Of a DNA stretch of 59,987 nt, positions 1 through 59,987 are shown one piece after another. The notes under the pieces were generated by a model. The model did not search any database and had not been told where the DNA came from. It was given only the letters and a program-made list of their open reading frames with translations. Position numbers and translations under genes: made by a program. Every line of letters starts with the position of its first letter. Positions within the stretch are counted from its first letter, which is position 1. Source of the stretch: Bacteroidales bacterium (GTDB taxonomy: Bacteria > Bacteroidota > Bacteroidia > Bacteroidales > NBLH01); NCBI GenBank assembly GCA_016937695.1, contig JAFGWC010000155.1, positions 1-59,987 on the forward strand. Direction: 5' to 3'.

Positions 1-30
1 GTTAGGGTGCATATTATTGAAAAAAACAGT

Positions 31-528
31 ATGAAAACGACATTATTAATTTTAACTATTCTGCTATTAAGTTTTATAGATTCTTTTTCTCAAGTTGAAT
101 CTGATTCATTAGATTTTAAAGTATTTGCTGAAACTGACTCATTAAGTTTTTATGTGTATGCATTGACCGACCTTAGGGAAGAATATGAAAGATTTACTCC
201 ATCGCAGCTTGACATTCAAATTTCAGAAAGTGTAATAAGTAATTATATTGACTCTGTTTCTAATTTGTCTGACAGTTTATCTGAAATGACACTTTTTAAT
301 CCAAATGACTATTATAAGCAATTTGTTGGTTATATTGACTCAACCGAAAATAAAATACTTTTAATTAATCTAATTAATCAGCAGTGGTTTATTGACCTTG
401 AAAGCAGAAATAGTCAAAAGAAATCTTTCATAATGCTTATGTGTGCGAATCCGTTTTGGTACAGACAGATACTGATAAATTTGAAAGATGAAAGCTGTAG
501 TGACTTTACAATTTATAATAAACAATAA
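31..528 (+). CDS. Cassette-borne secreted protein of unknown function
   Basis: I do not recognise this family. The protein is 165 residues when started at the ATG at 31, which gives a clean signal peptide (MKTTLLILTILLLSFIDSFS, cleavage near SFSQ). An ATG at 7 is possible but sits inside the cassette start box and would put a polar stretch before the signal. The mature part is acidic and serine/aspartate-rich at its N-terminus, with no cysteine-rich or catalytic motif that I can see, and ends a few bases before the attC-like site. One small gene per cassette, directly followed by the recombination site, is the usual cassette layout. Export to the periplasm or outer surface is inferred from the signal peptide. 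Confidence 0.6.
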   Translation: MKTTLLILTILLLSFIDSFSQVESDSLDFKVFAETDSLSFYVYALTDLREEYERFTPSQLDIQISESVISNYIDSVSNLSDSLSEMTLFNPNDYYKQFVGYIDSTENKILLINLINQQWFIDLESRNSQKKSFIMLMCANPFWYRQILINLKDESCSDFTIYNKQ

Positions 529-534
529 TACGCA

Positions 535-671
535 CCCTAACACGCAATCACTAAACATGCGGGGGTTTGGTAGTTTGCTTGACTAAATATTATATTCGTT
601 AAGTTATTCAACGGTGGATAATGAAACAAGGCGAAAAACCCGCACAGTTTAGTATTGCGGAATCGTTAGCA
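535..671 (+). repeat. attC-like recombination site
   Basis: The outer core boxes are CCCTAAC (535-541) and GTTAGCA (665-671), with five complementary bases (CTAAC/GTTAG). Inside them, after short non-pairing spacers, CGCAAT (543-548), ACTAAAC (550-556) and TGCGGG (558-563) pair with a matching arm at about 637-659. The arms differ by single unpaired bases (for example C549), like the extrahelical bases that orient real attC sites. About 70 bases form the variable loop. The total of roughly 137 bases is near the upper end for attC sites. The expected crossover is between G665 and T666. Confidence 0.6.
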
Positions 672-699
672 ATAAGCATTTTTACGAGACTTTTGTGCA

Positions 700-1452
700 A
701 TGAGCAAAGTTAAATTTAGACATGAATTTATAATAATAGCAGCGCTAGTGCTTATTATTTCACTTATCATTAGAGTACAATTAAAACAGACATATTTTAA
801 TCTTAATGTGTTTTTTCTTCTTTTATTTTTTAGCATTATAGCTGTATTCTATAGCGTTGATACCTTTAAAAGTATAAAGAACAAAAAATCAAAATTTAGT
901 TTCTATAGAACAAAGCTTGGATTATATTCCTTTGGTATTGCTACTTTATTTTTTGGAACTTATATTTTATATACAATTACCATACAAAGATCAAAAGATT
1001 TTAGTTCGTTGAAAAATCAAAAGTATAAACAACTCAGTGGAATAATAGTAAACCATCCAGAAGTCCGAAGTGCTAGATATCATAAGAGTGTTATTTATAT
1101 TGACAATTATCCTGGATTTGGATTTAGTTTTAGGTAAATGACTCTTTCAAAGAATAATAGAATGCAATTTAATAATCAGGTTTCCAAAGGTGACTCTATT
1201 TATCTAAAAATTAGACTAAGAGACTATGAAAGAAAACTTACAAAAAACAAATCATTATCTTTTTCAGATAAACATTTCGACTACGATAAAATTGACATCT
1301 ATGATTTAGAAATTGATAAAATAAAATACATTAGTAAGGAGAATGCAATAAAGGAATGGAAACATTATACTTTTGGATATTGGATCGCATTATTAATTTC
1401 AATATCATTTATTGTTGTTGGGATTCTTATTCTAATTACAACTAAAAAGTAA
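700..1452 (+). pseudogene. Membrane protein gene split by an in-frame TAA (second cassette)
   Basis: Two open segments (700-1137 and 1138-1452) lie in the same frame and are separated only by TAA at 1135-1137, which is immediately followed by ATG. Read through, they make one protein of about 250 residues. It has three hydrophobic segments in the first half, a soluble middle part (YKQLSG to the acidic region around DKIDIYD), and a last membrane helix near the C-terminus. A segment rich in Y, P and G (IDNYPGFGF) lies right at the stop, where a folded domain would be cut. I read this as a nonsense mutation in a cassette gene of unknown function. Two separately translated proteins, or a sequencing error, cannot be excluded. 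No attC follows. Confidence 0.6.
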
Positions 1453-1454
1453 AA

Positions 1455-1655
1455 ATGCCAATAATGGACGGATACGAAGCAGCCAAACAAATAAAAAAGT
1501 TTCAACCAAACCTGCCAATTATTGCACAATCGGCATATGCCCTTAAACACGAAATTGAAAAATACAGCGATATATTTGACGATTATTTAACAAAACCAAT
1601 TAGCGAAGAAAATTTATTAGAAAAAGTAAATAAATATATACAAACAAATAATTAG
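1455..1655 (+). pseudogene. C-terminal fragment of a response-regulator receiver domain
   Basis: The 66 residues begin exactly inside the phosphoacceptor motif of a receiver (MPIMDGYEA) and continue with the conserved hydrophobic strand, the Ser/Ala switch position (AQSAYA) and the conserved lysine (TKPI). The Asp and the N-terminal half are missing. The closest relative in this window is the end of the hybrid kinase at 55045-57732, which has MPVMDGYDA, AQTAYA and SKPI in the same order. Sequence upstream of 1453 belongs to the cassette region. This is therefore the stump of a hybrid kinase or response regulator that lost its 5' part when the cassette DNA arrived. It is probably not functional. 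Confidence 0.75.
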
Positions 1656-1683
1656 AAATAGACAATAATATTAAATACTACCA

Positions 1684-2571
1684 ATGGATTTTAGAGATAA
1701 TGTTTTTTTAACAGTTGCAGAAAGTCTAAGCTTTTCAAAAGCAGCGGATGAATTATTAATAAGTCAGCCGGCAGTATCTAATCATATAAAAGAATTAGAA
1801 ACTAAACTAAATCTTTCTTTGTTCGAACGAAAAGGCAATAAAATATACTTGACAAAAGCAGGTAAGATTTCTTATAATCATTTAAAGGCTATCAGACAAT
1901 TATATAGAGAACTAGAGTTTGATTTAGAAAGGCTAAACGACAACTTAAAAGGAAGTTTGAGAATTGGCGCTAGTTCTACAATATCTCAATATCTAATTCC
2001 CAAAGTTATTGCAGCTTTTTATAAAAGCTATCCAAAAATAGAACTATATTTGCTAAATGGCAATTCATTTGAAATGGAACAAAAACTTTTGGAAAATGAA
2101 ATTGATATTGCACTAGTCGAAAACCAAACTTCTCAAACAGATATTAAGTATCTTAACTTTCTTGACGATGAAATTATTATTGTTACAGGCAGTAATAGTG
2201 TTTATTCAAAACGAAAATCAATATCTATTGCTGATTTTCAGCAAATACCAATTGTACTTAGAGAAAAGGGTTCAGGAACACTTCAAGTTATTCAAAATTC
2301 ATTATTAAAACACAATATAATACTAGACAAGCTGAATATTTTAATTCATTTAGGCAGTACAGAAGCTATTAAAAACTTTTTATGTGATTTTGATGGAATT
2401 GCTCTTGTTTCTGAAAAATCAATAGATAAAGAACTGCGATTAAAAGAACTTGTGAAAATAGACATTAAAAATGTTCACATAAACCGCAAATTAAGAATAG
2501 CTCTTCGTCAAGGACATTCTTCTTCGGCAACAAATCTATTAATTGATTTTATTACTAGATATAATTTTTAA
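1684..2571 (+). CDS. LysR-family transcriptional regulator (CysB/CysL-like)
   Basis: The protein is 295 residues, the normal length for the family. Residues 1-60 form the winged helix-turn-helix with the typical pattern SFSKAADELLISQPAVSNHIKELE. Residues from about 90 form the periplasmic-binding-protein-like effector domain that starts GSLRIGASSTISQYLIP. It lies 92 bases upstream of a YeeE/YedE transporter on the same strand. LysR genes next to such transporters often respond to sulfur compounds, so control of sulfur uptake is a reasonable inference, but the ligand cannot be read from sequence. The start ATG follows closely after the receiver fragment and matches the family start. Confidence 0.85.
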   Translation: MDFRDNVFLTVAESLSFSKAADELLISQPAVSNHIKELETKLNLSLFERKGNKIYLTKAGKISYNHLKAIRQLYRELEFDLERLNDNLKGSLRIGASSTISQYLIPKVIAAFYKSYPKIELYLLNGNSFEMEQKLLENEIDIALVENQTSQTDIKYLNFLDDEIIIVTGSNSVYSKRKSISIADFQQIPIVLREKGSGTLQVIQNSLLKHNIILDKLNILIHLGSTEAIKNFLCDFDGIALVSEKSIDKELRLKELVKIDIKNVHINRKLRIALRQGHSSSATNLLIDFITRYNF

Positions 2572-2663
2572 TTATACTATATAACATTTTTGTATTTGCG
2601 TTCTTTCATTAATACCTATTTCTTTGCATCATAGTTTTTTATTAATTATTAAAATATAATAAA

Positions 2664-3680
2664 ATGGGAGAAACACTTATAATTTTCTTATTTGGCAGTA
2701 TGTTTGGCATTATTATTCAATATGCAAAGCTTAACAAATACAATGTAATTAGTGCACAAGCGCAGTTAAAAAACAATACTGTTATTAAAACAATCTTATT
2801 AACTATTGGATTCGGCGCAATATTACTAAGCGTTATAATTGGCCTGGATTTAGCCGTTTTTCATATAAAGCCATTTGTTATTGGCGGCGTAGTTTTAGGC
2901 GGACTAATTTTTGGCAGTGGAATGGCAATTTTAGGTTATTGTCCGGGCACAATGGCGGTATCTTTAGGCGAAGGCTCTCTTGATGCCTTTATTGGAATAA
3001 TTGGCGGACTATTTGGCGGACTATTTTTCACAATTTTACTACCAAATATACAATGGCTTCTAGGCCCAAACTTAGGTGAGATTTCATTATTCTCGGCAAT
3101 TGGTAATCATCAAATTTTATATTATGCTATTGCATTTATTATTGGTGCAATACTTATTTATAGCGCATTTCTTATTAATAAAAAGGAAAAAGTCAAAGAT
3201 AAAAAGTGGATTACTGCAGGAATTTTATTAGCAGTATTAAATAGTATTGTATTTCTAAAGCTTGGTGCAAATAGACCAATTGGCGCATCAACAAGCTATC
3301 CATACTTAGCTGATTTACTGACAAACACAACAAATAATAACTATTTTGTCAAAATCCAAACACCGGGAAATTGGGAAATGATATTCTTATTCGGAGCAAT
3401 GATTGCCGCTTTAATTATATCCTTAATAAAAAAAGAATTTAAATTTCGTTTAATATATTCTAATTGGCAAAAGCAAAAAGGAAATTCTAAAATAAAAAGA
3501 ATTATTTGGGCGTTTTTTGGTGGTTTTATTTTAATTTTTGGAGCTAGAATGGCTGGCGGTTGCACAAGCGGACATATAATATCCGGCGGTATGCAAATCG
3601 CTGTAAGTAGTTTTGTTTTTGCAATATTTATGTTTCTAGCTTTAGTTGTAACAGGTAAATTATTCTTAAATAAAAGCTAA
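2664..3680 (+). CDS. YeeE/YedE-family membrane transporter (thiosulfate-type)
   Basis: The protein is 338 residues with about nine hydrophobic helices. It has the two family signatures: ILGYCPGT with Cys93, and ARMAGGCTSGH with Cys300. In the characterised family member TsuA (YeeE), conserved cysteines relay thiosulfate through the membrane. This is the full-length two-repeat form rather than the split half-size form. Only two cysteines occur in the whole protein; from memory TsuA has a third conserved one in the second half, which is absent here (the region reads PIGASTSYPY). No tusA-like gene follows. Uptake of thiosulfate or another reduced sulfur species, controlled by the LysR gene upstream, is the likely role. 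Confidence 0.8.
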   Translation: MGETLIIFLFGSMFGIIIQYAKLNKYNVISAQAQLKNNTVIKTILLTIGFGAILLSVIIGLDLAVFHIKPFVIGGVVLGGLIFGSGMAILGYCPGTMAVSLGEGSLDAFIGIIGGLFGGLFFTILLPNIQWLLGPNLGEISLFSAIGNHQILYYAIAFIIGAILIYSAFLINKKEKVKDKKWITAGILLAVLNSIVFLKLGANRPIGASTSYPYLADLLTNTTNNNYFVKIQTPGNWEMIFLFGAMIAALIISLIKKEFKFRLIYSNWQKQKGNSKIKRIIWAFFGGFILIFGARMAGGCTSGHIISGGMQIAVSSFVFAIFMFLALVVTGKLFLNKS

Positions 3681-4046
3681 GAGTTCAAATAAGAAAAACC
3701 AACAACAACATTAACAACCTCAATATCTACAAGTTAATCGTATAATTATAGTTTATAAAATAAAGAATAAAAACAATATATATATCATTGATAATTTATA
3801 AGTTGTTAATTACTGATTTTTAATTTATTCAATGATTTTTGTTGAATTTATTTTCAAAATTTAACTTTGCCTATAAAAAAACATACTATGAATATTTTAT
3901 ATCATTTTAAAAAGAATATGCAAATTATAAAAAATTTACTAAAAATCATATTTTCAATTTTATAGGATTTATTAATTAAATTTACAGTAGATTAATTTCA
4001 CTAATTAACTAGTAATTAAACATATATCAACTTTCCAAATCATTAC
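3681..4046. other. Intergenic region with a promoter and a possible 25-codon reading frame
   Basis: No known gene is present. A well-spaced Bacteroidota promoter lies at 3838-3869. Nineteen bases after it, ATG at 3888 opens a 25-codon frame ending TAG at 3963-3965, which would encode a lysine-rich hydrophobic peptide (MNILYHFKKNMQ and so on). It may be a real small gene, or simply leader RNA of the acetyltransferase gene that starts at 4047. The rest is AT-rich sequence without visible structure. Confidence 0.4.
3838..3869 (+). promoter_or_regulatory. Bacteroidota-type promoter
   Basis: TTTG at 3838-3841, 20 bases of spacer, then TAACTTTG at 3862-3869, matching the -33 TTTG and -7 TAnnTTTG consensus of the Bacteroidota housekeeping sigma factor. 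It points at the small frame at 3888 and the gene at 4047. Confidence 0.55.
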
Positions 4047-4691
4047 ATGCAATTAATTTTTAAACAAATAGTTGACACAAACAATATAATTTACGATAGA
4101 GCAATATCTATTTATAATAATTCTTTTCCCGAAAATGAGAAGCAATTAGTTTCTGTTATTAAAAATAGAATTGATGAAGCAAAATCGCATTTATTTGTCG
4201 GCATTTTAAAAACAAAAGTTGTTTGCATGGCTTTATTATGGGAATTTAACAATTCTGAATTTATACTTTTAGAATATCTTGCTGTAAAAGAAAATCAAAG
4301 GAATAAAAATTACGGAAGTAAAATCCTTAATTTTATAATCGATAAAGTAAAAATCAACAATAAATATCTTATTATTGAAGTTGAGAATTATTTATTTGGA
4401 AATAATATCGAACAAAGGAAAAAAAGAATTAATTTTTATATTAAAAATGGCGCTTATATTTTAAATAATGTGCCTTATCTTATTCCATCATTAAACAATA
4501 CTTTAGCAACCGAAACTTTGCTTATGTTAGCGCCAAAATACCACAAACTTTACTTAAAAAAACATGAAGTTGATGAATTAATTAGGCGCTTATATGTGGA
4601 ATTATATCAAAAATCGGAAAATGATAAAATGCTGAATTCAATATTAGAAAAAATTACTGACAAAATAAATTTAACGAATAATATAATTTAA
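4047..4691 (+). CDS. GNAT-family N-acetyltransferase
   Basis: The protein is 214 residues. The acetyl-CoA-binding core is recognisable: the strand FILLEYLAVKENQRNKNYGSK fits motif A (Q/R-x-x-G-x-G/S), preceded by the strand around LFVGILKTK and followed by a strand and helix ending near INFYIKNGA, where GNAT proteins have the Y/F of motif B. The last 50 residues are a lysine-rich helical extension. The substrate cannot be predicted. It stands alone between the intergenic promoter region and a convergent HepT-like gene, with 30 bases between the stops. Confidence 0.75.
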   Translation: MQLIFKQIVDTNNIIYDRAISIYNNSFPENEKQLVSVIKNRIDEAKSHLFVGILKTKVVCMALLWEFNNSEFILLEYLAVKENQRNKNYGSKILNFIIDKVKINNKYLIIEVENYLFGNNIEQRKKRINFYIKNGAYILNNVPYLIPSLNNTLATETLLMLAPKYHKLYLKKHEVDELIRRLYVELYQKSENDKMLNSILEKITDKINLTNNII

Positions 4692-4721
4692 GACTAGAAT
4701 AAAGCTCAATATATCAATAGC

Positions 4722-5069
4722 TTAAACCAAAACTCGTTCTAATTGCAATTTAAAATCAGGCATTTTTTCTTTTATAACTAACCAGATTTCTTCAATATCA
4801 AAGCCAAGATATTTGCTGTTAACGTATGGTTTAGCTTCTTTTATTTTATGCCAATCAACAGAATTATAATGTTCTTTTATTTCTGCATCAATTTTCGAAT
4901 CCATTTCGTCAATTACAACCAAATTCATTTTAACTGCATCCCAAGCCATAAGGTTTGACTCTAATTCCTCAATACTTACCATATCTTTAGTGAATTGAAG
5001 AATTTTGTTTATTGCTTCATAAATTGCTTTAATTTTATTTAGTTCTAAGTCTTCCATTTTATAATTCAT
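4722..5069 (-). CDS. HepT-like (DUF86) protein with decayed RNase motif, no partner
   Basis: The helical pattern and end of the protein match the HepT/DUF86 fold: a first helix AIYEAINKILQFT, a second helix where MAWDAVKMNLVVIDEMDSKI corresponds to the usual DAV..NLEIIGEA, then VDWHKIKEA and a final helix with the D-x-x-x-x-W pattern (GFDIEEIWLVI). In active HepT toxins the RNase motif R-x4-6-H follows; here the same place reads EAKPYVNSKYLGFD, with neither Arg nor His. The usual nucleotidyltransferase (MNT) antitoxin gene is not beside it. I chose the ATG at 5069; ATGs at 5111 and 5057 are alternatives. It is likely a domesticated or decayed solo member. Confidence 0.6.
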   Translation of the reverse strand: MNYKMEDLELNKIKAIYEAINKILQFTKDMVSIEELESNLMAWDAVKMNLVVIDEMDSKIDAEIKEHYNSVDWHKIKEAKPYVNSKYLGFDIEEIWLVIKEKMPDFKLQLERVLV

Positions 5070-5188
5070 TCTATTTGCAAATAAAGCAACTAATTTATTA
5101 AAAAAAACCAAATTTCAAAATTTTAGATAAATTCTTTATTATGTATAACTTTTTAATTCAAAATTTATTTTACAAATAAATTTAATCT

Positions 5189-6937
5189 CTATTTAACCAC
5201 TATCAAGCTAAGCTCTTTCAATTGTTTATCGTCAATTAAAGCTGGTGCATCATTCATAATATCTCGACCGGCATTATTTTTCGGAAATGCAATTACGTCT
5301 CTAATCGAGTCTGAACCATTAAACAAAGCAACCCATCTATCAAGACCAAAAGCAGCTCCGCCATGAGGTGGCGCTCCATATTTGAAAGCACTCATTAAAA
5401 ATCCGAATTGTGCTTCGGCTTGTTCTTTTGTAAAGCCCAATAAATCAAACATTTTGTGTTGTAATTTCTCATCAAAAATTCTGATAGAACCACCGCCAAT
5501 TTCATTTCCGTTTATTACAAAATCGTATGCATTTGCTCTAACTTTAGCAGGATTTTTGTCAAGTAAATTTAAATCTTCTTTTTTTGGCGATGTAAACGGA
5601 TGATGCATTGCATGAAATCTTTTTGACTCTTCGTTCCACTCTAAAAGAGGAAAATCGACAACCCACAAAGGCACAAATTTATCTTTTGGCATTAAACCTA
5701 ATTGTTTTCCCATTTCTAAACGCAATTTGCCTAAAATCTCCAGACTTTTTTGCATTTCGCCGGAAACAACCAAAAGCAAATCGCCTTTTTTTGCATTTAA
5801 TGCTTCTGCCCATTTTTTTAATTCTTCTTCAGAATAAAACTTATCTACTGATGATTTTAAAGTTCCGTCTTCATTATATTTTACATAAACAAGTCCTTTT
5901 GCGCCAACTTGCGGCGTTTTAACAAAATCAGTTAAACTATCAAGTTGTTTTCTTGTATATAAAGCAGCATTTTCAACACAAATTCCACCAACATATTCAG
6001 AATCGTCAAAAACTTTGAAGCCTTTATTTTTAACAATATCGTTTAAAGGATGAATTTTCATATCAAATCTCAAATCAGGCTTGTCAGAGCCATAATTATT
6101 CATTGCATATTCATATGTTAATCTTGGAAATTCATAAGTAAAATCAATTCCTTTAATCGTTTTAAACAGATGTTTTGCCATTCCTTCAAGCATTTTTATC
6201 ACATCATCCTCATCAACAAAAGACATTTCGCAATCAATTTGGGTAAATTCAGGCTGGCGATCTGCTCTAAAATCTTCATCTCTAAAGCATTTTACTATTT
6301 GATAATATCTGTCTAAACCGGCAACCATAAACAATTGTTTAAAAATCTGCGGCGATTGAGGAAGTGCATAAAACTCTCCGGCATGCATTCTCGAAGGAAC
6401 CACAAAATCTCTTGCGCCTTCCGGTGTTGATTTAATTAAAACTGGAGTTTCTGCTTCTACAAAGTTGTTATTATCCAAATAGTTACGAAATTCTCTCGAC
6501 ATTTTATGTCTTAATTCAAGTCCTCGCCTTATCGGATTTCTTCTCAAATCCAAATATCGATATTTCATTCTAAGCTCTTCGCCTCCATCGGTTTCGTCTT
6601 CTATTGTAAAAGGCGGAATTTCCGATTTGCTAAGTATTTCTATCTCATCAACTAAAATTTCAATATCGCCTGTTGGCATATTTTTATTTTTATTTGAACG
6701 TTCTAAAACAATTCCGGAAACCGAAATCACAAATTCTCTTCCCAATTCTCTTGCAGAATTACTCAAAACCTCATTTCTTTCCAAATCAAAAACCAATTGC
6801 GAAAGTCCGTATCTATCTCTGATATCGACAAATGTCATACCTCCAAGATTTCTAATTTTTTGTACCCAGCCGCTAAGTTTTACTCTTTGGTCTTTATTTT
6901 CAATTCTTAATTCGCCACAATGATGAGTTCTATACAT
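5189..6937 (-). CDS. aspS: Aspartyl-tRNA synthetase, bacterial type
   Basis: The enzyme charges tRNA-Asp with aspartate in the cytoplasm. The protein is 582 residues from the ATG at 6937 ([10 protein letters not shown]), the conserved family start; an upstream in-frame ATG would add 12 unconserved residues. It has an N-terminal OB-fold anticodon-binding domain (residues about 1-110), class II motif 2 ([18 protein letters not shown]), the bacterial GAD insert in the middle, and class II motif 3 ([14 protein letters not shown]) near the C-terminus. The bacterial insert and length distinguish it from AsnRS. It is transcribed away from tadA, with a 297-base divergent spacer holding a large hairpin. 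Confidence 0.97.
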
Positions 6938-7133
6938 AATTCTGATATTTACATTTTGACATAAACTTTTCAAAAAAGTTTATTGTACTTTTGTGTTTAG
7001 GCTGCGAAAATATAAAAAATAAATAAATATTTATGATTTTAAGCAATTGTGATTATAAGAAAATGTTAATTTTAAATCTCAAAAATTAATTAATACTAAA
7101 CCGCTATCAAGATGCTTAAAAAGAATTTGGTAT

Positions 7134-7196
7134 TATGCCGAAGGATTAGCATGTTAGGAAATTTTAATTTCCGTTACATGATAACCATTCGGTATA
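7134..7196. repeat. Long imperfect palindrome in the aspS-tadA divergent spacer
   Basis: TATGCCGAAGG at the left edge pairs with the right edge CCATTCGGTATA; moving inwards GCATGT pairs with ACATG, and the centre is GGAAATTTTAATTTCC. About 25 of 30 positions pair, with a few mismatches and one bulge, giving a single hairpin of about 63 bases. No poly-U tail follows on either strand, so it does not look like a simple terminator. I see no second copy in the window. Confidence 0.6.
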
Positions 7197-7234
7197 ATTT
7201 ATATTTTCGCATAATATCAAAAAAATAAATAAAT

Positions 7235-7681
7235 ATGTCTGATATAATATTTACTGATGAATTTTTTATGAAAGAAGCTTTAAAAGAAGCAGATAAAGCA
7301 TTGATTATGAATGAAGTACCAATTGGCGCTGTTATAGTTTCAAACAATAAAATTATTGCTCGCGGGCATAATCTTAGCGAAACTTTAAACGATTCTACTG
7401 CGCATGCCGAAATGCAAGCTTTTACGGCAGCATCTGAGCATATTGGAGCTAAATACCTGAATGAATGCACTTTATATGTTACTTTAGAGCCTTGTATTAT
7501 GTGCGCAGGAGCTGCATATTGGACTCAAATAGGAAAAATTGTTTATGGAGCAAAAGACTTTAAAAAAGGCTACAACACATTAAATACCAATATATTACAT
7601 CCAAAAACAGAAGTAATTTCGGGTATTTTGGAAAACGAATGTTCTAAAATTATTAGCGATTTTTTTAAAACTAAACGATAA
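7235..7681 (+). CDS. tadA: tRNA-specific adenosine deaminase
   Basis: TadA converts adenosine to inosine at the wobble position of tRNA-Arg(ACG). The 148-residue protein has the zinc and catalytic residues of the cytidine/deoxycytidylate deaminase fold: HAE at 57-59 and PCIMC with Cys87 and Cys90. The context of HAEMQA and EPCIMCAGA is that of TadA rather than guanine deaminase. The ATG at 7235 gives the normal start about 57 residues before the His. The gene faces mqnD; its stop lies inside a 26-base tandem duplication that also covers the end of mqnD. A related nucleoside deaminase specificity is the main alternative. Confidence 0.9.
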   Translation: MSDIIFTDEFFMKEALKEADKALIMNEVPIGAVIVSNNKIIARGHNLSETLNDSTAHAEMQAFTAASEHIGAKYLNECTLYVTLEPCIMCAGAAYWTQIGKIVYGAKDFKKGYNTLNTNILHPKTEVISGILENECSKIISDFFKTKR

Positions 7682-7724
7682 ACTATTTTTTCAAAAATAA
7701 ACGATAAACTATTTTTTCAAAAAT
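7673..7724. repeat. Perfect 26-bp tandem duplication across convergent stop codons
   Basis: The unit AAACGATAAACTATTTTTTC plus AAAAAT occurs at 7673-7698 and again at 7699-7724 without mismatch. The first copy contains the last codons and stop of tadA, the second overlaps the stop of mqnD at 7709-7711. It is a recent-looking slippage or repair duplication. Confidence 0.85.
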
Positions 7725-8542
7725 ATTTCTTTATTCAATTCTGGAATTACTTTTAATTCTGAAGCTATTTTATACAGATTTTTAATTGCTGATTTTCCTT
7801 TTTCGCCTAAATCTATAGAATATTCGTTTACATAAAGCTTAATATGCTTATACATAACGTCTTCGTCCATTTCTTGAGCATGTTGTTTAATAAATTTAAG
7901 TCCTGCATTCGGATTTTCAAAAGCAAATTCGATGCTTTTTCTTAAAATTCGATTTACTTTTTGCTGAATTTCAACAGGTAATTTTCTATTTATAACTATT
8001 CCGCCTAAAGGAATCGGCATTTTTGTTTTTGTTTCCCAATATTCGCCTAAATCAACAATCTTTTTTAAGCCTTTTTGTTCGTATGTAAACCTATTTTCGT
8101 GAATTATTAAACCGGCATCTACTTCGTTAGAAAGAACTGCTTCTTCTATTTCAGAAAATAAATATTCATTCTTATTTAAGGCTTTTGGATAAGCAATGCT
8201 TAAAAGCAGATTTGCAGTTGTATATTTACCGGGAATAGCAATTTTTAAATCATTTACCTCATCAGGAAATATTTTATGTTTGCTTATCAACAACGGACCA
8301 TTATTATTTCCTAGCGCACTTCCAGAATCAAGTAGAATGTAATTATCTGATATATATGCATATGCATGATAACTTATTTTTGTAATGTCAATTTTATGTT
8401 CAAATGCCGATTTATTCAATTCTTCAACGTCTGCAATAAATAATTCGAACTCAAGTCCTTCTGTATCAATTCTTTGATGAATCATTGCATCAAAAATAAA
8501 TGTATCATTCGGACAACTTGAAAACCCTAATTTTAATCTCAT
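7709..8542 (-). CDS. mqnD: 1,4-dihydroxy-6-naphthoate synthase (futalosine menaquinone pathway)
   Basis: MqnD turns cyclic dehypoxanthine futalosine into 1,4-dihydroxy-6-naphthoate, a late dedicated step of the futalosine route to menaquinone. The protein is 277 residues with the diagnostic N-terminus GFSSCPNDTFIFDA and a periplasmic-binding-protein-like two-lobe fold, including a catalytic-type His in the segment GLIIHENRFTY. MqnA is related but lacks the CPNDTF signature. The gene lies 10 bases downstream of mqnB on the minus strand, so two steps of the same pathway are co-transcribed. Start ATG at 8542 agrees with the family. Confidence 0.93.
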   Translation of the reverse strand: MRLKLGFSSCPNDTFIFDAMIHQRIDTEGLEFELFIADVEELNKSAFEHKIDITKISYHAYAYISDNYILLDSGSALGNNNGPLLISKHKIFPDEVNDLKIAIPGKYTTANLLLSIAYPKALNKNEYLFSEIEEAVLSNEVDAGLIIHENRFTYEQKGLKKIVDLGEYWETKTKMPIPLGGIVINRKLPVEIQQKVNRILRKSIEFAFENPNAGLKFIKQHAQEMDEDVMYKHIKLYVNEYSIDLGEKGKSAIKNLYKIASELKVIPELNKEIFLKK

Positions 8543-8552
8543 TTTTTTATCA

Positions 8553-9236
8553 TTAAATATTGTTAAACCTTGATAATAAGGAATTTACACTTGCAGTTAA
8601 ATTAGAAATCGCAAGAGGAATATTCCAATTTTCTTTATTTCTTTCTTCAACATAATTAGAAACGGCTCTGATTTGAATAAACTTAACTTTTTCCATTAAA
8701 CAAACATAAAAAAAAGCTGCGCCTTCCATACTTTCTATATCCGAATTGAATTTTTTTTGAATATTATTAACTGAATTTGCATTTCCACTTACTTTATTAA
8801 CTGTAATTCCTTTTACTTTCAAAAAATCTTTAAATATCTCATCATCAATACTTTCATTTATTAATTTTCCATTAATAAATGGTTTTTTATTTTCTGATAT
8901 AAAACCTGTTTCAAATAAAGTTTCAAAATCATTTTTATTTTCTATTCCTAAATCAGCAAATTGCTCTTCTAAAATAAATACAACATCGCCAATATTTAAA
9001 TTTTTATTAAAACTGCCTGCAATTCCAATATTTATTACTAAATCGTAATTTTTATCTGCAAGCTTTTTTGTCAAATAATAAACAGTAAAAGCAATTCCAA
9101 TTCCACTAATTAAAATATCAATTTCAATGCTATCTTTTTTAAAGCTATAAAACTCATTATTAATAACTTCAAAGTTATAAATTTTCAGAATTTCTTTAAT
9201 TTCTAAATATGTAGCTGCAACAATTAGTGTTTTCAA
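8553..9236 (-). CDS. mqnB: Futalosine hydrolase
   Basis: MqnB removes hypoxanthine from futalosine. The sequence has the nucleoside phosphorylase/MTAN fold: [10 protein letters not shown] at the N-terminus, then [18 protein letters not shown], and the C-terminal signature [14 protein letters not shown], where E and D contact the nucleoside. It is next to mqnD, which supports futalosine as the substrate over MTA/SAH. The reading frame extends up to an ATG at 9272, but that lies only a few bases after a TAAATTTG promoter element at 9282-9289. I therefore favour the TTG at 9236, which gives the usual start (M)[12 protein letters not shown] and 227 residues. The start is uncertain; the identity is not. 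Confidence 0.85.
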
Positions 9237-9281
9237 GATATTTAATAAATATAATAATCGAATAAAAATCAAATTTCATTG

Positions 9282-9289
9282 CAAATTTA
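9282..9289 (-). promoter_or_regulatory. Promoter -7 element for mqnB-mqnD
   Basis: On the minus strand the bases read TAAATTTG, the TAnnTTTG consensus. No clear -33 box was found. Its position argues for the downstream TTG start of mqnB. Confidence 0.4.
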
Positions 9290-9336
9290 TCAGAATAAAT
9301 AATAATATTTGTACTAATAAATATAAAATAAATAAA

Positions 9337-9972
9337 ATGGAAATTTTTAATAACGAATTAAATTCTGATGGTTACACCGGCTACGAAAGAATTGATAAAT
9401 ACAACGAAGACGTAACTAACAGATTAGCAGAAAATTACAAAGAAGTTTTAGCTTTAATAGGCGAAGATCCTGAAAGAGAAGGCTTAAAAAGCACACCGAT
9501 GCGAGTTGCAAAAGCAATGCAGTTTTTAACTCAAGGTTATCATACAAATCCCGAAGATATTATTAAAAGCGCTATTTTTAAAGAAGATTATTCGCAAATG
9601 GTTTTAGTTAAAGATATTGAAATATACTCAATGTGCGAACACCATATGATTCCTTTTTTTGGCAAAGCTCATGTAGCTTACATTCCTAACGGACACATTA
9701 CAGGTTTAAGTAAAATAGCCAGAGTTGTTGAAGCTTATGCACGTCGGCTTCAAATTCAGGAAAGAATGACAAACGAAATTAGAGATTGTATACAAAACAC
9801 ATTGAATCCGCTTGGAGTTGCCGTTGTTATTGAAGCTCAGCATATGTGTATGCAAATGCGAGGCGTTCAAAAACAAAATTCTGTTACAACAACTTCTGCT
9901 TTTACAGGTGCATTTTTAAAAACAGCAACCAGAGAAGAATTTGTACATCTGATTGGTTCTAAATTACATTAG
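9337..9972 (+). CDS. folE: GTP cyclohydrolase I, type I
   Basis: FolE converts GTP to 7,8-dihydroneopterin triphosphate, the first step of folate (or queuosine/biopterin) synthesis. The 211-residue protein has the core [19 protein letters not shown], the zinc ligands in [20 protein letters not shown] (Cys and His), the loop [22 protein letters not shown], and the second zinc cysteine in [17 protein letters not shown]. All catalytic positions are present. The first 20 residues are a variable acidic extension. It is divergent from mqnB and is followed 68 bases later by an aminotransferase gene that may be in the same transcript. Confidence 0.96.
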
Positions 9973-10040
9973 TTTTTACATTTTTTTAATATTAAAAAAA
10001 TATAAAACAAATTAACCACGCAACATTTAACAACTAAAAT

Positions 10041-11150
10041 ATGATAGAAACAAAAAAATCGGGCGCTAAATATTCAGCAATTGTTGATATTAGCGAAAAA
10101 TTAAAAAAGCTAAAAGACGAAGGAAACGACATTCTTTTTTTAAACAGAGGAATAAATGCCGTAATAAATATCGATCTAAATGATGTAATTCCTTTAATTG
10201 ATTTTAACTCGCCTCAAATTCAAAATTATCCGCCAAATAGTGGAAAACCTGAGTTGAAAAATGCAATTAACAAATCATTTTTCCATAATACTGCTAATAT
10301 TGATAATATTTTTATTACAAGTGGCGGAATGAATGCTTTAGACCTGATTTTTAAAACTATCAAAATCGAAAAAATCTGTGTTCCTTCTTTTTATTGGGGC
10401 GCATATTTAAACGCATTAAAAATTAATAAAGTAAATTATGATTTTTACGAAAGCTTTTCTTATGTTGAAAAAAACATCAATAATTTTAAAAATTCGGCTG
10501 TTATTATTTGCGATCCAAACAATCCTTTAGGCAATAAAATTACTGATAATGAAATACTTACATTTATTGAAAAATTAAACAAAGAAGGAATTATTGTTAT
10601 TTGGGACAGTCCATATCGTAAATTATTTTACAGTTGGGAAGATGATGATTTTTTAAAACGATTAATAAAATTTGATAATGTAATAATATCTGAAAGTTTT
10701 AGTAAATCAGTTGGTTTAAGTGGTCAAAGACTTGGTTTTGTGCACACTACAAACAAAGAATTTAATCAAGAGCTTAATATTAATTTACTATATGCCGGAA
10801 ATGGAATAAATGCGTTTGCACAAACACTTGTAGAAAAGCTTTTAAATACTGATGAAGGCAAAAAAGCTGTTACTGATTTTCAGAATAAAACAATTAGCGA
10901 CATCAGCAAAAACATTAAATTTTTAATAGACAACAATTTGCTTGTTAATGAATTTTATCAAAACTCTAGTCCTATCGGGATTTTTGTAATTATAAACAAA
11001 AGCTACGATGAATTATTGAAATATGGAATTGGAAGTGTTCCTTTGGGTTATTTTTCCCAAATGCCTAAAGAAGAAGCCAACAAATATTCCAGAATATGTG
11101 TTTCTGTTCCAAGCGAAGATTTTATGAGATTTTTTAATAAAATGATTTAA
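10041..11150 (+). CDS. Class I/II (fold type I) aminotransferase, substrate unknown
   Basis: A 369-residue PLP enzyme. Recognisable are the substrate-side NYPPNSGKPELKNAI, the cofactor loop TSGGMNALD, the strand CDPNNPLGNKI with the conserved Asn, IWDSPYRKLFY with the Asp that holds the pyridine nitrogen, and SESFSKSVGLSGQRLGF with the Schiff-base Lys222. The C-terminal domain ends with RICVSVPS, where the Arg would bind the substrate carboxylate. It resembles histidinol-phosphate and aspartate-type aminotransferases, but no pathway neighbour fixes the substrate. It follows folE at 68 bases on the same strand. Confidence 0.8.
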   Translation: MIETKKSGAKYSAIVDISEKLKKLKDEGNDILFLNRGINAVINIDLNDVIPLIDFNSPQIQNYPPNSGKPELKNAINKSFFHNTANIDNIFITSGGMNALDLIFKTIKIEKICVPSFYWGAYLNALKINKVNYDFYESFSYVEKNINNFKNSAVIICDPNNPLGNKITDNEILTFIEKLNKEGIIVIWDSPYRKLFYSWEDDDFLKRLIKFDNVIISESFSKSVGLSGQRLGFVHTTNKEFNQELNINLLYAGNGINAFAQTLVEKLLNTDEGKKAVTDFQNKTISDISKNIKFLIDNNLLVNEFYQNSSPIGIFVIINKSYDELLKYGIGSVPLGYFSQMPKEEANKYSRICVSVPSEDFMRFFNKMI

Positions 11151-11239
11151 TTTATTATATTAGCTAACTTAAAGCTAAATTTATATATTCATAAGAATTT
11201 ACAAATATTTAATTAGAAAACCATGCTTGCAAATTTCAA

Positions 11240-11665
11240 ATGAAAATTGCATACGAATACTTAAAAGAACATAAATTACTTATAATTAAGTGGATTGGCT
11301 AATGGAATTTCAAAGAATATGAACAATCTATTGATTCCTTTAATAAAACAACATAAATAATTGACATTCAATATGTAATTCAAGATATTTCAGAATTAGA
11401 TTTTGATATTAATTATATTGATTTAAATAAACTTGTAAAAATTAGAAAAGAAAAGATAAAAAAAACTTTCATCGTTGTTTATATCACTAATAAACCTCAA
11501 GATGTTGTTTTTTCGCACTTATATTCTAAAAAATTAAAAAACACAAATTCATATATGTATTGCACTACAGCTAAAAAAGCACTTGAAATATTGTCTATAA
11601 AAATGCTGGATTCTGATTTGGAAAGTCGATTTACTTCTTTAAAAAACAATTTATTAGAACAATAA
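11240..11665 (+). pseudogene. Decayed gene for a small cytoplasmic protein (two in-frame TAA)
   Basis: One frame from ATG 11240 to TAA 11665 reads as a coherent 140-residue protein interrupted by TAA at 11300-11302 and again at 11354-11356. It starts MKIAYEYLKEHKLLIIKWIG, then WNFKEYEQSIDSF, then the long remainder with VIQDISELDFDINYIDLNKL and VVYITNKPQDVVFSHLYSKK. The pattern (an N-terminal strand pair, 'F-x-x-Y' helix, then alternating strands and helices) resembles the small STAS/SpoIIAA-like proteins common in this phylum; that assignment is tentative. The last 102 codons remain open but lack a suitable start. It lies in an otherwise empty 639-base interval. Confidence 0.7.
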
Positions 11666-11789
11666 TTTTTTTATATTATATTATTTAACTTAAATAGCTG
11701 GTAAATAAATCAAATTTAAGCAAAAACCTATTTATACTCTTTTTCTTAAAACATAAAATACTAATTTACAGAATTTTACTAAATATTGT

Positions 11790-12476
11790 ATGAATTATTC
11801 ACAAGAAAATAGCAAAATCGAAAACATAATTTGGGATTGGAATGGAACTTTATTAGATGATGTTTCACTTTGCGTTAAAATTGCAAATAGAATAGTTAAA
11901 AATCACATTAATCTTAAATTAGATATCGAAACTTATAAAAACGTATTTGGTTTTCCGGTTTCAGATTATTACAATAATATTGGAATAGACTTTAAAAAAG
12001 AGTCGTTTGAAGAACTAACAAAAAAATTCGTTGAAAATTACAACAAAAATGTTATGCAATGCAAACTTCATAAAAACGTAATTGATACACTAAATAGGTT
12101 TAAAGAAAAAAATATAAATCAACATATCTTAACAGCTGCACATAAAGAAAGTGTACTAAAATTATTAAATTATTATTCGATAAAAAAGTATTTTAATCAA
12201 ATTGAAGGATTAGACAATTATAAAGCTGAAAGCAAAATAGATATTGGTTTAAATTTAATTGAGGAAAACAAAATAAATAAAGAAACAGCAGTATTAATTG
12301 GAGATACAATTCACGACTACGAAGTCGCTAACAAGCTGAAAATCAATTGTATATTGATAGCAAATGGACATCAGTCTAAAAAAAGATTAATTGATAACAC
12401 AAAAAAAGGCACAATAGTTATTAATGAATTAAGTCAGTTAAGTGGCATTATTTTAAACAATATTTATTCAAATTAA
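11790..12476 (+). CDS. HAD-superfamily hydrolase, phosphoglycolate-phosphatase-like
   Basis: The protein is 228 residues. Motif I is IIWDWNGTLLDD with the nucleophile Asp16; the usual second Asp is Asn, as is typical for this DWNGT subgroup. Motif II is ILTAAHK with Thr, motif III Lys lies in NYKAESKIDIG, and motif IV is VLIGDTIHDYEVA with the two acidic residues that hold Mg2+. The helical cap sits between residues about 20 and 90. It probably removes phosphate from a small metabolite; the substrate cannot be assigned. It ends against a strong bidirectional terminator shared with korB. Confidence 0.85.
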   Translation: MNYSQENSKIENIIWDWNGTLLDDVSLCVKIANRIVKNHINLKLDIETYKNVFGFPVSDYYNNIGIDFKKESFEELTKKFVENYNKNVMQCKLHKNVIDTLNRFKEKNINQHILTAAHKESVLKLLNYYSIKKYFNQIEGLDNYKAESKIDIGLNLIEENKINKETAVLIGDTIHDYEVANKLKINCILIANGHQSKKRLIDNTKKGTIVINELSQLSGIILNNIYSN

Positions 12477-12484
12477 CAATATAA

Positions 12485-12522
12485 AAAAAACGCCTTTTAG
12501 AAAATTCCAAAAGGCGTTTTTT
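12485..12522. terminator. Bidirectional rho-independent terminator
   Basis: AAAAAACGCCTTTT (12485-12498) pairs with AAAAGGCGTTTTTT (12509-12522) around a 10-base loop. The A-tract and T-tract flanks let it work for both the HAD gene (plus) and korB (minus), which converge here. Confidence 0.9.
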
Positions 12523-12540
12523 ATATTCAGATACTTTTTT

Positions 12541-13557
12541 TTACTCAACCATCCAAGTACTTCCGCTATTTAATAAATCATCAACTGATTTAATTTTAGC
12601 AGTAGCTTGAACTTGTTTTATTTGATCTTCAACTCTTTCGTCGTAAGTATGTGCTTTTACTGCTCTAATAACACCCAAAGCAACAGGAAAATTAGGAAGA
12701 GCCATATTTATTAATGCTAAATGCAAAGTAGGATCTTCTTCATATTTATCATGAACAAGAATATCACTTTCTTTAACGCCATTTTCACCAATAGTTACAA
12801 CTTTAAGCTTAAATCCGTCTAAAACAAGACCTTTATTGTTTTCTTTACCAAAAATCATTGGTTTGCCATGTTCTAATATTAACTGATTATCGTCTTTTGT
12901 TTCTCTATCAGTAATTGCAGCAAAAACACCATTGTTAAAAATAACGCAATTTTGATAAAGTTCAACGACAGATGTTCCTCTGTGTCCATCTGCTTCTTTA
13001 AAAATATCAACATTCAATTTAACATTATTATCAACACCTCTAGCGAAAAATTTTCCTTTAGCACCAATTACAAGTTCACCAGAATTAAAAGGCACTTCAA
13101 CAGTTCCAAATGGCGAAGTTTTTGTTTTTTGACCAAATTTAGATGTTGGAGAGTATTGTCCTTTTGTTAATCCATAAATTTGGTTATTAAAAAGCAATAC
13201 ATTTAAATCAACATTTCTTCTGATTTCATGTATAAAATGATTTCCCCCAATTGCCAAAGCATCACCGTCGCCAGTAATTTGCCAAACACTAAGTTTCGGA
13301 TTAGCAGTTTTAGCTCCAGATGAAATAGCACCAGCTCTACCATGAATTCCATGAAATCCGTATGTATTCATGTAATATGGAAATCTTGAAGAACATCCGA
13401 TACCGGAAATAACGGCATAGTCTTCTTTATTATGGCCTAACTCTGCCATTGCTTTATGTACAGCACTTAATATTGCTGAGTCACCACAACCTGCGCACCA
13501 ACGAACTTCCTGATCGCTTTTAAAATCTTGCGGTGTATATTGTTTTGTTTCAACCAT
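12541..13557 (-). CDS. korB: 2-oxoacid:ferredoxin oxidoreductase, beta subunit (2-oxoglutarate type)
   Basis: The beta subunit binds thiamine pyrophosphate and an iron-sulfur cluster and, with KorA, oxidises 2-oxoglutarate to succinyl-CoA while reducing ferredoxin, or runs in reverse. The 338-residue protein has the cluster cysteines RWCAGCGD (Cys21, Cys24) and GIGCSSR (Cys55), with a fourth candidate in ELYQNCVIF, and the TPP motif GDGDALAIGG followed by LFNNQIYGLTKGQ. It lies 5 bases after korA on the same strand. The 2-oxoglutarate assignment follows from the fused KorA architecture; another 2-oxoacid is possible. Confidence 0.88.
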   Translation of the reverse strand: MVETKQYTPQDFKSDQEVRWCAGCGDSAILSAVHKAMAELGHNKEDYAVISGIGCSSRFPYYMNTYGFHGIHGRAGAISSGAKTANPKLSVWQITGDGDALAIGGNHFIHEIRRNVDLNVLLFNNQIYGLTKGQYSPTSKFGQKTKTSPFGTVEVPFNSGELVIGAKGKFFARGVDNNVKLNVDIFKEADGHRGTSVVELYQNCVIFNNGVFAAITDRETKDDNQLILEHGKPMIFGKENNKGLVLDGFKLKVVTIGENGVKESDILVHDKYEEDPTLHLALINMALPNFPVALGVIRAVKAHTYDERVEDQIKQVQATAKIKSVDDLLNSGSTWMVE

Positions 13558-13562
13558 AGCTC

Positions 13563-15401
13563 TTAACCCTCCATCATTTTAGTGATTTCTTCTTTTATTT
13601 CAATTACGGTAAATGGTAATCCTTGAACTTTATTATATTGAGAATATTCAAATTCTGGGAAACTCATTCTTAAATAGTTTACAAATTGACCTAAATTTAG
13701 TTCACACACAAGATGTTTTTTAAATTTAGCTAAAACTTCTTTTGTGTTCTTTGGAAGAGGTTTAATATAATTAAAATGCACAAGAGCTACTTTTTTACCC
13801 TCTTCGTTCAATTCTTGAACTGCTGTATATAAGTGGCCATAAGTACCACCCCAACCAATTACGCATATTTCAGCATCTTTATCACCATAAATTTCTTGTT
13901 CAGGAATATAATTTGCAACTTTCTTAATTTTATTATCCCTTATATCTGTCATTACTGCGTGATTTTCAGGAACATAAGACACATTACCAGTAACATCCAT
14001 TTTCTCTAAACCACCAATTCTGTGTTCTAATCCTTCTGTACCAGGAACTGCCCATTCTCTAACTAATTTTTCAGCATCTCTTCTATAAGGTTGATAATCT
14101 TTTGAATTAGCTTTTGCAATTATTGGTGTAATTGAGTCCATATCTTTCATTGCCGGAATTCTCCACGGTTCAGTACCATTTGCAATGAAACCATCTGTTA
14201 ATAAGATAACAGGTGTCATATGCTCTAAAGCTATTTTTGAAGACTGATAAGCATAATGAAAACAGTTTGATGGTGTACTTGCTGCAACTACTACCAAAGG
14301 ACTTTCACCATTTCTACCATATAAAGCTTGAAATAAATCTGATTGTTCTGTTTTTGTTGGTAATCCTGTTGATGGTCCACCTCTTTGTACATCAACGATT
14401 ACAAGAGGAAGCTCAGTAATAACAGCTAAACCAATTGCTTCACTTTTTAAAGCTAATCCTGGACCTGAAGTGGTTGTAATAGCTAACGAACCAGTAAAAC
14501 TAGCACCAATAGCTGTACAAATACCAGCAATTTCGTCTTCGGCCTGGAAAGACTTAACACCTAAATCTTTACGAGCAGCTAATTCTTGAAGAATATCTGT
14601 TGCAGGAGTTATAGGATACGAACCAATAAATAATTGCAATTTAGATTTTTCAGCAGCGGCTAGAAATCCCCATGCTGTTGCTACATTACCATTAATATTT
14701 CTATATCTTCCTTTTTCTATTTTTGCAGGATTAATTCTATACGAACGCAAAGCTTCAATAGTATTAGCAAAATTAAAGCCATCTCTCAACACTTTTTTGT
14801 TTGCGTCAACAGTTTTTGGATCTTTCCCGAATTTTTTCTCAAAAAAACCTTCTGTATAATCCAATGGTCTGTTAAAAATCCAATAAACCATACCTAATGC
14901 AAACATGTTTTTACTACGTAACATGCTTTTTTTATCTAAACCGCTATCTTTTAAACTTTCCTGAGTAAGAGAAGATATTGGTGCTTCAATAATTTGAAAA
15001 TCACCAAATTTTTGATCTTTTAATGGATCAGGTGGACAACCTGCTTTCTTAATATTCTTTTCAGTAAAAGTATCAATATCAAGTATAATTGTACCTCCTG
15101 ATTTAACCCATTTTAAATTAGCACTTAAAGCAGCTGGGTTCATTGCTATTAATACATCTGCGTAATCGCCAGGTGTATGAATTTCTTTATGCCCTATGTG
15201 GAGTTGAAATCCGGATACTCCACCAACAGTGCCTTGAGGGGCTCTTATTTCTGCAGGATAATCAGGGAAAGTGGCAATATCATTACCAAATAATGCAGAA
15301 GTATCAGAAAACTGAGTTCCTGTTAGCTGCATTCCATCACCTGAATCACCTGAGAACTTAATTACAACTTCATCAAGTTCTTTAACAACTTTTTCACTCA
15401 T
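13563..15401 (-). CDS. korA: 2-oxoacid:ferredoxin oxidoreductase, fused gamma-alpha subunit
   Basis: The 612-residue protein joins two subunits that are separate in many archaea. Residues about 1-200 are the gamma domain, starting KFSGDSGDGMQLTGTQF and containing IRAPQGTVGG. Residues about 235-610 are the alpha domain, with the TPP-activating loop GSYPITPATDILQEL, QAEDEIAGICTAIGAS and TTSGPGLALKSEAIG, then the domain II strand CVIGWGGTYGH. The enzyme works in the cytoplasm with ferredoxin and is typical of anaerobes. It is the first gene of the korAB pair; a TAAATTTG element lies 38 bases upstream of the start. Confidence 0.92.
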   Translation of the reverse strand: MSEKVVKELDEVVIKFSGDSGDGMQLTGTQFSDTSALFGNDIATFPDYPAEIRAPQGTVGGVSGFQLHIGHKEIHTPGDYADVLIAMNPAALSANLKWVKSGGTIILDIDTFTEKNIKKAGCPPDPLKDQKFGDFQIIEAPISSLTQESLKDSGLDKKSMLRSKNMFALGMVYWIFNRPLDYTEGFFEKKFGKDPKTVDANKKVLRDGFNFANTIEALRSYRINPAKIEKGRYRNINGNVATAWGFLAAAEKSKLQLFIGSYPITPATDILQELAARKDLGVKSFQAEDEIAGICTAIGASFTGSLAITTTSGPGLALKSEAIGLAVITELPLVIVDVQRGGPSTGLPTKTEQSDLFQALYGRNGESPLVVVAASTPSNCFHYAYQSSKIALEHMTPVILLTDGFIANGTEPWRIPAMKDMDSITPIIAKANSKDYQPYRRDAEKLVREWAVPGTEGLEHRIGGLEKMDVTGNVSYVPENHAVMTDIRDNKIKKVANYIPEQEIYGDKDAEICVIGWGGTYGHLYTAVQELNEEGKKVALVHFNYIKPLPKNTKEVLAKFKKHLVCELNLGQFVNYLRMSFPEFEYSQYNKVQGLPFTVIEIKEEITKMMEG

Positions 15402-15438
15402 GATATGTGTATATATTTTATTAATTTCATTTACTTGG

Positions 15439-15446
15439 CAAATTTA
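15439..15446 (-). promoter_or_regulatory. Promoter -7 element for korAB
   Basis: Reads TAAATTTG on the minus strand, 38 bases before the korA start. The -33 region is not convincing. Confidence 0.45.
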
Positions 15447-15584
15447 AATATTCTATTAATAAATATCTGCATATATCAATATTTTTTATAAAGAATATTA
15501 CTTTAATATGCTTTATCAGCATTAATATTAACTAACATTACTATTTAGAATCAATTTAAATAGGTTTATATGTCGTAATTTCAC

Positions 15585-15592
15585 TACATTTG
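15585..15592 (+). promoter_or_regulatory. Promoter -7 element for thiS
   Basis: TACATTTG fits TAnnTTTG; a weak TTTA lies 16 bases upstream. Transcription would start near 15598 and give a leader of roughly 70 bases with no visible TPP riboswitch. Confidence 0.4.
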
Positions 15593-15670
15593 TAAAATTA
15601 TTATTTATTTATTATTTATAAAAATGCTATGCATGAGCAACATTTATGTTTTATAACATCACAAGTAAAA

Positions 15671-15877
15671 ATGAAGATAAAACTCAACAATAGAGACGAA
15701 ATTATTGAAAAGAAAGATAAAATTAGTTTTGAAGAATTGATTAATTATAAAAATTACTCATTCCATATGCTTGTTACTAAACTTAACGATAAACTTGTTA
15801 AAAAAGAAAATAGAAAAACTACTTTTATTAAAGATGGAGATAATGTTATTGTAATGCATCTAATTAGTGGTGGTTAA
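15671..15877 (+). CDS. thiS: ThiS-like sulfur carrier protein
   Basis: A 68-residue ubiquitin-like protein ending in the diagnostic Gly-Gly (VIVMHLISGG), whose last glycine is adenylated and then thiocarboxylated to donate sulfur, classically for the thiazole of thiamine. The beta-grasp pattern is visible: MKIKLNNRD strand pair, the helix FEELINYKN, LVTKLNDKLV and the final DGDNVIVMHL. I start it at ATG 15671, where the family begins; an in-frame ATG at 15629 would add 14 residues. No thiF, thiG or thiH gene is nearby, so the partner must be elsewhere. A MoaD-like or other carrier role is less likely at this length. Confidence 0.75.
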   Translation: MKIKLNNRDEIIEKKDKISFEELINYKNYSFHMLVTKLNDKLVKKENRKTTFIKDGDNVIVMHLISGG

Positions 15878-16008
15878 GAAATTATACTTATGATATAAAT
15901 AATATATGTTAAATGTTGAAATTTCAAAAACAACGAAATATTATACGAAAGCTGAAATTATTTATAAGCAACTACATTTGACAAATATTAATTAAATTGA
16001 AAAGTTTT

Positions 16009-16042
16009 TTTGACATCTTTAATTTTATTTTTTTTAATTTTG
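16009..16042 (+). promoter_or_regulatory. Bacteroidota-type promoter for divIC
   Basis: TTTG (16009-16012), 22-base spacer, TAATTTTG (16035-16042), 18 bases before the start codon. Both boxes match the phylum consensus; the overlapping TTGACA is coincidental. Confidence 0.6.
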
Positions 16043-16060
16043 TTTTTTATAAAATAATTA

Positions 16061-16378
16061 ATGAAAGAAAACTCTATTAATAACGTAAAAGATGCTTTGC
16101 TTAGCAAGAAGTTTTTAATTACTCTTGTCATTTTTTTTGCTTGGATTGCACTTTTTGATTCTAGTAGTATATTAGATAGAATAAGATTGAAAAGAGAATT
16201 GAATAAACTTGTGTCAGAGAAAGAGTTTTACATAAAAAAGATTAAAGAAGATTCAATAAGTTTAATCGAATTGAAAACTAATAATGATAATTTAGAAAAA
16301 TTTGCAAGAGAAAAATACCTAATGAAAAAGAATAATGAAGATATTTTTATAATTAAAAAAGAGAAAAAAGACAATTAG
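16061..16378 (+). CDS. Septum formation initiator protein, FtsB/DivIC family
   Basis: A 105-residue bitopic membrane protein: short cytoplasmic N-terminus, one helix (residues about 17-33, FLITLVIFFAWIALF), then a coiled coil (DRIRLKRELNKLVSEKEFYIKKI) and the family end motif NLEKFAREKYLMKKNNEDIF. In FtsB/DivIC this region binds FtsL and FtsQ at the division site. It follows its own promoter and converges on the EamA genes: its stop TAG (16376-16378) overlaps the minus-strand stop (16375-16377). Confidence 0.88.
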   Translation: MKENSINNVKDALLSKKFLITLVIFFAWIALFDSSSILDRIRLKRELNKLVSEKEFYIKKIKEDSISLIELKTNNDNLEKFAREKYLMKKNNEDIFIIKKEKKDN

Positions 16379-17274
16379 TTTTTTACCTTTTGAAAAGACA
16401 CTAGAAAAACACCTGCTATACTAATAATACCACCTAAAATTTCCAAAAGTTTTGGTTCTAAAAATAAAAAAATCCAAGCACTAATAATAGCAAAAACTCC
16501 TTTACTGCTTATTATAATAGAAGTTTTAAAAGCTTGTATATATTGTAATGATTTATAAGCAAATATTATTGTAATAAAAACTTCTAAGAAAGAACCTAAA
16601 GACACGTATATAAATGATTCAATGGATATTAATGAAATTTGATTATGTGAGTAATTTAAGACTAAAAAAACTACTAATAAAATAATTGCTCGAAATAATG
16701 ATAAAATCCCAACATCAAATTTATTTCTTTTTCTTCTTGCTATTATTGCTGCTAATGCAAATAAAAACGAAGCTAAAATAACATATTCGCTTCCGGCAAG
16801 AAAAATATCGCCAACTGAATTTAAACCTTTAAAATTGATAAGGAAAACTCCTCCTACAGCTAATAGAATACCTACAAATTGAATTTTGTTGAAAGCTTCT
16901 TTTAAGAAAACTAAACCCAATAATACAACAAAAACAGGACCTATATTGCCAATAAAAGAAACTACTCCCGGATTTTCCATTATTAAAATTGCATAATAGA
17001 ATAATCCTGTTGCAATTGCTTCTAAAACGGCAATATAAATTACTGATGAATTTATGGATAAAGACAATTCTGTTAAACTAAAAAATCTTTTTTTTCTAAA
17101 AAAAACATATATGAGATTCCATAATGTTCCTAGAAAAAACCAATAAAATCCAAACTGATAAAAACTGAGTTCTTTAAATGATAATTTGCTAAATATAAAC
17201 GAGTTTGCAAGTGCTATTGATGCTATAAGGGCAAATAAATATCCTAATATTGTTTTATTAATTTTAATTCTCAT
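16375..17274 (-). CDS. EamA/DMT-superfamily transporter
   Basis: The 299-residue protein has ten predicted membrane helices arranged as two five-helix EamA repeats (for example LGYLFALIASIALANSFIFSK and, in the second half, the region around LFRAIILLVVFL). Members export or import small metabolites or amino acids; the substrate is unknown. Its start codon overlaps the stop of the preceding gene by four bases (ATGA type), so both are translated from one message. The N-terminus is clearly paralogous to that neighbour (both contain ...FSK..L.EL..FQFGFYWF). Confidence 0.85.
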   Translation of the reverse strand: MRIKINKTILGYLFALIASIALANSFIFSKLSFKELSFYQFGFYWFFLGTLWNLIYVFFRKKRFFSLTELSLSINSSVIYIAVLEAIATGLFYYAILIMENPGVVSFIGNIGPVFVVLLGLVFLKEAFNKIQFVGILLAVGGVFLINFKGLNSVGDIFLAGSEYVILASFLFALAAIIARRKRNKFDVGILSLFRAIILLVVFLVLNYSHNQISLISIESFIYVSLGSFLEVFITIIFAYKSLQYIQAFKTSIIISSKGVFAIISAWIFLFLEPKLLEILGGIISIAGVFLVSFQKVKN

Positions 17275-18185
17275 TTTCTAAGAAGTTTTTTTTTTGTTTT
17301 CCAAATTTTCTTTCCTAAACTAATAATTACAATACCAAAAACTGATATTAAACCACCTATTAACTGAGTTTGACTTATCATCAGATTAAAGAAAAAATAT
17401 GCTCCAATTATAATAAATAAACTTTTAGTGCTTAAAATGACATTTGATAATGAAGCTTCGATATACTTTAAAGAATAATATGAAGCAAGGAATGATAGAA
17501 ATGGGCCCATTAAAGAGCCAATAATTACATTTATTATTGAATTGATTGAAACTAAAAAGTTTAGTTTATAAACAAACATCAGAATTAATGAAATTACAAA
17601 TAATACTATAGCTCTAGATGTTGCTAAAATTATTGGTTCTATTTTATGTATGTTTTTTTTTGCAATTATTAAGGCAATTGAAAAAAACAATGCACCCAAA
17701 ATTACAATCCATGTTCCATTTTTATATAATTCATCAAATGAATTATTTCCATTATAATTAATGATAAATATTCCAATAATTGTTATTAAAATACCATTAT
17801 ATTCAATAAAATTATATCTTTCATTTAATAGAAAAAACCCAAGAATTAGAGTAAAAACAGGACCAAGATTAACCAAAAATGAAACAATAGCAGGATTTTC
17901 TATCACATTTATTCCTGTAAAAAATAAAACAGTTCCAATTACTTCAAAAAACACATTACCTGATATTGCAAACTTCGAGTTTTTATCAAGCTGTTTTATT
18001 TCTAACTTTTTCTTTCTGAATATAATGAAAAATGTATTCCATAATAAAGCAAAACCAAACCAGTAAAATCCAAACTGAAATATATGCAATTCATTTAGAG
18101 CTGCTTTACTGAATATATAGACGTTAGCTAAAGCCAGCGTAGCTATTATTGCTAAAAAATACCCTTTAAGTCTTTCGTTTTTCAT
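17271..18185 (-). CDS. EamA/DMT-superfamily transporter (tandem paralogue)
   Basis: A 304-residue, ten-helix DMT protein and first gene of the pair. I place the start at ATG 18185 (MKNERLKGYFLAI), matching the paralogue's start; an ATG at 18212 would add nine residues of poor similarity. The order of conserved segments (ALANVYIFSKAALNEL, FQFGFYWFG, NPAIVSFLVNLGPVFTLILGF) follows the second copy closely, so the two arose by tandem duplication and then diverged. Related DMT pairs sometimes form heterodimers; that is only a possibility here. Confidence 0.85.
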   Translation of the reverse strand: MKNERLKGYFLAIIATLALANVYIFSKAALNELHIFQFGFYWFGFALLWNTFFIIFRKKKLEIKQLDKNSKFAISGNVFFEVIGTVLFFTGINVIENPAIVSFLVNLGPVFTLILGFFLLNERYNFIEYNGILITIIGIFIINYNGNNSFDELYKNGTWIVILGALFFSIALIIAKKNIHKIEPIILATSRAIVLFVISLILMFVYKLNFLVSINSIINVIIGSLMGPFLSFLASYYSLKYIEASLSNVILSTKSLFIIIGAYFFFNLMISQTQLIGGLISVFGIVIISLGKKIWKTKKKLLRK

Positions 18186-18373
18186 CAGTATATTTTTTTG
18201 CCAAAAGAACAAAATAAATAAATGAAATGGCTTAAAATTTGAATAAATATTTAATATTTAGCATAAAAAACTTTTTCCTGCATGGTTTTCGCAGTAACTT
18301 GCATAATAATTATGTTTTAATCTATATTTCTATTCATAGTTTGGCTTAATAAACAAAGAAAATAAATTTTTAA

Positions 18374-19165
18374 ATGAAAAATTTTTATACTTATATATTA
18401 TTACTTTCCTTAATTCTTTTTACAATTAATGTAAAAGCACAACTAATAAATGAAAATCAATTAGATACATGCAAAGTTTTTTCATCAATATCTGAAGCAT
18501 TTAAAAATCCAAGTACCGTTTACGTGCTTGATCTAAGTGCATCAAACATTTCTGAAATCCCGAAAGGAATTAACCAACTATCTAATTTACAAAAACTTAA
18601 TCTGGCAAATAATAATTTAACAAAGCTTAATTCTGAAATTCTAAAATTAAAATATTTACAAGAATTAAATCTCGAAGAAAATAGAATTGAAACCCTTCCT
18701 ATTGAAATTGGAAATTTAATAAATCTTAAAGTTTTAAACTTGACAAGAACTAAAATCAGCTCATTGCCTTCTTCTATGTCAAATTTATCGAATATAAAAA
18801 GCCTTAATCTTTCGTGGAACAATTTAAAATCGGATTCTATATTACCTATTTATAAGCTTAAAACTTTAATAGATTTAAATTTAAAGCGTAACCAAATTGA
18901 AAATATAAGTAACGAAATAAGCGAATTAAAAAATTTAAAATATTTAAATTTAAACTTTAATCCCCTTTCAAAACTACCCGAAGAAATTTGTGATCTTGAA
19001 AATTTAATTGAATTAGATTTAGGTAAAAACAGCGAATTAAAACAATTACCAAACAATTTGAATAAGTTAAAAAAGTTAGAATACTTAAATTTGGAATCTG
19101 TACCTATATCAATTGAAGAAAAAAATAAACTTTTACAACTACCTGATGATATTATTGAATATTAA
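18374..19165 (+). CDS. Secreted leucine-rich-repeat protein
   Basis: The 263-residue protein starts with a signal peptide (MKNFYTYILLLSLILFTINVKA, cleavage before Q). From residue about 55 it is a run of roughly eight 23-residue leucine-rich repeats with the plant/bacterial pattern LxxLNLxxNxLxxLPxxIxxL (for example LQKLNLANNNLTKLN, LQELNLEENRIETLPIEI, LKYLNLNFNPLSKLPEEI). Such repeats bind proteins at the cell surface or periplasm. There is no C-terminal anchor or sorting domain. The gene stands alone, with 397 bases of non-coding DNA after it. Confidence 0.8.
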   Translation: MKNFYTYILLLSLILFTINVKAQLINENQLDTCKVFSSISEAFKNPSTVYVLDLSASNISEIPKGINQLSNLQKLNLANNNLTKLNSEILKLKYLQELNLEENRIETLPIEIGNLINLKVLNLTRTKISSLPSSMSNLSNIKSLNLSWNNLKSDSILPIYKLKTLIDLNLKRNQIENISNEISELKNLKYLNLNFNPLSKLPEEICDLENLIELDLGKNSELKQLPNNLNKLKKLEYLNLESVPISIEEKNKLLQLPDDIIEY

Positions 19166-19562
19166 CATGTTGAGGTAGTTTTGTTAATAATTTCTGTAAA
19201 AATTACATCAAAAGTTATGCTACTACTTATTAATCTTCACAATAAAATTCCTAAAAACATAGCGTAAACAATTATTTTTAAGCTAGTTACAAAATAAAAC
19301 ATATATCCAAAATTTAAATCGTAAATACAAAGTATTATTAAATGAAACAAAGGCTTTTTTATAGATTTTAGTTCAAAATGCGATTTTAAACGCTCTGATT
19401 TTTAGGTTCTGATTATTTAAGCTTAAACTGATTATTCAATATTTTTTTTGAAAATATGATGTTTCTGAAATAATTAGTTTAGTTTGTTTCTATTTTCAAT
19501 AAAATAAATTAAATTCATTTTGATATTAATTTAAATCTAAAAATTTAACATAATTTAGTAAA
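19166..19562. other. Non-coding interval between the LRR gene and the hybrid kinase
   Basis: AT-rich DNA with stops in all frames and no gene, repeat or strong hairpin that I can see. It presumably holds the kinase promoter. Confidence 0.5.
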
Positions 19563-22316
19563 ATGAAAATCATTTTCACAATTTTCTTTCTTTTCCTCCT
19601 TTCTTCTGCCAGTTTTTGTCAAAACGATACTATTATTGTTGGAGGTGATTTTAATTACCCGCCTTTTTCGTTTATCGATAAAAATGGCAATGCCACTGGC
19701 TATGATGTTGATGTGATGAAAGCGATTGCTAAAATTACGGGACTTCATATTAAATTTAGCTTAACAAATTGGGACAGCACTTTAAATTACCTCGAGAATG
19801 GAAAAGTAGACGCAATCATGGGCATTGCATACTCTGCAGACCGTGAAAAGATTTATGATTTTAGCTTCCCTTTGCATACCGAATATTACGGTATATTTGC
19901 AAAAAAAACTACTGCAATTATCGACATAAATGATTTAGAACAAAAGAAGCCTGGAATTTTAGCCGGTGATATATCAAATAAATTATTCTTTACTCCAATG
20001 GGATTATTCAAGAATTACGCTGTGTCCCAATCGTTTCCAGAAGCATTTTTATTATTAAATTCAAATCAGTGCGATTATGTGATTGCACCGTATACACTGG
20101 GAATGAATGTAATTAAGGGAAATAATTTGAATGAGATTGAAGTTAAAGGCCCGCCTATTCTCCCAAGTGTTTTTTGTTTTGCTGTAAAAGAACGCGATTA
20201 CGAATTACTGGCATGGATAAATCAGGGTATTGAATTACTCAGCCGAAGTGGTGAATTGGATCAAATTTATGAAAAATGGATAAAATACAGGCGAGAAGAT
20301 GATAAATACAAGAAATTCTTTTATTATGCACTTATTGGAATTGCAATTTTTGCTGGCATTGCTTTCATATTGTTCTTTTTTGGCTATTCATTAAAAAAAC
20401 AAGTAAAAAAGAAAGAGCTGGAAATTAAGAAAAATGAAGTTTTTTATCAGAATATTTTCAATGCAGTTGAGGATGGCTTGATTATTTTAGATGAATCTCA
20501 AAATATTATTGAGGTCAATGAAAAAACTTATGGCTTATTTAGCTACAAAAACAGGCAATTGAACGGAAATAATATTTCTTATATTATTAAAAAAGATAAT
20601 GAAGAAAAATTAAAAGATGTTTTTGAGCTTATTAAAATGAGCAAACCTTTTTACAAAGAAAATTTTGAAAGAGAACTGAATGGCAAGAAACAATTCCTAA
20701 CATTAAAGGGTTGTAAAATTGACATCAGCAAAAAAAACAACTACCTTATAGTTATACACGACACCACAAAGGAGCGCATCAATTATTTAAATCTTCAGAA
20801 AGCAAAAAAAAATGTTGATTTGGCTAACAAAGCAAAAAGCACTTTTATTTCAACCATTAGCCACGAAATTCGCACACCTTTATTCGCTGTTATTGGCTAT
20901 ACCGAACTTATGGCAAAAACCGAACTATCTGAAAAACAAAAGGATTATAATAAAAAAATTAGCATTTCAGGCAAATTGCTTCTAAATCTGGTAAACGACA
21001 TTCTTGATTTAACAAAAATGGAAGCAGAAAAACTTGTACTCAATTTGGCGCCATTCAATATACACGAGCTAGTTAAAGAAATTTGTGAAATTGAAAGTAT
21101 CAGAGCATCTGAAAAAAGCATAAAAATGATTTCCAAAATAGGTCAAAATGTTCCTGAGTTTATGATTGGTGATAAAATCTATTTATTGCGTATTTTGCTA
21201 AATATATTAAACAATGCACTAAAGTTTACTGAACAGGGTGAAGTTTCTCTTTGGGTAAATGTTGAAAATCTGGAACAATTGACACAAAACGATAAAATCA
21301 ACATCGTTTTTTCGATAAAAGATACAGGCATAGGTATTTCTGAGCAATCGCAAAAGAGACTTTTCAACCCATTTGAGCAAGCTCTTGATAGCAAAGTTCG
21401 TAAATATGGTGGAACAGGTTTGGGTTTGGCAATTACAAAACAACTTGTCGAATTAATGAATGGTAGTATTGATGTAGAAAGCACGCTTGGCAAAGGAAGT
21501 GTATTTAATGTGAGTATTCCGCTTATAATTTATAGAAACACCAAAATTTTAAATGTTGCCGAAATTGACAAAGCAGACAAAAGCAGACAAATATCCATTC
21601 TATTGGTTGAAGATAATGAATTTAATGCTGAAATTTTATTCAGTCAGCTTACAGATGCCAATTTTATAGTTACTCATGCAAAATCAGGTTTCGAAGCAAT
21701 CGACTTTTTAAAAAAATCAGATTATCAAATTATATTAATGGACATTGAAATGCCCGATATGGATGGTTTTGCAACCATGCAAAAAATCAAACAGCAAAAC
21801 TTAACTAATGCTGCTGTAATTGCATTATCTGCCCACAATTTATCAACAGAAAAGGAAAAAGCGCTGAATGCGGGAATGCTTGATTATTTGCATAAACCTA
21901 TATCAATAAAGGAGTTGAGCAAAGCAATTTATAAATATAAAACAAATAAAAAAGAAGAATCAAAAAGCAGGCAATCAGTTATCTCCATTGAACAAGGACT
22001 TGATTTTTTTGAAAACGACAAAGAAACTTATCAGCGAGCTTTAGAAAGGTTTAAAAAATATTTTGCAAATGTTCCTTATAAACTCAATGAGCTTTACAAT
22101 AATGATTTTGATCAGCTCAAAAATCTAACTCATAATTTAAAAAGTGCGTCCAAAACAATTGGGGCAAATGATTTGTCCGAGACAGCCCAAAATCACGATA
22201 ATATTTTACGAAAACATTCTAAAAGCTATACTTTAATTCAATTAAATACCTTAATTGGTGAATTAAACAAAGTGCTTAATGAAATTGATTTTATAATTAA
22301 TAATTCCTTTAATTGA
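19563..22316 (+). CDS. BvgS/EvgS-like hybrid sensor kinase with SBP sensor, receiver and HPt
   Basis: A 917-residue phosphorelay protein. Residues 1-19 are a signal peptide. Residues about 24-243 form a family 3 solute-binding domain in the periplasm (IVGGDFNYPPFSFIDKNG, TGYDVDVMKAIA). A membrane helix lies at about 253-276, a PAS domain at about 290-405, HisKA with SHEIRTP (His434), the ATPase domain with the N box around Asn551 and the G boxes DTGIGIS and GGTGLGLAI, then a receiver (phospho-Asp727) and a C-terminal HPt with His857 (LTHNLKSASKTIGA). The relay is complete within one chain. The ligand may be an amino acid. No response regulator gene is adjacent, so the output partner is elsewhere. 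Confidence 0.92.
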   Translation: MKIIFTIFFLFLLSSASFCQNDTIIVGGDFNYPPFSFIDKNGNATGYDVDVMKAIAKITGLHIKFSLTNWDSTLNYLENGKVDAIMGIAYSADREKIYDFSFPLHTEYYGIFAKKTTAIIDINDLEQKKPGILAGDISNKLFFTPMGLFKNYAVSQSFPEAFLLLNSNQCDYVIAPYTLGMNVIKGNNLNEIEVKGPPILPSVFCFAVKERDYELLAWINQGIELLSRSGELDQIYEKWIKYRREDDKYKKFFYYALIGIAIFAGIAFILFFFGYSLKKQVKKKELEIKKNEVFYQNIFNAVEDGLIILDESQNIIEVNEKTYGLFSYKNRQLNGNNISYIIKKDNEEKLKDVFELIKMSKPFYKENFERELNGKKQFLTLKGCKIDISKKNNYLIVIHDTTKERINYLNLQKAKKNVDLANKAKSTFISTISHEIRTPLFAVIGYTELMAKTELSEKQKDYNKKISISGKLLLNLVNDILDLTKMEAEKLVLNLAPFNIHELVKEICEIESIRASEKSIKMISKIGQNVPEFMIGDKIYLLRILLNILNNALKFTEQGEVSLWVNVENLEQLTQNDKINIVFSIKDTGIGISEQSQKRLFNPFEQALDSKVRKYGGTGLGLAITKQLVELMNGSIDVESTLGKGSVFNVSIPLIIYRNTKILNVAEIDKADKSRQISILLVEDNEFNAEILFSQLTDANFIVTHAKSGFEAIDFLKKSDYQIILMDIEMPDMDGFATMQKIKQQNLTNAAVIALSAHNLSTEKEKALNAGMLDYLHKPISIKELSKAIYKYKTNKKEESKSRQSVISIEQGLDFFENDKETYQRALERFKKYFANVPYKLNELYNNDFDQLKNLTHNLKSASKTIGANDLSETAQNHDNILRKHSKSYTLIQLNTLIGELNKVLNEIDFIINNSFN

Positions 22317-22443
22317 AAATCAAAAATAGTATAAAAAAATACGATTTTAGAGTAAAAAGAATGTGTGAAATCCGATGAATATTTTGAATTAATTTTGAGA
22401 AATATTATCAATATTTGACACTATCCAAAAAAGTGTGTCTAAC

Positions 22444-22474
22444 AAAAAAAGACTTACATTTCTGTAAGTCTTTG
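22444..22474 (-). terminator. Terminator after tRNA-Pro
   Basis: AAAGACTTACA and TGTAAGTCTTT form an 11-bp stem around a four-base loop (22448-22473). On the minus strand it is followed by a T-rich tract, as expected for the end of the tRNA transcript. Confidence 0.8.
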
Positions 22475-22484
22475 ATTTTCAATG

Positions 22485-22559
22485 TCGGGGTGGCAGGATT
22501 CGAACCTGCGACCCCCTGCTCCCAAAGCAGGTGCGCTAACCGGACTACGCTACACCCCG
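22485..22559 (-). tRNA. tRNA-Pro (anticodon UGG)
   Basis: Read on the minus strand it begins CGGGGTGTAGCG and ends CACCCCG plus discriminator A. The acceptor stem is CGGGGTG/CACCCCG, the anticodon arm CCTGC-TTTGGGA-GCAGG with TGG at positions 34-36, and the T arm GCAGG-TTCGAAT-CCTGC. The 3' CCA is not encoded. It is 75 bases long, and a terminator hairpin lies just downstream. Confidence 0.95.
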
Positions 22560-22635
22560 AATTGTTTTTTCATTTTAGAGCTGCAAAAGTAACAATACTT
22601 TTTGAACTCACAAGTTTTTAATGAACTTTTTTTTT

Positions 22636-22723
<88 letters not shown>

Positions 22724-22883
22724 TTTTAAGCGTTGCAAAAGTAAAAAATAGATTATCATTTGCAAAAACATTCTGATAAAAATTTCAAAAAAACACAAAT
22801 AATTAGCTGTTTTTTCTTTTATAGAATTAAATTACTGTAATTAATAAAATTTGCAGCTGATTTTAATCTTATTTATTCATATG

Positions 22884-23267
22884 TTAAATTTTCAAAAACT
22901 GAAAATCAATTGTCAAATATTTTTGCTCCTCAAAAACTTCAAGCTGATAATTTACAAATTCTTTTTTAAAATTATCTTCAGTTAAATTATTGTCTATCAA
23001 TATATTTGAATTTAAATCAAAAATAATTTCCTTTAATTTATTAAAATCATTATAAATATCTATTTCAAAAATATCAAAGCCATCTTGATGTTGTAAAAGC
23101 ACTTTATTGTTTAATTCTTTTGCTCTTTTGTCAATAAATCTTTTATCGTATTTATCCTGTACATAAATGCTAAAACTATATTTTTCACCTTTTTTATTGT
23201 AATTTTCTATTAAATAATTTACAAAATTATTTGTTTTATGAAAAACATCACTAATTAAGATTTTCAT
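22884..23267 (-). CDS. Hypothetical cytoplasmic protein
   Basis: A 127-residue protein that I do not recognise. It has no signal peptide or membrane segment, is rich in Asn, Asp and Lys, and alternates predicted strands and helices (MKILISDVFHKTNNFVNYL at the start, and the final YLTIDFQFLKI strand pair). It starts 31 bases after a lipoprotein gene on the same strand and may share its transcript. The clean ATG and codon use like the neighbours support a real gene. Confidence 0.6.
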   Translation of the reverse strand: MKILISDVFHKTNNFVNYLIENYNKKGEKYSFSIYVQDKYDKRFIDKRAKELNNKVLLQHQDGFDIFEIDIYNDFNKLKEIIFDLNSNILIDNNLTEDNFKKEFVNYQLEVFEEQKYLTIDFQFLKI

Positions 23268-23298
23268 ATTAATAGATTTAAGTTTTTTTTAAAAGAAA

Positions 23299-23826
23299 TT
23301 ATAGATTAAATGTCCCTGTTGTATCAACAGGAATTTCTGGTGTTTCGCCAATATTGCTTTTATTAAATGCTCTATCATATAAATAAAAGTCGTATTTGAT
23401 AGTATCGTAAGGAAAAAATATTTTAGTATAACCAAAAGTAACTTCTATATCCGCTCTTAGTAATAATTCTTGTCCTTGTGGCTCTAAATATGGCGTTCTG
23501 TAGTTATGAGGTAATGGCAAATCTACTTTTACAAATTCGCCGTCAATTTTTTGATATAAATTAATAAACAAATTCTTATTATCAAGATCTTTAAAGGCTT
23601 GAATTGTATCATATTCAGGCAAACCGATATCTCCATCACCATCTTCAACAAAAATTGTTAAAACGATTTTTTTTTCTTCGTTTCCAAGTGTGTCATTACT
23701 ATCGTATAAAGAAATAGATTTAAATGTAACAACAGGAGTATTTGTATATACTTTTGGTTTTTCGCATGAATAAATAAAAAAAGCAGCGAAAAAAATCAGT
23801 AATAATGCACTTCTAAATTGTTTCAT
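23299..23826 (-). CDS. Putative lipoprotein of unknown function
   Basis: The 175-residue protein begins with a lipoprotein signal peptide ending FFAAFFIYSC, so Cys21 would be lipidated and hold the protein on the inner face of the outer membrane or the inner membrane. The mature part contains an acidic segment EDGDGDIGLPEYD that looks like a calcium-binding-type loop within a beta-sandwich, a pattern seen in Ig-like Bacteroidota lipoproteins. No enzyme motif is visible. It lies upstream of the hypothetical gene at 22884 and downstream of der. Confidence 0.75.
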   Translation of the reverse strand: MKQFRSALLLIFFAAFFIYSCEKPKVYTNTPVVTFKSISLYDSNDTLGNEEKKIVLTIFVEDGDGDIGLPEYDTIQAFKDLDNKNLFINLYQKIDGEFVKVDLPLPHNYRTPYLEPQGQELLLRADIEVTFGYTKIFFPYDTIKYDFYLYDRAFNKSNIGETPEIPVDTTGTFNL

Positions 23827-23922
23827 TTGTTTATAATTTTATTGTTTTTTATTTGTTATATGAAACATCCACAGATATTTATCTAATACAAATTTAACCA
23901 TAAAATGTGATTTTCAATACAT

Positions 23923-25230
23923 TTATTTCTTTCTAACAAAAATCTGTATTGGAACTCCATGAAAATTATACTTTTCTCTTATTTTATTTTCTAAAAATCT
24001 TTTATAAGACTCTAAAACATATTGAGGCAGATTGCAATAAAAAGCAAAAGAAGGACTATGCGTTGGTAACTGACTAACATACTTGATATTAACAAATTTT
24101 CCTTTTACTGAAGGCGGATGATTGGTGGCAATAACCTCCTGCATGTATTCGTTAAGTTTTGAAGTAGAAATTCTTCGTTTCTTGTTTTCATATACTTCAA
24201 TAGCCATTTCCATAACTTTCAGAATCCTTTGTTTTGTGACTGCTGATGTAAAAATTATTGGAACATCAGAAAATGGTGCAATTCGCTCTTTTATTGCATC
24301 TGAATATTCTTTTACGGCTTTATGGTCTTTTTCAACTAAATCCCATTTATTTACTAAAATAACGACTCCTTTTTTATTTTTCTCAATCAAATTTAAGATG
24401 TTAACATCCTGAGTTTCAATGCCTCGCGTAGCATCAAGTAATAAAAGGCAAACATCAGAATCTTCAATTGCTCTTATTGAGCGCATTACTGAATAAAACT
24501 CTATGTTTTCGGTTACTTTTCCTTTTTTTCTTAAACCTGCTGTATCAATTAAAAAAAAATCGTGCCCAAATTTATTGAATCTAGTATGAATAGAATCTCT
24601 GGTTGTACCGGAAATTGGAGTTACAATATTTCTTTCTTCGCCAACTAATGCGTTAATTAAAGATGATTTTCCAACATTTGGTCTGCCAACTATTGCAAAT
24701 TTTGGAATATCTTCCTCCTCTTCAACTTCAGGTTCTTTTGGAAAAACTTCTATAAGTTTATCTAACAATTCGCCGGTTCCGCTTCCGCTTATTGATGATA
24801 TCGTATAAATATCGCCAAGTCCAAGACCATAAAAAACATTTGCATCGTATTGTCTTTGGGTATTATCAACTTTATTTACGACTAAAAGTACTTGTTTTTT
24901 ACTTTTTCGGAGTATTCCGGCAATTGCATCGTCTAAATCGGTAATTCCGCTGATTACATCTACAAGAAAAATAACAACATCTGCTTCTTGTATTGCCAAA
25001 GTTGCATGTTTTCGTATTTCTTCTTCAAAAACATCGTCGGAATTTACAACATATCCGCCAGTATCGATAACTGTAAAATCCTGACCTTCCCAATTGCATT
25101 TTCCATAATGCCTGTCTCGTGTTACGCCGCTTGTTTCATGTATTATTGCGGCTCTATGTTCAACTAATCTGTTAAATAAAGTTGATTTTCCTACATTAGG
25201 GCGACCAACTATTGCTACTATATTGCTCAT
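23923..25230 (-). CDS. der: Ribosome-associated double GTPase Der (EngA)
   Basis: Der is needed for maturation of the 50S ribosomal subunit. The 435-residue protein has two consecutive G domains: the first with GRPNVGKST (about residues 9-17), DTGG and NKVD, the second with [19 protein letters not shown] and NKWD, followed by the C-terminal KH-like domain ending [14 protein letters not shown] start at ATG 25230 ([15 protein letters not shown]), the family start; the frame extends upstream with a lysine-rich stretch that is not conserved. It is clustered with era and a small helical protein gene. Confidence 0.95.
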
Positions 25231-25246
25231 TTTCTTTTTCTTTCTT

Positions 25247-25582
25247 TTATTTTTGTTTTCCAAACTTTTCAACTAATGTTTTACTTATTTCTGAGGCTTC
25301 AATTGTTAAATCTACTTTTTCGTTTAAAAGTGCATCTTTAAAATCGACTTTTTTAAATAATTCAAAACATTGTAATGATATTTTAACACATTCTTCTAAA
25401 TATTTTGATTTAAGTTCCTGATTTTCTGCATCTTCATAATCAGTAAACTTTGAATATAAAGAGTTTGACAATTCAGCCATTGTTTGGGTTTGGCTATTTG
25501 AGATATTTACTTTATCTAATGATTTTACAAAGCTAAAAACATTAATCGAGAATCTGTATATTTTCAATTCTAATGTGTCCAT
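25247..25582 (-). CDS. Small all-helical protein between era and der
   Basis: The 111-residue protein starting at ATG 25582 ([11 protein letters not shown]) is predicted to be four amphipathic helices without membrane segments. It resembles in outline the four-helix-bundle proteins (S23/IVS type), but the usual NIAEG-like motif is absent, so the assignment is weak. It ends 16 bases before the der start and is probably translated with it. An ATG at 25624 would add 14 residues. Function unknown. Confidence 0.55.
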
Positions 25583-25697
25583 TTTTGATTTACTATTTAC
25601 TATTCTGAGTTTTATTATCTGCAATTATTTAATATTGATATTTTTTACTAAGTAACTGACAATCAGAAATTAGCAGTTAAATATTAGTAATTCATAA

Positions 25698-26579
25698 TTA
25701 ATTATATCCGAACTGTTTTAAGCTTTTTGGTTTGTTTTTCCAATCTTTGCTCACTTTTACATATAGTTCAAGATATACTTTCTTTTCAAAAAAGGCTTCA
25801 ATATCTATTCTTGCCATTGTTCCTGTTTTTTTTAAGGCTGCGCCTTTATTTCCTATAATTATTCCTTTTTGGCTTTCTCTTTCAACATTAATTATGGCTC
25901 TGATTTTAATTATATGCTCTTCTTCTTTAAACTCTTCTACTTCAACTTCAGCAGAATAAGGGATTTCTTTTTTGTAATTCATTAAAATCTTTTCTCGAAT
26001 TATTTCCGAAACAAAAAATCTTTCTGTTTTGTCTGTTAATTGGTCTTTTGGGAAAAAAGGCGGTGATACCGGAAGAAGTTCAATAATTTTTCTAAGTAAA
26101 ATATCTATATTGAAATTTTCGGTAGCACTTGTAGGAATTATATATGCATCAGGCATAATTTTTTCCCAGCTTTCGGTTAATTCAACAAGTTTTTCCTGAT
26201 TTGACAAATCTACTTTATTGATAATCAATAACACCGGAATACCTGTATTTTTGGTTTTTTCAATAAAGTCAATATTTTTATCTGTTTTTTCATAAATGTC
26301 TGTAACATAAATAATTACATCTGCATCTTCAAGTGCCGATTTTGAAAATTTTAACATCGATTCATGCAATTTTGATGCAGGCTGAACAACTCCGGGAGTA
26401 TCGGAATAAACTATTTGAAAATCTTCGCCATTAACAATTCCCATTATTCTATGTCTTGTTGTTTGCGATTTTGATGTAATTATTGATAATTTTTCGCCTA
26501 CTAAAGCATTCATTAATGTTGATTTTCCAACATTTGGATTTCCAACGATATTAACAAAACCGGCTTTGTGATTTTCCAT
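25698..26579 (-). CDS. era: GTPase Era
   Basis: Era binds the 3' end of 16S rRNA and helps 30S assembly. The 293-residue protein has an N-terminal G domain with GNPNVGKST, the switch region KSQTTRHRIMG, DTPG and NKVD, and a C-terminal KH domain containing the signature IIGNKGAALKKTGTMARIDIEAFF. Length and order are normal. A TATCTTTG promoter element lies about 26 bases upstream of the start. Confidence 0.96.
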   Translation of the reverse strand: MENHKAGFVNIVGNPNVGKSTLMNALVGEKLSIITSKSQTTRHRIMGIVNGEDFQIVYSDTPGVVQPASKLHESMLKFSKSALEDADVIIYVTDIYEKTDKNIDFIEKTKNTGIPVLLIINKVDLSNQEKLVELTESWEKIMPDAYIIPTSATENFNIDILLRKIIELLPVSPPFFPKDQLTDKTERFFVSEIIREKILMNYKKEIPYSAEVEVEEFKEEEHIIKIRAIINVERESQKGIIIGNKGAALKKTGTMARIDIEAFFEKKVYLELYVKVSKDWKNKPKSLKQFGYN

Positions 26580-26604
26580 TGTGATGATTTTTTAAAATAA
26601 AATG

Positions 26605-26612
26605 CAAAGATA
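26605..26612 (-). promoter_or_regulatory. Promoter -7 element for era
   Basis: Minus strand reads TATCTTTG (TAnnTTTG) followed by CA. The -33 region is AT-rich without a clear TTG. Confidence 0.45.
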
Positions 26613-26633
26613 GAATTTTTAGTTTGTAATAAT

Positions 26634-29099
26634 TTAAAAATCAAAAGTTAAAGATAAACGATATGCAAAATTATCTTTAATATTTTCAAAAGCATATGCG
26701 CCATATCGGTAAAAAACGCCAAATCCGTATCCAACAAATTTAGCTTGACGAAAAATACTATTTATTAAAATTCCTGATTCAAAATAACCATTTTCCATTG
26801 TTTTTATTGGAATATTGTAATGATAATTCAAATTATTTAAAGAGCCGTATGCAAGGCTGGAAATAAGCAAAACTTCTGGTTTAAATTTCTTTGTTTTAAA
26901 TAATAAACTACCAAAATCTTGTCTGAAATAAACTGCGAAAAAACCGTCTGATAAAAACTCGTTCATTCTCATTGTAGCAAAGCTATTTGCCGATTCAACA
27001 TTAAAATCGTAATAGCTTCCATGTCCGTTATATAGCTTAAAATAAGGCACATCGCCCCAAACTTTTGCACCAACTAATTGTAAAAAAGTTTTACCAAAAG
27101 CTTTTGTTAAATACGATATTTGAAATTTTGCCTCGATTTTCAGATAATCATAATTTCCATCAAAAGTTTTTAAGCCTTTTATTATGTTTCCTGTAAAAAT
27201 TGGTGATGAAATATTTGTTGTTGAAAAAAATTCATTATCAATATAAGCTAATTTTTCGTTTGGCGCATATCGAAATTGCAAAGCTGTTTCAAAGAAATTA
27301 TAAATATCTCCAACAAAAGTATTTGATTGATTATCAAAATAATAACCCTTAATATTATGCATAGTTTGCGATGCGGCATTTAGCTTAAGATTTAAATGTT
27401 TAAATGAAATAAATTGAATATTTGACGAATATTCTTCAATGTAAGTCATATCTCTAATAAAATATTTCCTGTACATTTCTGATGAATTTAAACTTAATTT
27501 TTCCAGGAATTTATATCCCGATGATTCTACAACATCATTTTTATATCCAAATTCCAGTTTTAAATCTCTTTTCTTGTAAATATTAAAAACTAAATTTCCG
27601 CCATATTTAAATTCTTCATCGTTAAAACCATAAGCAAAATATCCGCCTAATGAAAACGCAGATGAAATTTTGTTGTTAGTTTTAAGTCCTAAACCTGTTC
27701 TAAAACCTTCAAAAACATTATAATCAATAATACTATTAATTGCAATATCTAAAAATCCTAAAGGAATATAGCCTTTTGAAACAGTTTGAGCAATTTTTAC
27801 CTTTAAATCAAGATTGTGCTTTTCGCCAACACTGTCGATTACATGATATGTATTAATTTCTTTTTCGGTGAGCGAATCTCTTCTATTATTCAACCAAAAT
27901 AAGGAATCTTTATTATGTGCATCTTCGGCAATTTCGAGACTTGCAATTTTAAATTCTTTATCGCTTATTTCTTTATTTAACTGAATATCTGAAACATAGC
28001 TTTTCGAAACTCCAATAGTTCTCATTCGCAAAGCTCCAGTTTGACCAACAACATTATTAATAACCATTGAAGTATTTAATTCGGCCGGAAACCAATATTC
28101 ATCATCAATTAAATTATAATTTTGTTGAATTTCGATATTGAACAAACCATCGGCATCAACAGGTTTTGCAATTACGTTTTGAATTGCATATTTGTGCGTG
28201 TTTATATTTAAAACTCCTTCTAGAGCTTCAAAATTCTTGTTCTTTTTTGGTTTAAACGAAATCACAAAAATTGTATCGCCGCGCTGATTGTATGTTGTAT
28301 CTTCAATATTAAAAAAATACCTTTTTGTGCTTCCTTTACTTATCGGATTAATATATCTGCTTTCGGCAATATTTATCATTTCGTCGTAAAACCAAAGCGA
28401 TTGAAGTTGAGTTGCCAAAACAAAAAACGAAGCTTGTTTTAAGCCTGAAACCTTAGTTGCAATTACTTTTTCGCTAATTTTTCCCGGATTTTTATATTTT
28501 CTTTCGCTTAAAGTTTCAATCATAAAAAAATACATTTTATCAATTAACTCTTTCGCTTTTATATACGAAGAATCGCTCATAATTGAGTCAATATCTAGTT
28601 TTTTGTTTTGAGCATCTTTAAGCGAATTGTCAATATCAAATGTTAAAACCATTTTATTGTATGTTTTACACGAAAATGATTTTAAACTTTCCGGATTATT
28701 AATTTTACTGTTTTCAATTACTTTATTTATAATTCTGTGTGCAGGATTTTTGCCCGGAAAAACCGTTACTTCATTTATATCAAAAGTTTTTAATTTAAGC
28801 TTTATTATTAATTGCTTATCTTTATTTATTTTACTGATATTCAGATGTTTAGGATTATAGCCAACATAACTGAATTGTAAAAATTCTATATTATTTGCAT
28901 TACTGATTTCAAAACTTCCGTCGATATCTGAACTTAAACCCTGATTGCTTTTATTGTAAACAATATTTACAAAAGGAAGCTTTTGGTTTGTAATGCTATC
29001 AACAATAATTCCTTTTATATTTCCGTTTTGCGAAAAGCTTTTTATTGGTAAAATTGTTAAAATTAAAATTAGAGTTTTAAAAATTAATTTTTGGTCCAT
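26634..29099 (-). CDS. DUF5686-type outer membrane protein with carboxypeptidase-like domain
   Basis: The 821-residue protein has a signal peptide (residues 1-23, ending KSFS), then a carboxypeptidase-regulatory-like beta-sandwich at about 25-115 (GNIKGIIVDSITNQKLPFVNIVY, FSYVGYNPK), the DUF5686 signature PGKNPAHRIINKVIENS near 120, and a long C-terminal region of alternating aromatic strands ending SLTFDF, typical of an outer-membrane barrel. The family resembles TonB-dependent-receptor relatives without the plug. It is common in Bacteroidota; the transported or bound molecule is unknown. Single gene on the minus strand, upstream of era. Confidence 0.85.
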   Translation of the reverse strand: MDQKLIFKTLILILTILPIKSFSQNGNIKGIIVDSITNQKLPFVNIVYNKSNQGLSSDIDGSFEISNANNIEFLQFSYVGYNPKHLNISKINKDKQLIIKLKLKTFDINEVTVFPGKNPAHRIINKVIENSKINNPESLKSFSCKTYNKMVLTFDIDNSLKDAQNKKLDIDSIMSDSSYIKAKELIDKMYFFMIETLSERKYKNPGKISEKVIATKVSGLKQASFFVLATQLQSLWFYDEMINIAESRYINPISKGSTKRYFFNIEDTTYNQRGDTIFVISFKPKKNKNFEALEGVLNINTHKYAIQNVIAKPVDADGLFNIEIQQNYNLIDDEYWFPAELNTSMVINNVVGQTGALRMRTIGVSKSYVSDIQLNKEISDKEFKIASLEIAEDAHNKDSLFWLNNRRDSLTEKEINTYHVIDSVGEKHNLDLKVKIAQTVSKGYIPLGFLDIAINSIIDYNVFEGFRTGLGLKTNNKISSAFSLGGYFAYGFNDEEFKYGGNLVFNIYKKRDLKLEFGYKNDVVESSGYKFLEKLSLNSSEMYRKYFIRDMTYIEEYSSNIQFISFKHLNLKLNAASQTMHNIKGYYFDNQSNTFVGDIYNFFETALQFRYAPNEKLAYIDNEFFSTTNISSPIFTGNIIKGLKTFDGNYDYLKIEAKFQISYLTKAFGKTFLQLVGAKVWGDVPYFKLYNGHGSYYDFNVESANSFATMRMNEFLSDGFFAVYFRQDFGSLLFKTKKFKPEVLLISSLAYGSLNNLNYHYNIPIKTMENGYFESGILINSIFRQAKFVGYGFGVFYRYGAYAFENIKDNFAYRLSLTFDF

Positions 29100-29258
29100 T
29101 TTATTATTCTTGAATTAGTTTATTGAATTAGGCGTTTAGTTAATGCTATTTTTTCAGTATTTTCAAGCATTTTGTATTATAAACCATATAAGAAATATAA
29201 GAACATATAAGATTCATATAATAGTTTGCTTTATATATAAAGATGTTAAGAATATTGT

Positions 29259-30815
29259 TTAAATGCCTAATTCAATTAGCTTATTAATTTTTTTATAAAT
29301 AACGGAAATCAATAAAATAACTGATATCAATAATGAAATTTTTCCTGTTAAATTGCCGAAATTAACATAAAAAGTATTTTTTTTATTTAAATTAATTTCA
29401 CCTTTCAAACTTGATTTTTGCCAAGTTGGTATTTTTTTATAAATTTCGCCTTTTTGATTTATTAAACACGAAATGCCTGTGTTTGCTGCGCGTGCAACAC
29501 TTCTTCTTGTTTCAACAGCTCTAATTTGCGAACATAATAAATGCTGATAAAATCCGGGAGTATTTCCCCACCAAGCATCGTTGGTTAATACAAAAATTAC
29601 ATTTGCATGATTTTTAATAAAGTCTGTAACAAACTCTGTATAAACCGATTCGTAACAAATTACAGGCGCAATTTCAGCTTTTTCAGAAAAAAATACTTTT
29701 CTTTTTAAATCTTCGGAAAGCGAGTTTGTATTTCCGCCAAAATCAAAATTATATTTTTTAAAAAAAGCAAAATATTTTTCAAAAGGCATTTTTTCAACTC
29801 CTAAAACCAATTTAGATTTATGATATATTTGCACAAAATTTGTTGTATCTATTTGGAAAACAGCATTATAAAAAAGAGTGTCTTTTTTTTCGAGTTTATA
29901 AGAATATAAACCGCCTATTATTTTAATATTTCTATTTTCTGATATTAAGGATTTAATTTTATAAAAATCAGTATTTTCAAAAATTTTATTTTCATCTAAA
30001 TAAACAGGAAAAGAAGCTTCAGGAAAAATTACAAAATCGGTATTTGAATCAATATTTTTTAAAGCTGACTTAATTTGCGCATCTATTTGATTATCAAACA
30101 ATTCGCTTTTGTATTTTTCGGTATAAGGATTTATATTTGGCTGAATTATTAAAACATTTATTGCTTTGTTTTCTTCTTTATAATTTTTATAAATATTTAA
30201 AGAAATAAAAATAGGTATAATTAAAGCCAAAATCGACAGTATAGAAAAAATTAAAGCCTTTTTCTTTTTTGAATTTAAGTAAAAATCAAAAGTTAAAAAC
30301 AAAAATAAATTAACAAATAAAATCCAAGATGTTCCACCTAAAATTCCTGTAAACTCGTACCATTGAATAAGTTTTAGGTTTTGCGCCAACCAATGTCCCA
30401 AATTCATATAAGGCCAAGAAATTTCCCAATGATAATGTAAATATTCGAAAGAAATCCAGTAAAATATAAATGAAAAGTAAAAAGATATGTTTCCAAGTTT
30501 GTTTTTTGTATAAGCAATTAAAGCAAAAACGATTGCCATAAAAAACGAATTAATGCTTATTACAGCTATAAATCCGACAAATGAAGATTTATAAAGCCAC
30601 CAAACTATTAATAAATGAAAAATAAAAAAAGCTACAAATGTGTATTGAAAAATTTCGGCAAATGAATATTTGTAGTTTTTAATTAAATATAAAAGCGGAA
30701 TAAATGCAACAAATAAACTTACAAACGGAAAATATTTATTCCATGTCAAACCAAATAAAACACCTGAAATTACGCTTAAAACATAAGGTTTTATATGGTT
30801 TGTATTAAATTTCAC
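29259..30815 (-). CDS. lnt: Apolipoprotein N-acyltransferase
   Basis: Lnt adds the third acyl chain to lipoproteins in the inner membrane. The 518-residue protein has six to eight N-terminal membrane helices, then a nitrilase-fold domain with the catalytic triad Glu266 (IFPEASFP), Lys335 (YHKSKLVLGVEKMPF) and Cys387 (APVICYESVY), and a last helix near the C-terminus. All catalytic residues are present. The start overlaps the stop of the upstream EamA gene by four bases, so they are coupled. The window has several lipoproteins as potential substrates. Confidence 0.93.
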   Translation of the reverse strand: MKFNTNHIKPYVLSVISGVLFGLTWNKYFPFVSLFVAFIPLLYLIKNYKYSFAEIFQYTFVAFFIFHLLIVWWLYKSSFVGFIAVISINSFFMAIVFALIAYTKNKLGNISFYFSFIFYWISFEYLHYHWEISWPYMNLGHWLAQNLKLIQWYEFTGILGGTSWILFVNLFLFLTFDFYLNSKKKKALIFSILSILALIIPIFISLNIYKNYKEENKAINVLIIQPNINPYTEKYKSELFDNQIDAQIKSALKNIDSNTDFVIFPEASFPVYLDENKIFENTDFYKIKSLISENRNIKIIGGLYSYKLEKKDTLFYNAVFQIDTTNFVQIYHKSKLVLGVEKMPFEKYFAFFKKYNFDFGGNTNSLSEDLKRKVFFSEKAEIAPVICYESVYTEFVTDFIKNHANVIFVLTNDAWWGNTPGFYQHLLCSQIRAVETRRSVARAANTGISCLINQKGEIYKKIPTWQKSSLKGEINLNKKNTFYVNFGNLTGKISLLISVILLISVIYKKINKLIELGI

Positions 30816-31705
30816 TTTTTATTTACTAAATAAACACCTGCTAAAATAATTACAATAAATAAAACTTGTGTGATTGAAATTAGTTCGCCGTCTAAAACTC
30901 CCCACAATATTGCAACAATAGGAATTAAATAAGTAACCGAAGAAGCAAAAAGTGCTGTTGTAGATTTAATTAATGCATTAAAAATTATGGTTGCAATAAC
31001 TGAACTGAAAGCAGCTAAAATGAACACATAAAAAAAATTAATTTGATAATTATCTGTACTTAGTGCAAAACTAAAATCAGAAGTAAATAAATAAAATCCG
31101 GCAAGCGGACCAATAAATAAAAATGCAATGGCTATAATTGTAACTGCATCAATATCTGGTAGTTTCTGCTTTATTTCGTTAACGCTTATTCCATAAAACA
31201 ATGTTGCAACAACAATTAAAATAGGATATAAACTATCAGTTCTAAAATTGAAGCTCGAATTTGAGAGAATAAGTCCGGCAGCACCAACTAATCCTATTGT
31301 AATGCCCAAAATATTTAGCCAGCGAATTTTAATTTTGTAAAAAGAAAGTCCTATAAGCAAAGCAAACAGTGGAGTTAAAGAATTAAGCATTCCGGCAATT
31401 GAGCTATCAACTTGGGTTTGAGCTTTAGTAAATAAAAATGCAGGAATTCCGTTACCAATAAAACCAACTATTAAAAGCGATTTAATATTTTCTTTTTTTA
31501 TTCTTTTTAACCGTTGAAAAACAAAAGGAGTAAGTAGCATAAAAGAAATAAAAATCCTAAAAGCGGCAACTTGCATATCAGAATATGATTCAAGTCCCTT
31601 TTTCATTAAAATAAAAGAGCTTCCCCAAATTAGTGCAAGCAATGAAAGAACTATCCATTGGCTACTTTTATTATTTAAATCTATACTTTTTATTTTTACT
31701 ATCAT
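30812..31705 (-). CDS. EamA/DMT-superfamily transporter
   Basis: A 297-residue protein with ten membrane helices in two EamA repeats. The first half has WIVLSLLALIWGSSFILMKKGL and FRIFISFMLLTPFV; the second begins near YPILIVVATLFYGISVN. It is closer to the general RhaT/YdcZ-type DMT permeases than to the tandem pair at 16.4-18.2 kb. Translationally coupled to lnt by a 4-base overlap; a functional link is not implied. Substrate unknown. Confidence 0.85.
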   Translation of the reverse strand: MIVKIKSIDLNNKSSQWIVLSLLALIWGSSFILMKKGLESYSDMQVAAFRIFISFMLLTPFVFQRLKRIKKENIKSLLIVGFIGNGIPAFLFTKAQTQVDSSIAGMLNSLTPLFALLIGLSFYKIKIRWLNILGITIGLVGAAGLILSNSSFNFRTDSLYPILIVVATLFYGISVNEIKQKLPDIDAVTIIAIAFLFIGPLAGFYLFTSDFSFALSTDNYQINFFYVFILAAFSSVIATIIFNALIKSTTALFASSVTYLIPIVAILWGVLDGELISITQVLFIVIILAGVYLVNKK

Positions 31706-31734
31706 GCTAATTTATAAATACTTATACAACACAA

Positions 31735-31775
31735 AAATCCCTTTAACGCAATATAAAAAAGCATTTAAGGGATTT
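31735..31775 (-). terminator. Terminator after rpoZ
   Basis: AAATCCCTTTAACGC pairs with GCATTTAAGGGATTT across a short A-rich loop, with one or two mismatches. On the minus strand a TTTTTG tract follows, fitting the end of the bamD-rpoZ transcript. Confidence 0.7.
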
Positions 31776-31797
31776 GTTATAATAAAACGAAGAAAAA

Positions 31798-32121
31798 TTA
31801 TTCTTTAACTTCCGGTTTTCTATAATAAATTTGATCTTCAATAAATTCCTGAATTGCTATTAATGAAGGTTTTGGTAAACGTTCGTAAAATTTAGAGATT
31901 TCAATTTGTTCTCTATTTTCAAAAACTTCTTCTAAGTTATCTGTATATGAAGCAAATTCTTCTAATTTTTTATTTAATTCTTCTTTAATATCAGAACTTA
32001 TTTGATTTGCTCTTTTACTAATAACTGTAAGTGTTTCGTACAGATTACCTGTATCCTTGTCTAATTCTGCTTTGTCGCGTGTAATTGTACTTAATGAAGC
32101 ATTGGTTTTCTTATAATTCAT
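31798..32121 (-). CDS. rpoZ: RNA polymerase omega subunit, Bacteroidota form
   Basis: A 107-residue protein. The core YETLTVISKRANQISSDIKEEL matches the omega signature (R-A-x-Q), which wraps the C-terminus of the beta' subunit. The Bacteroidota form is longer and carries the conserved segment FASYTDNLEEVFENREQIEISKFYERLPKPSL, seen here. It lies 32 bases after bamD, the same neighbour as in many related genomes. Confidence 0.88.
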   Translation of the reverse strand: MNYKKTNASLSTITRDKAELDKDTGNLYETLTVISKRANQISSDIKEELNKKLEEFASYTDNLEEVFENREQIEISKFYERLPKPSLIAIQEFIEDQIYYRKPEVKE

Positions 32122-32153
32122 ATTCTACAGTTTTTTTCTTACTATAATTTTAA

Positions 32154-32954
32154 TTAATTAAAAGGCTCTAATTTTTTAATTATACTTTCGTGAATACGAT
32201 TCACATCCTTATTATATTCACTTTCCGGAAAATTTTTCACAAATGTTTTATAATCCTTCAAAGCAACTTCCAAACGACTTTTAGCTTTGTCATAAACCGA
32301 GTTTATTGCATAATTGTAACTGGATTTTAAAGTGTAATATAAAATATCTTCTTTAGAATCAGTTTCAGGAAATTGTTCAAGGCTGCTTTTCAATGCAATT
32401 GCTGCTGCTTTATATTGATAAATTTTATAATACAAAAAAGCATTATCGTATGATTTCACTTCTAATTTTTTTCTCAATTCATCTAAAAGTTCGTTACATT
32501 GTTCCATTCTTTCAGTATCAGGATATCTTCCTAGATATAACTGAATTTCAGAAATTGCTTTATATGTTGATTCTTGATCTAATGATGTTTTTGGTGAATC
32601 TAAATAATAACAATATGCGCTTAAAAAGCTACATTCTTCAGTATATTTACTGTTTGGAAAAGAATTTGCAAATTTATTAAAATAATGACCTGCCATAATA
32701 TAATCTTTTAAATTATAATTACAGTGTGCAAAATAATATGAAATTTCTTCGCCTTTCTCTGTTCCTCTATAAATTGGCACTAATTGTTCGTAAAGAGTCA
32801 TCGCTTTAGCGTAGTTACCTTCATCATAATATTCTTTAGCTTTTTCATATTTCAAAGTTGTATCTGAGCTTTTTAACAGCCTTTGATATTTGCATGAAGA
32901 AACTCCTATTAGAAGAAAAATTACTACAATAAAATATTTTGTGCTTTTAATCAT
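32154..32954 (-). CDS. bamD: Outer membrane assembly lipoprotein BamD
   Basis: BamD is the essential lipoprotein partner of BamA in inserting barrel proteins. The 266-residue protein has a lipoprotein signal with lipobox GVSSC (Cys21), then five TPR-like helical repeats: YEKAKEYYDEGNYAKAMTLYEQL, the segment with YYFAHCNYNLKDYIMAGHYFNKF and further pairs. The tail DYKTFVKNFPESEYNKDVNRI is typical of the family. A TATCTTTG element lies at 33021-33028 upstream. It is the first gene of the bamD-rpoZ unit. Confidence 0.9.
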   Translation of the reverse strand: MIKSTKYFIVVIFLLIGVSSCKYQRLLKSSDTTLKYEKAKEYYDEGNYAKAMTLYEQLVPIYRGTEKGEEISYYFAHCNYNLKDYIMAGHYFNKFANSFPNSKYTEECSFLSAYCYYLDSPKTSLDQESTYKAISEIQLYLGRYPDTERMEQCNELLDELRKKLEVKSYDNAFLYYKIYQYKAAAIALKSSLEQFPETDSKEDILYYTLKSSYNYAINSVYDKAKSRLEVALKDYKTFVKNFPESEYNKDVNRIHESIIKKLEPFN

Positions 32955-33020
32955 ATTTTTTATTTATTTTTTCAGAATAAATATTTAAAATCCAGTTAAT
33001 TCCATTTCAGAATAAGCTGA

Positions 33021-33028
33021 CAAAGATA
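33021..33028 (-). promoter_or_regulatory. Promoter -7 element for bamD-rpoZ
   Basis: Minus strand reads TATCTTTG, 66 bases before the bamD start. The -33 box is not clear. Confidence 0.45.
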
Positions 33029-33056
33029 AATATTTTTTTTGTGAGAACAGTTTTTT

Positions 33057-34817
33057 TTAATTATTATTTTCAGTTGCATTATTTATAGGATAAACAACAT
33101 CCTGACAGAAAACTTTATAAATCCAGCCTTTATTGTTTTCAATACCCGAAATTTTTACCGTTATTGTACTATCTGCAGTTTGGTAATCCATTAAAATTGT
33201 ATTCATTCCTGCAACTTCTACTTTTGAGCTAAACAATAAATTTTCATCTGAAATATCATAAACTCCACCTTTGTATACTTCAATTTTATCAGGTTTTGCA
33301 AACATATTATAAAATATTTTTAAGCGACCTTTTGATTTATTTAATTTGAAATTTTTAATTGTAGTTCCATTCCATTCCGATTTTGTAAATAATCCGCAAT
33401 TTTCTACTTTACTATCTACATAAACCAATGTGTCTTTGTTTAATAAAATTTCGTTTATGCTATCTAATACAAAATCGTTATTATATGGTAAATAACCAAC
33501 TGCATTAATTTTAACTTTTTGTGGAGATTTAGAATCTAAAGCCGCAAAATTAACAAAATCATTTCCTTTAATTCTTTCAGATAAAACAGTATCGCTAAAT
33601 ATTAAACTAATTTTTGCATTTACTACAGATTCGCCACTTATTTCATCTTTAACAAAATATTTATAATTTCTGATTATTGTATCTTTTTCAATTTTAATTT
33701 CCTCATTTTCAGCCATTTCAGCTTTCGAAAAATCAATTTTACTAAATAAAATTATAATTGCTATTAATACAATTGCTCCTAAAAGTGCCAACAATACTTT
33801 TTTATTTGATGTATCAATAACCATTTCATGTAACTCATTGTCTTCCTGGCATATATACTCTGATTCTATTTTTTTCCCTTTGATATCAACAAATGCTTTT
33901 ATTCTGCTGCCAAGCCTTATATCATCAATCATTGCTTCTCCATTTTGATTGGAATATTTATTTCTGATTTTCTCATCATATTCCAATTTTATTATTGCAT
34001 TTGGAACTGGTTCTGAGTGAGAATCAACAAGGCGAAACTTCATTCTTACAATAGAATCAAGTGCTGATGTATTATATGCAAAATCCTTTATTTTTTCGCC
34101 ATGAATAATGTATTCATCAATTCCTTTTTCACATGTTACATTATGCCATGGCAATGATTTTCCAAACATTAGTTGTTTACAAGAAACTATTGTGTCAATT
34201 TTTATATCTTTAACAATAATATTTCCGTTTGCATTTGTTACAGCTTCAAATTCATCTTGATCAATTTTAAATCTCATATCTGCATTTCGAATAACCTGTC
34301 CACTTTCGTCAATAAGTTTAAATTTCATATCTGAGCTTTCGAATAAAAAATCTCCCACAAAGAAATATTGTGCTTTATCTCTTACACATTGAAAATGTTC
34401 GGCATTATATTCTTTTCCTTTAAAAATTTGATAAGCTTTTATTTTTGTATTTAAAGGGATGTTTTTTAAAATTATTTGTCCTGTATTATCGCTTGTATGT
34501 TCTTCCTTTTTCCCTCTGTACTCAAAAAAGATATTTAAACCGCTAAGTGAATTTTGATTATTGCCAATAATAACAAAAAGCATATCAAGTTTTATCAGCT
34601 CTAGTTTAATGTTTTCTTCTCCTTTTTCTTTAAATTTGAAAAAATATTTATCACTTTCATTAATAAAACAGGCTATTTCAACTTTTTCCGGCAATCCTTT
34701 TAAGCTGATAATTCCTTCGCCATCTGTAGAAATAGTTTCAATTGAGTTTTTATACTCAAAAACCACTTCTGTGTTTTTTAATATAACATTTTCGCAATCT
34801 GTAAAAATTAACTTCAT
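33057..34817 (-). CDS. Multi-domain protein with tandem Ig-like repeats around one membrane helix
   Basis: I do not know this 586-residue protein. It has no signal peptide. Four Ig-like or carboxypeptidase-regulatory-like units occupy about residues 1-75, 77-155, 163-235 and 258-330; they share a 'strand, T-x-x-x-G-x-I-x-L/I-x-x-I/L' pattern (ISTDGEGIISLKGLP, HTSDNTGQIILKNIP, VTNANGNIIVKDIK, YSNQNGEAMIDDIR). One membrane helix lies at 341-358 (VLLALLGAIVLIAIIILF), followed by a fifth repeat-like unit and a C-terminal beta-rich domain. Without a signal peptide the first four repeats would face the cytoplasm and the end the periplasm. It is a monocistronic gene between bamD and DUF6249. Confidence 0.6.
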   Translation of the reverse strand: MKLIFTDCENVILKNTEVVFEYKNSIETISTDGEGIISLKGLPEKVEIACFINESDKYFFKFKEKGEENIKLELIKLDMLFVIIGNNQNSLSGLNIFFEYRGKKEEHTSDNTGQIILKNIPLNTKIKAYQIFKGKEYNAEHFQCVRDKAQYFFVGDFLFESSDMKFKLIDESGQVIRNADMRFKIDQDEFEAVTNANGNIIVKDIKIDTIVSCKQLMFGKSLPWHNVTCEKGIDEYIIHGEKIKDFAYNTSALDSIVRMKFRLVDSHSEPVPNAIIKLEYDEKIRNKYSNQNGEAMIDDIRLGSRIKAFVDIKGKKIESEYICQEDNELHEMVIDTSNKKVLLALLGAIVLIAIIILFSKIDFSKAEMAENEEIKIEKDTIIRNYKYFVKDEISGESVVNAKISLIFSDTVLSERIKGNDFVNFAALDSKSPQKVKINAVGYLPYNNDFVLDSINEILLNKDTLVYVDSKVENCGLFTKSEWNGTTIKNFKLNKSKGRLKIFYNMFAKPDKIEVYKGGVYDISDENLLFSSKVEVAGMNTILMDYQTADSTITVKISGIENNKGWIYKVFCQDVVYPINNATENNN

Positions 34818-34991
34818 TGGTTTTTATATGTTGAAAATTATGAATAATTATATTTTTTTGATTTTTTTACAAAATTGATAAAATTATATGTAATCTTAAA
34901 ATAACTAAGCACTTATTAAAAATATATCTGCAAAAAATTTTTTATATTTAATATTAACTACAAATTGAATACCGAAACACTTTACAGCAAT

Positions 34992-35024
34992 AAAAAAAAG
35001 TCTTATGTGAAAGACATAAGACTT
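34992..35024 (-). terminator. Terminator after the DUF6249 gene
   Basis: AAGTCTTATGT (34998-35008) and ACATAAGACTT (35014-35024) form an 11-bp perfect stem with a five-base loop; the minus strand continues with eight T residues. Confidence 0.85.
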
Positions 35025-35077
35025 CAATAATTTACAGTAAAAAACTAATATAATTTAATTTCAATTCTTAACTGAAA

Positions 35078-35413
35078 TTAATTATTTTCATCAGCAAGTT
35101 TCTTTCCTTCAATTAGATAGTTAACAACTAAAGCGAGACCTGCAAAAAGAAAAATCATAGAAAAATACGCAGTTTGTTCAATTAAAGAAGTGTAATTAGC
35201 TATTATGTTTCCAAACAAAACACCTAAGCCAATACCAACTAAAAACATGCCTATTTTTAAAGTTGGAAATCCTCTTGATTTTGATTTAAATAGATTTGCA
35301 TCTGCGCCTTTTTCAATTAATGCCAGTCTTTCTTTGTTTCTTGTTGTATAAAACAAAAACATAATTAATACTATACTAGCAAATAAGCTAATTGGAACTA
35401 AAATTTCAGTCAT
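35078..35413 (-). CDS. DUF6249-like small membrane protein
   Basis: A 111-residue protein with three hydrophobic segments: residues about 5-22, 52-72 and 80-100. Between the first two is a charged stretch TRNKERLALIEKGADANLFK, which is characteristic of the DUF6249 family. In Bacteroidota this family sits beside ECF sigma factor genes, as here: the sigma gene starts 154 bases away in the opposite direction. A role in membrane-linked regulation is a guess from context. Confidence 0.75.
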   Translation of the reverse strand: MTEILVPISLFASIVLIMFLFYTTRNKERLALIEKGADANLFKSKSRGFPTLKIGMFLVGIGLGVLFGNIIANYTSLIEQTAYFSMIFLFAGLALVVNYLIEGKKLADENN

Positions 35414-35567
35414 TTTTTTAAATTTTTGATTAATAATCTCTTTTTCACTTATTATGACGCAAAGAATTAAAATCGGTTACAAATAAGTGATGTTTTATTT
35501 TCAGAAAAAATAAATTTTCGTTTAAAATTTGTAACTTTAAAATAAAATTTGCGTCTAATCAAATACC

Positions 35568-36131
35568 ATGGATAAATTTAATGAGGCTTATTACATAGAG
35601 AAAGTAAAAAGTGGGCAGATTGACGCATTCAGATTTTTAATTGATAAAAATAAAAATATTGTTTTTAATATAGTTTTGAGAATTATAAAAAACAAAGAAG
35701 ATGCTGAAGAAATAGCTCAGGATGTTTTTATCAAAGCTTTTGAATCGATAAATAAATTTAAAGGCGATTCGAAATTTTCAACTTGGCTATATAAAATCGC
35801 TTACAATTCTGCAATATCAAAAATCAGAAAAAAAACAATAAAAACCACTAATATTGAAGAGCACGAACTATCTGATTTTCAGATTGATGAGATATACGAA
35901 GATTTTGAAAAAACTATTGTCGACAAACAAGAAATTTTAAACAAAGCTATTAACAAACTTTTACCTGAAGAATCAACAATTATTAATTTATACTATTTAG
36001 AAGAAAATTCAATTTCTGATATTTGTAAAATAACAAGTTTAAGCATTTCAAATGTAAAAATTAAATTACATCGAGCCAGAAAAAAATTATTTAACAGCTT
36101 AAATGAAATAATGATTAAAGAAATTGCTTAA
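35568..36131 (+). CDS. ECF-type RNA polymerase sigma factor
   Basis: The 187-residue protein has region 2 (FNIVLRIIKNKEDAEEIAQDVFIKAFESI, FKGDSKFSTWLYKIAYN) and region 4 with a helix-turn-helix (LPEESTIINLYYLEENSISDICKITSLSISNVKIKLHRARKKL). There is no region 1.1 or 3, so it belongs to the small extracytoplasmic-function group. Upstream, TAAAATTTG at 35543-35551 resembles the -7 element with one extra base. It is followed after 107 bases by a small two-helix membrane protein that may be its anti-sigma factor. Its last codons and stop are duplicated in tandem. Confidence 0.92.
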   Translation: MDKFNEAYYIEKVKSGQIDAFRFLIDKNKNIVFNIVLRIIKNKEDAEEIAQDVFIKAFESINKFKGDSKFSTWLYKIAYNSAISKIRKKTIKTTNIEEHELSDFQIDEIYEDFEKTIVDKQEILNKAINKLLPEESTIINLYYLEENSISDICKITSLSISNVKIKLHRARKKLFNSLNEIMIKEIA

Positions 36132-36154
36132 TTGATTAAAGAAATTGCTTAATT
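36113..36154. repeat. Perfect 21-bp tandem duplication at the sigma gene stop
   Basis: GATTAAAGAAATTGCTTAATT occurs at 36113-36133 and again at 36134-36154. The first copy encodes the last residues and the stop TAA at 36129-36131; the second lies just outside the gene. It is the same kind of event as at 7673-7724. Confidence 0.9.
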
Positions 36155-36238
36155 TTACTAATTATATTTCTTTTTTTTGCGAAAAGAGGAAACTTATATA
36201 CTTAATTGCCTTAAAACGAGATAATTAAACAAATTAAA

Positions 36239-36637
36239 ATGGAAAACAAGAATATAGATAAATTCACAAAAAAAATACTTCAAGAATTTGATTTACCTCA
36301 AGTATCTGTTGATTTCACTGATAAAATAATGAATAAAATAGCTGTTGAAAAACACAGCATTGTTAAAATTTCATCTATAAATACCAAACATTTTATAAGT
36401 CTTTTCCTTTTAGTTTTTGTACCAATTATATTTTTTGCATTAATAACAAATGGAGAAACAGTTAAAATTCCTGATTATTTTATGTTTATAGAAAAATTGC
36501 CTGAAATAAATATTAATTTTAACATTTTTGAGAAAATATTTAAAGAAAATACATTTATTAAAACGCTTCCCGTTTCTATTCTAATTGTAATAGTTATAGA
36601 TTTATATTATTTAAAATCAAAGAGATATCCAGTTTAA
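36239..36637 (+). CDS. Small membrane protein, possible anti-sigma factor
   Basis: The 132-residue protein has a 45-residue cytoplasmic N-terminus starting MENKNIDKFTKKILQEFDLPQVS, a membrane helix at about residues 50-68 (FISLFLLVFVPIIFFAL), a short periplasmic loop, and a second helix at about 110-125. The segment DLPQVSVDFTDKIMNKI resembles the start of the Bacteroidota proteins that follow ECF sigma genes. It lies 107 bases after such a gene on the same strand. A classical zinc-binding anti-sigma motif (HxxxCxxC) is absent, so the function is only inferred. It ends at a strong terminator. Confidence 0.65.
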   Translation: MENKNIDKFTKKILQEFDLPQVSVDFTDKIMNKIAVEKHSIVKISSINTKHFISLFLLVFVPIIFFALITNGETVKIPDYFMFIEKLPEININFNIFEKIFKENTFIKTLPVSILIVIVIDLYYLKSKRYPV

Positions 36638-36645
36638 ATAAACAT

Positions 36646-36674
36646 AAAAAAGAGGCTTTAAAAGCCTCTTTTTT
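36646..36674. terminator. Bidirectional terminator between convergent genes
   Basis: GAGGCTTT and AAAGCCTC form the stem at 36652-36668, flanked by an A-tract on the left and a T-tract on the right, so it can stop both the plus-strand sigma unit and the minus-strand DUF3127 gene. Confidence 0.88.
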
Positions 36675-36681
36675 ATTAATA

Positions 36682-37041
36682 CTAAAAAGGTAAATCATCA
36701 TTTTCTTCAGGTGGAATATCGTCTTCAGTTAATGGTGGAATTGTCTCATTTACAGGACTTTTGCTTTGTGAATTTTTAGCAATTCGCCATGCTCTCAAAT
36801 CAGTATACCATTTGTTTTGATATTCTCTTGATTCTGCATTAAAACTTACAACAACATTTTCGCCAATACCTAAAGTTTTCACATCTGTAGCTTTTTCGCC
36901 CCAGGTTGAAAAGCAAACTTTTTTTGGATATTGGTCTGAAGTTTCAATTACAAAATCCTGTTTTACCCATTTGCCGTTTTTTCCTTCGCCTGTTTGTTCA
37001 GGTAGAATTTTAACAACTTTTCCTTCTATTTCTAAACTCAT
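36682..37041 (-). CDS. DUF3127 OB-fold protein with SSB-like acidic tail
   Basis: The 119-residue protein matches the DUF3127 family: MSLEIEGKVVKILPEQTGEGKNGKWVKQDFVIET, then VCFSTWGEKA and SFNAESREYQNKWYTDLRAWRI, an OB-fold-like beta barrel resembling single-stranded DNA-binding proteins. After the barrel comes a low-complexity acidic tail (LTEDDIPPEENDDLPF). The last residues DDLPF closely copy the tip of bacterial SSB (DDIPF) that docks repair and replication proteins. DNA binding is likely by fold; the tail function is an inference. Confidence 0.8.
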   Translation of the reverse strand: MSLEIEGKVVKILPEQTGEGKNGKWVKQDFVIETSDQYPKKVCFSTWGEKATDVKTLGIGENVVVSFNAESREYQNKWYTDLRAWRIAKNSQSKSPVNETIPPLTEDDIPPEENDDLPF

Positions 37042-37201
37042 TTTCTATATAATTAACACTAAAAACTCTTTCTAAACAAAGTTTAATAGCTGTTTTTGTA
37101 ATAATTTGTTAATTATAGACAACAATTTTCAGATTTGTAAACTGCCAATCTACAACAACCATTATATTCAAATTTGCTCGTTAACCAGCAAAATTATTTT
37201 A

Positions 37202-37636
37202 TTATTCAACAATTACAATTTTGTCAATAGTATCTCCTTGTCTTATGCTGTCTATAACATCAAGACCTTCAAACACTTTACCAAAAACTGTATGAACACC
37301 ATCGAGATGCGCAGTATTTTCTCTGCTGTGGCAAATAAAAAATTGCGAACCACCAGTATCTTTACCGGCGTGAGCCATTGATAAAACGCCTCTGTCGTGA
37401 TATTGATTTCCGCCTTTTGTTTCACATTTAATTGAATAACCGGGGCCTCCTGTTCCATCACCAATTGGGCATCCACCTTGTATAACAAAATCAGGAATTA
37501 CACGATGAAATGTTAAGCCATCATAATAACCATCTTTTGACAATTTAATAAAATTTTCAACCGTTCCGGGAGCATCATCAGCATAGAAATTTAATTTCAT
37601 AATGCCTTTATTTGTATGTATTTCAGCTGTTTTCAT
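37202..37636 (-). CDS. Cyclophilin-type peptidyl-prolyl cis-trans isomerase
   Basis: The 144-residue protein is the minimal cyclophilin. It has [63 protein letters not shown] and [15 protein letters not shown], which include the active-site Arg, Phe, Gln and His positions. No signal peptide, so it acts in the cytoplasm. The start ATG at 37636 gives [15 protein letters not shown], the usual beginning. Closest to the PpiB type. Confidence 0.94.
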
Positions 37637-37983
37637 ATCTGAATTTTTATTTGATTTTTATTTGAAATATAAAGCACCTATATTTATAAAACTCCTAACA
37701 ATTTAATTATATTACAATTATTTTATGCTCTGGTTTAATATAGCTGTGATTACAAATATTATTTATTTTGAATTAATTATCAGGTAATTATAAATTAGTA
37801 ATTGGTAATTAAAAATGAACTTCTAATATTCTTAATCACTAATTACCAGTATACTAATTACTTGCAAAAAATAAGTAATGCAGATATTTAAAATATCACA
37901 GAAAATCTAAACTATAGCATTATTTTATTATGATTAATTTTTACAATAGATGCTTTATATTTTAATACTATAAATTTAAGAAA
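37637..37983. other. Non-coding interval with AT-rich inverted repeats
   Basis: No gene is present. At about 37790-37865 the sequence holds imperfect inverted copies of ATTAGTAATTGGTAATT (one reads ACTAATTACCAGTATACTAATTAC). Short runs of the same motif recur at 41098-41114 and weakly near 25660. They are not regularly spaced and do not form a CRISPR array. Confidence 0.5.
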
Positions 37984-38715
37984 TTATTTTACAGGTTCAA
38001 TTTTTTCTTCCGGACCTTGAACAATTTCTAAAAGCTCCATTTCGAAAATAAGAGCCATATTTGGTTCAATTGAACCTCTTGAGCCTCTTTTACCATAAGC
38101 CAATTCAGAAGGAACATAAACAATCCATTTTGAACCAACCGGCATAATTTGTAGAGCTTCTTGCCAACCTTTAACAACACCTGTTACAGGGAAAGTTGCA
38201 GGTTCGCCTCTATCATAAGAGCTATCGAAAGTTTCGCCATTTAATAAAGTGCCTTTATAATGTACTTTTACTTGATCTTTGTTTGTTGGTATTTGGCCTT
38301 TACCTTCAGTAATAACTTTATATTGTAAGCCTGTAGCTGTAGTAATAACGCCTTCTTTTGTTTTGTTTTCTTCCAAAAATGCTTGTCCTTCTTTTAAATT
38401 ATCTTCCATTTTCATCTGTTGCTTTTTTTGGAAATAAAGTTGTAATTTCATTCTTGCATCTTTTGGATCAATAGAAACACTATCTCCATCAATTATTTGC
38501 ATAAAACCAGCTGCTAATGTGTTGATATTTATATCCAAAACACCAGCTTTTTTCATGCTGTTTGCTATATCGATACCTAAAAAATAGCTTATTGAATCAA
38601 TTTCTGAATTCAAAGCAACGTCTTTACTAAAATTGCCTGATGTATTCGATTTATTACATGAAGCAAATATCACAGCTGTTAATACAAAAGCTAATTGTAA
38701 AATTTTTAATTTCAT
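37984..38715 (-). CDS. FKBP-type peptidyl-prolyl isomerase lipoprotein
   Basis: The 243-residue protein has a lipoprotein signal ending FASC (Cys20), an N-terminal dimerisation domain (residues about 35-125) and a C-terminal FKBP domain with VKVHYKGTLLNGETFDSSYDRGEPATFPV, VVKGWQEALQIMPVGSKWIVYVPSELAYG and LIFEMELLEI. This is the FkpA/Mip arrangement used for folding of periplasmic and outer-membrane proteins. A TACATTTG promoter element lies 47 bases upstream. It is separate from the exporter gene that starts 376 bases further right. Confidence 0.92.
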   Translation of the reverse strand: MKLKILQLAFVLTAVIFASCNKSNTSGNFSKDVALNSEIDSISYFLGIDIANSMKKAGVLDININTLAAGFMQIIDGDSVSIDPKDARMKLQLYFQKKQQMKMEDNLKEGQAFLEENKTKEGVITTATGLQYKVITEGKGQIPTNKDQVKVHYKGTLLNGETFDSSYDRGEPATFPVTGVVKGWQEALQIMPVGSKWIVYVPSELAYGKRGSRGSIEPNMALIFEMELLEIVQGPEEKIEPVK

Positions 38716-38761
38716 CTTGTTTAATTTTTTTGATTAATAATTTTTATAAAAAAAACTAGCG

Positions 38762-38769
38762 CAAATGTA
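38762..38769 (-). promoter_or_regulatory. Promoter -7 element for the FKBP gene
   Basis: Minus strand reads TACATTTG followed by CGC, a good TAnnTTTG match; the -33 region is a T-tract. Confidence 0.5.
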
Positions 38770-38928
38770 AATCAAAAAAAAAACTTTACATAAAAGCTAA
38801 GTTATTTTTTTATATTTATTCTGAGAATTAATTATTCTGATTTATAGATTACTTATATAATTTAGAAGATAAAGGATAAAAGACAAAAGCAATAAATTTT
38901 ATCTTTTTACTTTTATTATATGTCTTGA

Positions 38929-41091
38929 TTAAATTTCTTTCAAATAATCGCTATAAAAATTCTCAGTTTTAAATAAATCTTCATGTGTGCCAAAATTCTG
39001 AATTTTTCCATTTTCAAGGATATAAATTCTGTCGCTTATATTTTTTAAAATATGTAAACGATGCGAAATATAAAACACAGAAATTTCTTGCTTTAGTTTT
39101 TTCAGTAACTTGATTGTATAATTTTCGGTCTCTCTGTCCATTGCTGCAGTTGCTTCATCAAGAATTAAGAGTTGAGGCTTCTTGTATAATGCTCTGGCAA
39201 AGGCAATTATTTGTTTTTGTCCACCGGATAAGTTTATGCCCTCTTCGCCTAGTAAAGTCATATAGCCTTGTGGCAAAGCATCAATAAATTTTGCAAAACC
39301 ATAGTCGTTTATAAATTTTAGTACTTGCTCGGCTTCGTCTAGTGCATTTCCAAGACAAATATTATCAATTACATTTCCGTTAAAAATATGAATATCTTGT
39401 GGTACAACTCCTATTATTTCACGCCAAGTATTTTCATTTATTTCTGATAGTTTTGTTTTATTATTGATTAAAATACTTCCTGTTTCAGTTTTATAAAACT
39501 TTTGCAGGATATTTCCAAGCGTAGATTTACCGCTACCACTTTCGCCTATAATTGCAATTAGTTCACCTTTTTTTAAGCTGATATTTACATTTTCAAGCAA
39601 TCGCTTTCTTCCCGGAAATCGAAAACTAATATTTTGCATTTCTAAGTTTTCAAATGTTATTTTCTTACCGGGACCTTTCTCTTTTTGTTCAGCTTCAATA
39701 TCAGTAAATTCAAACATACGATTAAATGCAACTTTTGCTTCATTTACAGGTATGGCAATTAATGCAAGATTGCCCACCGAAGGAATAAGGCTGCCTGCAA
39801 TGCCAAGTATTGCCATTAATTCGCCTATTTTCATAACATCGCCATAAACAAGATAGGAAGTATATGCCAATATTGAAATAAGAAATACAACTCCTGCAAT
39901 TCCCGATAATAAACCAAGCTTAATATTTATCTTCCCAAGTTCAAAAATTTTATCCTGAAACAAACCGTAAACTTGCTTATTTAATTTTGAAAAGAAACTT
40001 TGTTTATTAAAGTTTTTAATTGCTGCAATGCCATTCATTGTGCTAATATAGTTGCTTTCGCTATGTGCATAGTTTTGCATTACTGATTTTTGAGCATCAA
40101 TAATTTTTTTATTAAAACTATAAACTAATAAAAAGTATACAGGCAAACTTAAAGATGCAATAACACCTGTTTGCCAAGAATAAATAAACAAAAAGGCAAT
40201 AGAAGTAAATGAAACAAGTAAATCTATTATAAAATTACCTGAAATTTGAGTAATTACACGTTGTATGCGCGTAGTATCGTTTAATCTGGCAACAAGCTCA
40301 CCTATTTTGCGAGTATCAAAAAATCTTTTTGGCAAATACAATAACGAACTATAAAAAGAATCAATTATTCTGTTATTAAAGTTTTTGGTTTGTGTTACAA
40401 GCATAAACTGACTAATAGCAATAAAAACAACTCTTGCAATTAATAAAAAACAAACAAGTGCAATTCCCATAAACAGTTTTAAAAGTTCTTTTGCAGGTAA
40501 AATATCATCAATTAGCTTTTGTGAAAATACTGCCATTGCCATACCCAAAACTGATATTACAATTCCTATTGCTATACTAATTCCAAGTAATTCATAATCA
40601 TCTTTTATCAGTTTTAAAATCCACTCTTTTTTTGATTTTTTTGTATTCTCTGTTTTCTTAAACTCTCCGTTTGGCTCTAATGTTAAGCATTTTTTAGTTT
40701 TCCATACTTTGTCCAATTCTTCTTTTGTATAAAAAACTCTGCCTTTTGCAGGGTCGCCAATTATAAATTTATTGTTTTCGTAGCCATAGCAAACAAGATA
40801 ATGCTCTAGTTTCTCTTCAATTACTACATGTAAAATTAATGGTTCGCCATGCTCTATAATTACCTGTATATCAGCCTCATTGCCTTCTGCATTAAAACCT
40901 GCATTATTTGCTGCTTGATATAAACCAAGCAAAGTAGTTCCTTGTTTTGTTGTACCGCTAATTTCACGAAATTTTTCGATAGAAATATCGCCACCATAGT
41001 ATTTTGTTAGTGATGAAAGGCAAGCTACACCGCAATCTGATTGGTCGTGCTGTAAGGTGAAGGTTTTTTTTAGTTGTTTTAAGTTAGTCAT
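38929..41091 (-). CDS. Peptidase-containing ABC exporter (C39 bacteriocin type)
   Basis: A 720-residue exporter that cuts double-glycine leader peptides and secretes the core. Residues about 10-135 are the C39 cysteine peptidase with Gln14, Cys20 (LQHDQSDCGVACL), His97 (LEHYLVCYGY) and Asp113 (IIGDPAKG). A six-helix ABC membrane domain follows (about 165-450), then the ATPase with Walker A GESGSGKST, signature LSGGQKQ and Walker B LLILDEATAAMD. All catalytic residues are intact. Two genes for double-glycine peptides lie upstream on the same strand, which fixes the likely substrate. I use ATG 41091; ATG 41106 adds five residues. A palindromic element separates it from the thioredoxin-like gene. 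Confidence 0.92.
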   Translation of the reverse strand: MTNLKQLKKTFTLQHDQSDCGVACLSSLTKYYGGDISIEKFREISGTTKQGTTLLGLYQAANNAGFNAEGNEADIQVIIEHGEPLILHVVIEEKLEHYLVCYGYENNKFIIGDPAKGRVFYTKEELDKVWKTKKCLTLEPNGEFKKTENTKKSKKEWILKLIKDDYELLGISIAIGIVISVLGMAMAVFSQKLIDDILPAKELLKLFMGIALVCFLLIARVVFIAISQFMLVTQTKNFNNRIIDSFYSSLLYLPKRFFDTRKIGELVARLNDTTRIQRVITQISGNFIIDLLVSFTSIAFLFIYSWQTGVIASLSLPVYFLLVYSFNKKIIDAQKSVMQNYAHSESNYISTMNGIAAIKNFNKQSFFSKLNKQVYGLFQDKIFELGKINIKLGLLSGIAGVVFLISILAYTSYLVYGDVMKIGELMAILGIAGSLIPSVGNLALIAIPVNEAKVAFNRMFEFTDIEAEQKEKGPGKKITFENLEMQNISFRFPGRKRLLENVNISLKKGELIAIIGESGSGKSTLGNILQKFYKTETGSILINNKTKLSEINENTWREIIGVVPQDIHIFNGNVIDNICLGNALDEAEQVLKFINDYGFAKFIDALPQGYMTLLGEEGINLSGGQKQIIAFARALYKKPQLLILDEATAAMDRETENYTIKLLKKLKQEISVFYISHRLHILKNISDRIYILENGKIQNFGTHEDLFKTENFYSDYLKEI

Positions 41092-41115
41092 TAGTATATT
41101 GGCCATTAGTAATTG

Positions 41116-41203
41116 GAACGCGGATGACGCTGATTGAGCAGATAGCAGCGGATTTTTTTATTAACATCAGTGTAAATCCGTAAAATTCGCGTTATCTGCG
41201 TTC
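41116..41203. repeat. Intergenic palindromic repeat inside the peptide-export operon
   Basis: The left arm GAACGCGGATGACGCTGATT and the right arm, read on the other strand as GAACGCAGATAACGCGAATT, form an imperfect inverted repeat around a T-rich centre, with internal motifs of about 11 bases (GCGGATT, AAATCCGT). Sequences of this style are widespread intergenic elements in Bacteroidota and other phyla. The outer base is also the last base of the thioredoxin-like gene's TAG stop. Confidence 0.7.
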
Positions 41204-41724
41204 TATAATTTTAAGTATTTTAGTAAGGCATCAACTTTTACTTCGCCTTTAAATTGTCTGGTTAATTTACCTTGTTCGCTGTAAATAAGCGAGTTCGGAA
41301 TGCCTGATTTTCCAAAAATATCGTTAAAAATCATATCTTTATCTTCCAAAAATGTAATGTTTTCGTATCCCAATAGCTTATGTTTACTTGCATAAGTTTT
41401 AATTTCCTGTGTTTCGGCATAAGAAATAAAAACTAATTGATATTCTTTAAATTCATCAATTCTTTTGCTTATAATTTCGGCTTCGTTTTGGCAATGTTCG
41501 CATTCGGGATGAAAATATATGATTAATGCTGATTTATTTTGTTTTAAATTTAAATGCGTAAAAGTACTATCTGTAACAAGTTTGTAGAAATAAAATTCGG
41601 GTATGGTTTTTATTTGTTCTGCTATTTTTGCTTTACTTTCTATAATAGCATAAATTTTATATGCCATAAAACTTAAAACAAATACGATTAAAGCAGGAAT
41701 AACTATTTTCAATACTTTTTTCAT
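41203..41724 (-). CDS. Membrane-anchored thioredoxin-like protein (CEHC)
   Basis: The 173-residue protein has one N-terminal helix (residues about 4-27) that anchors it so the rest faces the periplasm. The thioredoxin fold is of the TlpA/redoxin type: SALIIYFHPECEHCQNEA carries the CxxC pair Cys75-Cys78, and the cis-proline region is KSGIPNSLIY. Reaction: thiol-disulfide exchange. Both precursor peptides of the cluster have exactly two core cysteines, so it may make or reduce their disulfide; that is inference. It lies two bases after the membrane protein gene at 41727, indicating co-translation. Confidence 0.8.
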   Translation of the reverse strand: MKKVLKIVIPALIVFVLSFMAYKIYAIIESKAKIAEQIKTIPEFYFYKLVTDSTFTHLNLKQNKSALIIYFHPECEHCQNEAEIISKRIDEFKEYQLVFISYAETQEIKTYASKHKLLGYENITFLEDKDMIFNDIFGKSGIPNSLIYSEQGKLTRQFKGEVKVDALLKYLKL

Positions 41725-41726
41725 AA

Positions 41727-42395
41727 TTAACTTATATTCAGGCTTATAAACATTACAAATACAAGCCAGACAATAAGAGCAACAAAATAAGTACTTAATA
41801 CCAAACCAAGTGATTTATTATAGTCTAATTTGCTAAATTTACTTATTAAAAAAGCTAAAAATAACCAATAAATTAGTTCAAAAATATTTGCAAGACTAAA
41901 AGGATAAATTAACCAAGGATAGATTTCATCTTTATTAAACATCGATAATAACGAAAGAAAATTAAAATCACCAAATTCTTGCATTGTTTGTGCTTCGTAA
42001 AAAAACAAAAACCAAAATAATTTTATCAATTTTGGAATAAAGAAAATAGTTTCTGCAATCATTGCTGCTTGGAACAAATTTTTAAATCCAATTTTATAAT
42101 CTTTTAATATATCTCCAATATTCAAAACGATTGCAATAATAACAAATTTAAGAAAAATAAATATTGGTGATAAAATATAAGAAATCCAATCGAACTTTAA
42201 CCTAGTTGCGATAATTCGTTCAATACGTTGTGAAGTCAGTTGCTCTGCAAAGCTATTGTAAATTAAATCTTCTGTAATTATTAATTTATTGGTTAAAAAA
42301 GTAATTATAAACGATAAACTACAAAAGGCAACGAAAAAATAAAATGGTGAATAAAGCAAATTGATCTTTTTTTCTAAAATTATACTGTTATTCAT
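41727..42395 (-). CDS. Multi-spanning membrane protein of the peptide cluster
   Basis: A 222-residue protein with about five membrane helices (residues near 15-40, 70-90, 108-130, 163-183, 195-220) and no signal peptide. It has no motif that I recognise; the layout is vaguely like the Yip1-type membrane proteins. It is packed tightly: 10 bases after the DUF4412-like gene and 2 bases before the thioredoxin-like gene, so it belongs to the operon. By context it could be an immunity protein, an exporter partner or a folding helper. Confidence 0.6.
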   Translation of the reverse strand: MNNSIILEKKINLLYSPFYFFVAFCSLSFIITFLTNKLIITEDLIYNSFAEQLTSQRIERIIATRLKFDWISYILSPIFIFLKFVIIAIVLNIGDILKDYKIGFKNLFQAAMIAETIFFIPKLIKLFWFLFFYEAQTMQEFGDFNFLSLLSMFNKDEIYPWLIYPFSLANIFELIYWLFLAFLISKFSKLDYNKSLGLVLSTYFVALIVWLVFVMFISLNIS

Positions 42396-42405
42396 ATCAT
42401 ATTTT

Positions 42406-43068
42406 TTATTTCAGCTTGTCTTTGGTGTACCTTCTTGCCAAGTTCTTCATATTTACTTTTTTTATTGGATAATCAGGTAATTCAAATATGTAATCTTCCA
42501 ATTTACTTTCTTGAATGTTTGTAGCTATCATTAGCTTATCAGCTGTTTTAAATTTATATAGAATTTTTAATGCAATCCCTAAATCTTTTATCATAAAATC
42601 ACCATAAGTATTCTTAGTTTTTAACGAATCAGCAATCCACAAATAGACTTTATATTCATTAGAACTTTCATTTTTAATTAGTTCATATTTTGTACAAACA
42701 TACCCTAACACATATTCTTTCTTTCTAAATTGGGTTAACTTATTGCTCAATGATTTAAGATTAGGAACAATTGTGTCATAACTTATATCTTGAATAATTA
42801 GGCGATTTTCATCATTTATAATATACCATTTAACTCCAAACAACAAATTATATCTTGTTGAATCAAAAAATACTCCTCCAATTTTAACATTTTTAATTTT
42901 AGTGTCTTTAATAAAGAATGTGCTTTTTTCTTTAGCATTTTTATTCTCTTCTAATAAATTTTCCTTAGCATTTATTTCAGTATAATCAATTTTACCCTCA
43001 AAAAACTGAGCACTTAAAATAATATTATAACCAATATGAATTAAAATAATGAATATAAACTTCTTCAT
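42406..43068 (-). CDS. Secreted DUF4412/GLPGLI-like protein, partner of peptide 1
   Basis: The 220-residue protein has a signal peptide (residues 1-20, cleavage near LSAQ). The mature part starts FFEGKIDYTE and contains VLGYVCTKYEL, VYLWIADSLK, GIALKILYKF and the end LEDYIFELPDYPIKKV, an order of motifs shared by the DUF4412 and GLPGLI families of periplasmic beta-rich proteins. It starts 94 bases after precursor peptide 1 and is paralogous to the protein at 43462. One such protein follows each peptide gene, which suggests a dedicated partner such as immunity, binding or maturation. Confidence 0.65.
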   Translation of the reverse strand: MKKFIFIILIHIGYNIILSAQFFEGKIDYTEINAKENLLEENKNAKEKSTFFIKDTKIKNVKIGGVFFDSTRYNLLFGVKWYIINDENRLIIQDISYDTIVPNLKSLSNKLTQFRKKEYVLGYVCTKYELIKNESSNEYKVYLWIADSLKTKNTYGDFMIKDLGIALKILYKFKTADKLMIATNIQESKLEDYIFELPDYPIKKVNMKNLARRYTKDKLK

Positions 43069-43161
43069 AATTAGACAAATTATAATAGACTTTTTAATTA
43101 AATAATATCGTAAAAATAAAATATTATAAAACTAAAAAGTCTAAAATTAAAAAGAATTAAA

Positions 43162-43317
43162 TTAAATAGTACACTGAATTACAAGCCCTTTCAATGCGGC
43201 ATATTGGTCAGGATATGCAACATATAAATAATCTAAAACATAAGAAACATCATCGCAACTAATTGCCATTTCTCCACCTTGTACATTTTCCATTTCTTCT
43301 AAATCTAATTTTTTCAT
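43162..43317 (-). CDS. Double-glycine leader precursor peptide 1
   Basis: A 51-residue peptide. The leader MKKLDLEEMENVQGG fits the double-glycine consensus (L-x-L-E-E-M-x-x-V-x-G-G) cut by C39 peptidases after Gly15. The predicted core is 36 residues, EMAISCDDV to the end IQCTI, with cysteines at 21 and 49 and many aromatic residues (YLYVAYPDQY). It aligns with the second precursor over its whole length. A TACGTTTA element lies upstream in the 144-base spacer, so it may also have its own promoter. The C39 exporter in the same operon is the expected processing enzyme. Activity (antibacterial or signal) is unknown. Confidence 0.85.
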   Translation of the reverse strand: MKKLDLEEMENVQGGEMAISCDDVSYVLDYLYVAYPDQYAALKGLVIQCTI

Positions 43318-43461
43318 AATAAAAATGTTTAAAGTTTATAAATTAATTTAATAAAGCCTAAACGTATCAAAAATTTTTCAATTCATTTTTTTTACATGAA
43401 TGACTGTTTTTCTTTGATGAATAAATGATTTTATGTGATTAATGCGGAATGTATTTAAACA

Positions 43462-44046
43462 CTATCTAACATATTGTTTTGTTAGTTTTTCAAAATCAAC
43501 TTCTTCAATTGGGTAATCAGGTAATTCGAAAAGTTTATCTTCAAGTTTCATTTTTTTTATTTCAATGGCTTCTACTTCATAAGTACTTTGAACAGATTTT
43601 AATACTATTCTACCATTTCGAACTCTCTTTGATCCATTTTGATTATTTGCTTTTAAAGAATCTGAAATATAATAAATTATATTTCCATAAGGAGTGTCCC
43701 TCTCTTCTTCATACAGAGTACAAGTATATCCTAAAATAAGCTCTTTCTTTTTATTTTTCATTAATTTGATATTTCCCTTAACTATTTTGTTTTTACTTTT
43801 TTTTATTAACTTATTAAGCTCAGAAATATTATACAAATCGCTTCCAAGATTCAAAGAATAACCCGAAAATGCGATGTCATCTAAATAGAGCTGGATTTTA
43901 GATTTACTGTTTTTTATAAAATATTCAGAAGTCATAATATGCCCTTGTTGCCTACTTTGATATTGGATTAAACCTTCAAAGGTTTGGGCTTTTATTAAAA
44001 CAGAGAATAAAAACATTGGTAATAATACTGAAATACATTTTACCAT
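43462..44046 (-). CDS. Secreted DUF4412/GLPGLI-like protein, partner of peptide 2
   Basis: The 194-residue protein has a signal peptide (residues 1-20, ending LIKAQ) and a mature part starting TFEGLIQYQSR. Shared landmarks with the paralogue at 42406 are ILGYTCTLYEE, YYISDSLK, GRIVLKSV and LEDKLFELPDYPIEEV. It lacks the insertion after the first strand found in the paralogue. It starts 90 bases after precursor peptide 2, nearly the same spacing as in the other module, so the peptide and partner were probably duplicated together. Confidence 0.65.
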   Translation of the reverse strand: MVKCISVLLPMFLFSVLIKAQTFEGLIQYQSRQQGHIMTSEYFIKNSKSKIQLYLDDIAFSGYSLNLGSDLYNISELNKLIKKSKNKIVKGNIKLMKNKKKELILGYTCTLYEEERDTPYGNIIYYISDSLKANNQNGSKRVRNGRIVLKSVQSTYEVEAIEIKKMKLEDKLFELPDYPIEEVDFEKLTKQYVR

Positions 44047-44135
44047 AGATAAGAGTTAATTAAAAATTAGAATCTCAAATATTAAACATTGAGTAGAACG
44101 ATAGTGTGAAAATAAAAGAGCTTATTTATGAGTTC

Positions 44136-44300
44136 CTATGTACACTGAATATTACCACTCAAATAATAAAATAATACCGCCCCAAGTTGTGGACTATCAT
44201 TTATCCACAAATAGTCGATAACAGCATCTACATCAGCACAAGAAATTGCCATAGTTCCACCTTTTACTACTTCCATTTCTTCTAAATTTAATTTTTTCAT
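44136..44300 (-). CDS. Double-glycine leader precursor peptide 2
   Basis: A 54-residue peptide and first gene of the operon. The leader MKKLNLEEMEVVKGG differs from peptide 1 at four positions; cleavage after Gly15 gives a 39-residue core from TMAISCADV to NIQCT. Cysteines are at 21 and 53, the same frame of conserved residues as in peptide 1 (MAISC, D-V, V, DYL near the start; IQCT at the end). The middle is variable (WINDSPQLGAVLFYYLSG). A promoter-like TTG/TATTTTG pair lies 42-72 bases upstream, next to a nine-G tract. No lanthionine or radical-SAM enzyme gene is nearby, so a plain disulfide peptide is likeliest. Confidence 0.85.
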   Translation of the reverse strand: MKKLNLEEMEVVKGGTMAISCADVDAVIDYLWINDSPQLGAVLFYYLSGNIQCT

Positions 44301-44341
44301 TTGTTTAAAGTTTTAAAATTAATAATTTAAAAATATCACAA

Positions 44342-44372
44342 CAAAATAGTTCAAAAAAAATGAGATATGCAA
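44342..44372 (-). promoter_or_regulatory. Putative promoter of the peptide operon
   Basis: On the minus strand TTG (44370-44372) is followed after 21 bases by TATTTTG (44342-44348), one base short of TAnnTTTG. The predicted leader to the ATG at 44300 is about 35 bases. Confidence 0.4.
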
Positions 44373-44376
44373 TACA

Positions 44377-44385
44377 CCCCCCCCC
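44377..44385 (-). repeat. Nine-base homopolymer (G9 on the operon strand)
   Basis: Nine consecutive C on the plus strand, G on the minus strand, five bases upstream of the putative -33 box of the peptide operon. Runs of this length are very unusual in such AT-rich DNA and are prone to slippage. Confidence 0.8.
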
Positions 44386-44549
44386 TAATTTATATTGATT
44401 CTAGATAATATTTTATACCTAATATACTGTATTTCTGTTAATTAACAATAATATTTTTATTATATATAATATGAGTTTTTTATTATCTGCAATTCCTTGC
44501 AGCGTTTCTCTTGTGAGTATTAAATTGTATTTGTTTTGAAAAGATTTTC

Positions 44550-44601
44550 TTAGCCACGAATGCACTGATATTTTTTTTTAAATTCGTGAATTAGTGGCTT
44601 A
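44550..44601. repeat. Intergenic palindromic repeat (AGCCACGAAT type)
   Basis: TTAGCCACGAATGCACTGA at the left and, on the other strand from the right edge, TAAGCCACTAATTCACGAATT form an imperfect inverted repeat around a T9 run. This AGCCACnAATnCACGAAT style of element is a common dispersed intergenic repeat in many bacterial genomes. Confidence 0.65.
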
Positions 44602-44783
44602 TTTTTTTATTTTTAAGAATATCACAAAAAAAAAATATATATATAAGTTACTGTATTTAAGCTATTTATTTATAAAACAACAAAATGAAAATTTTAAATT
44701 TTACTTTTAGAATAATGCCATAATGATACAATAAATTATTTTTTTAAGTAATTTAGCAAAATCAAAATTTAAAGTAATTTAAA

Positions 44784-46463
44784 ATGGCAGACGACAATAA
44801 AATTATATTTTCGATGGTTGGCTTAAGTAAAACTTTTCCGCCACACAAAAAAGTACTAAACAACATTTACCTTTCATTTTTCTATGGTGCAAAAATTGGT
44901 GTTATCGGATTAAACGGTTCGGGAAAATCTACATTAATGAAAATTATTGCCGGAACTGAAAAAACTTATGAAGGCGAAATTGCTTTTTCTGATGGATATT
45001 CTGTTGGAATGCTTGAACAAGAACCTCATCTCGATGATAATAAGACTGTTAGAGAAGTTGTTGAAGAAGGCGTGGCTGAGGTTGTTGCGGTTATGAAAGA
45101 ATACGAAGAGGTTAACGCTAAATTTTCAGAACCTATCTCGGACGATGAAATGAATAAACTTATCGAAAGACAAGGTGAACTTTCTGATTTAATTGAACAT
45201 TACAACGGCTGGGAACTTGACAGCAAACTGGAAAGAGCGATGGACGCTCTTCGTTGCCCTGCTGAAGATGCAAAAATAGAACATCTTTCGGGTGGTGAAA
45301 GAAGAAGAGTTGCACTTTGTCGTTTATTACTAAAAGAACCTGACATTCTTTTACTTGATGAACCAACTAATCACCTTGATGCTGAATCGGTTGACTGGTT
45401 AGAACAGTACTTAAAACAATATAAAGGAACTGTTATTGCTATTACACACGATAGGTATTTTCTTGATAACGTTGCAGGCTGGATTCTTGAATTAGACCGT
45501 GGCGAAGGTATTCCGTGGAAAGGAAACTACTCATCTTGGCTTGAACAAAAATCTAAAAGATTACAACAAGAGGAAAAAACTGAAAGCAAAAGAAGAAAAA
45601 CTCTTGAAAGAGAGCTTGAATGGGTAAAAATGAGCCCGAAAGCTCGTCATGCAAAATCAAAAGCTCGATTATCTGCATACGATAAATTATTAAATCAGGA
45701 TGTTAAAGAAAAAGAAGATAAATTAGAGATTTTTATTCCAAACGGACCGCGATTAGGTAATGTTGTTATTGAAGCCAAAGGAGTTTCAAAAGCATTTGGC
45801 GATAAATTATTATTTGAAAACCTTGATTTTCAATTGCCTCCGGCAGGAATTGTTGGAATTATCGGACCAAACGGTGCAGGAAAAACAACATTGTTTAGAA
45901 TGATTATGGGTGCTGAAAAAGCAGACAATGGAGAGTTTAAAATTGGCGAAACTGTTAAAATTGGATATGTTGACCAACAACATGTTGATATTGATCCTGA
46001 AAAATCAGTATATCAAGTAATTTCGGGCGGCGGAGAAGAAATAAAGCTTGGAAACAGATTAATAAATTCAAGAGCTTACGTTGGACGATTTAATTTTACC
46101 GGAGCAGACCAAGAGAAGAAATGCGCTGTGCTTTCCGGCGGTGAAAGAAATCGTTTGCATATGGCTTTAACTTTAAAAGAAGAAGCTAATGTTTTATTAC
46201 TAGACGAACCGTCTAACGATATAGATGTTAACACTTTACGAGCTTTAGAAGAAGGTTTGGAAAGTTTTGCAGGCTGCGCAGTTGTTATTTCTCACGACAG
46301 GTGGTTTCTCGACAGAATTGCTACTCATATTCTAGCTTTTGAAGGCGATTCGCAAGTTTATTTCTTTGAAGGCGGTTATACAGAATATGAAGAAAACAGA
46401 AAGAAAAGACTAGGTGATACCGGACCGAAAAGAATTAGGTATAAAAAACTAAAAGAAGACTAA
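44784..46463 (+). CDS. ettA: Energy-dependent translational throttle protein EttA (ABC-F)
   Basis: EttA binds the ribosomal E site and gates the first peptide bond according to the ATP/ADP ratio. The 559-residue cytoplasmic protein has two ABC ATPase domains joined by a charged linker: Walker A GLNGSGKST and GPNGAGKTT, signatures LSGGERRRVAL and LSGGERNRLHM, Walker B LLLDEPTNHLD and LLLDEPSNDID, with the linker rich in K/E/R (KRLQQEEKTESKRRKTLE). The N-terminus IFSMVGLSKTFPPHKKVL is characteristic of EttA among ABC-F proteins. No membrane domain is present. Monocistronic, ending at a terminator-like hairpin. Confidence 0.94.
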   Translation: MADDNKIIFSMVGLSKTFPPHKKVLNNIYLSFFYGAKIGVIGLNGSGKSTLMKIIAGTEKTYEGEIAFSDGYSVGMLEQEPHLDDNKTVREVVEEGVAEVVAVMKEYEEVNAKFSEPISDDEMNKLIERQGELSDLIEHYNGWELDSKLERAMDALRCPAEDAKIEHLSGGERRRVALCRLLLKEPDILLLDEPTNHLDAESVDWLEQYLKQYKGTVIAITHDRYFLDNVAGWILELDRGEGIPWKGNYSSWLEQKSKRLQQEEKTESKRRKTLERELEWVKMSPKARHAKSKARLSAYDKLLNQDVKEKEDKLEIFIPNGPRLGNVVIEAKGVSKAFGDKLLFENLDFQLPPAGIVGIIGPNGAGKTTLFRMIMGAEKADNGEFKIGETVKIGYVDQQHVDIDPEKSVYQVISGGGEEIKLGNRLINSRAYVGRFNFTGADQEKKCAVLSGGERNRLHMALTLKEEANVLLLDEPSNDIDVNTLRALEEGLESFAGCAVVISHDRWFLDRIATHILAFEGDSQVYFFEGGYTEYEENRKKRLGDTGPKRIRYKKLKED

Positions 46464-46546
46464 TATATAAAATTTTAGAGATTTATTCAATAAAACGCAC
46501 AATCAAAACTCTGATTAACAGTAATATATACAAATCAATAACAAGT

Positions 46547-46600
46547 AAAAAAGAGGATGTCAAAAAATAATTTTATTTTTAGGCTCCCTCTTTTTTTTAT
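46547..46600. terminator. Probable bidirectional terminator with a long stem-loop
   Basis: AAAAAAGAGG (46547-46556) pairs with CCTCTTTTTT at the right; the interval contains a second AT stem (AAAATAA/TTATTTT). It lies between ettA (plus) and a convergent minus-strand gene. Confidence 0.55.
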
Positions 46601-46612
46601 AATGATTTTGCC

Positions 46613-47089
46613 TTATTTATTTATTGCATCTTCTTCTGGAAATAAATCTTCAATTTTGCCTTCTTTAACAATTGAATATCCATTTGAATCGTCATATCCG
46701 AAATCCCATTCTTTCATATGGATTATTGCTTTTTTTAATGCTTCTTCTTTTGATTTTTCGCTTGCACCTAATCCGTAACTAACAAAAAACTTCCCAAGCA
46801 TTTTTCTTGAAGAAAGTATTAACACAAAATTCCCGCTACTTAATTCGTGTCCTGTGTTTTCATCGCTTCTTAAAATAAATATATTTGATGCTTCTTCTTG
46901 TTCTAATATTTTTTTAGCATTTGTCTGTGCTTCTTTAATATCAGCACCAACAGCTAGGCCATATTTTACAGATGAACCGTTTTCATTTTTCGATACGGCC
47001 AAACCCATTTGAGAAAAAGTTTTAATATTAATTGAAATCAAGAATATTAATGTGAATAAAAAAGTTAATGATAATTTTAAATTTGTCAT
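46613..47089 (-). CDS. Secreted protein with two internal repeats
   Basis: The 158-residue protein has a signal peptide (residues 1-27, cleavage near TFSQ). The mature part holds two similar units of about 55 residues: one with KYGLAVGADIKEAQTNAKKIL and one with FVSYGLGASEKSKEEALKKAI, each a strand followed by an amphipathic helix. This outline is like the DUF4189-type small secreted proteins in which A-x-x-x-A helices follow a G-x-S/G strand, but I cannot confirm the family. It is convergent to ettA and 75 bases downstream of smpB. Confidence 0.6.
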   Translation of the reverse strand: MTNLKLSLTFLFTLIFLISINIKTFSQMGLAVSKNENGSSVKYGLAVGADIKEAQTNAKKILEQEEASNIFILRSDENTGHELSSGNFVLILSSRKMLGKFFVSYGLGASEKSKEEALKKAIIHMKEWDFGYDDSNGYSIVKEGKIEDLFPEEDAINK

Positions 47090-47164
47090 ATCTAATATGT
47101 TTTTTTCTATTTTTATTTTGAACGTTAAATGTTTACAATTTATTCTTTAAAAGTTATAATATTT

Positions 47165-47638
47165 TTAATTTTTTCTTATTCTATCTAATTCGCGTTTTGA
47201 ATCTTTATCTTTAATATCTTCGCGTTTATCGTGAGCTTTTTTACCTTTTGCAATAGCAATTTCTATTTTTGCAATGCCTGTATTATTAATAAATAGCTTT
47301 AATGGAACAATTGTTAAACCAGTTGCTTTAACTTTTTTTGAAATTTTATTAAGCTCTCTTCTTTGAAGCAATAATTTTCTTTCTCGTTTTGGATCGTGAT
47401 TGTTATAACTACCAAAAGTATATTCTGAAATATGCATTCTAATGTATAATTCAGGTCTTTGTGGTCTTTGTGGATTTGTAATAAAATGACAATAAGCATC
47501 TACCAAACTTGCCTTACCATCTCTAATTGCCTTAATTTCAGTTCCATACAATTCCATTCCGGCAGTAAAAACTTCCAAAATTTCGTACTGAAATCTGGCT
47601 TTTTTATTTTTTATAACTATATCTTGAGTTTTGTTCAT
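47165..47638 (-). CDS. smpB: SsrA-binding protein SmpB
   Basis: SmpB binds tmRNA and brings it to stalled ribosomes. The 157-residue protein has the OB-fold core KKARFQYEILEVFTAGMELYGTEIKAIRDGKASLVDAYC, then YTFGSYNNHDPKRERKLLLQRRELNKI and GLTIVPLKLFINNTGIAKIEIAIAKGKKAHDKRE, and a basic tail ending RELDRIRKN, which becomes a helix in the ribosome. The middle insert with PQRPQRPELYIRMHI is specific to the phylum. Located just after hisS on the minus strand (27 bases). Confidence 0.95.
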   Translation of the reverse strand: MNKTQDIVIKNKKARFQYEILEVFTAGMELYGTEIKAIRDGKASLVDAYCHFITNPQRPQRPELYIRMHISEYTFGSYNNHDPKRERKLLLQRRELNKISKKVKATGLTIVPLKLFINNTGIAKIEIAIAKGKKAHDKREDIKDKDSKRELDRIRKN

Positions 47639-47665
47639 TTTCTATTTATTATGAACGTAAATATT

Positions 47666-49045
47666 TTAATTTATAAATTCTTTTCCTAAAAAATCAATAA
47701 GTTCATTTTGATTAAGCATTTTTTGCTCGCCTGAGTTCATGTTTTTTAATGTTAATTTGTTTTCTTTAATCTCGTTTTCGCCAATTATTACTACATATGC
47801 AATGTTTTTTTTATCGGCATAAGCCATTTGTTTTTTCATTTTTGCATTTTCAGGGTAAATTTCGGCATTTATTTGCAATTCTCTTATTTTTGAAAGTATC
47901 GGCAAAATATATTTTTCTTCTTGATTGCCCAAATTTAAAAATAAAACTTTGCTTGAATTTTCACTGTTTTCAGGAAATTTATTTAATTGAAAAATTACAT
48001 CGTAAATTCTGTCGGCACCAAATGAAACTCCAACTCCAGAAACATCATCTAAACCGAAAATTCCTGTTAAATCGTCGTATCTTCCGCCACCACAAATACT
48101 TCCAATAGAAACATCTTTTGATTTAACTTCAATAATTGCGCCTGTATAATAATTTAGTCCTCTGGCTAAAGTTAAATCTAATTCTAAATCGGCTTTTATT
48201 TGTTTAACATTAAGATAATCAAGAACTTGCTCAATTTCTTCAATTCCTTTTAAACCTATTTCTGATGTTTTTAAAACTTCTTTAAGTTTTGCTAATTTTT
48301 CAAGATTTGTGCCTTTTAATAAAATAATCGGTTGCAATTTTTCAATTGCTTCCTGTGGCAAACCTTTAGTTAACAATTCTTCGTTTACTTTTTCCAGACC
48401 GATTTTATCAAGTTTATCAATAGCTACAGTAATATCTATTATTTTATCTTGATGTCCAATAAATTCTGCAATTCCGCTAAGAATTTTTCTGTTATTAAGT
48501 TTTATTTCAATATTTAAATCAAGCTTAATAAATACCTCATCAATAATTTGCAAAAGCTCGTATTCGTTTAATAATGAGTTACTTCCAATCACATCAACAT
48601 CGCATTGAAAAAATTCGCGATATCTTCCTTTTTGTGGTCTGTCGGCACGCCAAACAGGCTGAATTTGATATCTTTTAAATGGAAAATTTATATCGTTTCT
48701 GTGCTGTACAACGTATCTGGCAAAAGGAACAGTTAAATCATATCTTAAACCTTTTTCGCTAATCTGATTTGTGAGTTTTATAGAATTTTTTTCTTGTAAT
48801 ATATTTTCATCAGTTTTTGAAAGAAAATCGCCTGAATTTAACACTTTAAACAAAAGTTTATCACCTTCTTCGCCATATTTTCCTAACAAACTTGATAAAT
48901 TTTCCATTGCCGGAGTTTCGATAGGAAGATAACCGTATTTTCGAAAAACCGACTTAACGGTTTCAAAAATATAATCTCTTTTAAGCATTTCGTCTGTCGA
49001 AAAATCTCTTGTTCCTTTTGGTATAGAAGGTTTTTGTATTGCCAT
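47666..49045 (-). CDS. hisS: Histidyl-tRNA synthetase
   Basis: The 459-residue class II synthetase has the N-terminal [15 protein letters not shown], motif 2 [34 protein letters not shown], the histidine A motif [26 protein letters not shown], and motif 3 [13 protein letters not shown], followed by the C-terminal anticodon-binding alpha/beta domain (SKVLFLNLG and later IPEN-like loops). All motifs point to HisRS rather than HisZ. A good promoter lies at 49065-49094. smpB follows after 27 bases and is probably co-transcribed. Confidence 0.95.
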
Positions 49046-49064
49046 AATCTAAAATTTTAATCTG

Positions 49065-49094
49065 CAAAGATAGAATTTTCAATTTACAATTCAA
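49065..49094 (-). promoter_or_regulatory. Bacteroidota-type promoter for hisS-smpB
   Basis: On the minus strand TTG (49092-49094), 19-base spacer, TATCTTTG (49065-49072), then GCA near the likely start point, about 20 bases before the start codon. Confidence 0.6.
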
Positions 49095-49218
49095 TATCGT
49101 TTAAATAAGAATATTTTTTTTTAGCTTTACAATATTGAGGAATTACAGCTTAATGCTTGTTTTAATTTGAAAATCAATTAATAAGAAATGCAAATCAGTA
49201 AATATTAAAACACAAATA

Positions 49219-49265
49219 ACAAACAACATTAAACTATTAATAATCAATCGATTAACGTTGTTTGT
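49219..49265 (-). terminator. Hairpin after the metallophosphoesterase gene
   Basis: ACAAACAACATTAA (49219-49232) and TTAACGTTGTTTGT (49252-49265) pair with one mismatch around a 19-base loop; minus-strand sequence after it is T-rich but interrupted. A terminator for the gene ending at 49326 is likely. Confidence 0.5.
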
Positions 49266-49325
49266 TTTAAACTTTTTATTTACTAAATAACTTTAATGTT
49301 TTAACTTTATAAACTTTTTGCTTAA

Positions 49326-51215
49326 CTATCTAAGTTCCAGTTCGTCAACTAATTCCAAAGTATCAGGATTAAAAACTTTCATGCTGATTTTTTTATCATC
49401 TACATAAAATAAAACTATTGCATTTTGGGTTGTAAAACCGCTTACATTTTCTGTCCACGGCGGATTTTCTTTTGCATAGTAAGGTGCTCCGGCTGCTCCA
49501 TTGTTAATTTGATAAATTGTTCTTGAGAGTTTAATTTTTTGCAGACTGTATTTTTCAGGATAAATATTTAATTCAGGTGTAAGTTTTAGTTTACAATAAT
49601 TATGCTCGTCGCCGGTTAAAATTGCGGCTACTTTTTTGTTTTTGTTTACAATTAATTCCAACATTTGGTCGCGTCGTTCAATAATTCCTTTATCAACTGC
49701 TTTTCCGGCAATATATGGTCTAAAACTATTGTCGCCGCCATAATACATATCATCACGCACATGTCCGCCATTTGGGAAAAATGGCGTGTGAACTGTTACA
49801 AAAACATGATCAATATTTTTATCTTTTTCAAATTTTTCGAGTGTGTTTTCGAGCCATTTCATTTGATTATCCATAATGTAGCCGTGTATATTTCCACTTA
49901 CTACAGGCACATATTGTGTAATTGGCGAATAAAAATAATTTGAATTTAAAACTATAACTCCCACATTATCATACGAATACGAAAACACATTTTCTTCATA
50001 AGGCGGAAAATTTGTTTTATTTGCATCGATATCGTAATATGCGCCATCTTCAGATTTTGGTCCGTTTACAGGATTTACAAAATTATCGGCAAATGCTTTT
50101 TCGGCCGATTCTGTTTCAAAAGGAAATTTATCGACAGAAAATCTTTTTTTTCCAATAGAATCTATAAATTCACAAATTAAAGCTTCGTGATTTCCCATTG
50201 TGGCATAAACCGGAAAATATCTGGCAAAAGGACTTATTGTATTTTTAAAATTTGCATATTGAAGGTCAATATCCTCTCTATCAACAGAATAGCCGTCAAT
50301 TAAATCGCCTGTGTATTGCATAAAAGCAACTTTTTCTTTTGCTGCATATGCCATAATTTTTTTAACAATATAGCCGTTATGTCCGTAAATATCGCGCTCG
50401 CCGCCGCCATTTCCGCCTCTTGAATCGCTGGCATATGCAAATACAAATGGTTTTCTGATTCCTGATTTATGTGCTGTTTTAAAACTATATTTTTGTGTGT
50501 TTGAACCGTATTTTAAAACATATTCATACTTTGTATCAGGCTTTAAATCAGCAATTTGTAATTCATGATTAAATTCTTTATTATCACTTTTAAATGTTTT
50601 TTTGTTTATCGTGATTTCTGAAAACACGTCGTAATTTGTTTTATATGAAATAGTTACAGAGTTTTCGTTTATTAAATTTATAAACGGACCTTCAATAATT
50701 GTTGTGTCAACTTTAAATTCCTCATTATCAAGCACAAAGCCTACTGTTCCGTTGTAAATTATTCGTCCTTCTGTATCAAGAATTCTGTATCCAAAAGCAC
50801 CACGACCTGATTTTTCCCAGCCAACCATATCGTAATGGCCTTTAAAAAAATCCTTTATCGGAATAAATGTTTTTCCTTTTGTGATTGTTCTTGAACGCTT
50901 AAAATAAACAGGATGCGGATATTTTGAATCGCTGAAATGAATTAATCCGACATACATTGTTCCGTTAATAAAACCGTTTTCAGAGTTAAACTGTAAACCA
51001 TTTTTATCGTTTTTCCATGCGTTTACAAAATCTGAAATTTTATATAATGATTTTGTTTTATTTTCGAATATTTTTCTTTCGCCAATTTTTATAAATAGTT
51101 CGTTGTTTTCGCTAACTTGTATTCCTTTATAAACTTCAGGAACTTCTATTTGAGATTTACTAACTCCACTATAAGCTGATAATGAGACTATTAGAATAAT
51201 TATTTTTATTTTCAT
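49326..51215 (-). CDS. Secreted metallophosphoesterase (purple-acid-phosphatase-like)
   Basis: The 629-residue protein has a signal peptide (ending GVSKS), an N-terminal region of about 170 residues, a fibronectin-III-like domain (residues about 175-250, with KPDTKYEYVLKYGS), and a calcineurin-like phosphoesterase domain. Metal ligands are visible as YASDSRGG, YTGDLIDG, MGNHEA, VTVHTPFFPNGG and GDEHNYCKL, the five-block pattern of the fold. The first block lacks the usual D-x-H (it reads DSR), as in some purple acid phosphatases. It would hydrolyse phosphate mono- or diesters in the periplasm or outside. A membrane protein gene lies 38 bases upstream. Confidence 0.85.
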   Translation of the reverse strand: MKIKIIILIVSLSAYSGVSKSQIEVPEVYKGIQVSENNELFIKIGERKIFENKTKSLYKISDFVNAWKNDKNGLQFNSENGFINGTMYVGLIHFSDSKYPHPVYFKRSRTITKGKTFIPIKDFFKGHYDMVGWEKSGRGAFGYRILDTEGRIIYNGTVGFVLDNEEFKVDTTIIEGPFINLINENSVTISYKTNYDVFSEITINKKTFKSDNKEFNHELQIADLKPDTKYEYVLKYGSNTQKYSFKTAHKSGIRKPFVFAYASDSRGGNGGGERDIYGHNGYIVKKIMAYAAKEKVAFMQYTGDLIDGYSVDREDIDLQYANFKNTISPFARYFPVYATMGNHEALICEFIDSIGKKRFSVDKFPFETESAEKAFADNFVNPVNGPKSEDGAYYDIDANKTNFPPYEENVFSYSYDNVGVIVLNSNYFYSPITQYVPVVSGNIHGYIMDNQMKWLENTLEKFEKDKNIDHVFVTVHTPFFPNGGHVRDDMYYGGDNSFRPYIAGKAVDKGIIERRDQMLELIVNKNKKVAAILTGDEHNYCKLKLTPELNIYPEKYSLQKIKLSRTIYQINNGAAGAPYYAKENPPWTENVSGFTTQNAIVLFYVDDKKISMKVFNPDTLELVDELELR

Positions 51216-51253
51216 TTGTTTGTTTTTAATTTTTGCAATTAATAAATTCAGTT

Positions 51254-51745
51254 TTATAAAAACTCTCCTTTTTGCAGATTTTTAATTGTTCCATTCCATA
51301 AATGCAAAGCATTATTTTCTTCTAAAAGCTTTTTAATTTTGTCCTGATTTCTTTTTACAGCACCAATTATTGCTTTTACATAAGCATTTTTATCTTTATA
51401 AAGCTCTTCTAATTCTTTACTGCTGTATTTCGAACTTAAATCTTCAAAAATTGGCTTAATAAAACATTCACATTTTATCGAATCTAATTTTGATTTTTGA
51501 TTTTCGCAATATTGCTTTTGATATTCGTTTAAGGATTTTATTTTTATTTTTTCTGATATTGCTTTAACAATTACACTATCTTGATGATTTTCAAAATAAT
51601 CGGTATTAAAATACATATATCCGCCAAGCAAAACAATTACCAAAATCAATCCAACAAATTTAAAAAGCATTTTAGTTACAAATCTGATTATCAAAGCAAT
51701 AATAAATATTCCGATAATAACAGGTAAAAAACTGCTAAATTCCAT
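51254..51745 (-). CDS. Membrane-anchored protein of unknown function
   Basis: A 163-residue protein with two hydrophobic segments at residues about 5-22 and 28-46 (FLPVIIGIFIIALIIRFV and GLILVIVLLGGYMYF), then a soluble helical part with three cysteines (QYCENQ, KCECF) and charged helices (ELEELYKDKNAYVKAIIGAVKRNQDKIKKLLEENN). I do not recognise it. It starts upstream of the phosphoesterase gene with 38 bases between them and may be co-transcribed. Confidence 0.6.
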   Translation of the reverse strand: MEFSSFLPVIIGIFIIALIIRFVTKMLFKFVGLILVIVLLGGYMYFNTDYFENHQDSVIVKAISEKIKIKSLNEYQKQYCENQKSKLDSIKCECFIKPIFEDLSSKYSSKELEELYKDKNAYVKAIIGAVKRNQDKIKKLLEENNALHLWNGTIKNLQKGEFL

Positions 51746-51876
51746 AATTTAATAATTTACAATGAACAATTTACATTTTACAATTACAATAAAATGCGAA
51801 AAACTATTTTTAATAAAAACTAACATGCTGATTATCTGCAATTTGAAACCTTAAAATTGCAAGTTAACCATTAAAT

Positions 51877-54165
51877 TTATTTTTTCTTCTGCATCGGATT
51901 TTTTTGTTCTCTCATTTTTTGCTTAAATAAATCAAATCTGGATTCGATTTGCTTTGTTGGCCAAAAGTTATTCGACACATCAACATCGGCAGTTTCCTGA
52001 TGCGGATCGAAAACAATTTCAGCAATTTGCTTATTTTTTACAAATACTTTTGATATTTTTTTATTATTATTTCGCCAAATTTCGGCCGGAATTCTAATAA
52101 TTTCGCTTGTGCCATCAGTATATGTAAACTTAAGAATCAAAGGCATTACTAGTCCGCCTTTATTGCTAAAATCTATTTGAACATAAATATCGTTTGCATT
52201 AATAAATTTTTTCTCTTCATCTGTTAAAGTTGCCGTAAAACTCTTAAACAACTGATTATCTTCAGGTTCTACATTATTTTCGTTATATGAATTGTAAAAA
52301 TCTTTAAGCTCAGTATTTTTTTCAATAACAGTTTGAGTATTTTCATCTCTAACTGATTGAATGGTTTTTGGATTATTATCAATCATTTTTTGATTAAAAG
52401 CTTTGTCTTTTACAGGATTTCCATCGCTTAATTTAAAAAACTGAACTTTATCTATCGAAATATCAACATTATCGTTTGAGTAAAACCAACCGCGCCAAAA
52501 CCAATCAAGATCAACGCCAGAAGCATCTTCGAGAGTTCTAAAAAAATCGGCAGGAGTCGGATGTTTAAATTTCCACCTGTTTGCATATTCTTTAAAAGCA
52601 AAATCGAACAGTTCGCGTCCCATAACTGTTTCGCGTAAAATTCGCAATGCCGCTGCCGGTTTACCATACTGACTGTCATGTGATTGCAAAACAATATCGG
52701 CATTAGTCATAATCGGCGATAATTCCGATTTATCCGATTTCATGTAATCAACAATTAATTCGGGCGAGCCGTTTCTTGATGGAAAGTTTTTTTCCCAAGC
52801 TTGTTCTGTATTGTATTGCAAAAAAGTATTTAAGCCTTCGTCCATCCAAGTCCATTGCCTTTCATCGGAATTTACAATCATCGGAAAAAAATTATGCCCA
52901 ACTTCGTGAATAATTACTCCAAGCATGCTGTATTTTGTTCTTTTCGAGTAAGTTCCGTCTTCATCCGGCCTTCCGCCATTAAAGCAAATCATTGGATATT
53001 CCATGCCGATCCACTTAGAATGAATTGATTGCGCAACAGGATAAGGAAAATCAAAAGTAAATTTCGAATATGTTTTTATTGTATGCGCAACTGCCTGAGT
53101 CGAATATTTTTCCCACAACGGATTTCCTTCTTTCGGATAAAAAGACATTGCCATTACTGTTCTGTCGCCAAATTTTACGCCCATTGCGTCCCAAATAAAT
53201 TTTCGTGACGTAGCAAATGCAAAATCGCGAACATTAATTGCTTTAAATTTCCATGTTTTTGTGTTTTTAAGATGTTGTTTTTCCTTTTTTTCAACTTCTT
53301 TTTGACTGACAATTATTACAGGTTTTGCTGATGTTTTTGCTTTATTAAAACTTTCAATCTGCTCATTTGTAAGTACTTCTGTCATATTTTGAAGTTCGCC
53401 TGTTGCGCTTAAAATATGATCGGCCGGAACTGTAATTTCCACATCAAAATCGCCAAAAGTAAGTGTAAATTCGCCTCGGCCTAAAAACTGCTTGTTTTGC
53501 CAGCCTTGATAATCGCTGTAAAGCACCATTCGTGGATAAAACTGTGCAATTGTATATAAATAATTATCGTCTTTCGGAAAATATTCCATTCCCGAGCGTC
53601 CCCAAATTACGTCTCTGTCGTTAATATTATACCACCATTTTATTTTAAATGTAAATTTTTCGCCTGATTTTAAAATTTCGGGCAAATCAATTCTCATCAT
53701 GGTTTTATTTATAACATACTTTAAATCAGCATTTTTACTATCTTTAACAAAATCAATTTTAAAACCTCCGTCAAACTCGTATTTAATAAATCGCAAAGCT
53801 GATGCACTCATTTTTTCGTCAATTTGGTTTGTTGAAGTTTCGAGGCGAAAAGAATCTTTTGCTCTTAAATTTTGATCGAGCTGAACCCACAAATAACTTA
53901 AATTATCAGGCGAATTATTAATATATGTTATTGTTTCTTCGCCCGAAATTGTATTTTTATTTTCATCAAGCACAACTTTTATTTGATAATCGGCTTTTTG
54001 TTGCCAATATTGATTTCCCGGCGCTCCTGAAGCTGTTCTGTAACAATTTGCATCAGGAAGCAAAGTTCCTAACTGCCTGAATTGATTATCGTTAAGCTCT
54101 TGAGATATTATTGCTGATTGAAAAAAATAATAAAATAAACTTAATAGTAAAACTCCCTTTTTCAT
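51877..54165 (-). CDS. Secreted M1-family metallopeptidase (aminopeptidase N-like)
   Basis: The 762-residue protein has a signal peptide (residues 1-21), an N-terminal beta-sandwich (about 55-300, including NTISGEETITYINNS), and a thermolysin-like catalytic domain with the zinc motif His420-Glu421-x-x-His424 and Glu443 (IIHEVGHNFF, WTWMDEGLN). The substrate-side GMEN-type loop reads GMEYPMICFNGG. The C-terminal part is beta-rich and the tail is basic. Members trim peptides in the periplasm; a true aminopeptidase versus other exopeptidase activity cannot be told. It is divergent from DUF6702, a frequent neighbour of such peptidases in this phylum. Confidence 0.9.
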   Translation of the reverse strand: MKKGVLLLSLFYYFFQSAIISQELNDNQFRQLGTLLPDANCYRTASGAPGNQYWQQKADYQIKVVLDENKNTISGEETITYINNSPDNLSYLWVQLDQNLRAKDSFRLETSTNQIDEKMSASALRFIKYEFDGGFKIDFVKDSKNADLKYVINKTMMRIDLPEILKSGEKFTFKIKWWYNINDRDVIWGRSGMEYFPKDDNYLYTIAQFYPRMVLYSDYQGWQNKQFLGRGEFTLTFGDFDVEITVPADHILSATGELQNMTEVLTNEQIESFNKAKTSAKPVIIVSQKEVEKKEKQHLKNTKTWKFKAINVRDFAFATSRKFIWDAMGVKFGDRTVMAMSFYPKEGNPLWEKYSTQAVAHTIKTYSKFTFDFPYPVAQSIHSKWIGMEYPMICFNGGRPDEDGTYSKRTKYSMLGVIIHEVGHNFFPMIVNSDERQWTWMDEGLNTFLQYNTEQAWEKNFPSRNGSPELIVDYMKSDKSELSPIMTNADIVLQSHDSQYGKPAAALRILRETVMGRELFDFAFKEYANRWKFKHPTPADFFRTLEDASGVDLDWFWRGWFYSNDNVDISIDKVQFFKLSDGNPVKDKAFNQKMIDNNPKTIQSVRDENTQTVIEKNTELKDFYNSYNENNVEPEDNQLFKSFTATLTDEEKKFINANDIYVQIDFSNKGGLVMPLILKFTYTDGTSEIIRIPAEIWRNNNKKISKVFVKNKQIAEIVFDPHQETADVDVSNNFWPTKQIESRFDLFKQKMREQKNPMQKKK

Positions 54166-54495
54166 TTTTTTGTGATTTGTATTATACTAATAATCAAACA
54201 ATTACGACTAAGCTTTTTTAAATCTTCTAAATTTAAAAATGCTATCATAAATTTTAAATATTACCGAATTATTTTGAATTTAAACCTGTATTTAAGAAAG
54301 GCACAAATTATAAATTCTTTTTTTAATTTGAAATTTTTTTTTTATACTTTATTTATATAAATTGCTTTTGATTATGACAATAAGAATAAATTTAGATATA
54401 TTGATACTGCTAATTATCAGCACGTTTAAATATACTTCGCTAATTAAATAAATTTTTAGATGCCTATATTTAATACGTTTTAAAATTACGACAAA
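54166..54495. other. Divergent non-coding interval
   Basis: AT-rich spacer between the M1 peptidase and DUF6702 genes, with promoters presumably on both strands. An open stretch on the plus strand at 54172-54360 has no start context, is dominated by I, K, F and N, and is not supported as a gene. No clear hairpin or repeat. Confidence 0.5.
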
Positions 54496-55023
54496 TTGAT
54501 GAAAATATTTTTAAAAATATCGATTTTATTTATATTCATTTTTATTTCACAAAATATTTATTCAAATATTTATAATCCTTTTCACGAATTTTATTTTAGC
54601 ATTTGCGAAATAAATTACAACGAAAAATCGAAATCTTTAGAATTAAGTTTTAGATTTTTTACTGATGATATTGAAAAAGCAGTTTATAATTACAAAGGCG
54701 GTAATATTTTTACAAAAAACTATATAAAATCAAAAGAATCGGACAAATTGATTTTTGATTATATATTGTCGAAATTTTCTATATCTGTTGAAAAAAATGA
54801 AATAAATTATGATTTTTTAGGCTGGGAAACTAAAGAAAGTGTTATTTGGTGCTATATTGAAGTAAAAAACATTAATTTAATCCATAAAATATTTGTGAAA
54901 AACAAATTGTTAACTGAGATTTATCCAAATCAAAAAAATTTAACAACTTTAATAACAAAACAAGCTAAAAGAAGTGTAATTTTTGATAAAAAAACTAACA
55001 ATGCAAACTTATATACAAAATAA
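54496..55023 (+). CDS. DUF6702-family secreted protein
   Basis: The 175-residue protein has a signal peptide (residues about 1-23, ending NIYS). The mature part fits DUF6702: NPFHEFYFSICEINYNEKSKSLELSFRFFTDDIEKAV, followed by a strand-rich region (YDFLGWETKESVIWCYIEV) and KNKLLTEIYPNQKNL. The family is periplasmic, of unknown function, and commonly adjacent to M1 peptidases, as here. It has two ATGs in a row (54496, 54499). A hybrid kinase gene follows after 21 bases and may share the transcript. Confidence 0.75.
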   Translation: MMKIFLKISILFIFIFISQNIYSNIYNPFHEFYFSICEINYNEKSKSLELSFRFFTDDIEKAVYNYKGGNIFTKNYIKSKESDKLIFDYILSKFSISVEKNEINYDFLGWETKESVIWCYIEVKNINLIHKIFVKNKLLTEIYPNQKNLTTLITKQAKRSVIFDKKTNNANLYTK

Positions 55024-55044
55024 AATTTCATTCAGCATGCAATT

Positions 55045-57732
55045 ATGAATAAAACACTAATAATCAGCAAATTACAAACTGAATTTAACGAAATAATCCC
55101 TTTTTTAAAAGATAGTTTTAACAATTTTGATTTTAATCAATTTGAAAAAATTGAAGATACAGTTTTTTTATCCGAAAAAAAATCGGTTAAAATAATTATT
55201 GCTGATATTGAATTTCTTAAGGTGATTATTTCTAAAAAGCTTTTTAAAAAAGCTTTTAAAATTGCAATTTCAAATAATATTGAAAAAGATAATTTACTGA
55301 AAATTGATGCTTTTATTGAGAAGCCAATTAAAAAAAATGAAATCTTTAATTTAATTAATCTTTCAAAAAAAATTAAAGAAAACAAAAGTAAATCAAATTC
55401 TAGAAACAAAGCAAACAAAAATAATTTAATTTATTCCGAAATTTTAAATTCAACAAAAAATGCTTTTATTCTGCTAAATGAAGAAAAAAAAGTAATTGAA
55501 TGGAATAATTCTGCCGAAAGAATATTTGAAGTAAATAAGGAAGATATTATTGGGAAAAGTTATGAAGATGTTATTCAAAATCGAACTATGAAAGCCGATT
55601 TGATTGACATGATAAATGATAATGCTCAAAAAAATTATTCAAAAGAGTATTTAATAAACATAAAATCGATAACCGGAAAAAAGCACCGGATTTTATGGAA
55701 TATAACAAGATTAATAGACAATAAAGGGAATTTTAAAGGCATATTGGCAATTGGACAAGATGTAACTGAAAGAGAAAAAACTGAAATTGAAAGAAAAAGA
55801 AACGAGGCAAAATTAAAACACAACTTGCTGTTTGTTAATACTTTACTCAACAATATTCCAAGTCCGGTTTATTATAAAAACAAAGAAGACCAGTATGTTG
55901 GCTGCAATCCGGAATTTGCAAATTTATTTGATTTACAAAAAGAAGAAATTATAGGAAAAAAAACAAAAGATATTGTAAAACCGGAACATTTTGCCCAAGA
56001 AATCATTAACGAAGACAAACAGCTTTTTAAAACAGGAAAATACCAAACCAAAGAGCTTATTTGGAAATATAAAGATGGTTCAACCAACAATTTTTTATTA
56101 AAAAAAACAGCCTTTTTAAACAGCGACAAATCAATTGCCGGACTTGTTGGAATTATGACTGCCGTTACAGATATAAAAGTTATTGAACAAAAACTTCGCG
56201 ACAGCGAATTGTTTTACAAATCTATTACAGATTCGGCAAACGATGCTATTGTGCTGATTGACAATAAAGACCAAATAAATTTTTTAAACCTTGCTGCCGA
56301 AAAAATATTTAAAATCGACAAAAAGCACGCTTTAAATAAAAATATTTATCAAATAATATTTAATAAAAATTACAAACCAGAAATAGATTTACATAAAAAA
56401 GAAATCTTAAATATAAAAACTGATAAAAACAAAGGCGTTGTTTTTCAATTAAAAGCTAAAAACGCTAAAAATATAGAATTTCCTATTGAACTTTCGATGT
56501 CAAAAATATCTATAAGAGAACAAATATTTCATTTGCTAATAATAAAAGACATTACAGAAAGAAAAATCTATGAACAGAAATTATTGGCAGCAAAAGAAAA
56601 AGCAGAAGAATCTGACAGGTTAAAATCGGCATTTCTATCAAACATGTCGCACGAAATAAGAACACCAATGAATGCAATTGTTGGTTTTTCGCAACTTTTA
56701 ACCGACAAAATATTTAACGATGAAAAGAAAAAGATTTTTATTGAACAAATAAACATTAACAGCGAAAGTTTGATGCAGCTTATTGAAGATATAATTTATG
56801 TTTCGAAAATTGAAGCCGGAAAAATTGAAATTAAAGAAGCGCCTTGCGAATTAAACACTATTCTTGACGAAATTAAAATGAGTTTTGAAGAACACAAAAG
56901 AAGAATGGGAAAAGATAATATTGAATTAATTCTATCAAAAGGTATTGACGATAAAAACTTAAATATAACAACTGACAATCAGCGATTTAGACAAATACTT
57001 ACAAATTTAATAGGAAATGCTTTAAAATTTACCGAAAAAGGAAAAGTAGAATTCGGATATACAAAAAAATCAGAAAAAGAACTTTTATTTTTTGTTTTTG
57101 ATACAGGATTAGGAATAAATTCTAAAAAAATAGAATATGTTTTTGATCGTTTTACAAAGGTAAGTGCCAGCAAAACAAAACTTTACGGAGGAACAGGTTT
57201 AGGATTATCAATCACAAAAGACCTTGTAGAAAGATTAGGCGGCGAAATTTCTTTAGAATCGGAAGAAAATGTCGGCTCTAAATTTTATTTTACTCTTCCT
57301 TTTAATCAAAACTTTCCCGAAAAAAAGAACGAAAAAATTAACGAATTAACTGACAATACATTACTATTAAAAAACAAAAAGATTTTAATTGCCGAAGATG
57401 AAGAAGTTAACTTTTTATTTTTAAAAGAAGTTATTGAACCAAACGGCGCCGAAATTGACTGGGCAAAAAATGGTAAAATAGCTGTTGAACTTGCAAAAAA
57501 TCACAAGTACGACATTATTTTAATGGACATAAAAATGCCTGTTATGGATGGTTACGATGCCATGAAATTAATTAAAAAATTTAGTCCGGAAATTCCAATT
57601 ATTGCACAAACTGCATATGCAATTCCAGAAGAACAAAAAATTGGTTACGAAGCCGGATGCGATTTTTATCTAAGTAAACCAATTGAACCAAATCTTTTAA
57701 TAAAAACTATTGTTAATTTTATAAAACACTAA
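55045..57732 (+). CDS. Soluble hybrid histidine kinase with pseudo-receiver, three PAS domains and receiver
   Basis: The 895-residue protein has no membrane segment. Residues 1-105 look like a receiver: the strand IIIADIEF keeps the Asp (54) and DAFIEKPI the Lys, but the usual acidic pair after the first strand is missing. Three PAS domains follow (about 130-245, 262-385, 388-505), the second and third with PAC-like ends (VTEREK, DITERK). HisKA has MSHEIRTP with His536, then the ATPase domain with NALKFTEKG, DTGLGI and GGTGLGLSI, and a full receiver at the end with phospho-Asp828 (LMDIKMPVMDGYDAM). A cytoplasmic signal is likely. Confidence 0.9.
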   Translation: MNKTLIISKLQTEFNEIIPFLKDSFNNFDFNQFEKIEDTVFLSEKKSVKIIIADIEFLKVIISKKLFKKAFKIAISNNIEKDNLLKIDAFIEKPIKKNEIFNLINLSKKIKENKSKSNSRNKANKNNLIYSEILNSTKNAFILLNEEKKVIEWNNSAERIFEVNKEDIIGKSYEDVIQNRTMKADLIDMINDNAQKNYSKEYLINIKSITGKKHRILWNITRLIDNKGNFKGILAIGQDVTEREKTEIERKRNEAKLKHNLLFVNTLLNNIPSPVYYKNKEDQYVGCNPEFANLFDLQKEEIIGKKTKDIVKPEHFAQEIINEDKQLFKTGKYQTKELIWKYKDGSTNNFLLKKTAFLNSDKSIAGLVGIMTAVTDIKVIEQKLRDSELFYKSITDSANDAIVLIDNKDQINFLNLAAEKIFKIDKKHALNKNIYQIIFNKNYKPEIDLHKKEILNIKTDKNKGVVFQLKAKNAKNIEFPIELSMSKISIREQIFHLLIIKDITERKIYEQKLLAAKEKAEESDRLKSAFLSNMSHEIRTPMNAIVGFSQLLTDKIFNDEKKKIFIEQININSESLMQLIEDIIYVSKIEAGKIEIKEAPCELNTILDEIKMSFEEHKRRMGKDNIELILSKGIDDKNLNITTDNQRFRQILTNLIGNALKFTEKGKVEFGYTKKSEKELLFFVFDTGLGINSKKIEYVFDRFTKVSASKTKLYGGTGLGLSITKDLVERLGGEISLESEENVGSKFYFTLPFNQNFPEKKNEKINELTDNTLLLKNKKILIAEDEEVNFLFLKEVIEPNGAEIDWAKNGKIAVELAKNHKYDIILMDIKMPVMDGYDAMKLIKKFSPEIPIIAQTAYAIPEEQKIGYEAGCDFYLSKPIEPNLLIKTIVNFIKH

Positions 57733-57759
57733 TATTAAACACATTACATTAATTATTAT

Positions 57760-58929
57760 ATGTATAATTTCGACGAAAATATTGACAGACAAAACACAAA
57801 CTCGATAAAATACGATTTACGAAAAGCTATTTTTGGCTCTGAAAATATTATTCCAATGTGGGTTGCAGATATGGATTTTAAAACTCCGGATTTTATTATG
57901 AAAGCCATAAAAAAAAGAACCGAACACGAAATTCTTGGATATACTACCCGAAACGATTCTTTTTATCAATCTGTTATTCAATGGATTAACAAAAAGCACG
58001 AATGGGAAATTCAAAAAAATTGGATTTCCTTTAGTCCGGGAGTTGTTCCGGCTTTAAGCTTTTCGGTTTTAGCTTTCACAAAACCGGGCGATAAAATTAT
58101 TGTTCAACCTCCGGTTTATTTTCCGTTTTTTTCATCTGTTCAAAACAACGGACGACAATTGGTTTATAACGAACTTAAAAACATAAACGGAAATTATTTT
58201 TTCGATATCGAAAACTTAAAAAATCAAATAGATTCAAGAGTAAAAATGCTTTTTTTGTGTAATCCGCACAATCCGGTTGGCAGAGTTTGGACAAAAACCG
58301 AACTTACAGAAATTGCAAATATTTGTGTAGAAAACGATATTTTAATTGTTTCGGACGAAATCCATTCCGATTTTATTTTCAAACCAAATAAACATATTCC
58401 TATTGCTTCAATTTCGGATGAAATTGCTGAAAAAACAATTACAACATTTGCTCCAAGTAAAACGTTTAATATTGCTGGTTTATCAAGTTCTATTGTAATT
58501 ATTAAAAATAAAAAACTTAAAGAAACTTACGATAACTTACTGAACGACTTACACTTAAACAATGGAAATATTTTTGGAAATATAGCTTTAGAAACTGCTT
58601 ATAATAATGGCGATGAATGGTTAAACCAATTATTAAATTATCTTGAAGAAAACATTGATTTTGCAGATAATTTTATTAAAAATAATATAAAAAAAATAAA
58701 ATTTAAACGCCCCGAATCAACATATTTATTATGGCTCGATTTTAGAGATTTTAAACTTTCTGATAACCAGCTTAACAACTTTTTAGTAAACAAAGCAAAA
58801 ATAGGATTAAGTAAAGGCGAAATGTTTGGACAAGGCGGAAACGGATTTCAAAGAATGAATATCGCTTGTTCAAAAAATATTTTAGAAAAAGCCTTAAATC
58901 AACTTAAAAAGGCTATTGATAATTTATAA
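57760..58929 (+). CDS. PatB/MalY-type aminotransferase (cystathionine beta-lyase-like)
   Basis: The 389-residue PLP enzyme has the group signature at the N-terminus: NFDENIDRQNTNSIKYD, PMWVADMDFKTP and GYTTRNDSFYQS. Then come SFSPGVVPALSFS, the PLP strand CNPHNPVGRVWTKTEL, VSDEIHSDF and the Schiff-base lysine in APSKTFNIAGL, and near the end RMNIACSK with the carboxylate-binding Arg. Such enzymes cleave cystathionine or cysteine S-conjugates to ammonia, pyruvate and a thiol. It starts 27 bases after the kinase gene and precedes a lipoprotein gene. Confidence 0.9.
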   Translation: MYNFDENIDRQNTNSIKYDLRKAIFGSENIIPMWVADMDFKTPDFIMKAIKKRTEHEILGYTTRNDSFYQSVIQWINKKHEWEIQKNWISFSPGVVPALSFSVLAFTKPGDKIIVQPPVYFPFFSSVQNNGRQLVYNELKNINGNYFFDIENLKNQIDSRVKMLFLCNPHNPVGRVWTKTELTEIANICVENDILIVSDEIHSDFIFKPNKHIPIASISDEIAEKTITTFAPSKTFNIAGLSSSIVIIKNKKLKETYDNLLNDLHLNNGNIFGNIALETAYNNGDEWLNQLLNYLEENIDFADNFIKNNIKKIKFKRPESTYLLWLDFRDFKLSDNQLNNFLVNKAKIGLSKGEMFGQGGNGFQRMNIACSKNILEKALNQLKKAIDNL

Positions 58930-58941
58930 ATAAATTTAAAA

Positions 58942-59987
58942 ATGAAAAAATACTTTTTTATACTTTTTGCAATACTTTTCAATGTAAGTGCTTGTCAACC
59001 AGACAATAATGAAATCACAGAAAATCCCGCAAGCAATAAAAAAAGTAAAATTTCAATAAAATTTAATTCATCAATAAAATCAAGAAAAGAAACTTTTAAT
59101 GAAAATAATGTTTACAATCAAACGGCATTATTTATAGCCGGAAAAAACTCAGAACTTTTTAAAACCATCCAAAAACAAGATTATTATAAAAACTACAAAA
59201 ATAAAATTAATGAATCGTGGAAGAAAACCACAAGCAAAAATTTAAACTCAATAAATAAATGGATTAAAAAAAACGATATAACCAACAATTTAGATACTTC
59301 AGATTTATTTTATCCATTTTCAGGTCCTGATTTTTTATACGCAAACGCTTTTTTCCCATATGCAAATAATTATATTCTTGTTGGACTCGAAAATCCAGGA
59401 AAATTGCCAAATTTGGAAAAAATGGATAACTCGCAAACTGCCGAATATTTATTTAAACTTTATCATTCGCTCAGATATATAAACCAAGCAGGATATTTTA
59501 CCACAAAACAAATGCAAACAGATTTTGCCGATTCGAGCTTAAACGGAATTATACATTTGCTGCTGTTTTATATTTCAAAATCAAATCACGATATTTCTGA
59601 TATAAGTTCAGTTTTTATCGACAATTTTGGTCAAGAAAAAGAAAAAAAAGACTTTCAAATTGCCGATAAATATATAAACGGAATAAAAATAGAATTTTAC
59701 GACAAAAAATCAGACAAACTAAAAAAACTTTATTATTTTCCGGTTGATTTATCTGATGAAAACCTTAAAGACCAATTAGGATTTTTAATGTTTTTAAGCA
59801 ATTTCGGATATAAAAACACATTTATGAAATCGGCATCATATATTTTGCATGATGGAGAATTTAGTATTTGTAGAGATCTTATTCTAAATCAAAGTAAAAA
59901 AATACTGCAAGACGATTCCGGAATTCCATTCAAAATTTTAAATAACTCAAACTTTAATTTAAAACTTTATGGAAATTACAGCAGAAC
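58942..59987 (+). CDS. Lipoprotein of unknown function, 3' end beyond the window
   Basis: The frame opens at ATG 58942, 12 bases after the aminotransferase stop, and stays open to the window end, giving at least 348 residues. The N-terminus MKKYFFILFAILFNVSACQ is a lipoprotein signal with lipobox VSAC (Cys18). The mature part contains LFYPFSGPDFLYANAFFPYANNYILVGLENPGKLP, a recognisable feature of a family of Bacteroidota lipoproteins that I cannot name, and a later KSASYILHDGEF. No catalytic motif is visible. It is truncated by the window edge, not mutated. Confidence 0.7.
   Translation, partial: MKKYFFILFAILFNVSACQPDNNEITENPASNKKSKISIKFNSSIKSRKETFNENNVYNQTALFIAGKNSELFKTIQKQDYYKNYKNKINESWKKTTSKNLNSINKWIKKNDITNNLDTSDLFYPFSGPDFLYANAFFPYANNYILVGLENPGKLPNLEKMDNSQTAEYLFKLYHSLRYINQAGYFTTKQMQTDFADSSLNGIIHLLLFYISKSNHDISDISSVFIDNFGQEKEKKDFQIADKYINGIKIEFYDKKSDKLKKLYYFPVDLSDENLKDQLGFLMFLSNFGYKNTFMKSASYILHDGEFSICRDLILNQSKKILQDDSGIPFKILNNSNFNLKLYGNYSR

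Follow-up and report, generated by a model that had tools for sequence, protein, structure and literature searches.

A seven-gene operon of a Bacteroidales bacterium very likely employs, as judged from sequence homology, the three-protein machine of the bacteroidetocins, and its exported products are very likely two small peptides, each with a disulfide bond. The operon lies in a window of 59,987 nucleotides (contig JAFGWC010000155.1). We lean, by a modest degree, towards a reading in which it yields disulfide-closed antibacterial peptides by means of this machine, with the DUF4412-like partners encoded among the same genes most likely protecting the producer.

The seven minus-strand ORFs, all of them open, span positions 38929-44300 of the window, and the arrangement described in a first-pass annotation of the sequence was confirmed for every gene. 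In the direction of transcription the order is peptide 2, a DUF4412-like protein, peptide 1, a second DUF4412-like protein, a membrane protein, a thioredoxin-like protein and a C39-ABC exporter, with intergenic gaps of 89, 144, 93, 10, 2 and 96 bases in the same order, and the seven genes would be transcribed as one unit. The annotation had proposed that double-glycine (GG) peptides are served here by a C39 exporter and a thiol enzyme and accompanied by secreted partners, which the sequence supports, and had made the proposal depend on conservation of the gene order in related genomes and of the small frames; a congener (G006) was found to have this gene order and a similar kind of peptide, and the proposal was not refuted on this point. 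A lanthipeptide or radical-SAM RiPP was set aside, lanthionine synthetase and radical-SAM families being found in none of the seven genes. A repeated element suspected between the thioredoxin-like and exporter genes was also dropped, as the second copy was absent from the genome.

Both peptide precursors, precursor 2 (44136..44300, minus strand, 54 aa) and precursor 1 (43162..43317, minus strand, 51 aa), carry the GG-leader pattern, which was fitted by just these two ORFs of the window when 0.05 were expected in first-order resamplings. In precursor 2, the 15-aa leader MKKLNLEEMEVVKGG precedes a predicted core of 39 aa, TMAISCADVDAVIDYLWINDSPQLGAVLFYYLSGNIQCT, with cysteines at core positions 6 and 38; in precursor 1, the 15-aa leader MKKLDLEEMENVQGG precedes a predicted core of 36 aa, EMAISCDDVSYVLDYLYVAYPDQYAALKGLVIQCTI, with cysteines at core positions 6 and 34. 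The charge of predicted core 2 is about -4.6 and that of predicted core 1 about -4.2, and the two peptides are 58-63% identical. Average masses calculated for the two cores are 4047.6 and 4284.8 Da, and oxidation would lower each by about 2 Da. A shallow AlphaFold2 model of peptide 1 (pLDDT 72 overall and about 85 in the helices, pTM 0.43) presented core 1 as a helical hairpin with bridge residues beside both cysteines; the fold search with this model gave no match (best E 7.8).

The exporter (38929..41106, minus strand, 725 aa) matched Peptidase_C39, ABC_membrane and ABC_tran at scores that far exceed the cut-offs. It was homologous over its full length to PCAT1 (PDB 4ry2) and to the bacteroidetocin-type exporter of Hallella colorans (34%), and ComA was also among its matches. 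With these peptidase-containing ABC exporters it shares intact ATPase motifs and the catalytic Cys, His and Asp, which align with those of PCAT1. The window exporter is, however, accompanied by a TM protein and a thiol oxidoreductase, which to our knowledge PCAT1 and ComA loci do not contain. The oxidoreductase (41203..41724, minus strand) is a membrane-anchored, thioredoxin/TlpA-like protein with an intact CxxC (CEHC at residues 75-78) and reaches the Pfam cut-offs of AhpC-TSA and Thioredoxin. The TM protein (41727..42395, minus strand) has five predicted TM segments and no Pfam family, and it gave no relative in a PDB search; its homology is to the bacteroidetocin-type TM protein.

This homology was traced with models built from the window and congener G006 only. 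On the Hallella (formerly Prevotella) colorans locus (L060) they identified the thiol protein at 1e-8, the exporter at 5e-131 and the TM protein at 2e-7, the last within one half of a gene that is split; the TM/thiol/exporter trio was found in one further locus too (L054; TM protein 7e-10). When the two-row membrane-protein alignment was used for a profile search of genome contigs, H. colorans was the sole match, and this species is listed among bacteroidetocin sources (PMC6671954). The first-pass annotation had held that the locus matched no known layout. That statement has to be withdrawn: a TM protein, a GG peptide, a thiol oxidoreductase and a C39-ABC exporter make up the published four-gene region of the bacteroidetocins (Coyne et al., 2019, PMC6671954), which are known gut antibacterial peptides, and the three ancillary proteins of the window are homologous to those of the H. 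colorans locus.

Bacteroidetocins A-D and their relatives were proposed as class IIf (Coyne et al., 2019, PMC6671954). The window agrees with this class in its leaders (15 aa in both precursors, 15-16 aa ending in GG in the class), in its cysteines (two per core, at least two per mature peptide in the class) and in all three ancillary proteins, the five-TM protein, the thiol oxidoreductase and the C39-ABC exporter. The disagreement lies in the peptides and their partners. Mature forms of known bacteroidetocins have 42-53 residues (PMC8546649), whereas the predicted window cores have 36 and 39 aa; bacteroidetocins A and B, which carry four cysteines, are cationic (PMC8546649, PMC6671954), whereas the window cores are anionic. 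Peptide 1 resembles the H. colorans peptide, the sole bacteroidetocin-type peptide compared, in the leader alone, and no local alignment of the window cores with that core was obtained. Moreover, the order TM-peptide-thiol-ABC of the bacteroidetocin region is replaced in the window by peptide-partner-peptide-partner-TM-thiol-ABC, and there are two peptides, each with its own secreted DUF4412-like partner.

Partner 2 (43462..44046, minus strand, 194 aa), whose N-terminus is a signal-peptide-like stretch ending in KAQ, and partner 1 (42406..43068, minus strand, 220 aa) are 38% identical. The label DUF4412-like needed qualification: both window proteins stay below the Pfam cut-off of PF14371 (14.9 and 17.5 bits against 21.6), but their homologues are recognised as belonging to the family, the best with 1.6e-19, and at E 0.01 this applies to 10 of 14 aligned members; through these homologues both partners fall into the same sequence family as DUF4412 and the GLPGLI/Porph_ging secreted proteins. 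We know of no function for DUF4412. In our literature search DUF4412 was not mentioned anywhere, and GLPGLI never appeared together with bacteriocin. A PDB search using a profile of DUF4412 relatives gave no relative, only a chance-level match, and the AlphaFold2 model made from an alignment of the two window copies was unusable (pLDDT 34). Unlike those of the window, DUF4412 family members read elsewhere have no adjoining GG peptide or C39 exporter, and pairing of a DUF4412-like protein with a GG peptide was seen in this genus only.

The TM/thiol/exporter machine, on the other hand, was present in 13 of the 206 sampled Bacteroidales genera and also elsewhere in the class. The system had been called specific to this lineage; this holds for the DUF4412-like partner in such a setting only and not for the widespread machine. 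In congener G006 the operon takes the form of a tandem array of four modules with one exporter at the end. Every module contains peptide(s) and partner(s), three of them also membrane and thioredoxin-like genes, and in module 3 a DUF4412-like partner accompanies a peptide that is of the same type as those of the window and 37-39% identical to them. In other loci the partner slot is occupied by CarboxypepD_reg proteins, by permeases of the ABC-2/DUF5687 kind or by small membrane proteins; at L050, L129 and L130 a CarboxypepD_reg partner goes with a KFWG-type peptide. The content of the slot follows the peptide type, a secreted partner going with Gly/Ala-poor peptides and a membrane protein with Gly/Ala-rich ones (Gly+Ala content against partner type, Mann-Whitney p = 8e-5, on manual post hoc labels of 23 non-independent peptides). 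At one locus (L047) two peptides of differing type are each followed by a different partner, and an exception to the rule is a hydrophobic peptide with a DUF2059 partner (L045). We read the operon best as one for a bacteriocin, with partners that are exchangeable and probably serve immunity.

For the window system we infer cleavage, disulfide formation, killing and immunity as follows. Guided by its 15-aa leader, the precursor would reach the C39-ABC exporter, and the exporter would cleave after Gly-Gly and deliver the core to the periplasm; there the thioredoxin-like protein and the five-TM protein would join the two cysteines bracketing the core. The DUF4412-like protein, whose gene immediately follows that of its peptide, would reach the periplasm by its signal peptide and bind the cognate peptide, most likely protecting the producer. 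That the peptides function as bacteriocins appears likely to us, and on immunity as the role of the partners our judgement is evenly balanced. Deletion of the TM or the thiol gene attenuates toxin activity in the bacteroidetocins, and neither gene confers immunity (PMC6671954). Producers of bacteroidetocins A and B, whose regions have no immunity gene, inhibit themselves, and the machine therefore does not require a partner.

A different role for the partners of bacteriocins, as periplasmic carriers or chaperones that would conduct the peptide onward from the exporter in the inner membrane to the outer one, was considered because neither HlyD-type adaptor nor outer-membrane channel genes were seen in the locus. 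No HlyD-type adaptor was present among the genes neighbouring the exporter, read by eye, on which ground a class II microcin was also rejected, whereas the one other C39 gene of the genome, at a separate locus, stands beside an adaptor-like gene. The partners moreover bear signal peptides and differ according to the peptide that they accompany. We nevertheless regard carriage as unlikely. No adaptor gene is seen in bacteroidetocin loci either. The four bacteroidetocin genes, among which there is no such partner, are sufficient for E. coli to display toxin activity (PMC6671954). Where the peptides are hydrophobic, the slot is filled by ABC-2 permeases and ATPases or by small TM proteins, and these resemble immunity functions more than carriage.

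Pheromones are among the peptides that C39 exporters handle, and the anionic cores depart from bacteroidetocins A and B; the peptides may then be secreted signals or surface components that the same machine exports and oxidises, with the DUF4412-like proteins as binding or receptor proteins. This we also consider improbable, given that the operon includes neither a regulator nor a kinase and that the closest characterised use of the machine is antibacterial (PMC6671954). A tandem array in which both peptide and partner have diversified would, besides, be more usual for toxin-immunity pairs. A two-peptide (class IIb) bacteriocin, to which two GG precursors and a dedicated C39 exporter in one operon would conform, is very improbable, since the peptides are 58-63% identical paralogues, GxxxG is absent from both cores, each peptide has its own partner where class IIb has one immunity gene, and the matching G006 module has one such peptide only.

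Returning to the partners as protectors of a bacteriocin producer, we tentatively extend this reading to a single export and oxidation machine that would serve many unrelated GG peptides across Bacteroidota, the swappable slot holding the matching immunity protein (DUF4412-like, CarboxypepD_reg-like, ABC-2/DUF5687 or small TM). If this were true, the DUF4412-like and CarboxypepD_reg proteins would be immunity proteins of new kinds that counter bacteriocins in the periplasm, and bacteroidetocins A and B, whose producers inhibit themselves, would come from loci without a partner. Loci that share the machine but have peptide-matched partner genes offer concrete immunity candidates, and the machine itself may serve peptide secretion in general across Bacteroidia, not just one toxin family.

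Seven genes were confirmed by reading the ORFs of the window at 38929-44300 on the minus strand, in the transcription order peptide 2 (44136-44300), DUF4412-like, peptide 1 (43162-43317), DUF4412-like, membrane protein, thioredoxin-like protein and C39-ABC exporter, with intergenic gaps of 2 to 144 bases. The GG-leader pattern occurred in exactly two small ORFs of the 60 kb, those of the two peptides, against 0.05 expected from first-order resamplings. The exporter was complete, carrying Peptidase_C39, membrane and ATPase domains; it was homologous over its full length to PCAT1 and ComA, its catalytic residues (Cys, His and Asp) were in register, and CEHC was retained in the thioredoxin-like protein. 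The DUF4412 label given in the first-pass annotation was weak on the window proteins themselves, but PF14371 was matched by 10 of 14 aligned homologues (best 1.6e-19), and profile comparison related a window partner to one such homologue with very high probability.

It had also been proposed that this arrangement does not match the known lanthipeptide, microcin or radical-SAM layouts. The operon is a variant of the published bacteroidetocin layout, in which four genes encode a protein with five TM segments, a peptide whose GG leader has 15-16 aa, a thiol oxidoreductase and a C39-ABC exporter (PMC6671954). These four genes were sufficient in E. coli; deletion of the TM or thiol gene attenuated toxin activity, neither gene conferred immunity, and the producers were self-inhibiting (PMC6671954). 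A profile scan of genome contigs yielded one named locus, in Hallella colorans DSM 100333; this species, formerly Prevotella colorans, appears in the figure of close relatives in PMC6671954. The peptide of the locus (KFWGKNTQCEKRENNQCWCR...) has a 15-aa leader and four Cys; a thiol protein and a C39-ABC are encoded with it, and the TM gene is split. From the species name and these features, we took this locus to be the published one. The TM-protein gene (L060:5095-7405) was interrupted by a transposase-like ORF (5510-6748). When models were built only from the window and G006, a congener, all three ancillary proteins were found both in this locus and in L054; the window machine is therefore of bacteroidetocin type.

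Peptide 1 resembled the Hallella peptide only as far as the end of the leader, and no core alignment was obtained between the window peptides and that of Hallella. Since the window peptides differed from bacteroidetocins in both core similarity and mature length, the locus was not classed as one of these, and its peptides, by sequence, are not bacteroidetocins. The predicted cores, 36 and 39 residues long, were anionic (about -4); each had its first Cys at core position 6 and its second near the C-terminus. For peptide 1, a shallow AlphaFold2 model, reasonably confident locally and of low confidence overall, gave two core helices with bridge residues beside both Cys, and would fit a single closing disulfide in the core; a fold search with it matched no solved structure. 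At another locus (L113:6403-7806), six consecutive GG-leader precursors, most with Cys in their cores, directly preceded the TM, thiol and exporter genes, and two of the six shared the ending ICPPGQ[IF]C.

The membrane-protein model matched 17 of 393 sampled Bacteroidales genomes. On reading the loci, the thioredoxin-like gene was found alongside in 14 of the 17 (13 of 206 genera), a C39-ABC gene was also in view in 13 of those 14, and recognisable GG-type peptides were present in nearly all. The match in G141 was spurious, and those in G273 and G002 lay on contigs of about 4 kb with no exporter on them. At class level 20 of 395 genomes matched, several with the full set and others in exporter-free contexts; in the family of genome G330 only 2 of 301 were positive. 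Membrane-protein homologues in loci without a C39 exporter (L117, L119-L121, L125-L128), several adjoining a gene of about 980-1000 aa, reveal a second, unexplained context for this family. The partner model was searched against 395 class and 393 order genomes; apart from the window genome and G006, no genome was seen to have the DUF4412-like partner in a GG-peptide/C39 setting. The remaining matches were weak, and no GG peptide or C39 gene was found beside those at the class loci that were read. The earlier idea of a lineage-specific system thus holds for this partner in that setting but not for the machine.

In G006 the system formed a tandem array on contig 110. Its first module comprised a GG peptide, a CarboxypepD_reg-like protein, a membrane protein, two further CarboxypepD_reg-like proteins and a thioredoxin-like protein; the second, a GG peptide, a secreted protein of about 400 aa, a membrane protein and a thioredoxin-like protein; the third, a GG peptide of window type, a DUF4412-like, a membrane and a thioredoxin-like protein; and the fourth, a pair of GG peptides with a CarboxypepD_reg-like protein, after which came a single C39-ABC gene. 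The window peptides were 58-63% identical to each other and 37-39% to the G006 peptide of the third module, and the window partners 38% to each other and 31-33% to the G006 partner. Such closeness within the window, in peptides and partners alike, would be expected if peptide and partner had been duplicated together.

Across loci, the gene beside the peptide encoded DUF4412-like, CarboxypepD_reg-like, unclassified secreted or DUF2059 proteins, ABC-2-type permeases with an ATPase (a label we gave from this layout), DUF5687 permeases or small TM proteins. Among 23 hand-labelled peptides, Gly plus Ala was higher with membrane-type than with secreted partners (p = 8e-5), and GRAVY also differed (p = 6e-4); since labelling came after the data had been seen, and the loci are related to one another, the association of partner type with peptide composition is suggestive only. 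The L046 core was split differently in that run, and with the corrected split (Gly plus Ala 0.36) stayed on the same side; L045 was an exception. At L047, two peptides of different type were each followed by their own partner. KFWG-type peptides, like that of Hallella, stood with a CarboxypepD_reg-like secreted partner at L129:8849-10007, L130:7600-8920 and L050:10423-11495, and without a partner of this kind at L054 and L060; the three partners are candidate immunity genes for bacteroidetocin-type peptides.

Exchangeable, peptide-matched partners in the compartment receiving the peptide would most simply be immunity proteins. The main rival is that they carry the peptide to the outer membrane, because no adaptor gene was seen at the window locus, in contrast to the only other C39 locus of the genome (L157:4645-12767, contig 92), where the layout differs and a short GG-containing ORF is found with a 434-aa adaptor-like gene. 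With the role of every part of the operon putative, it probably works like a bacteroidetocin locus; its layout is a variant of the published one, marked by anionic two-Cys peptides and by a secreted partner specific to this lineage.
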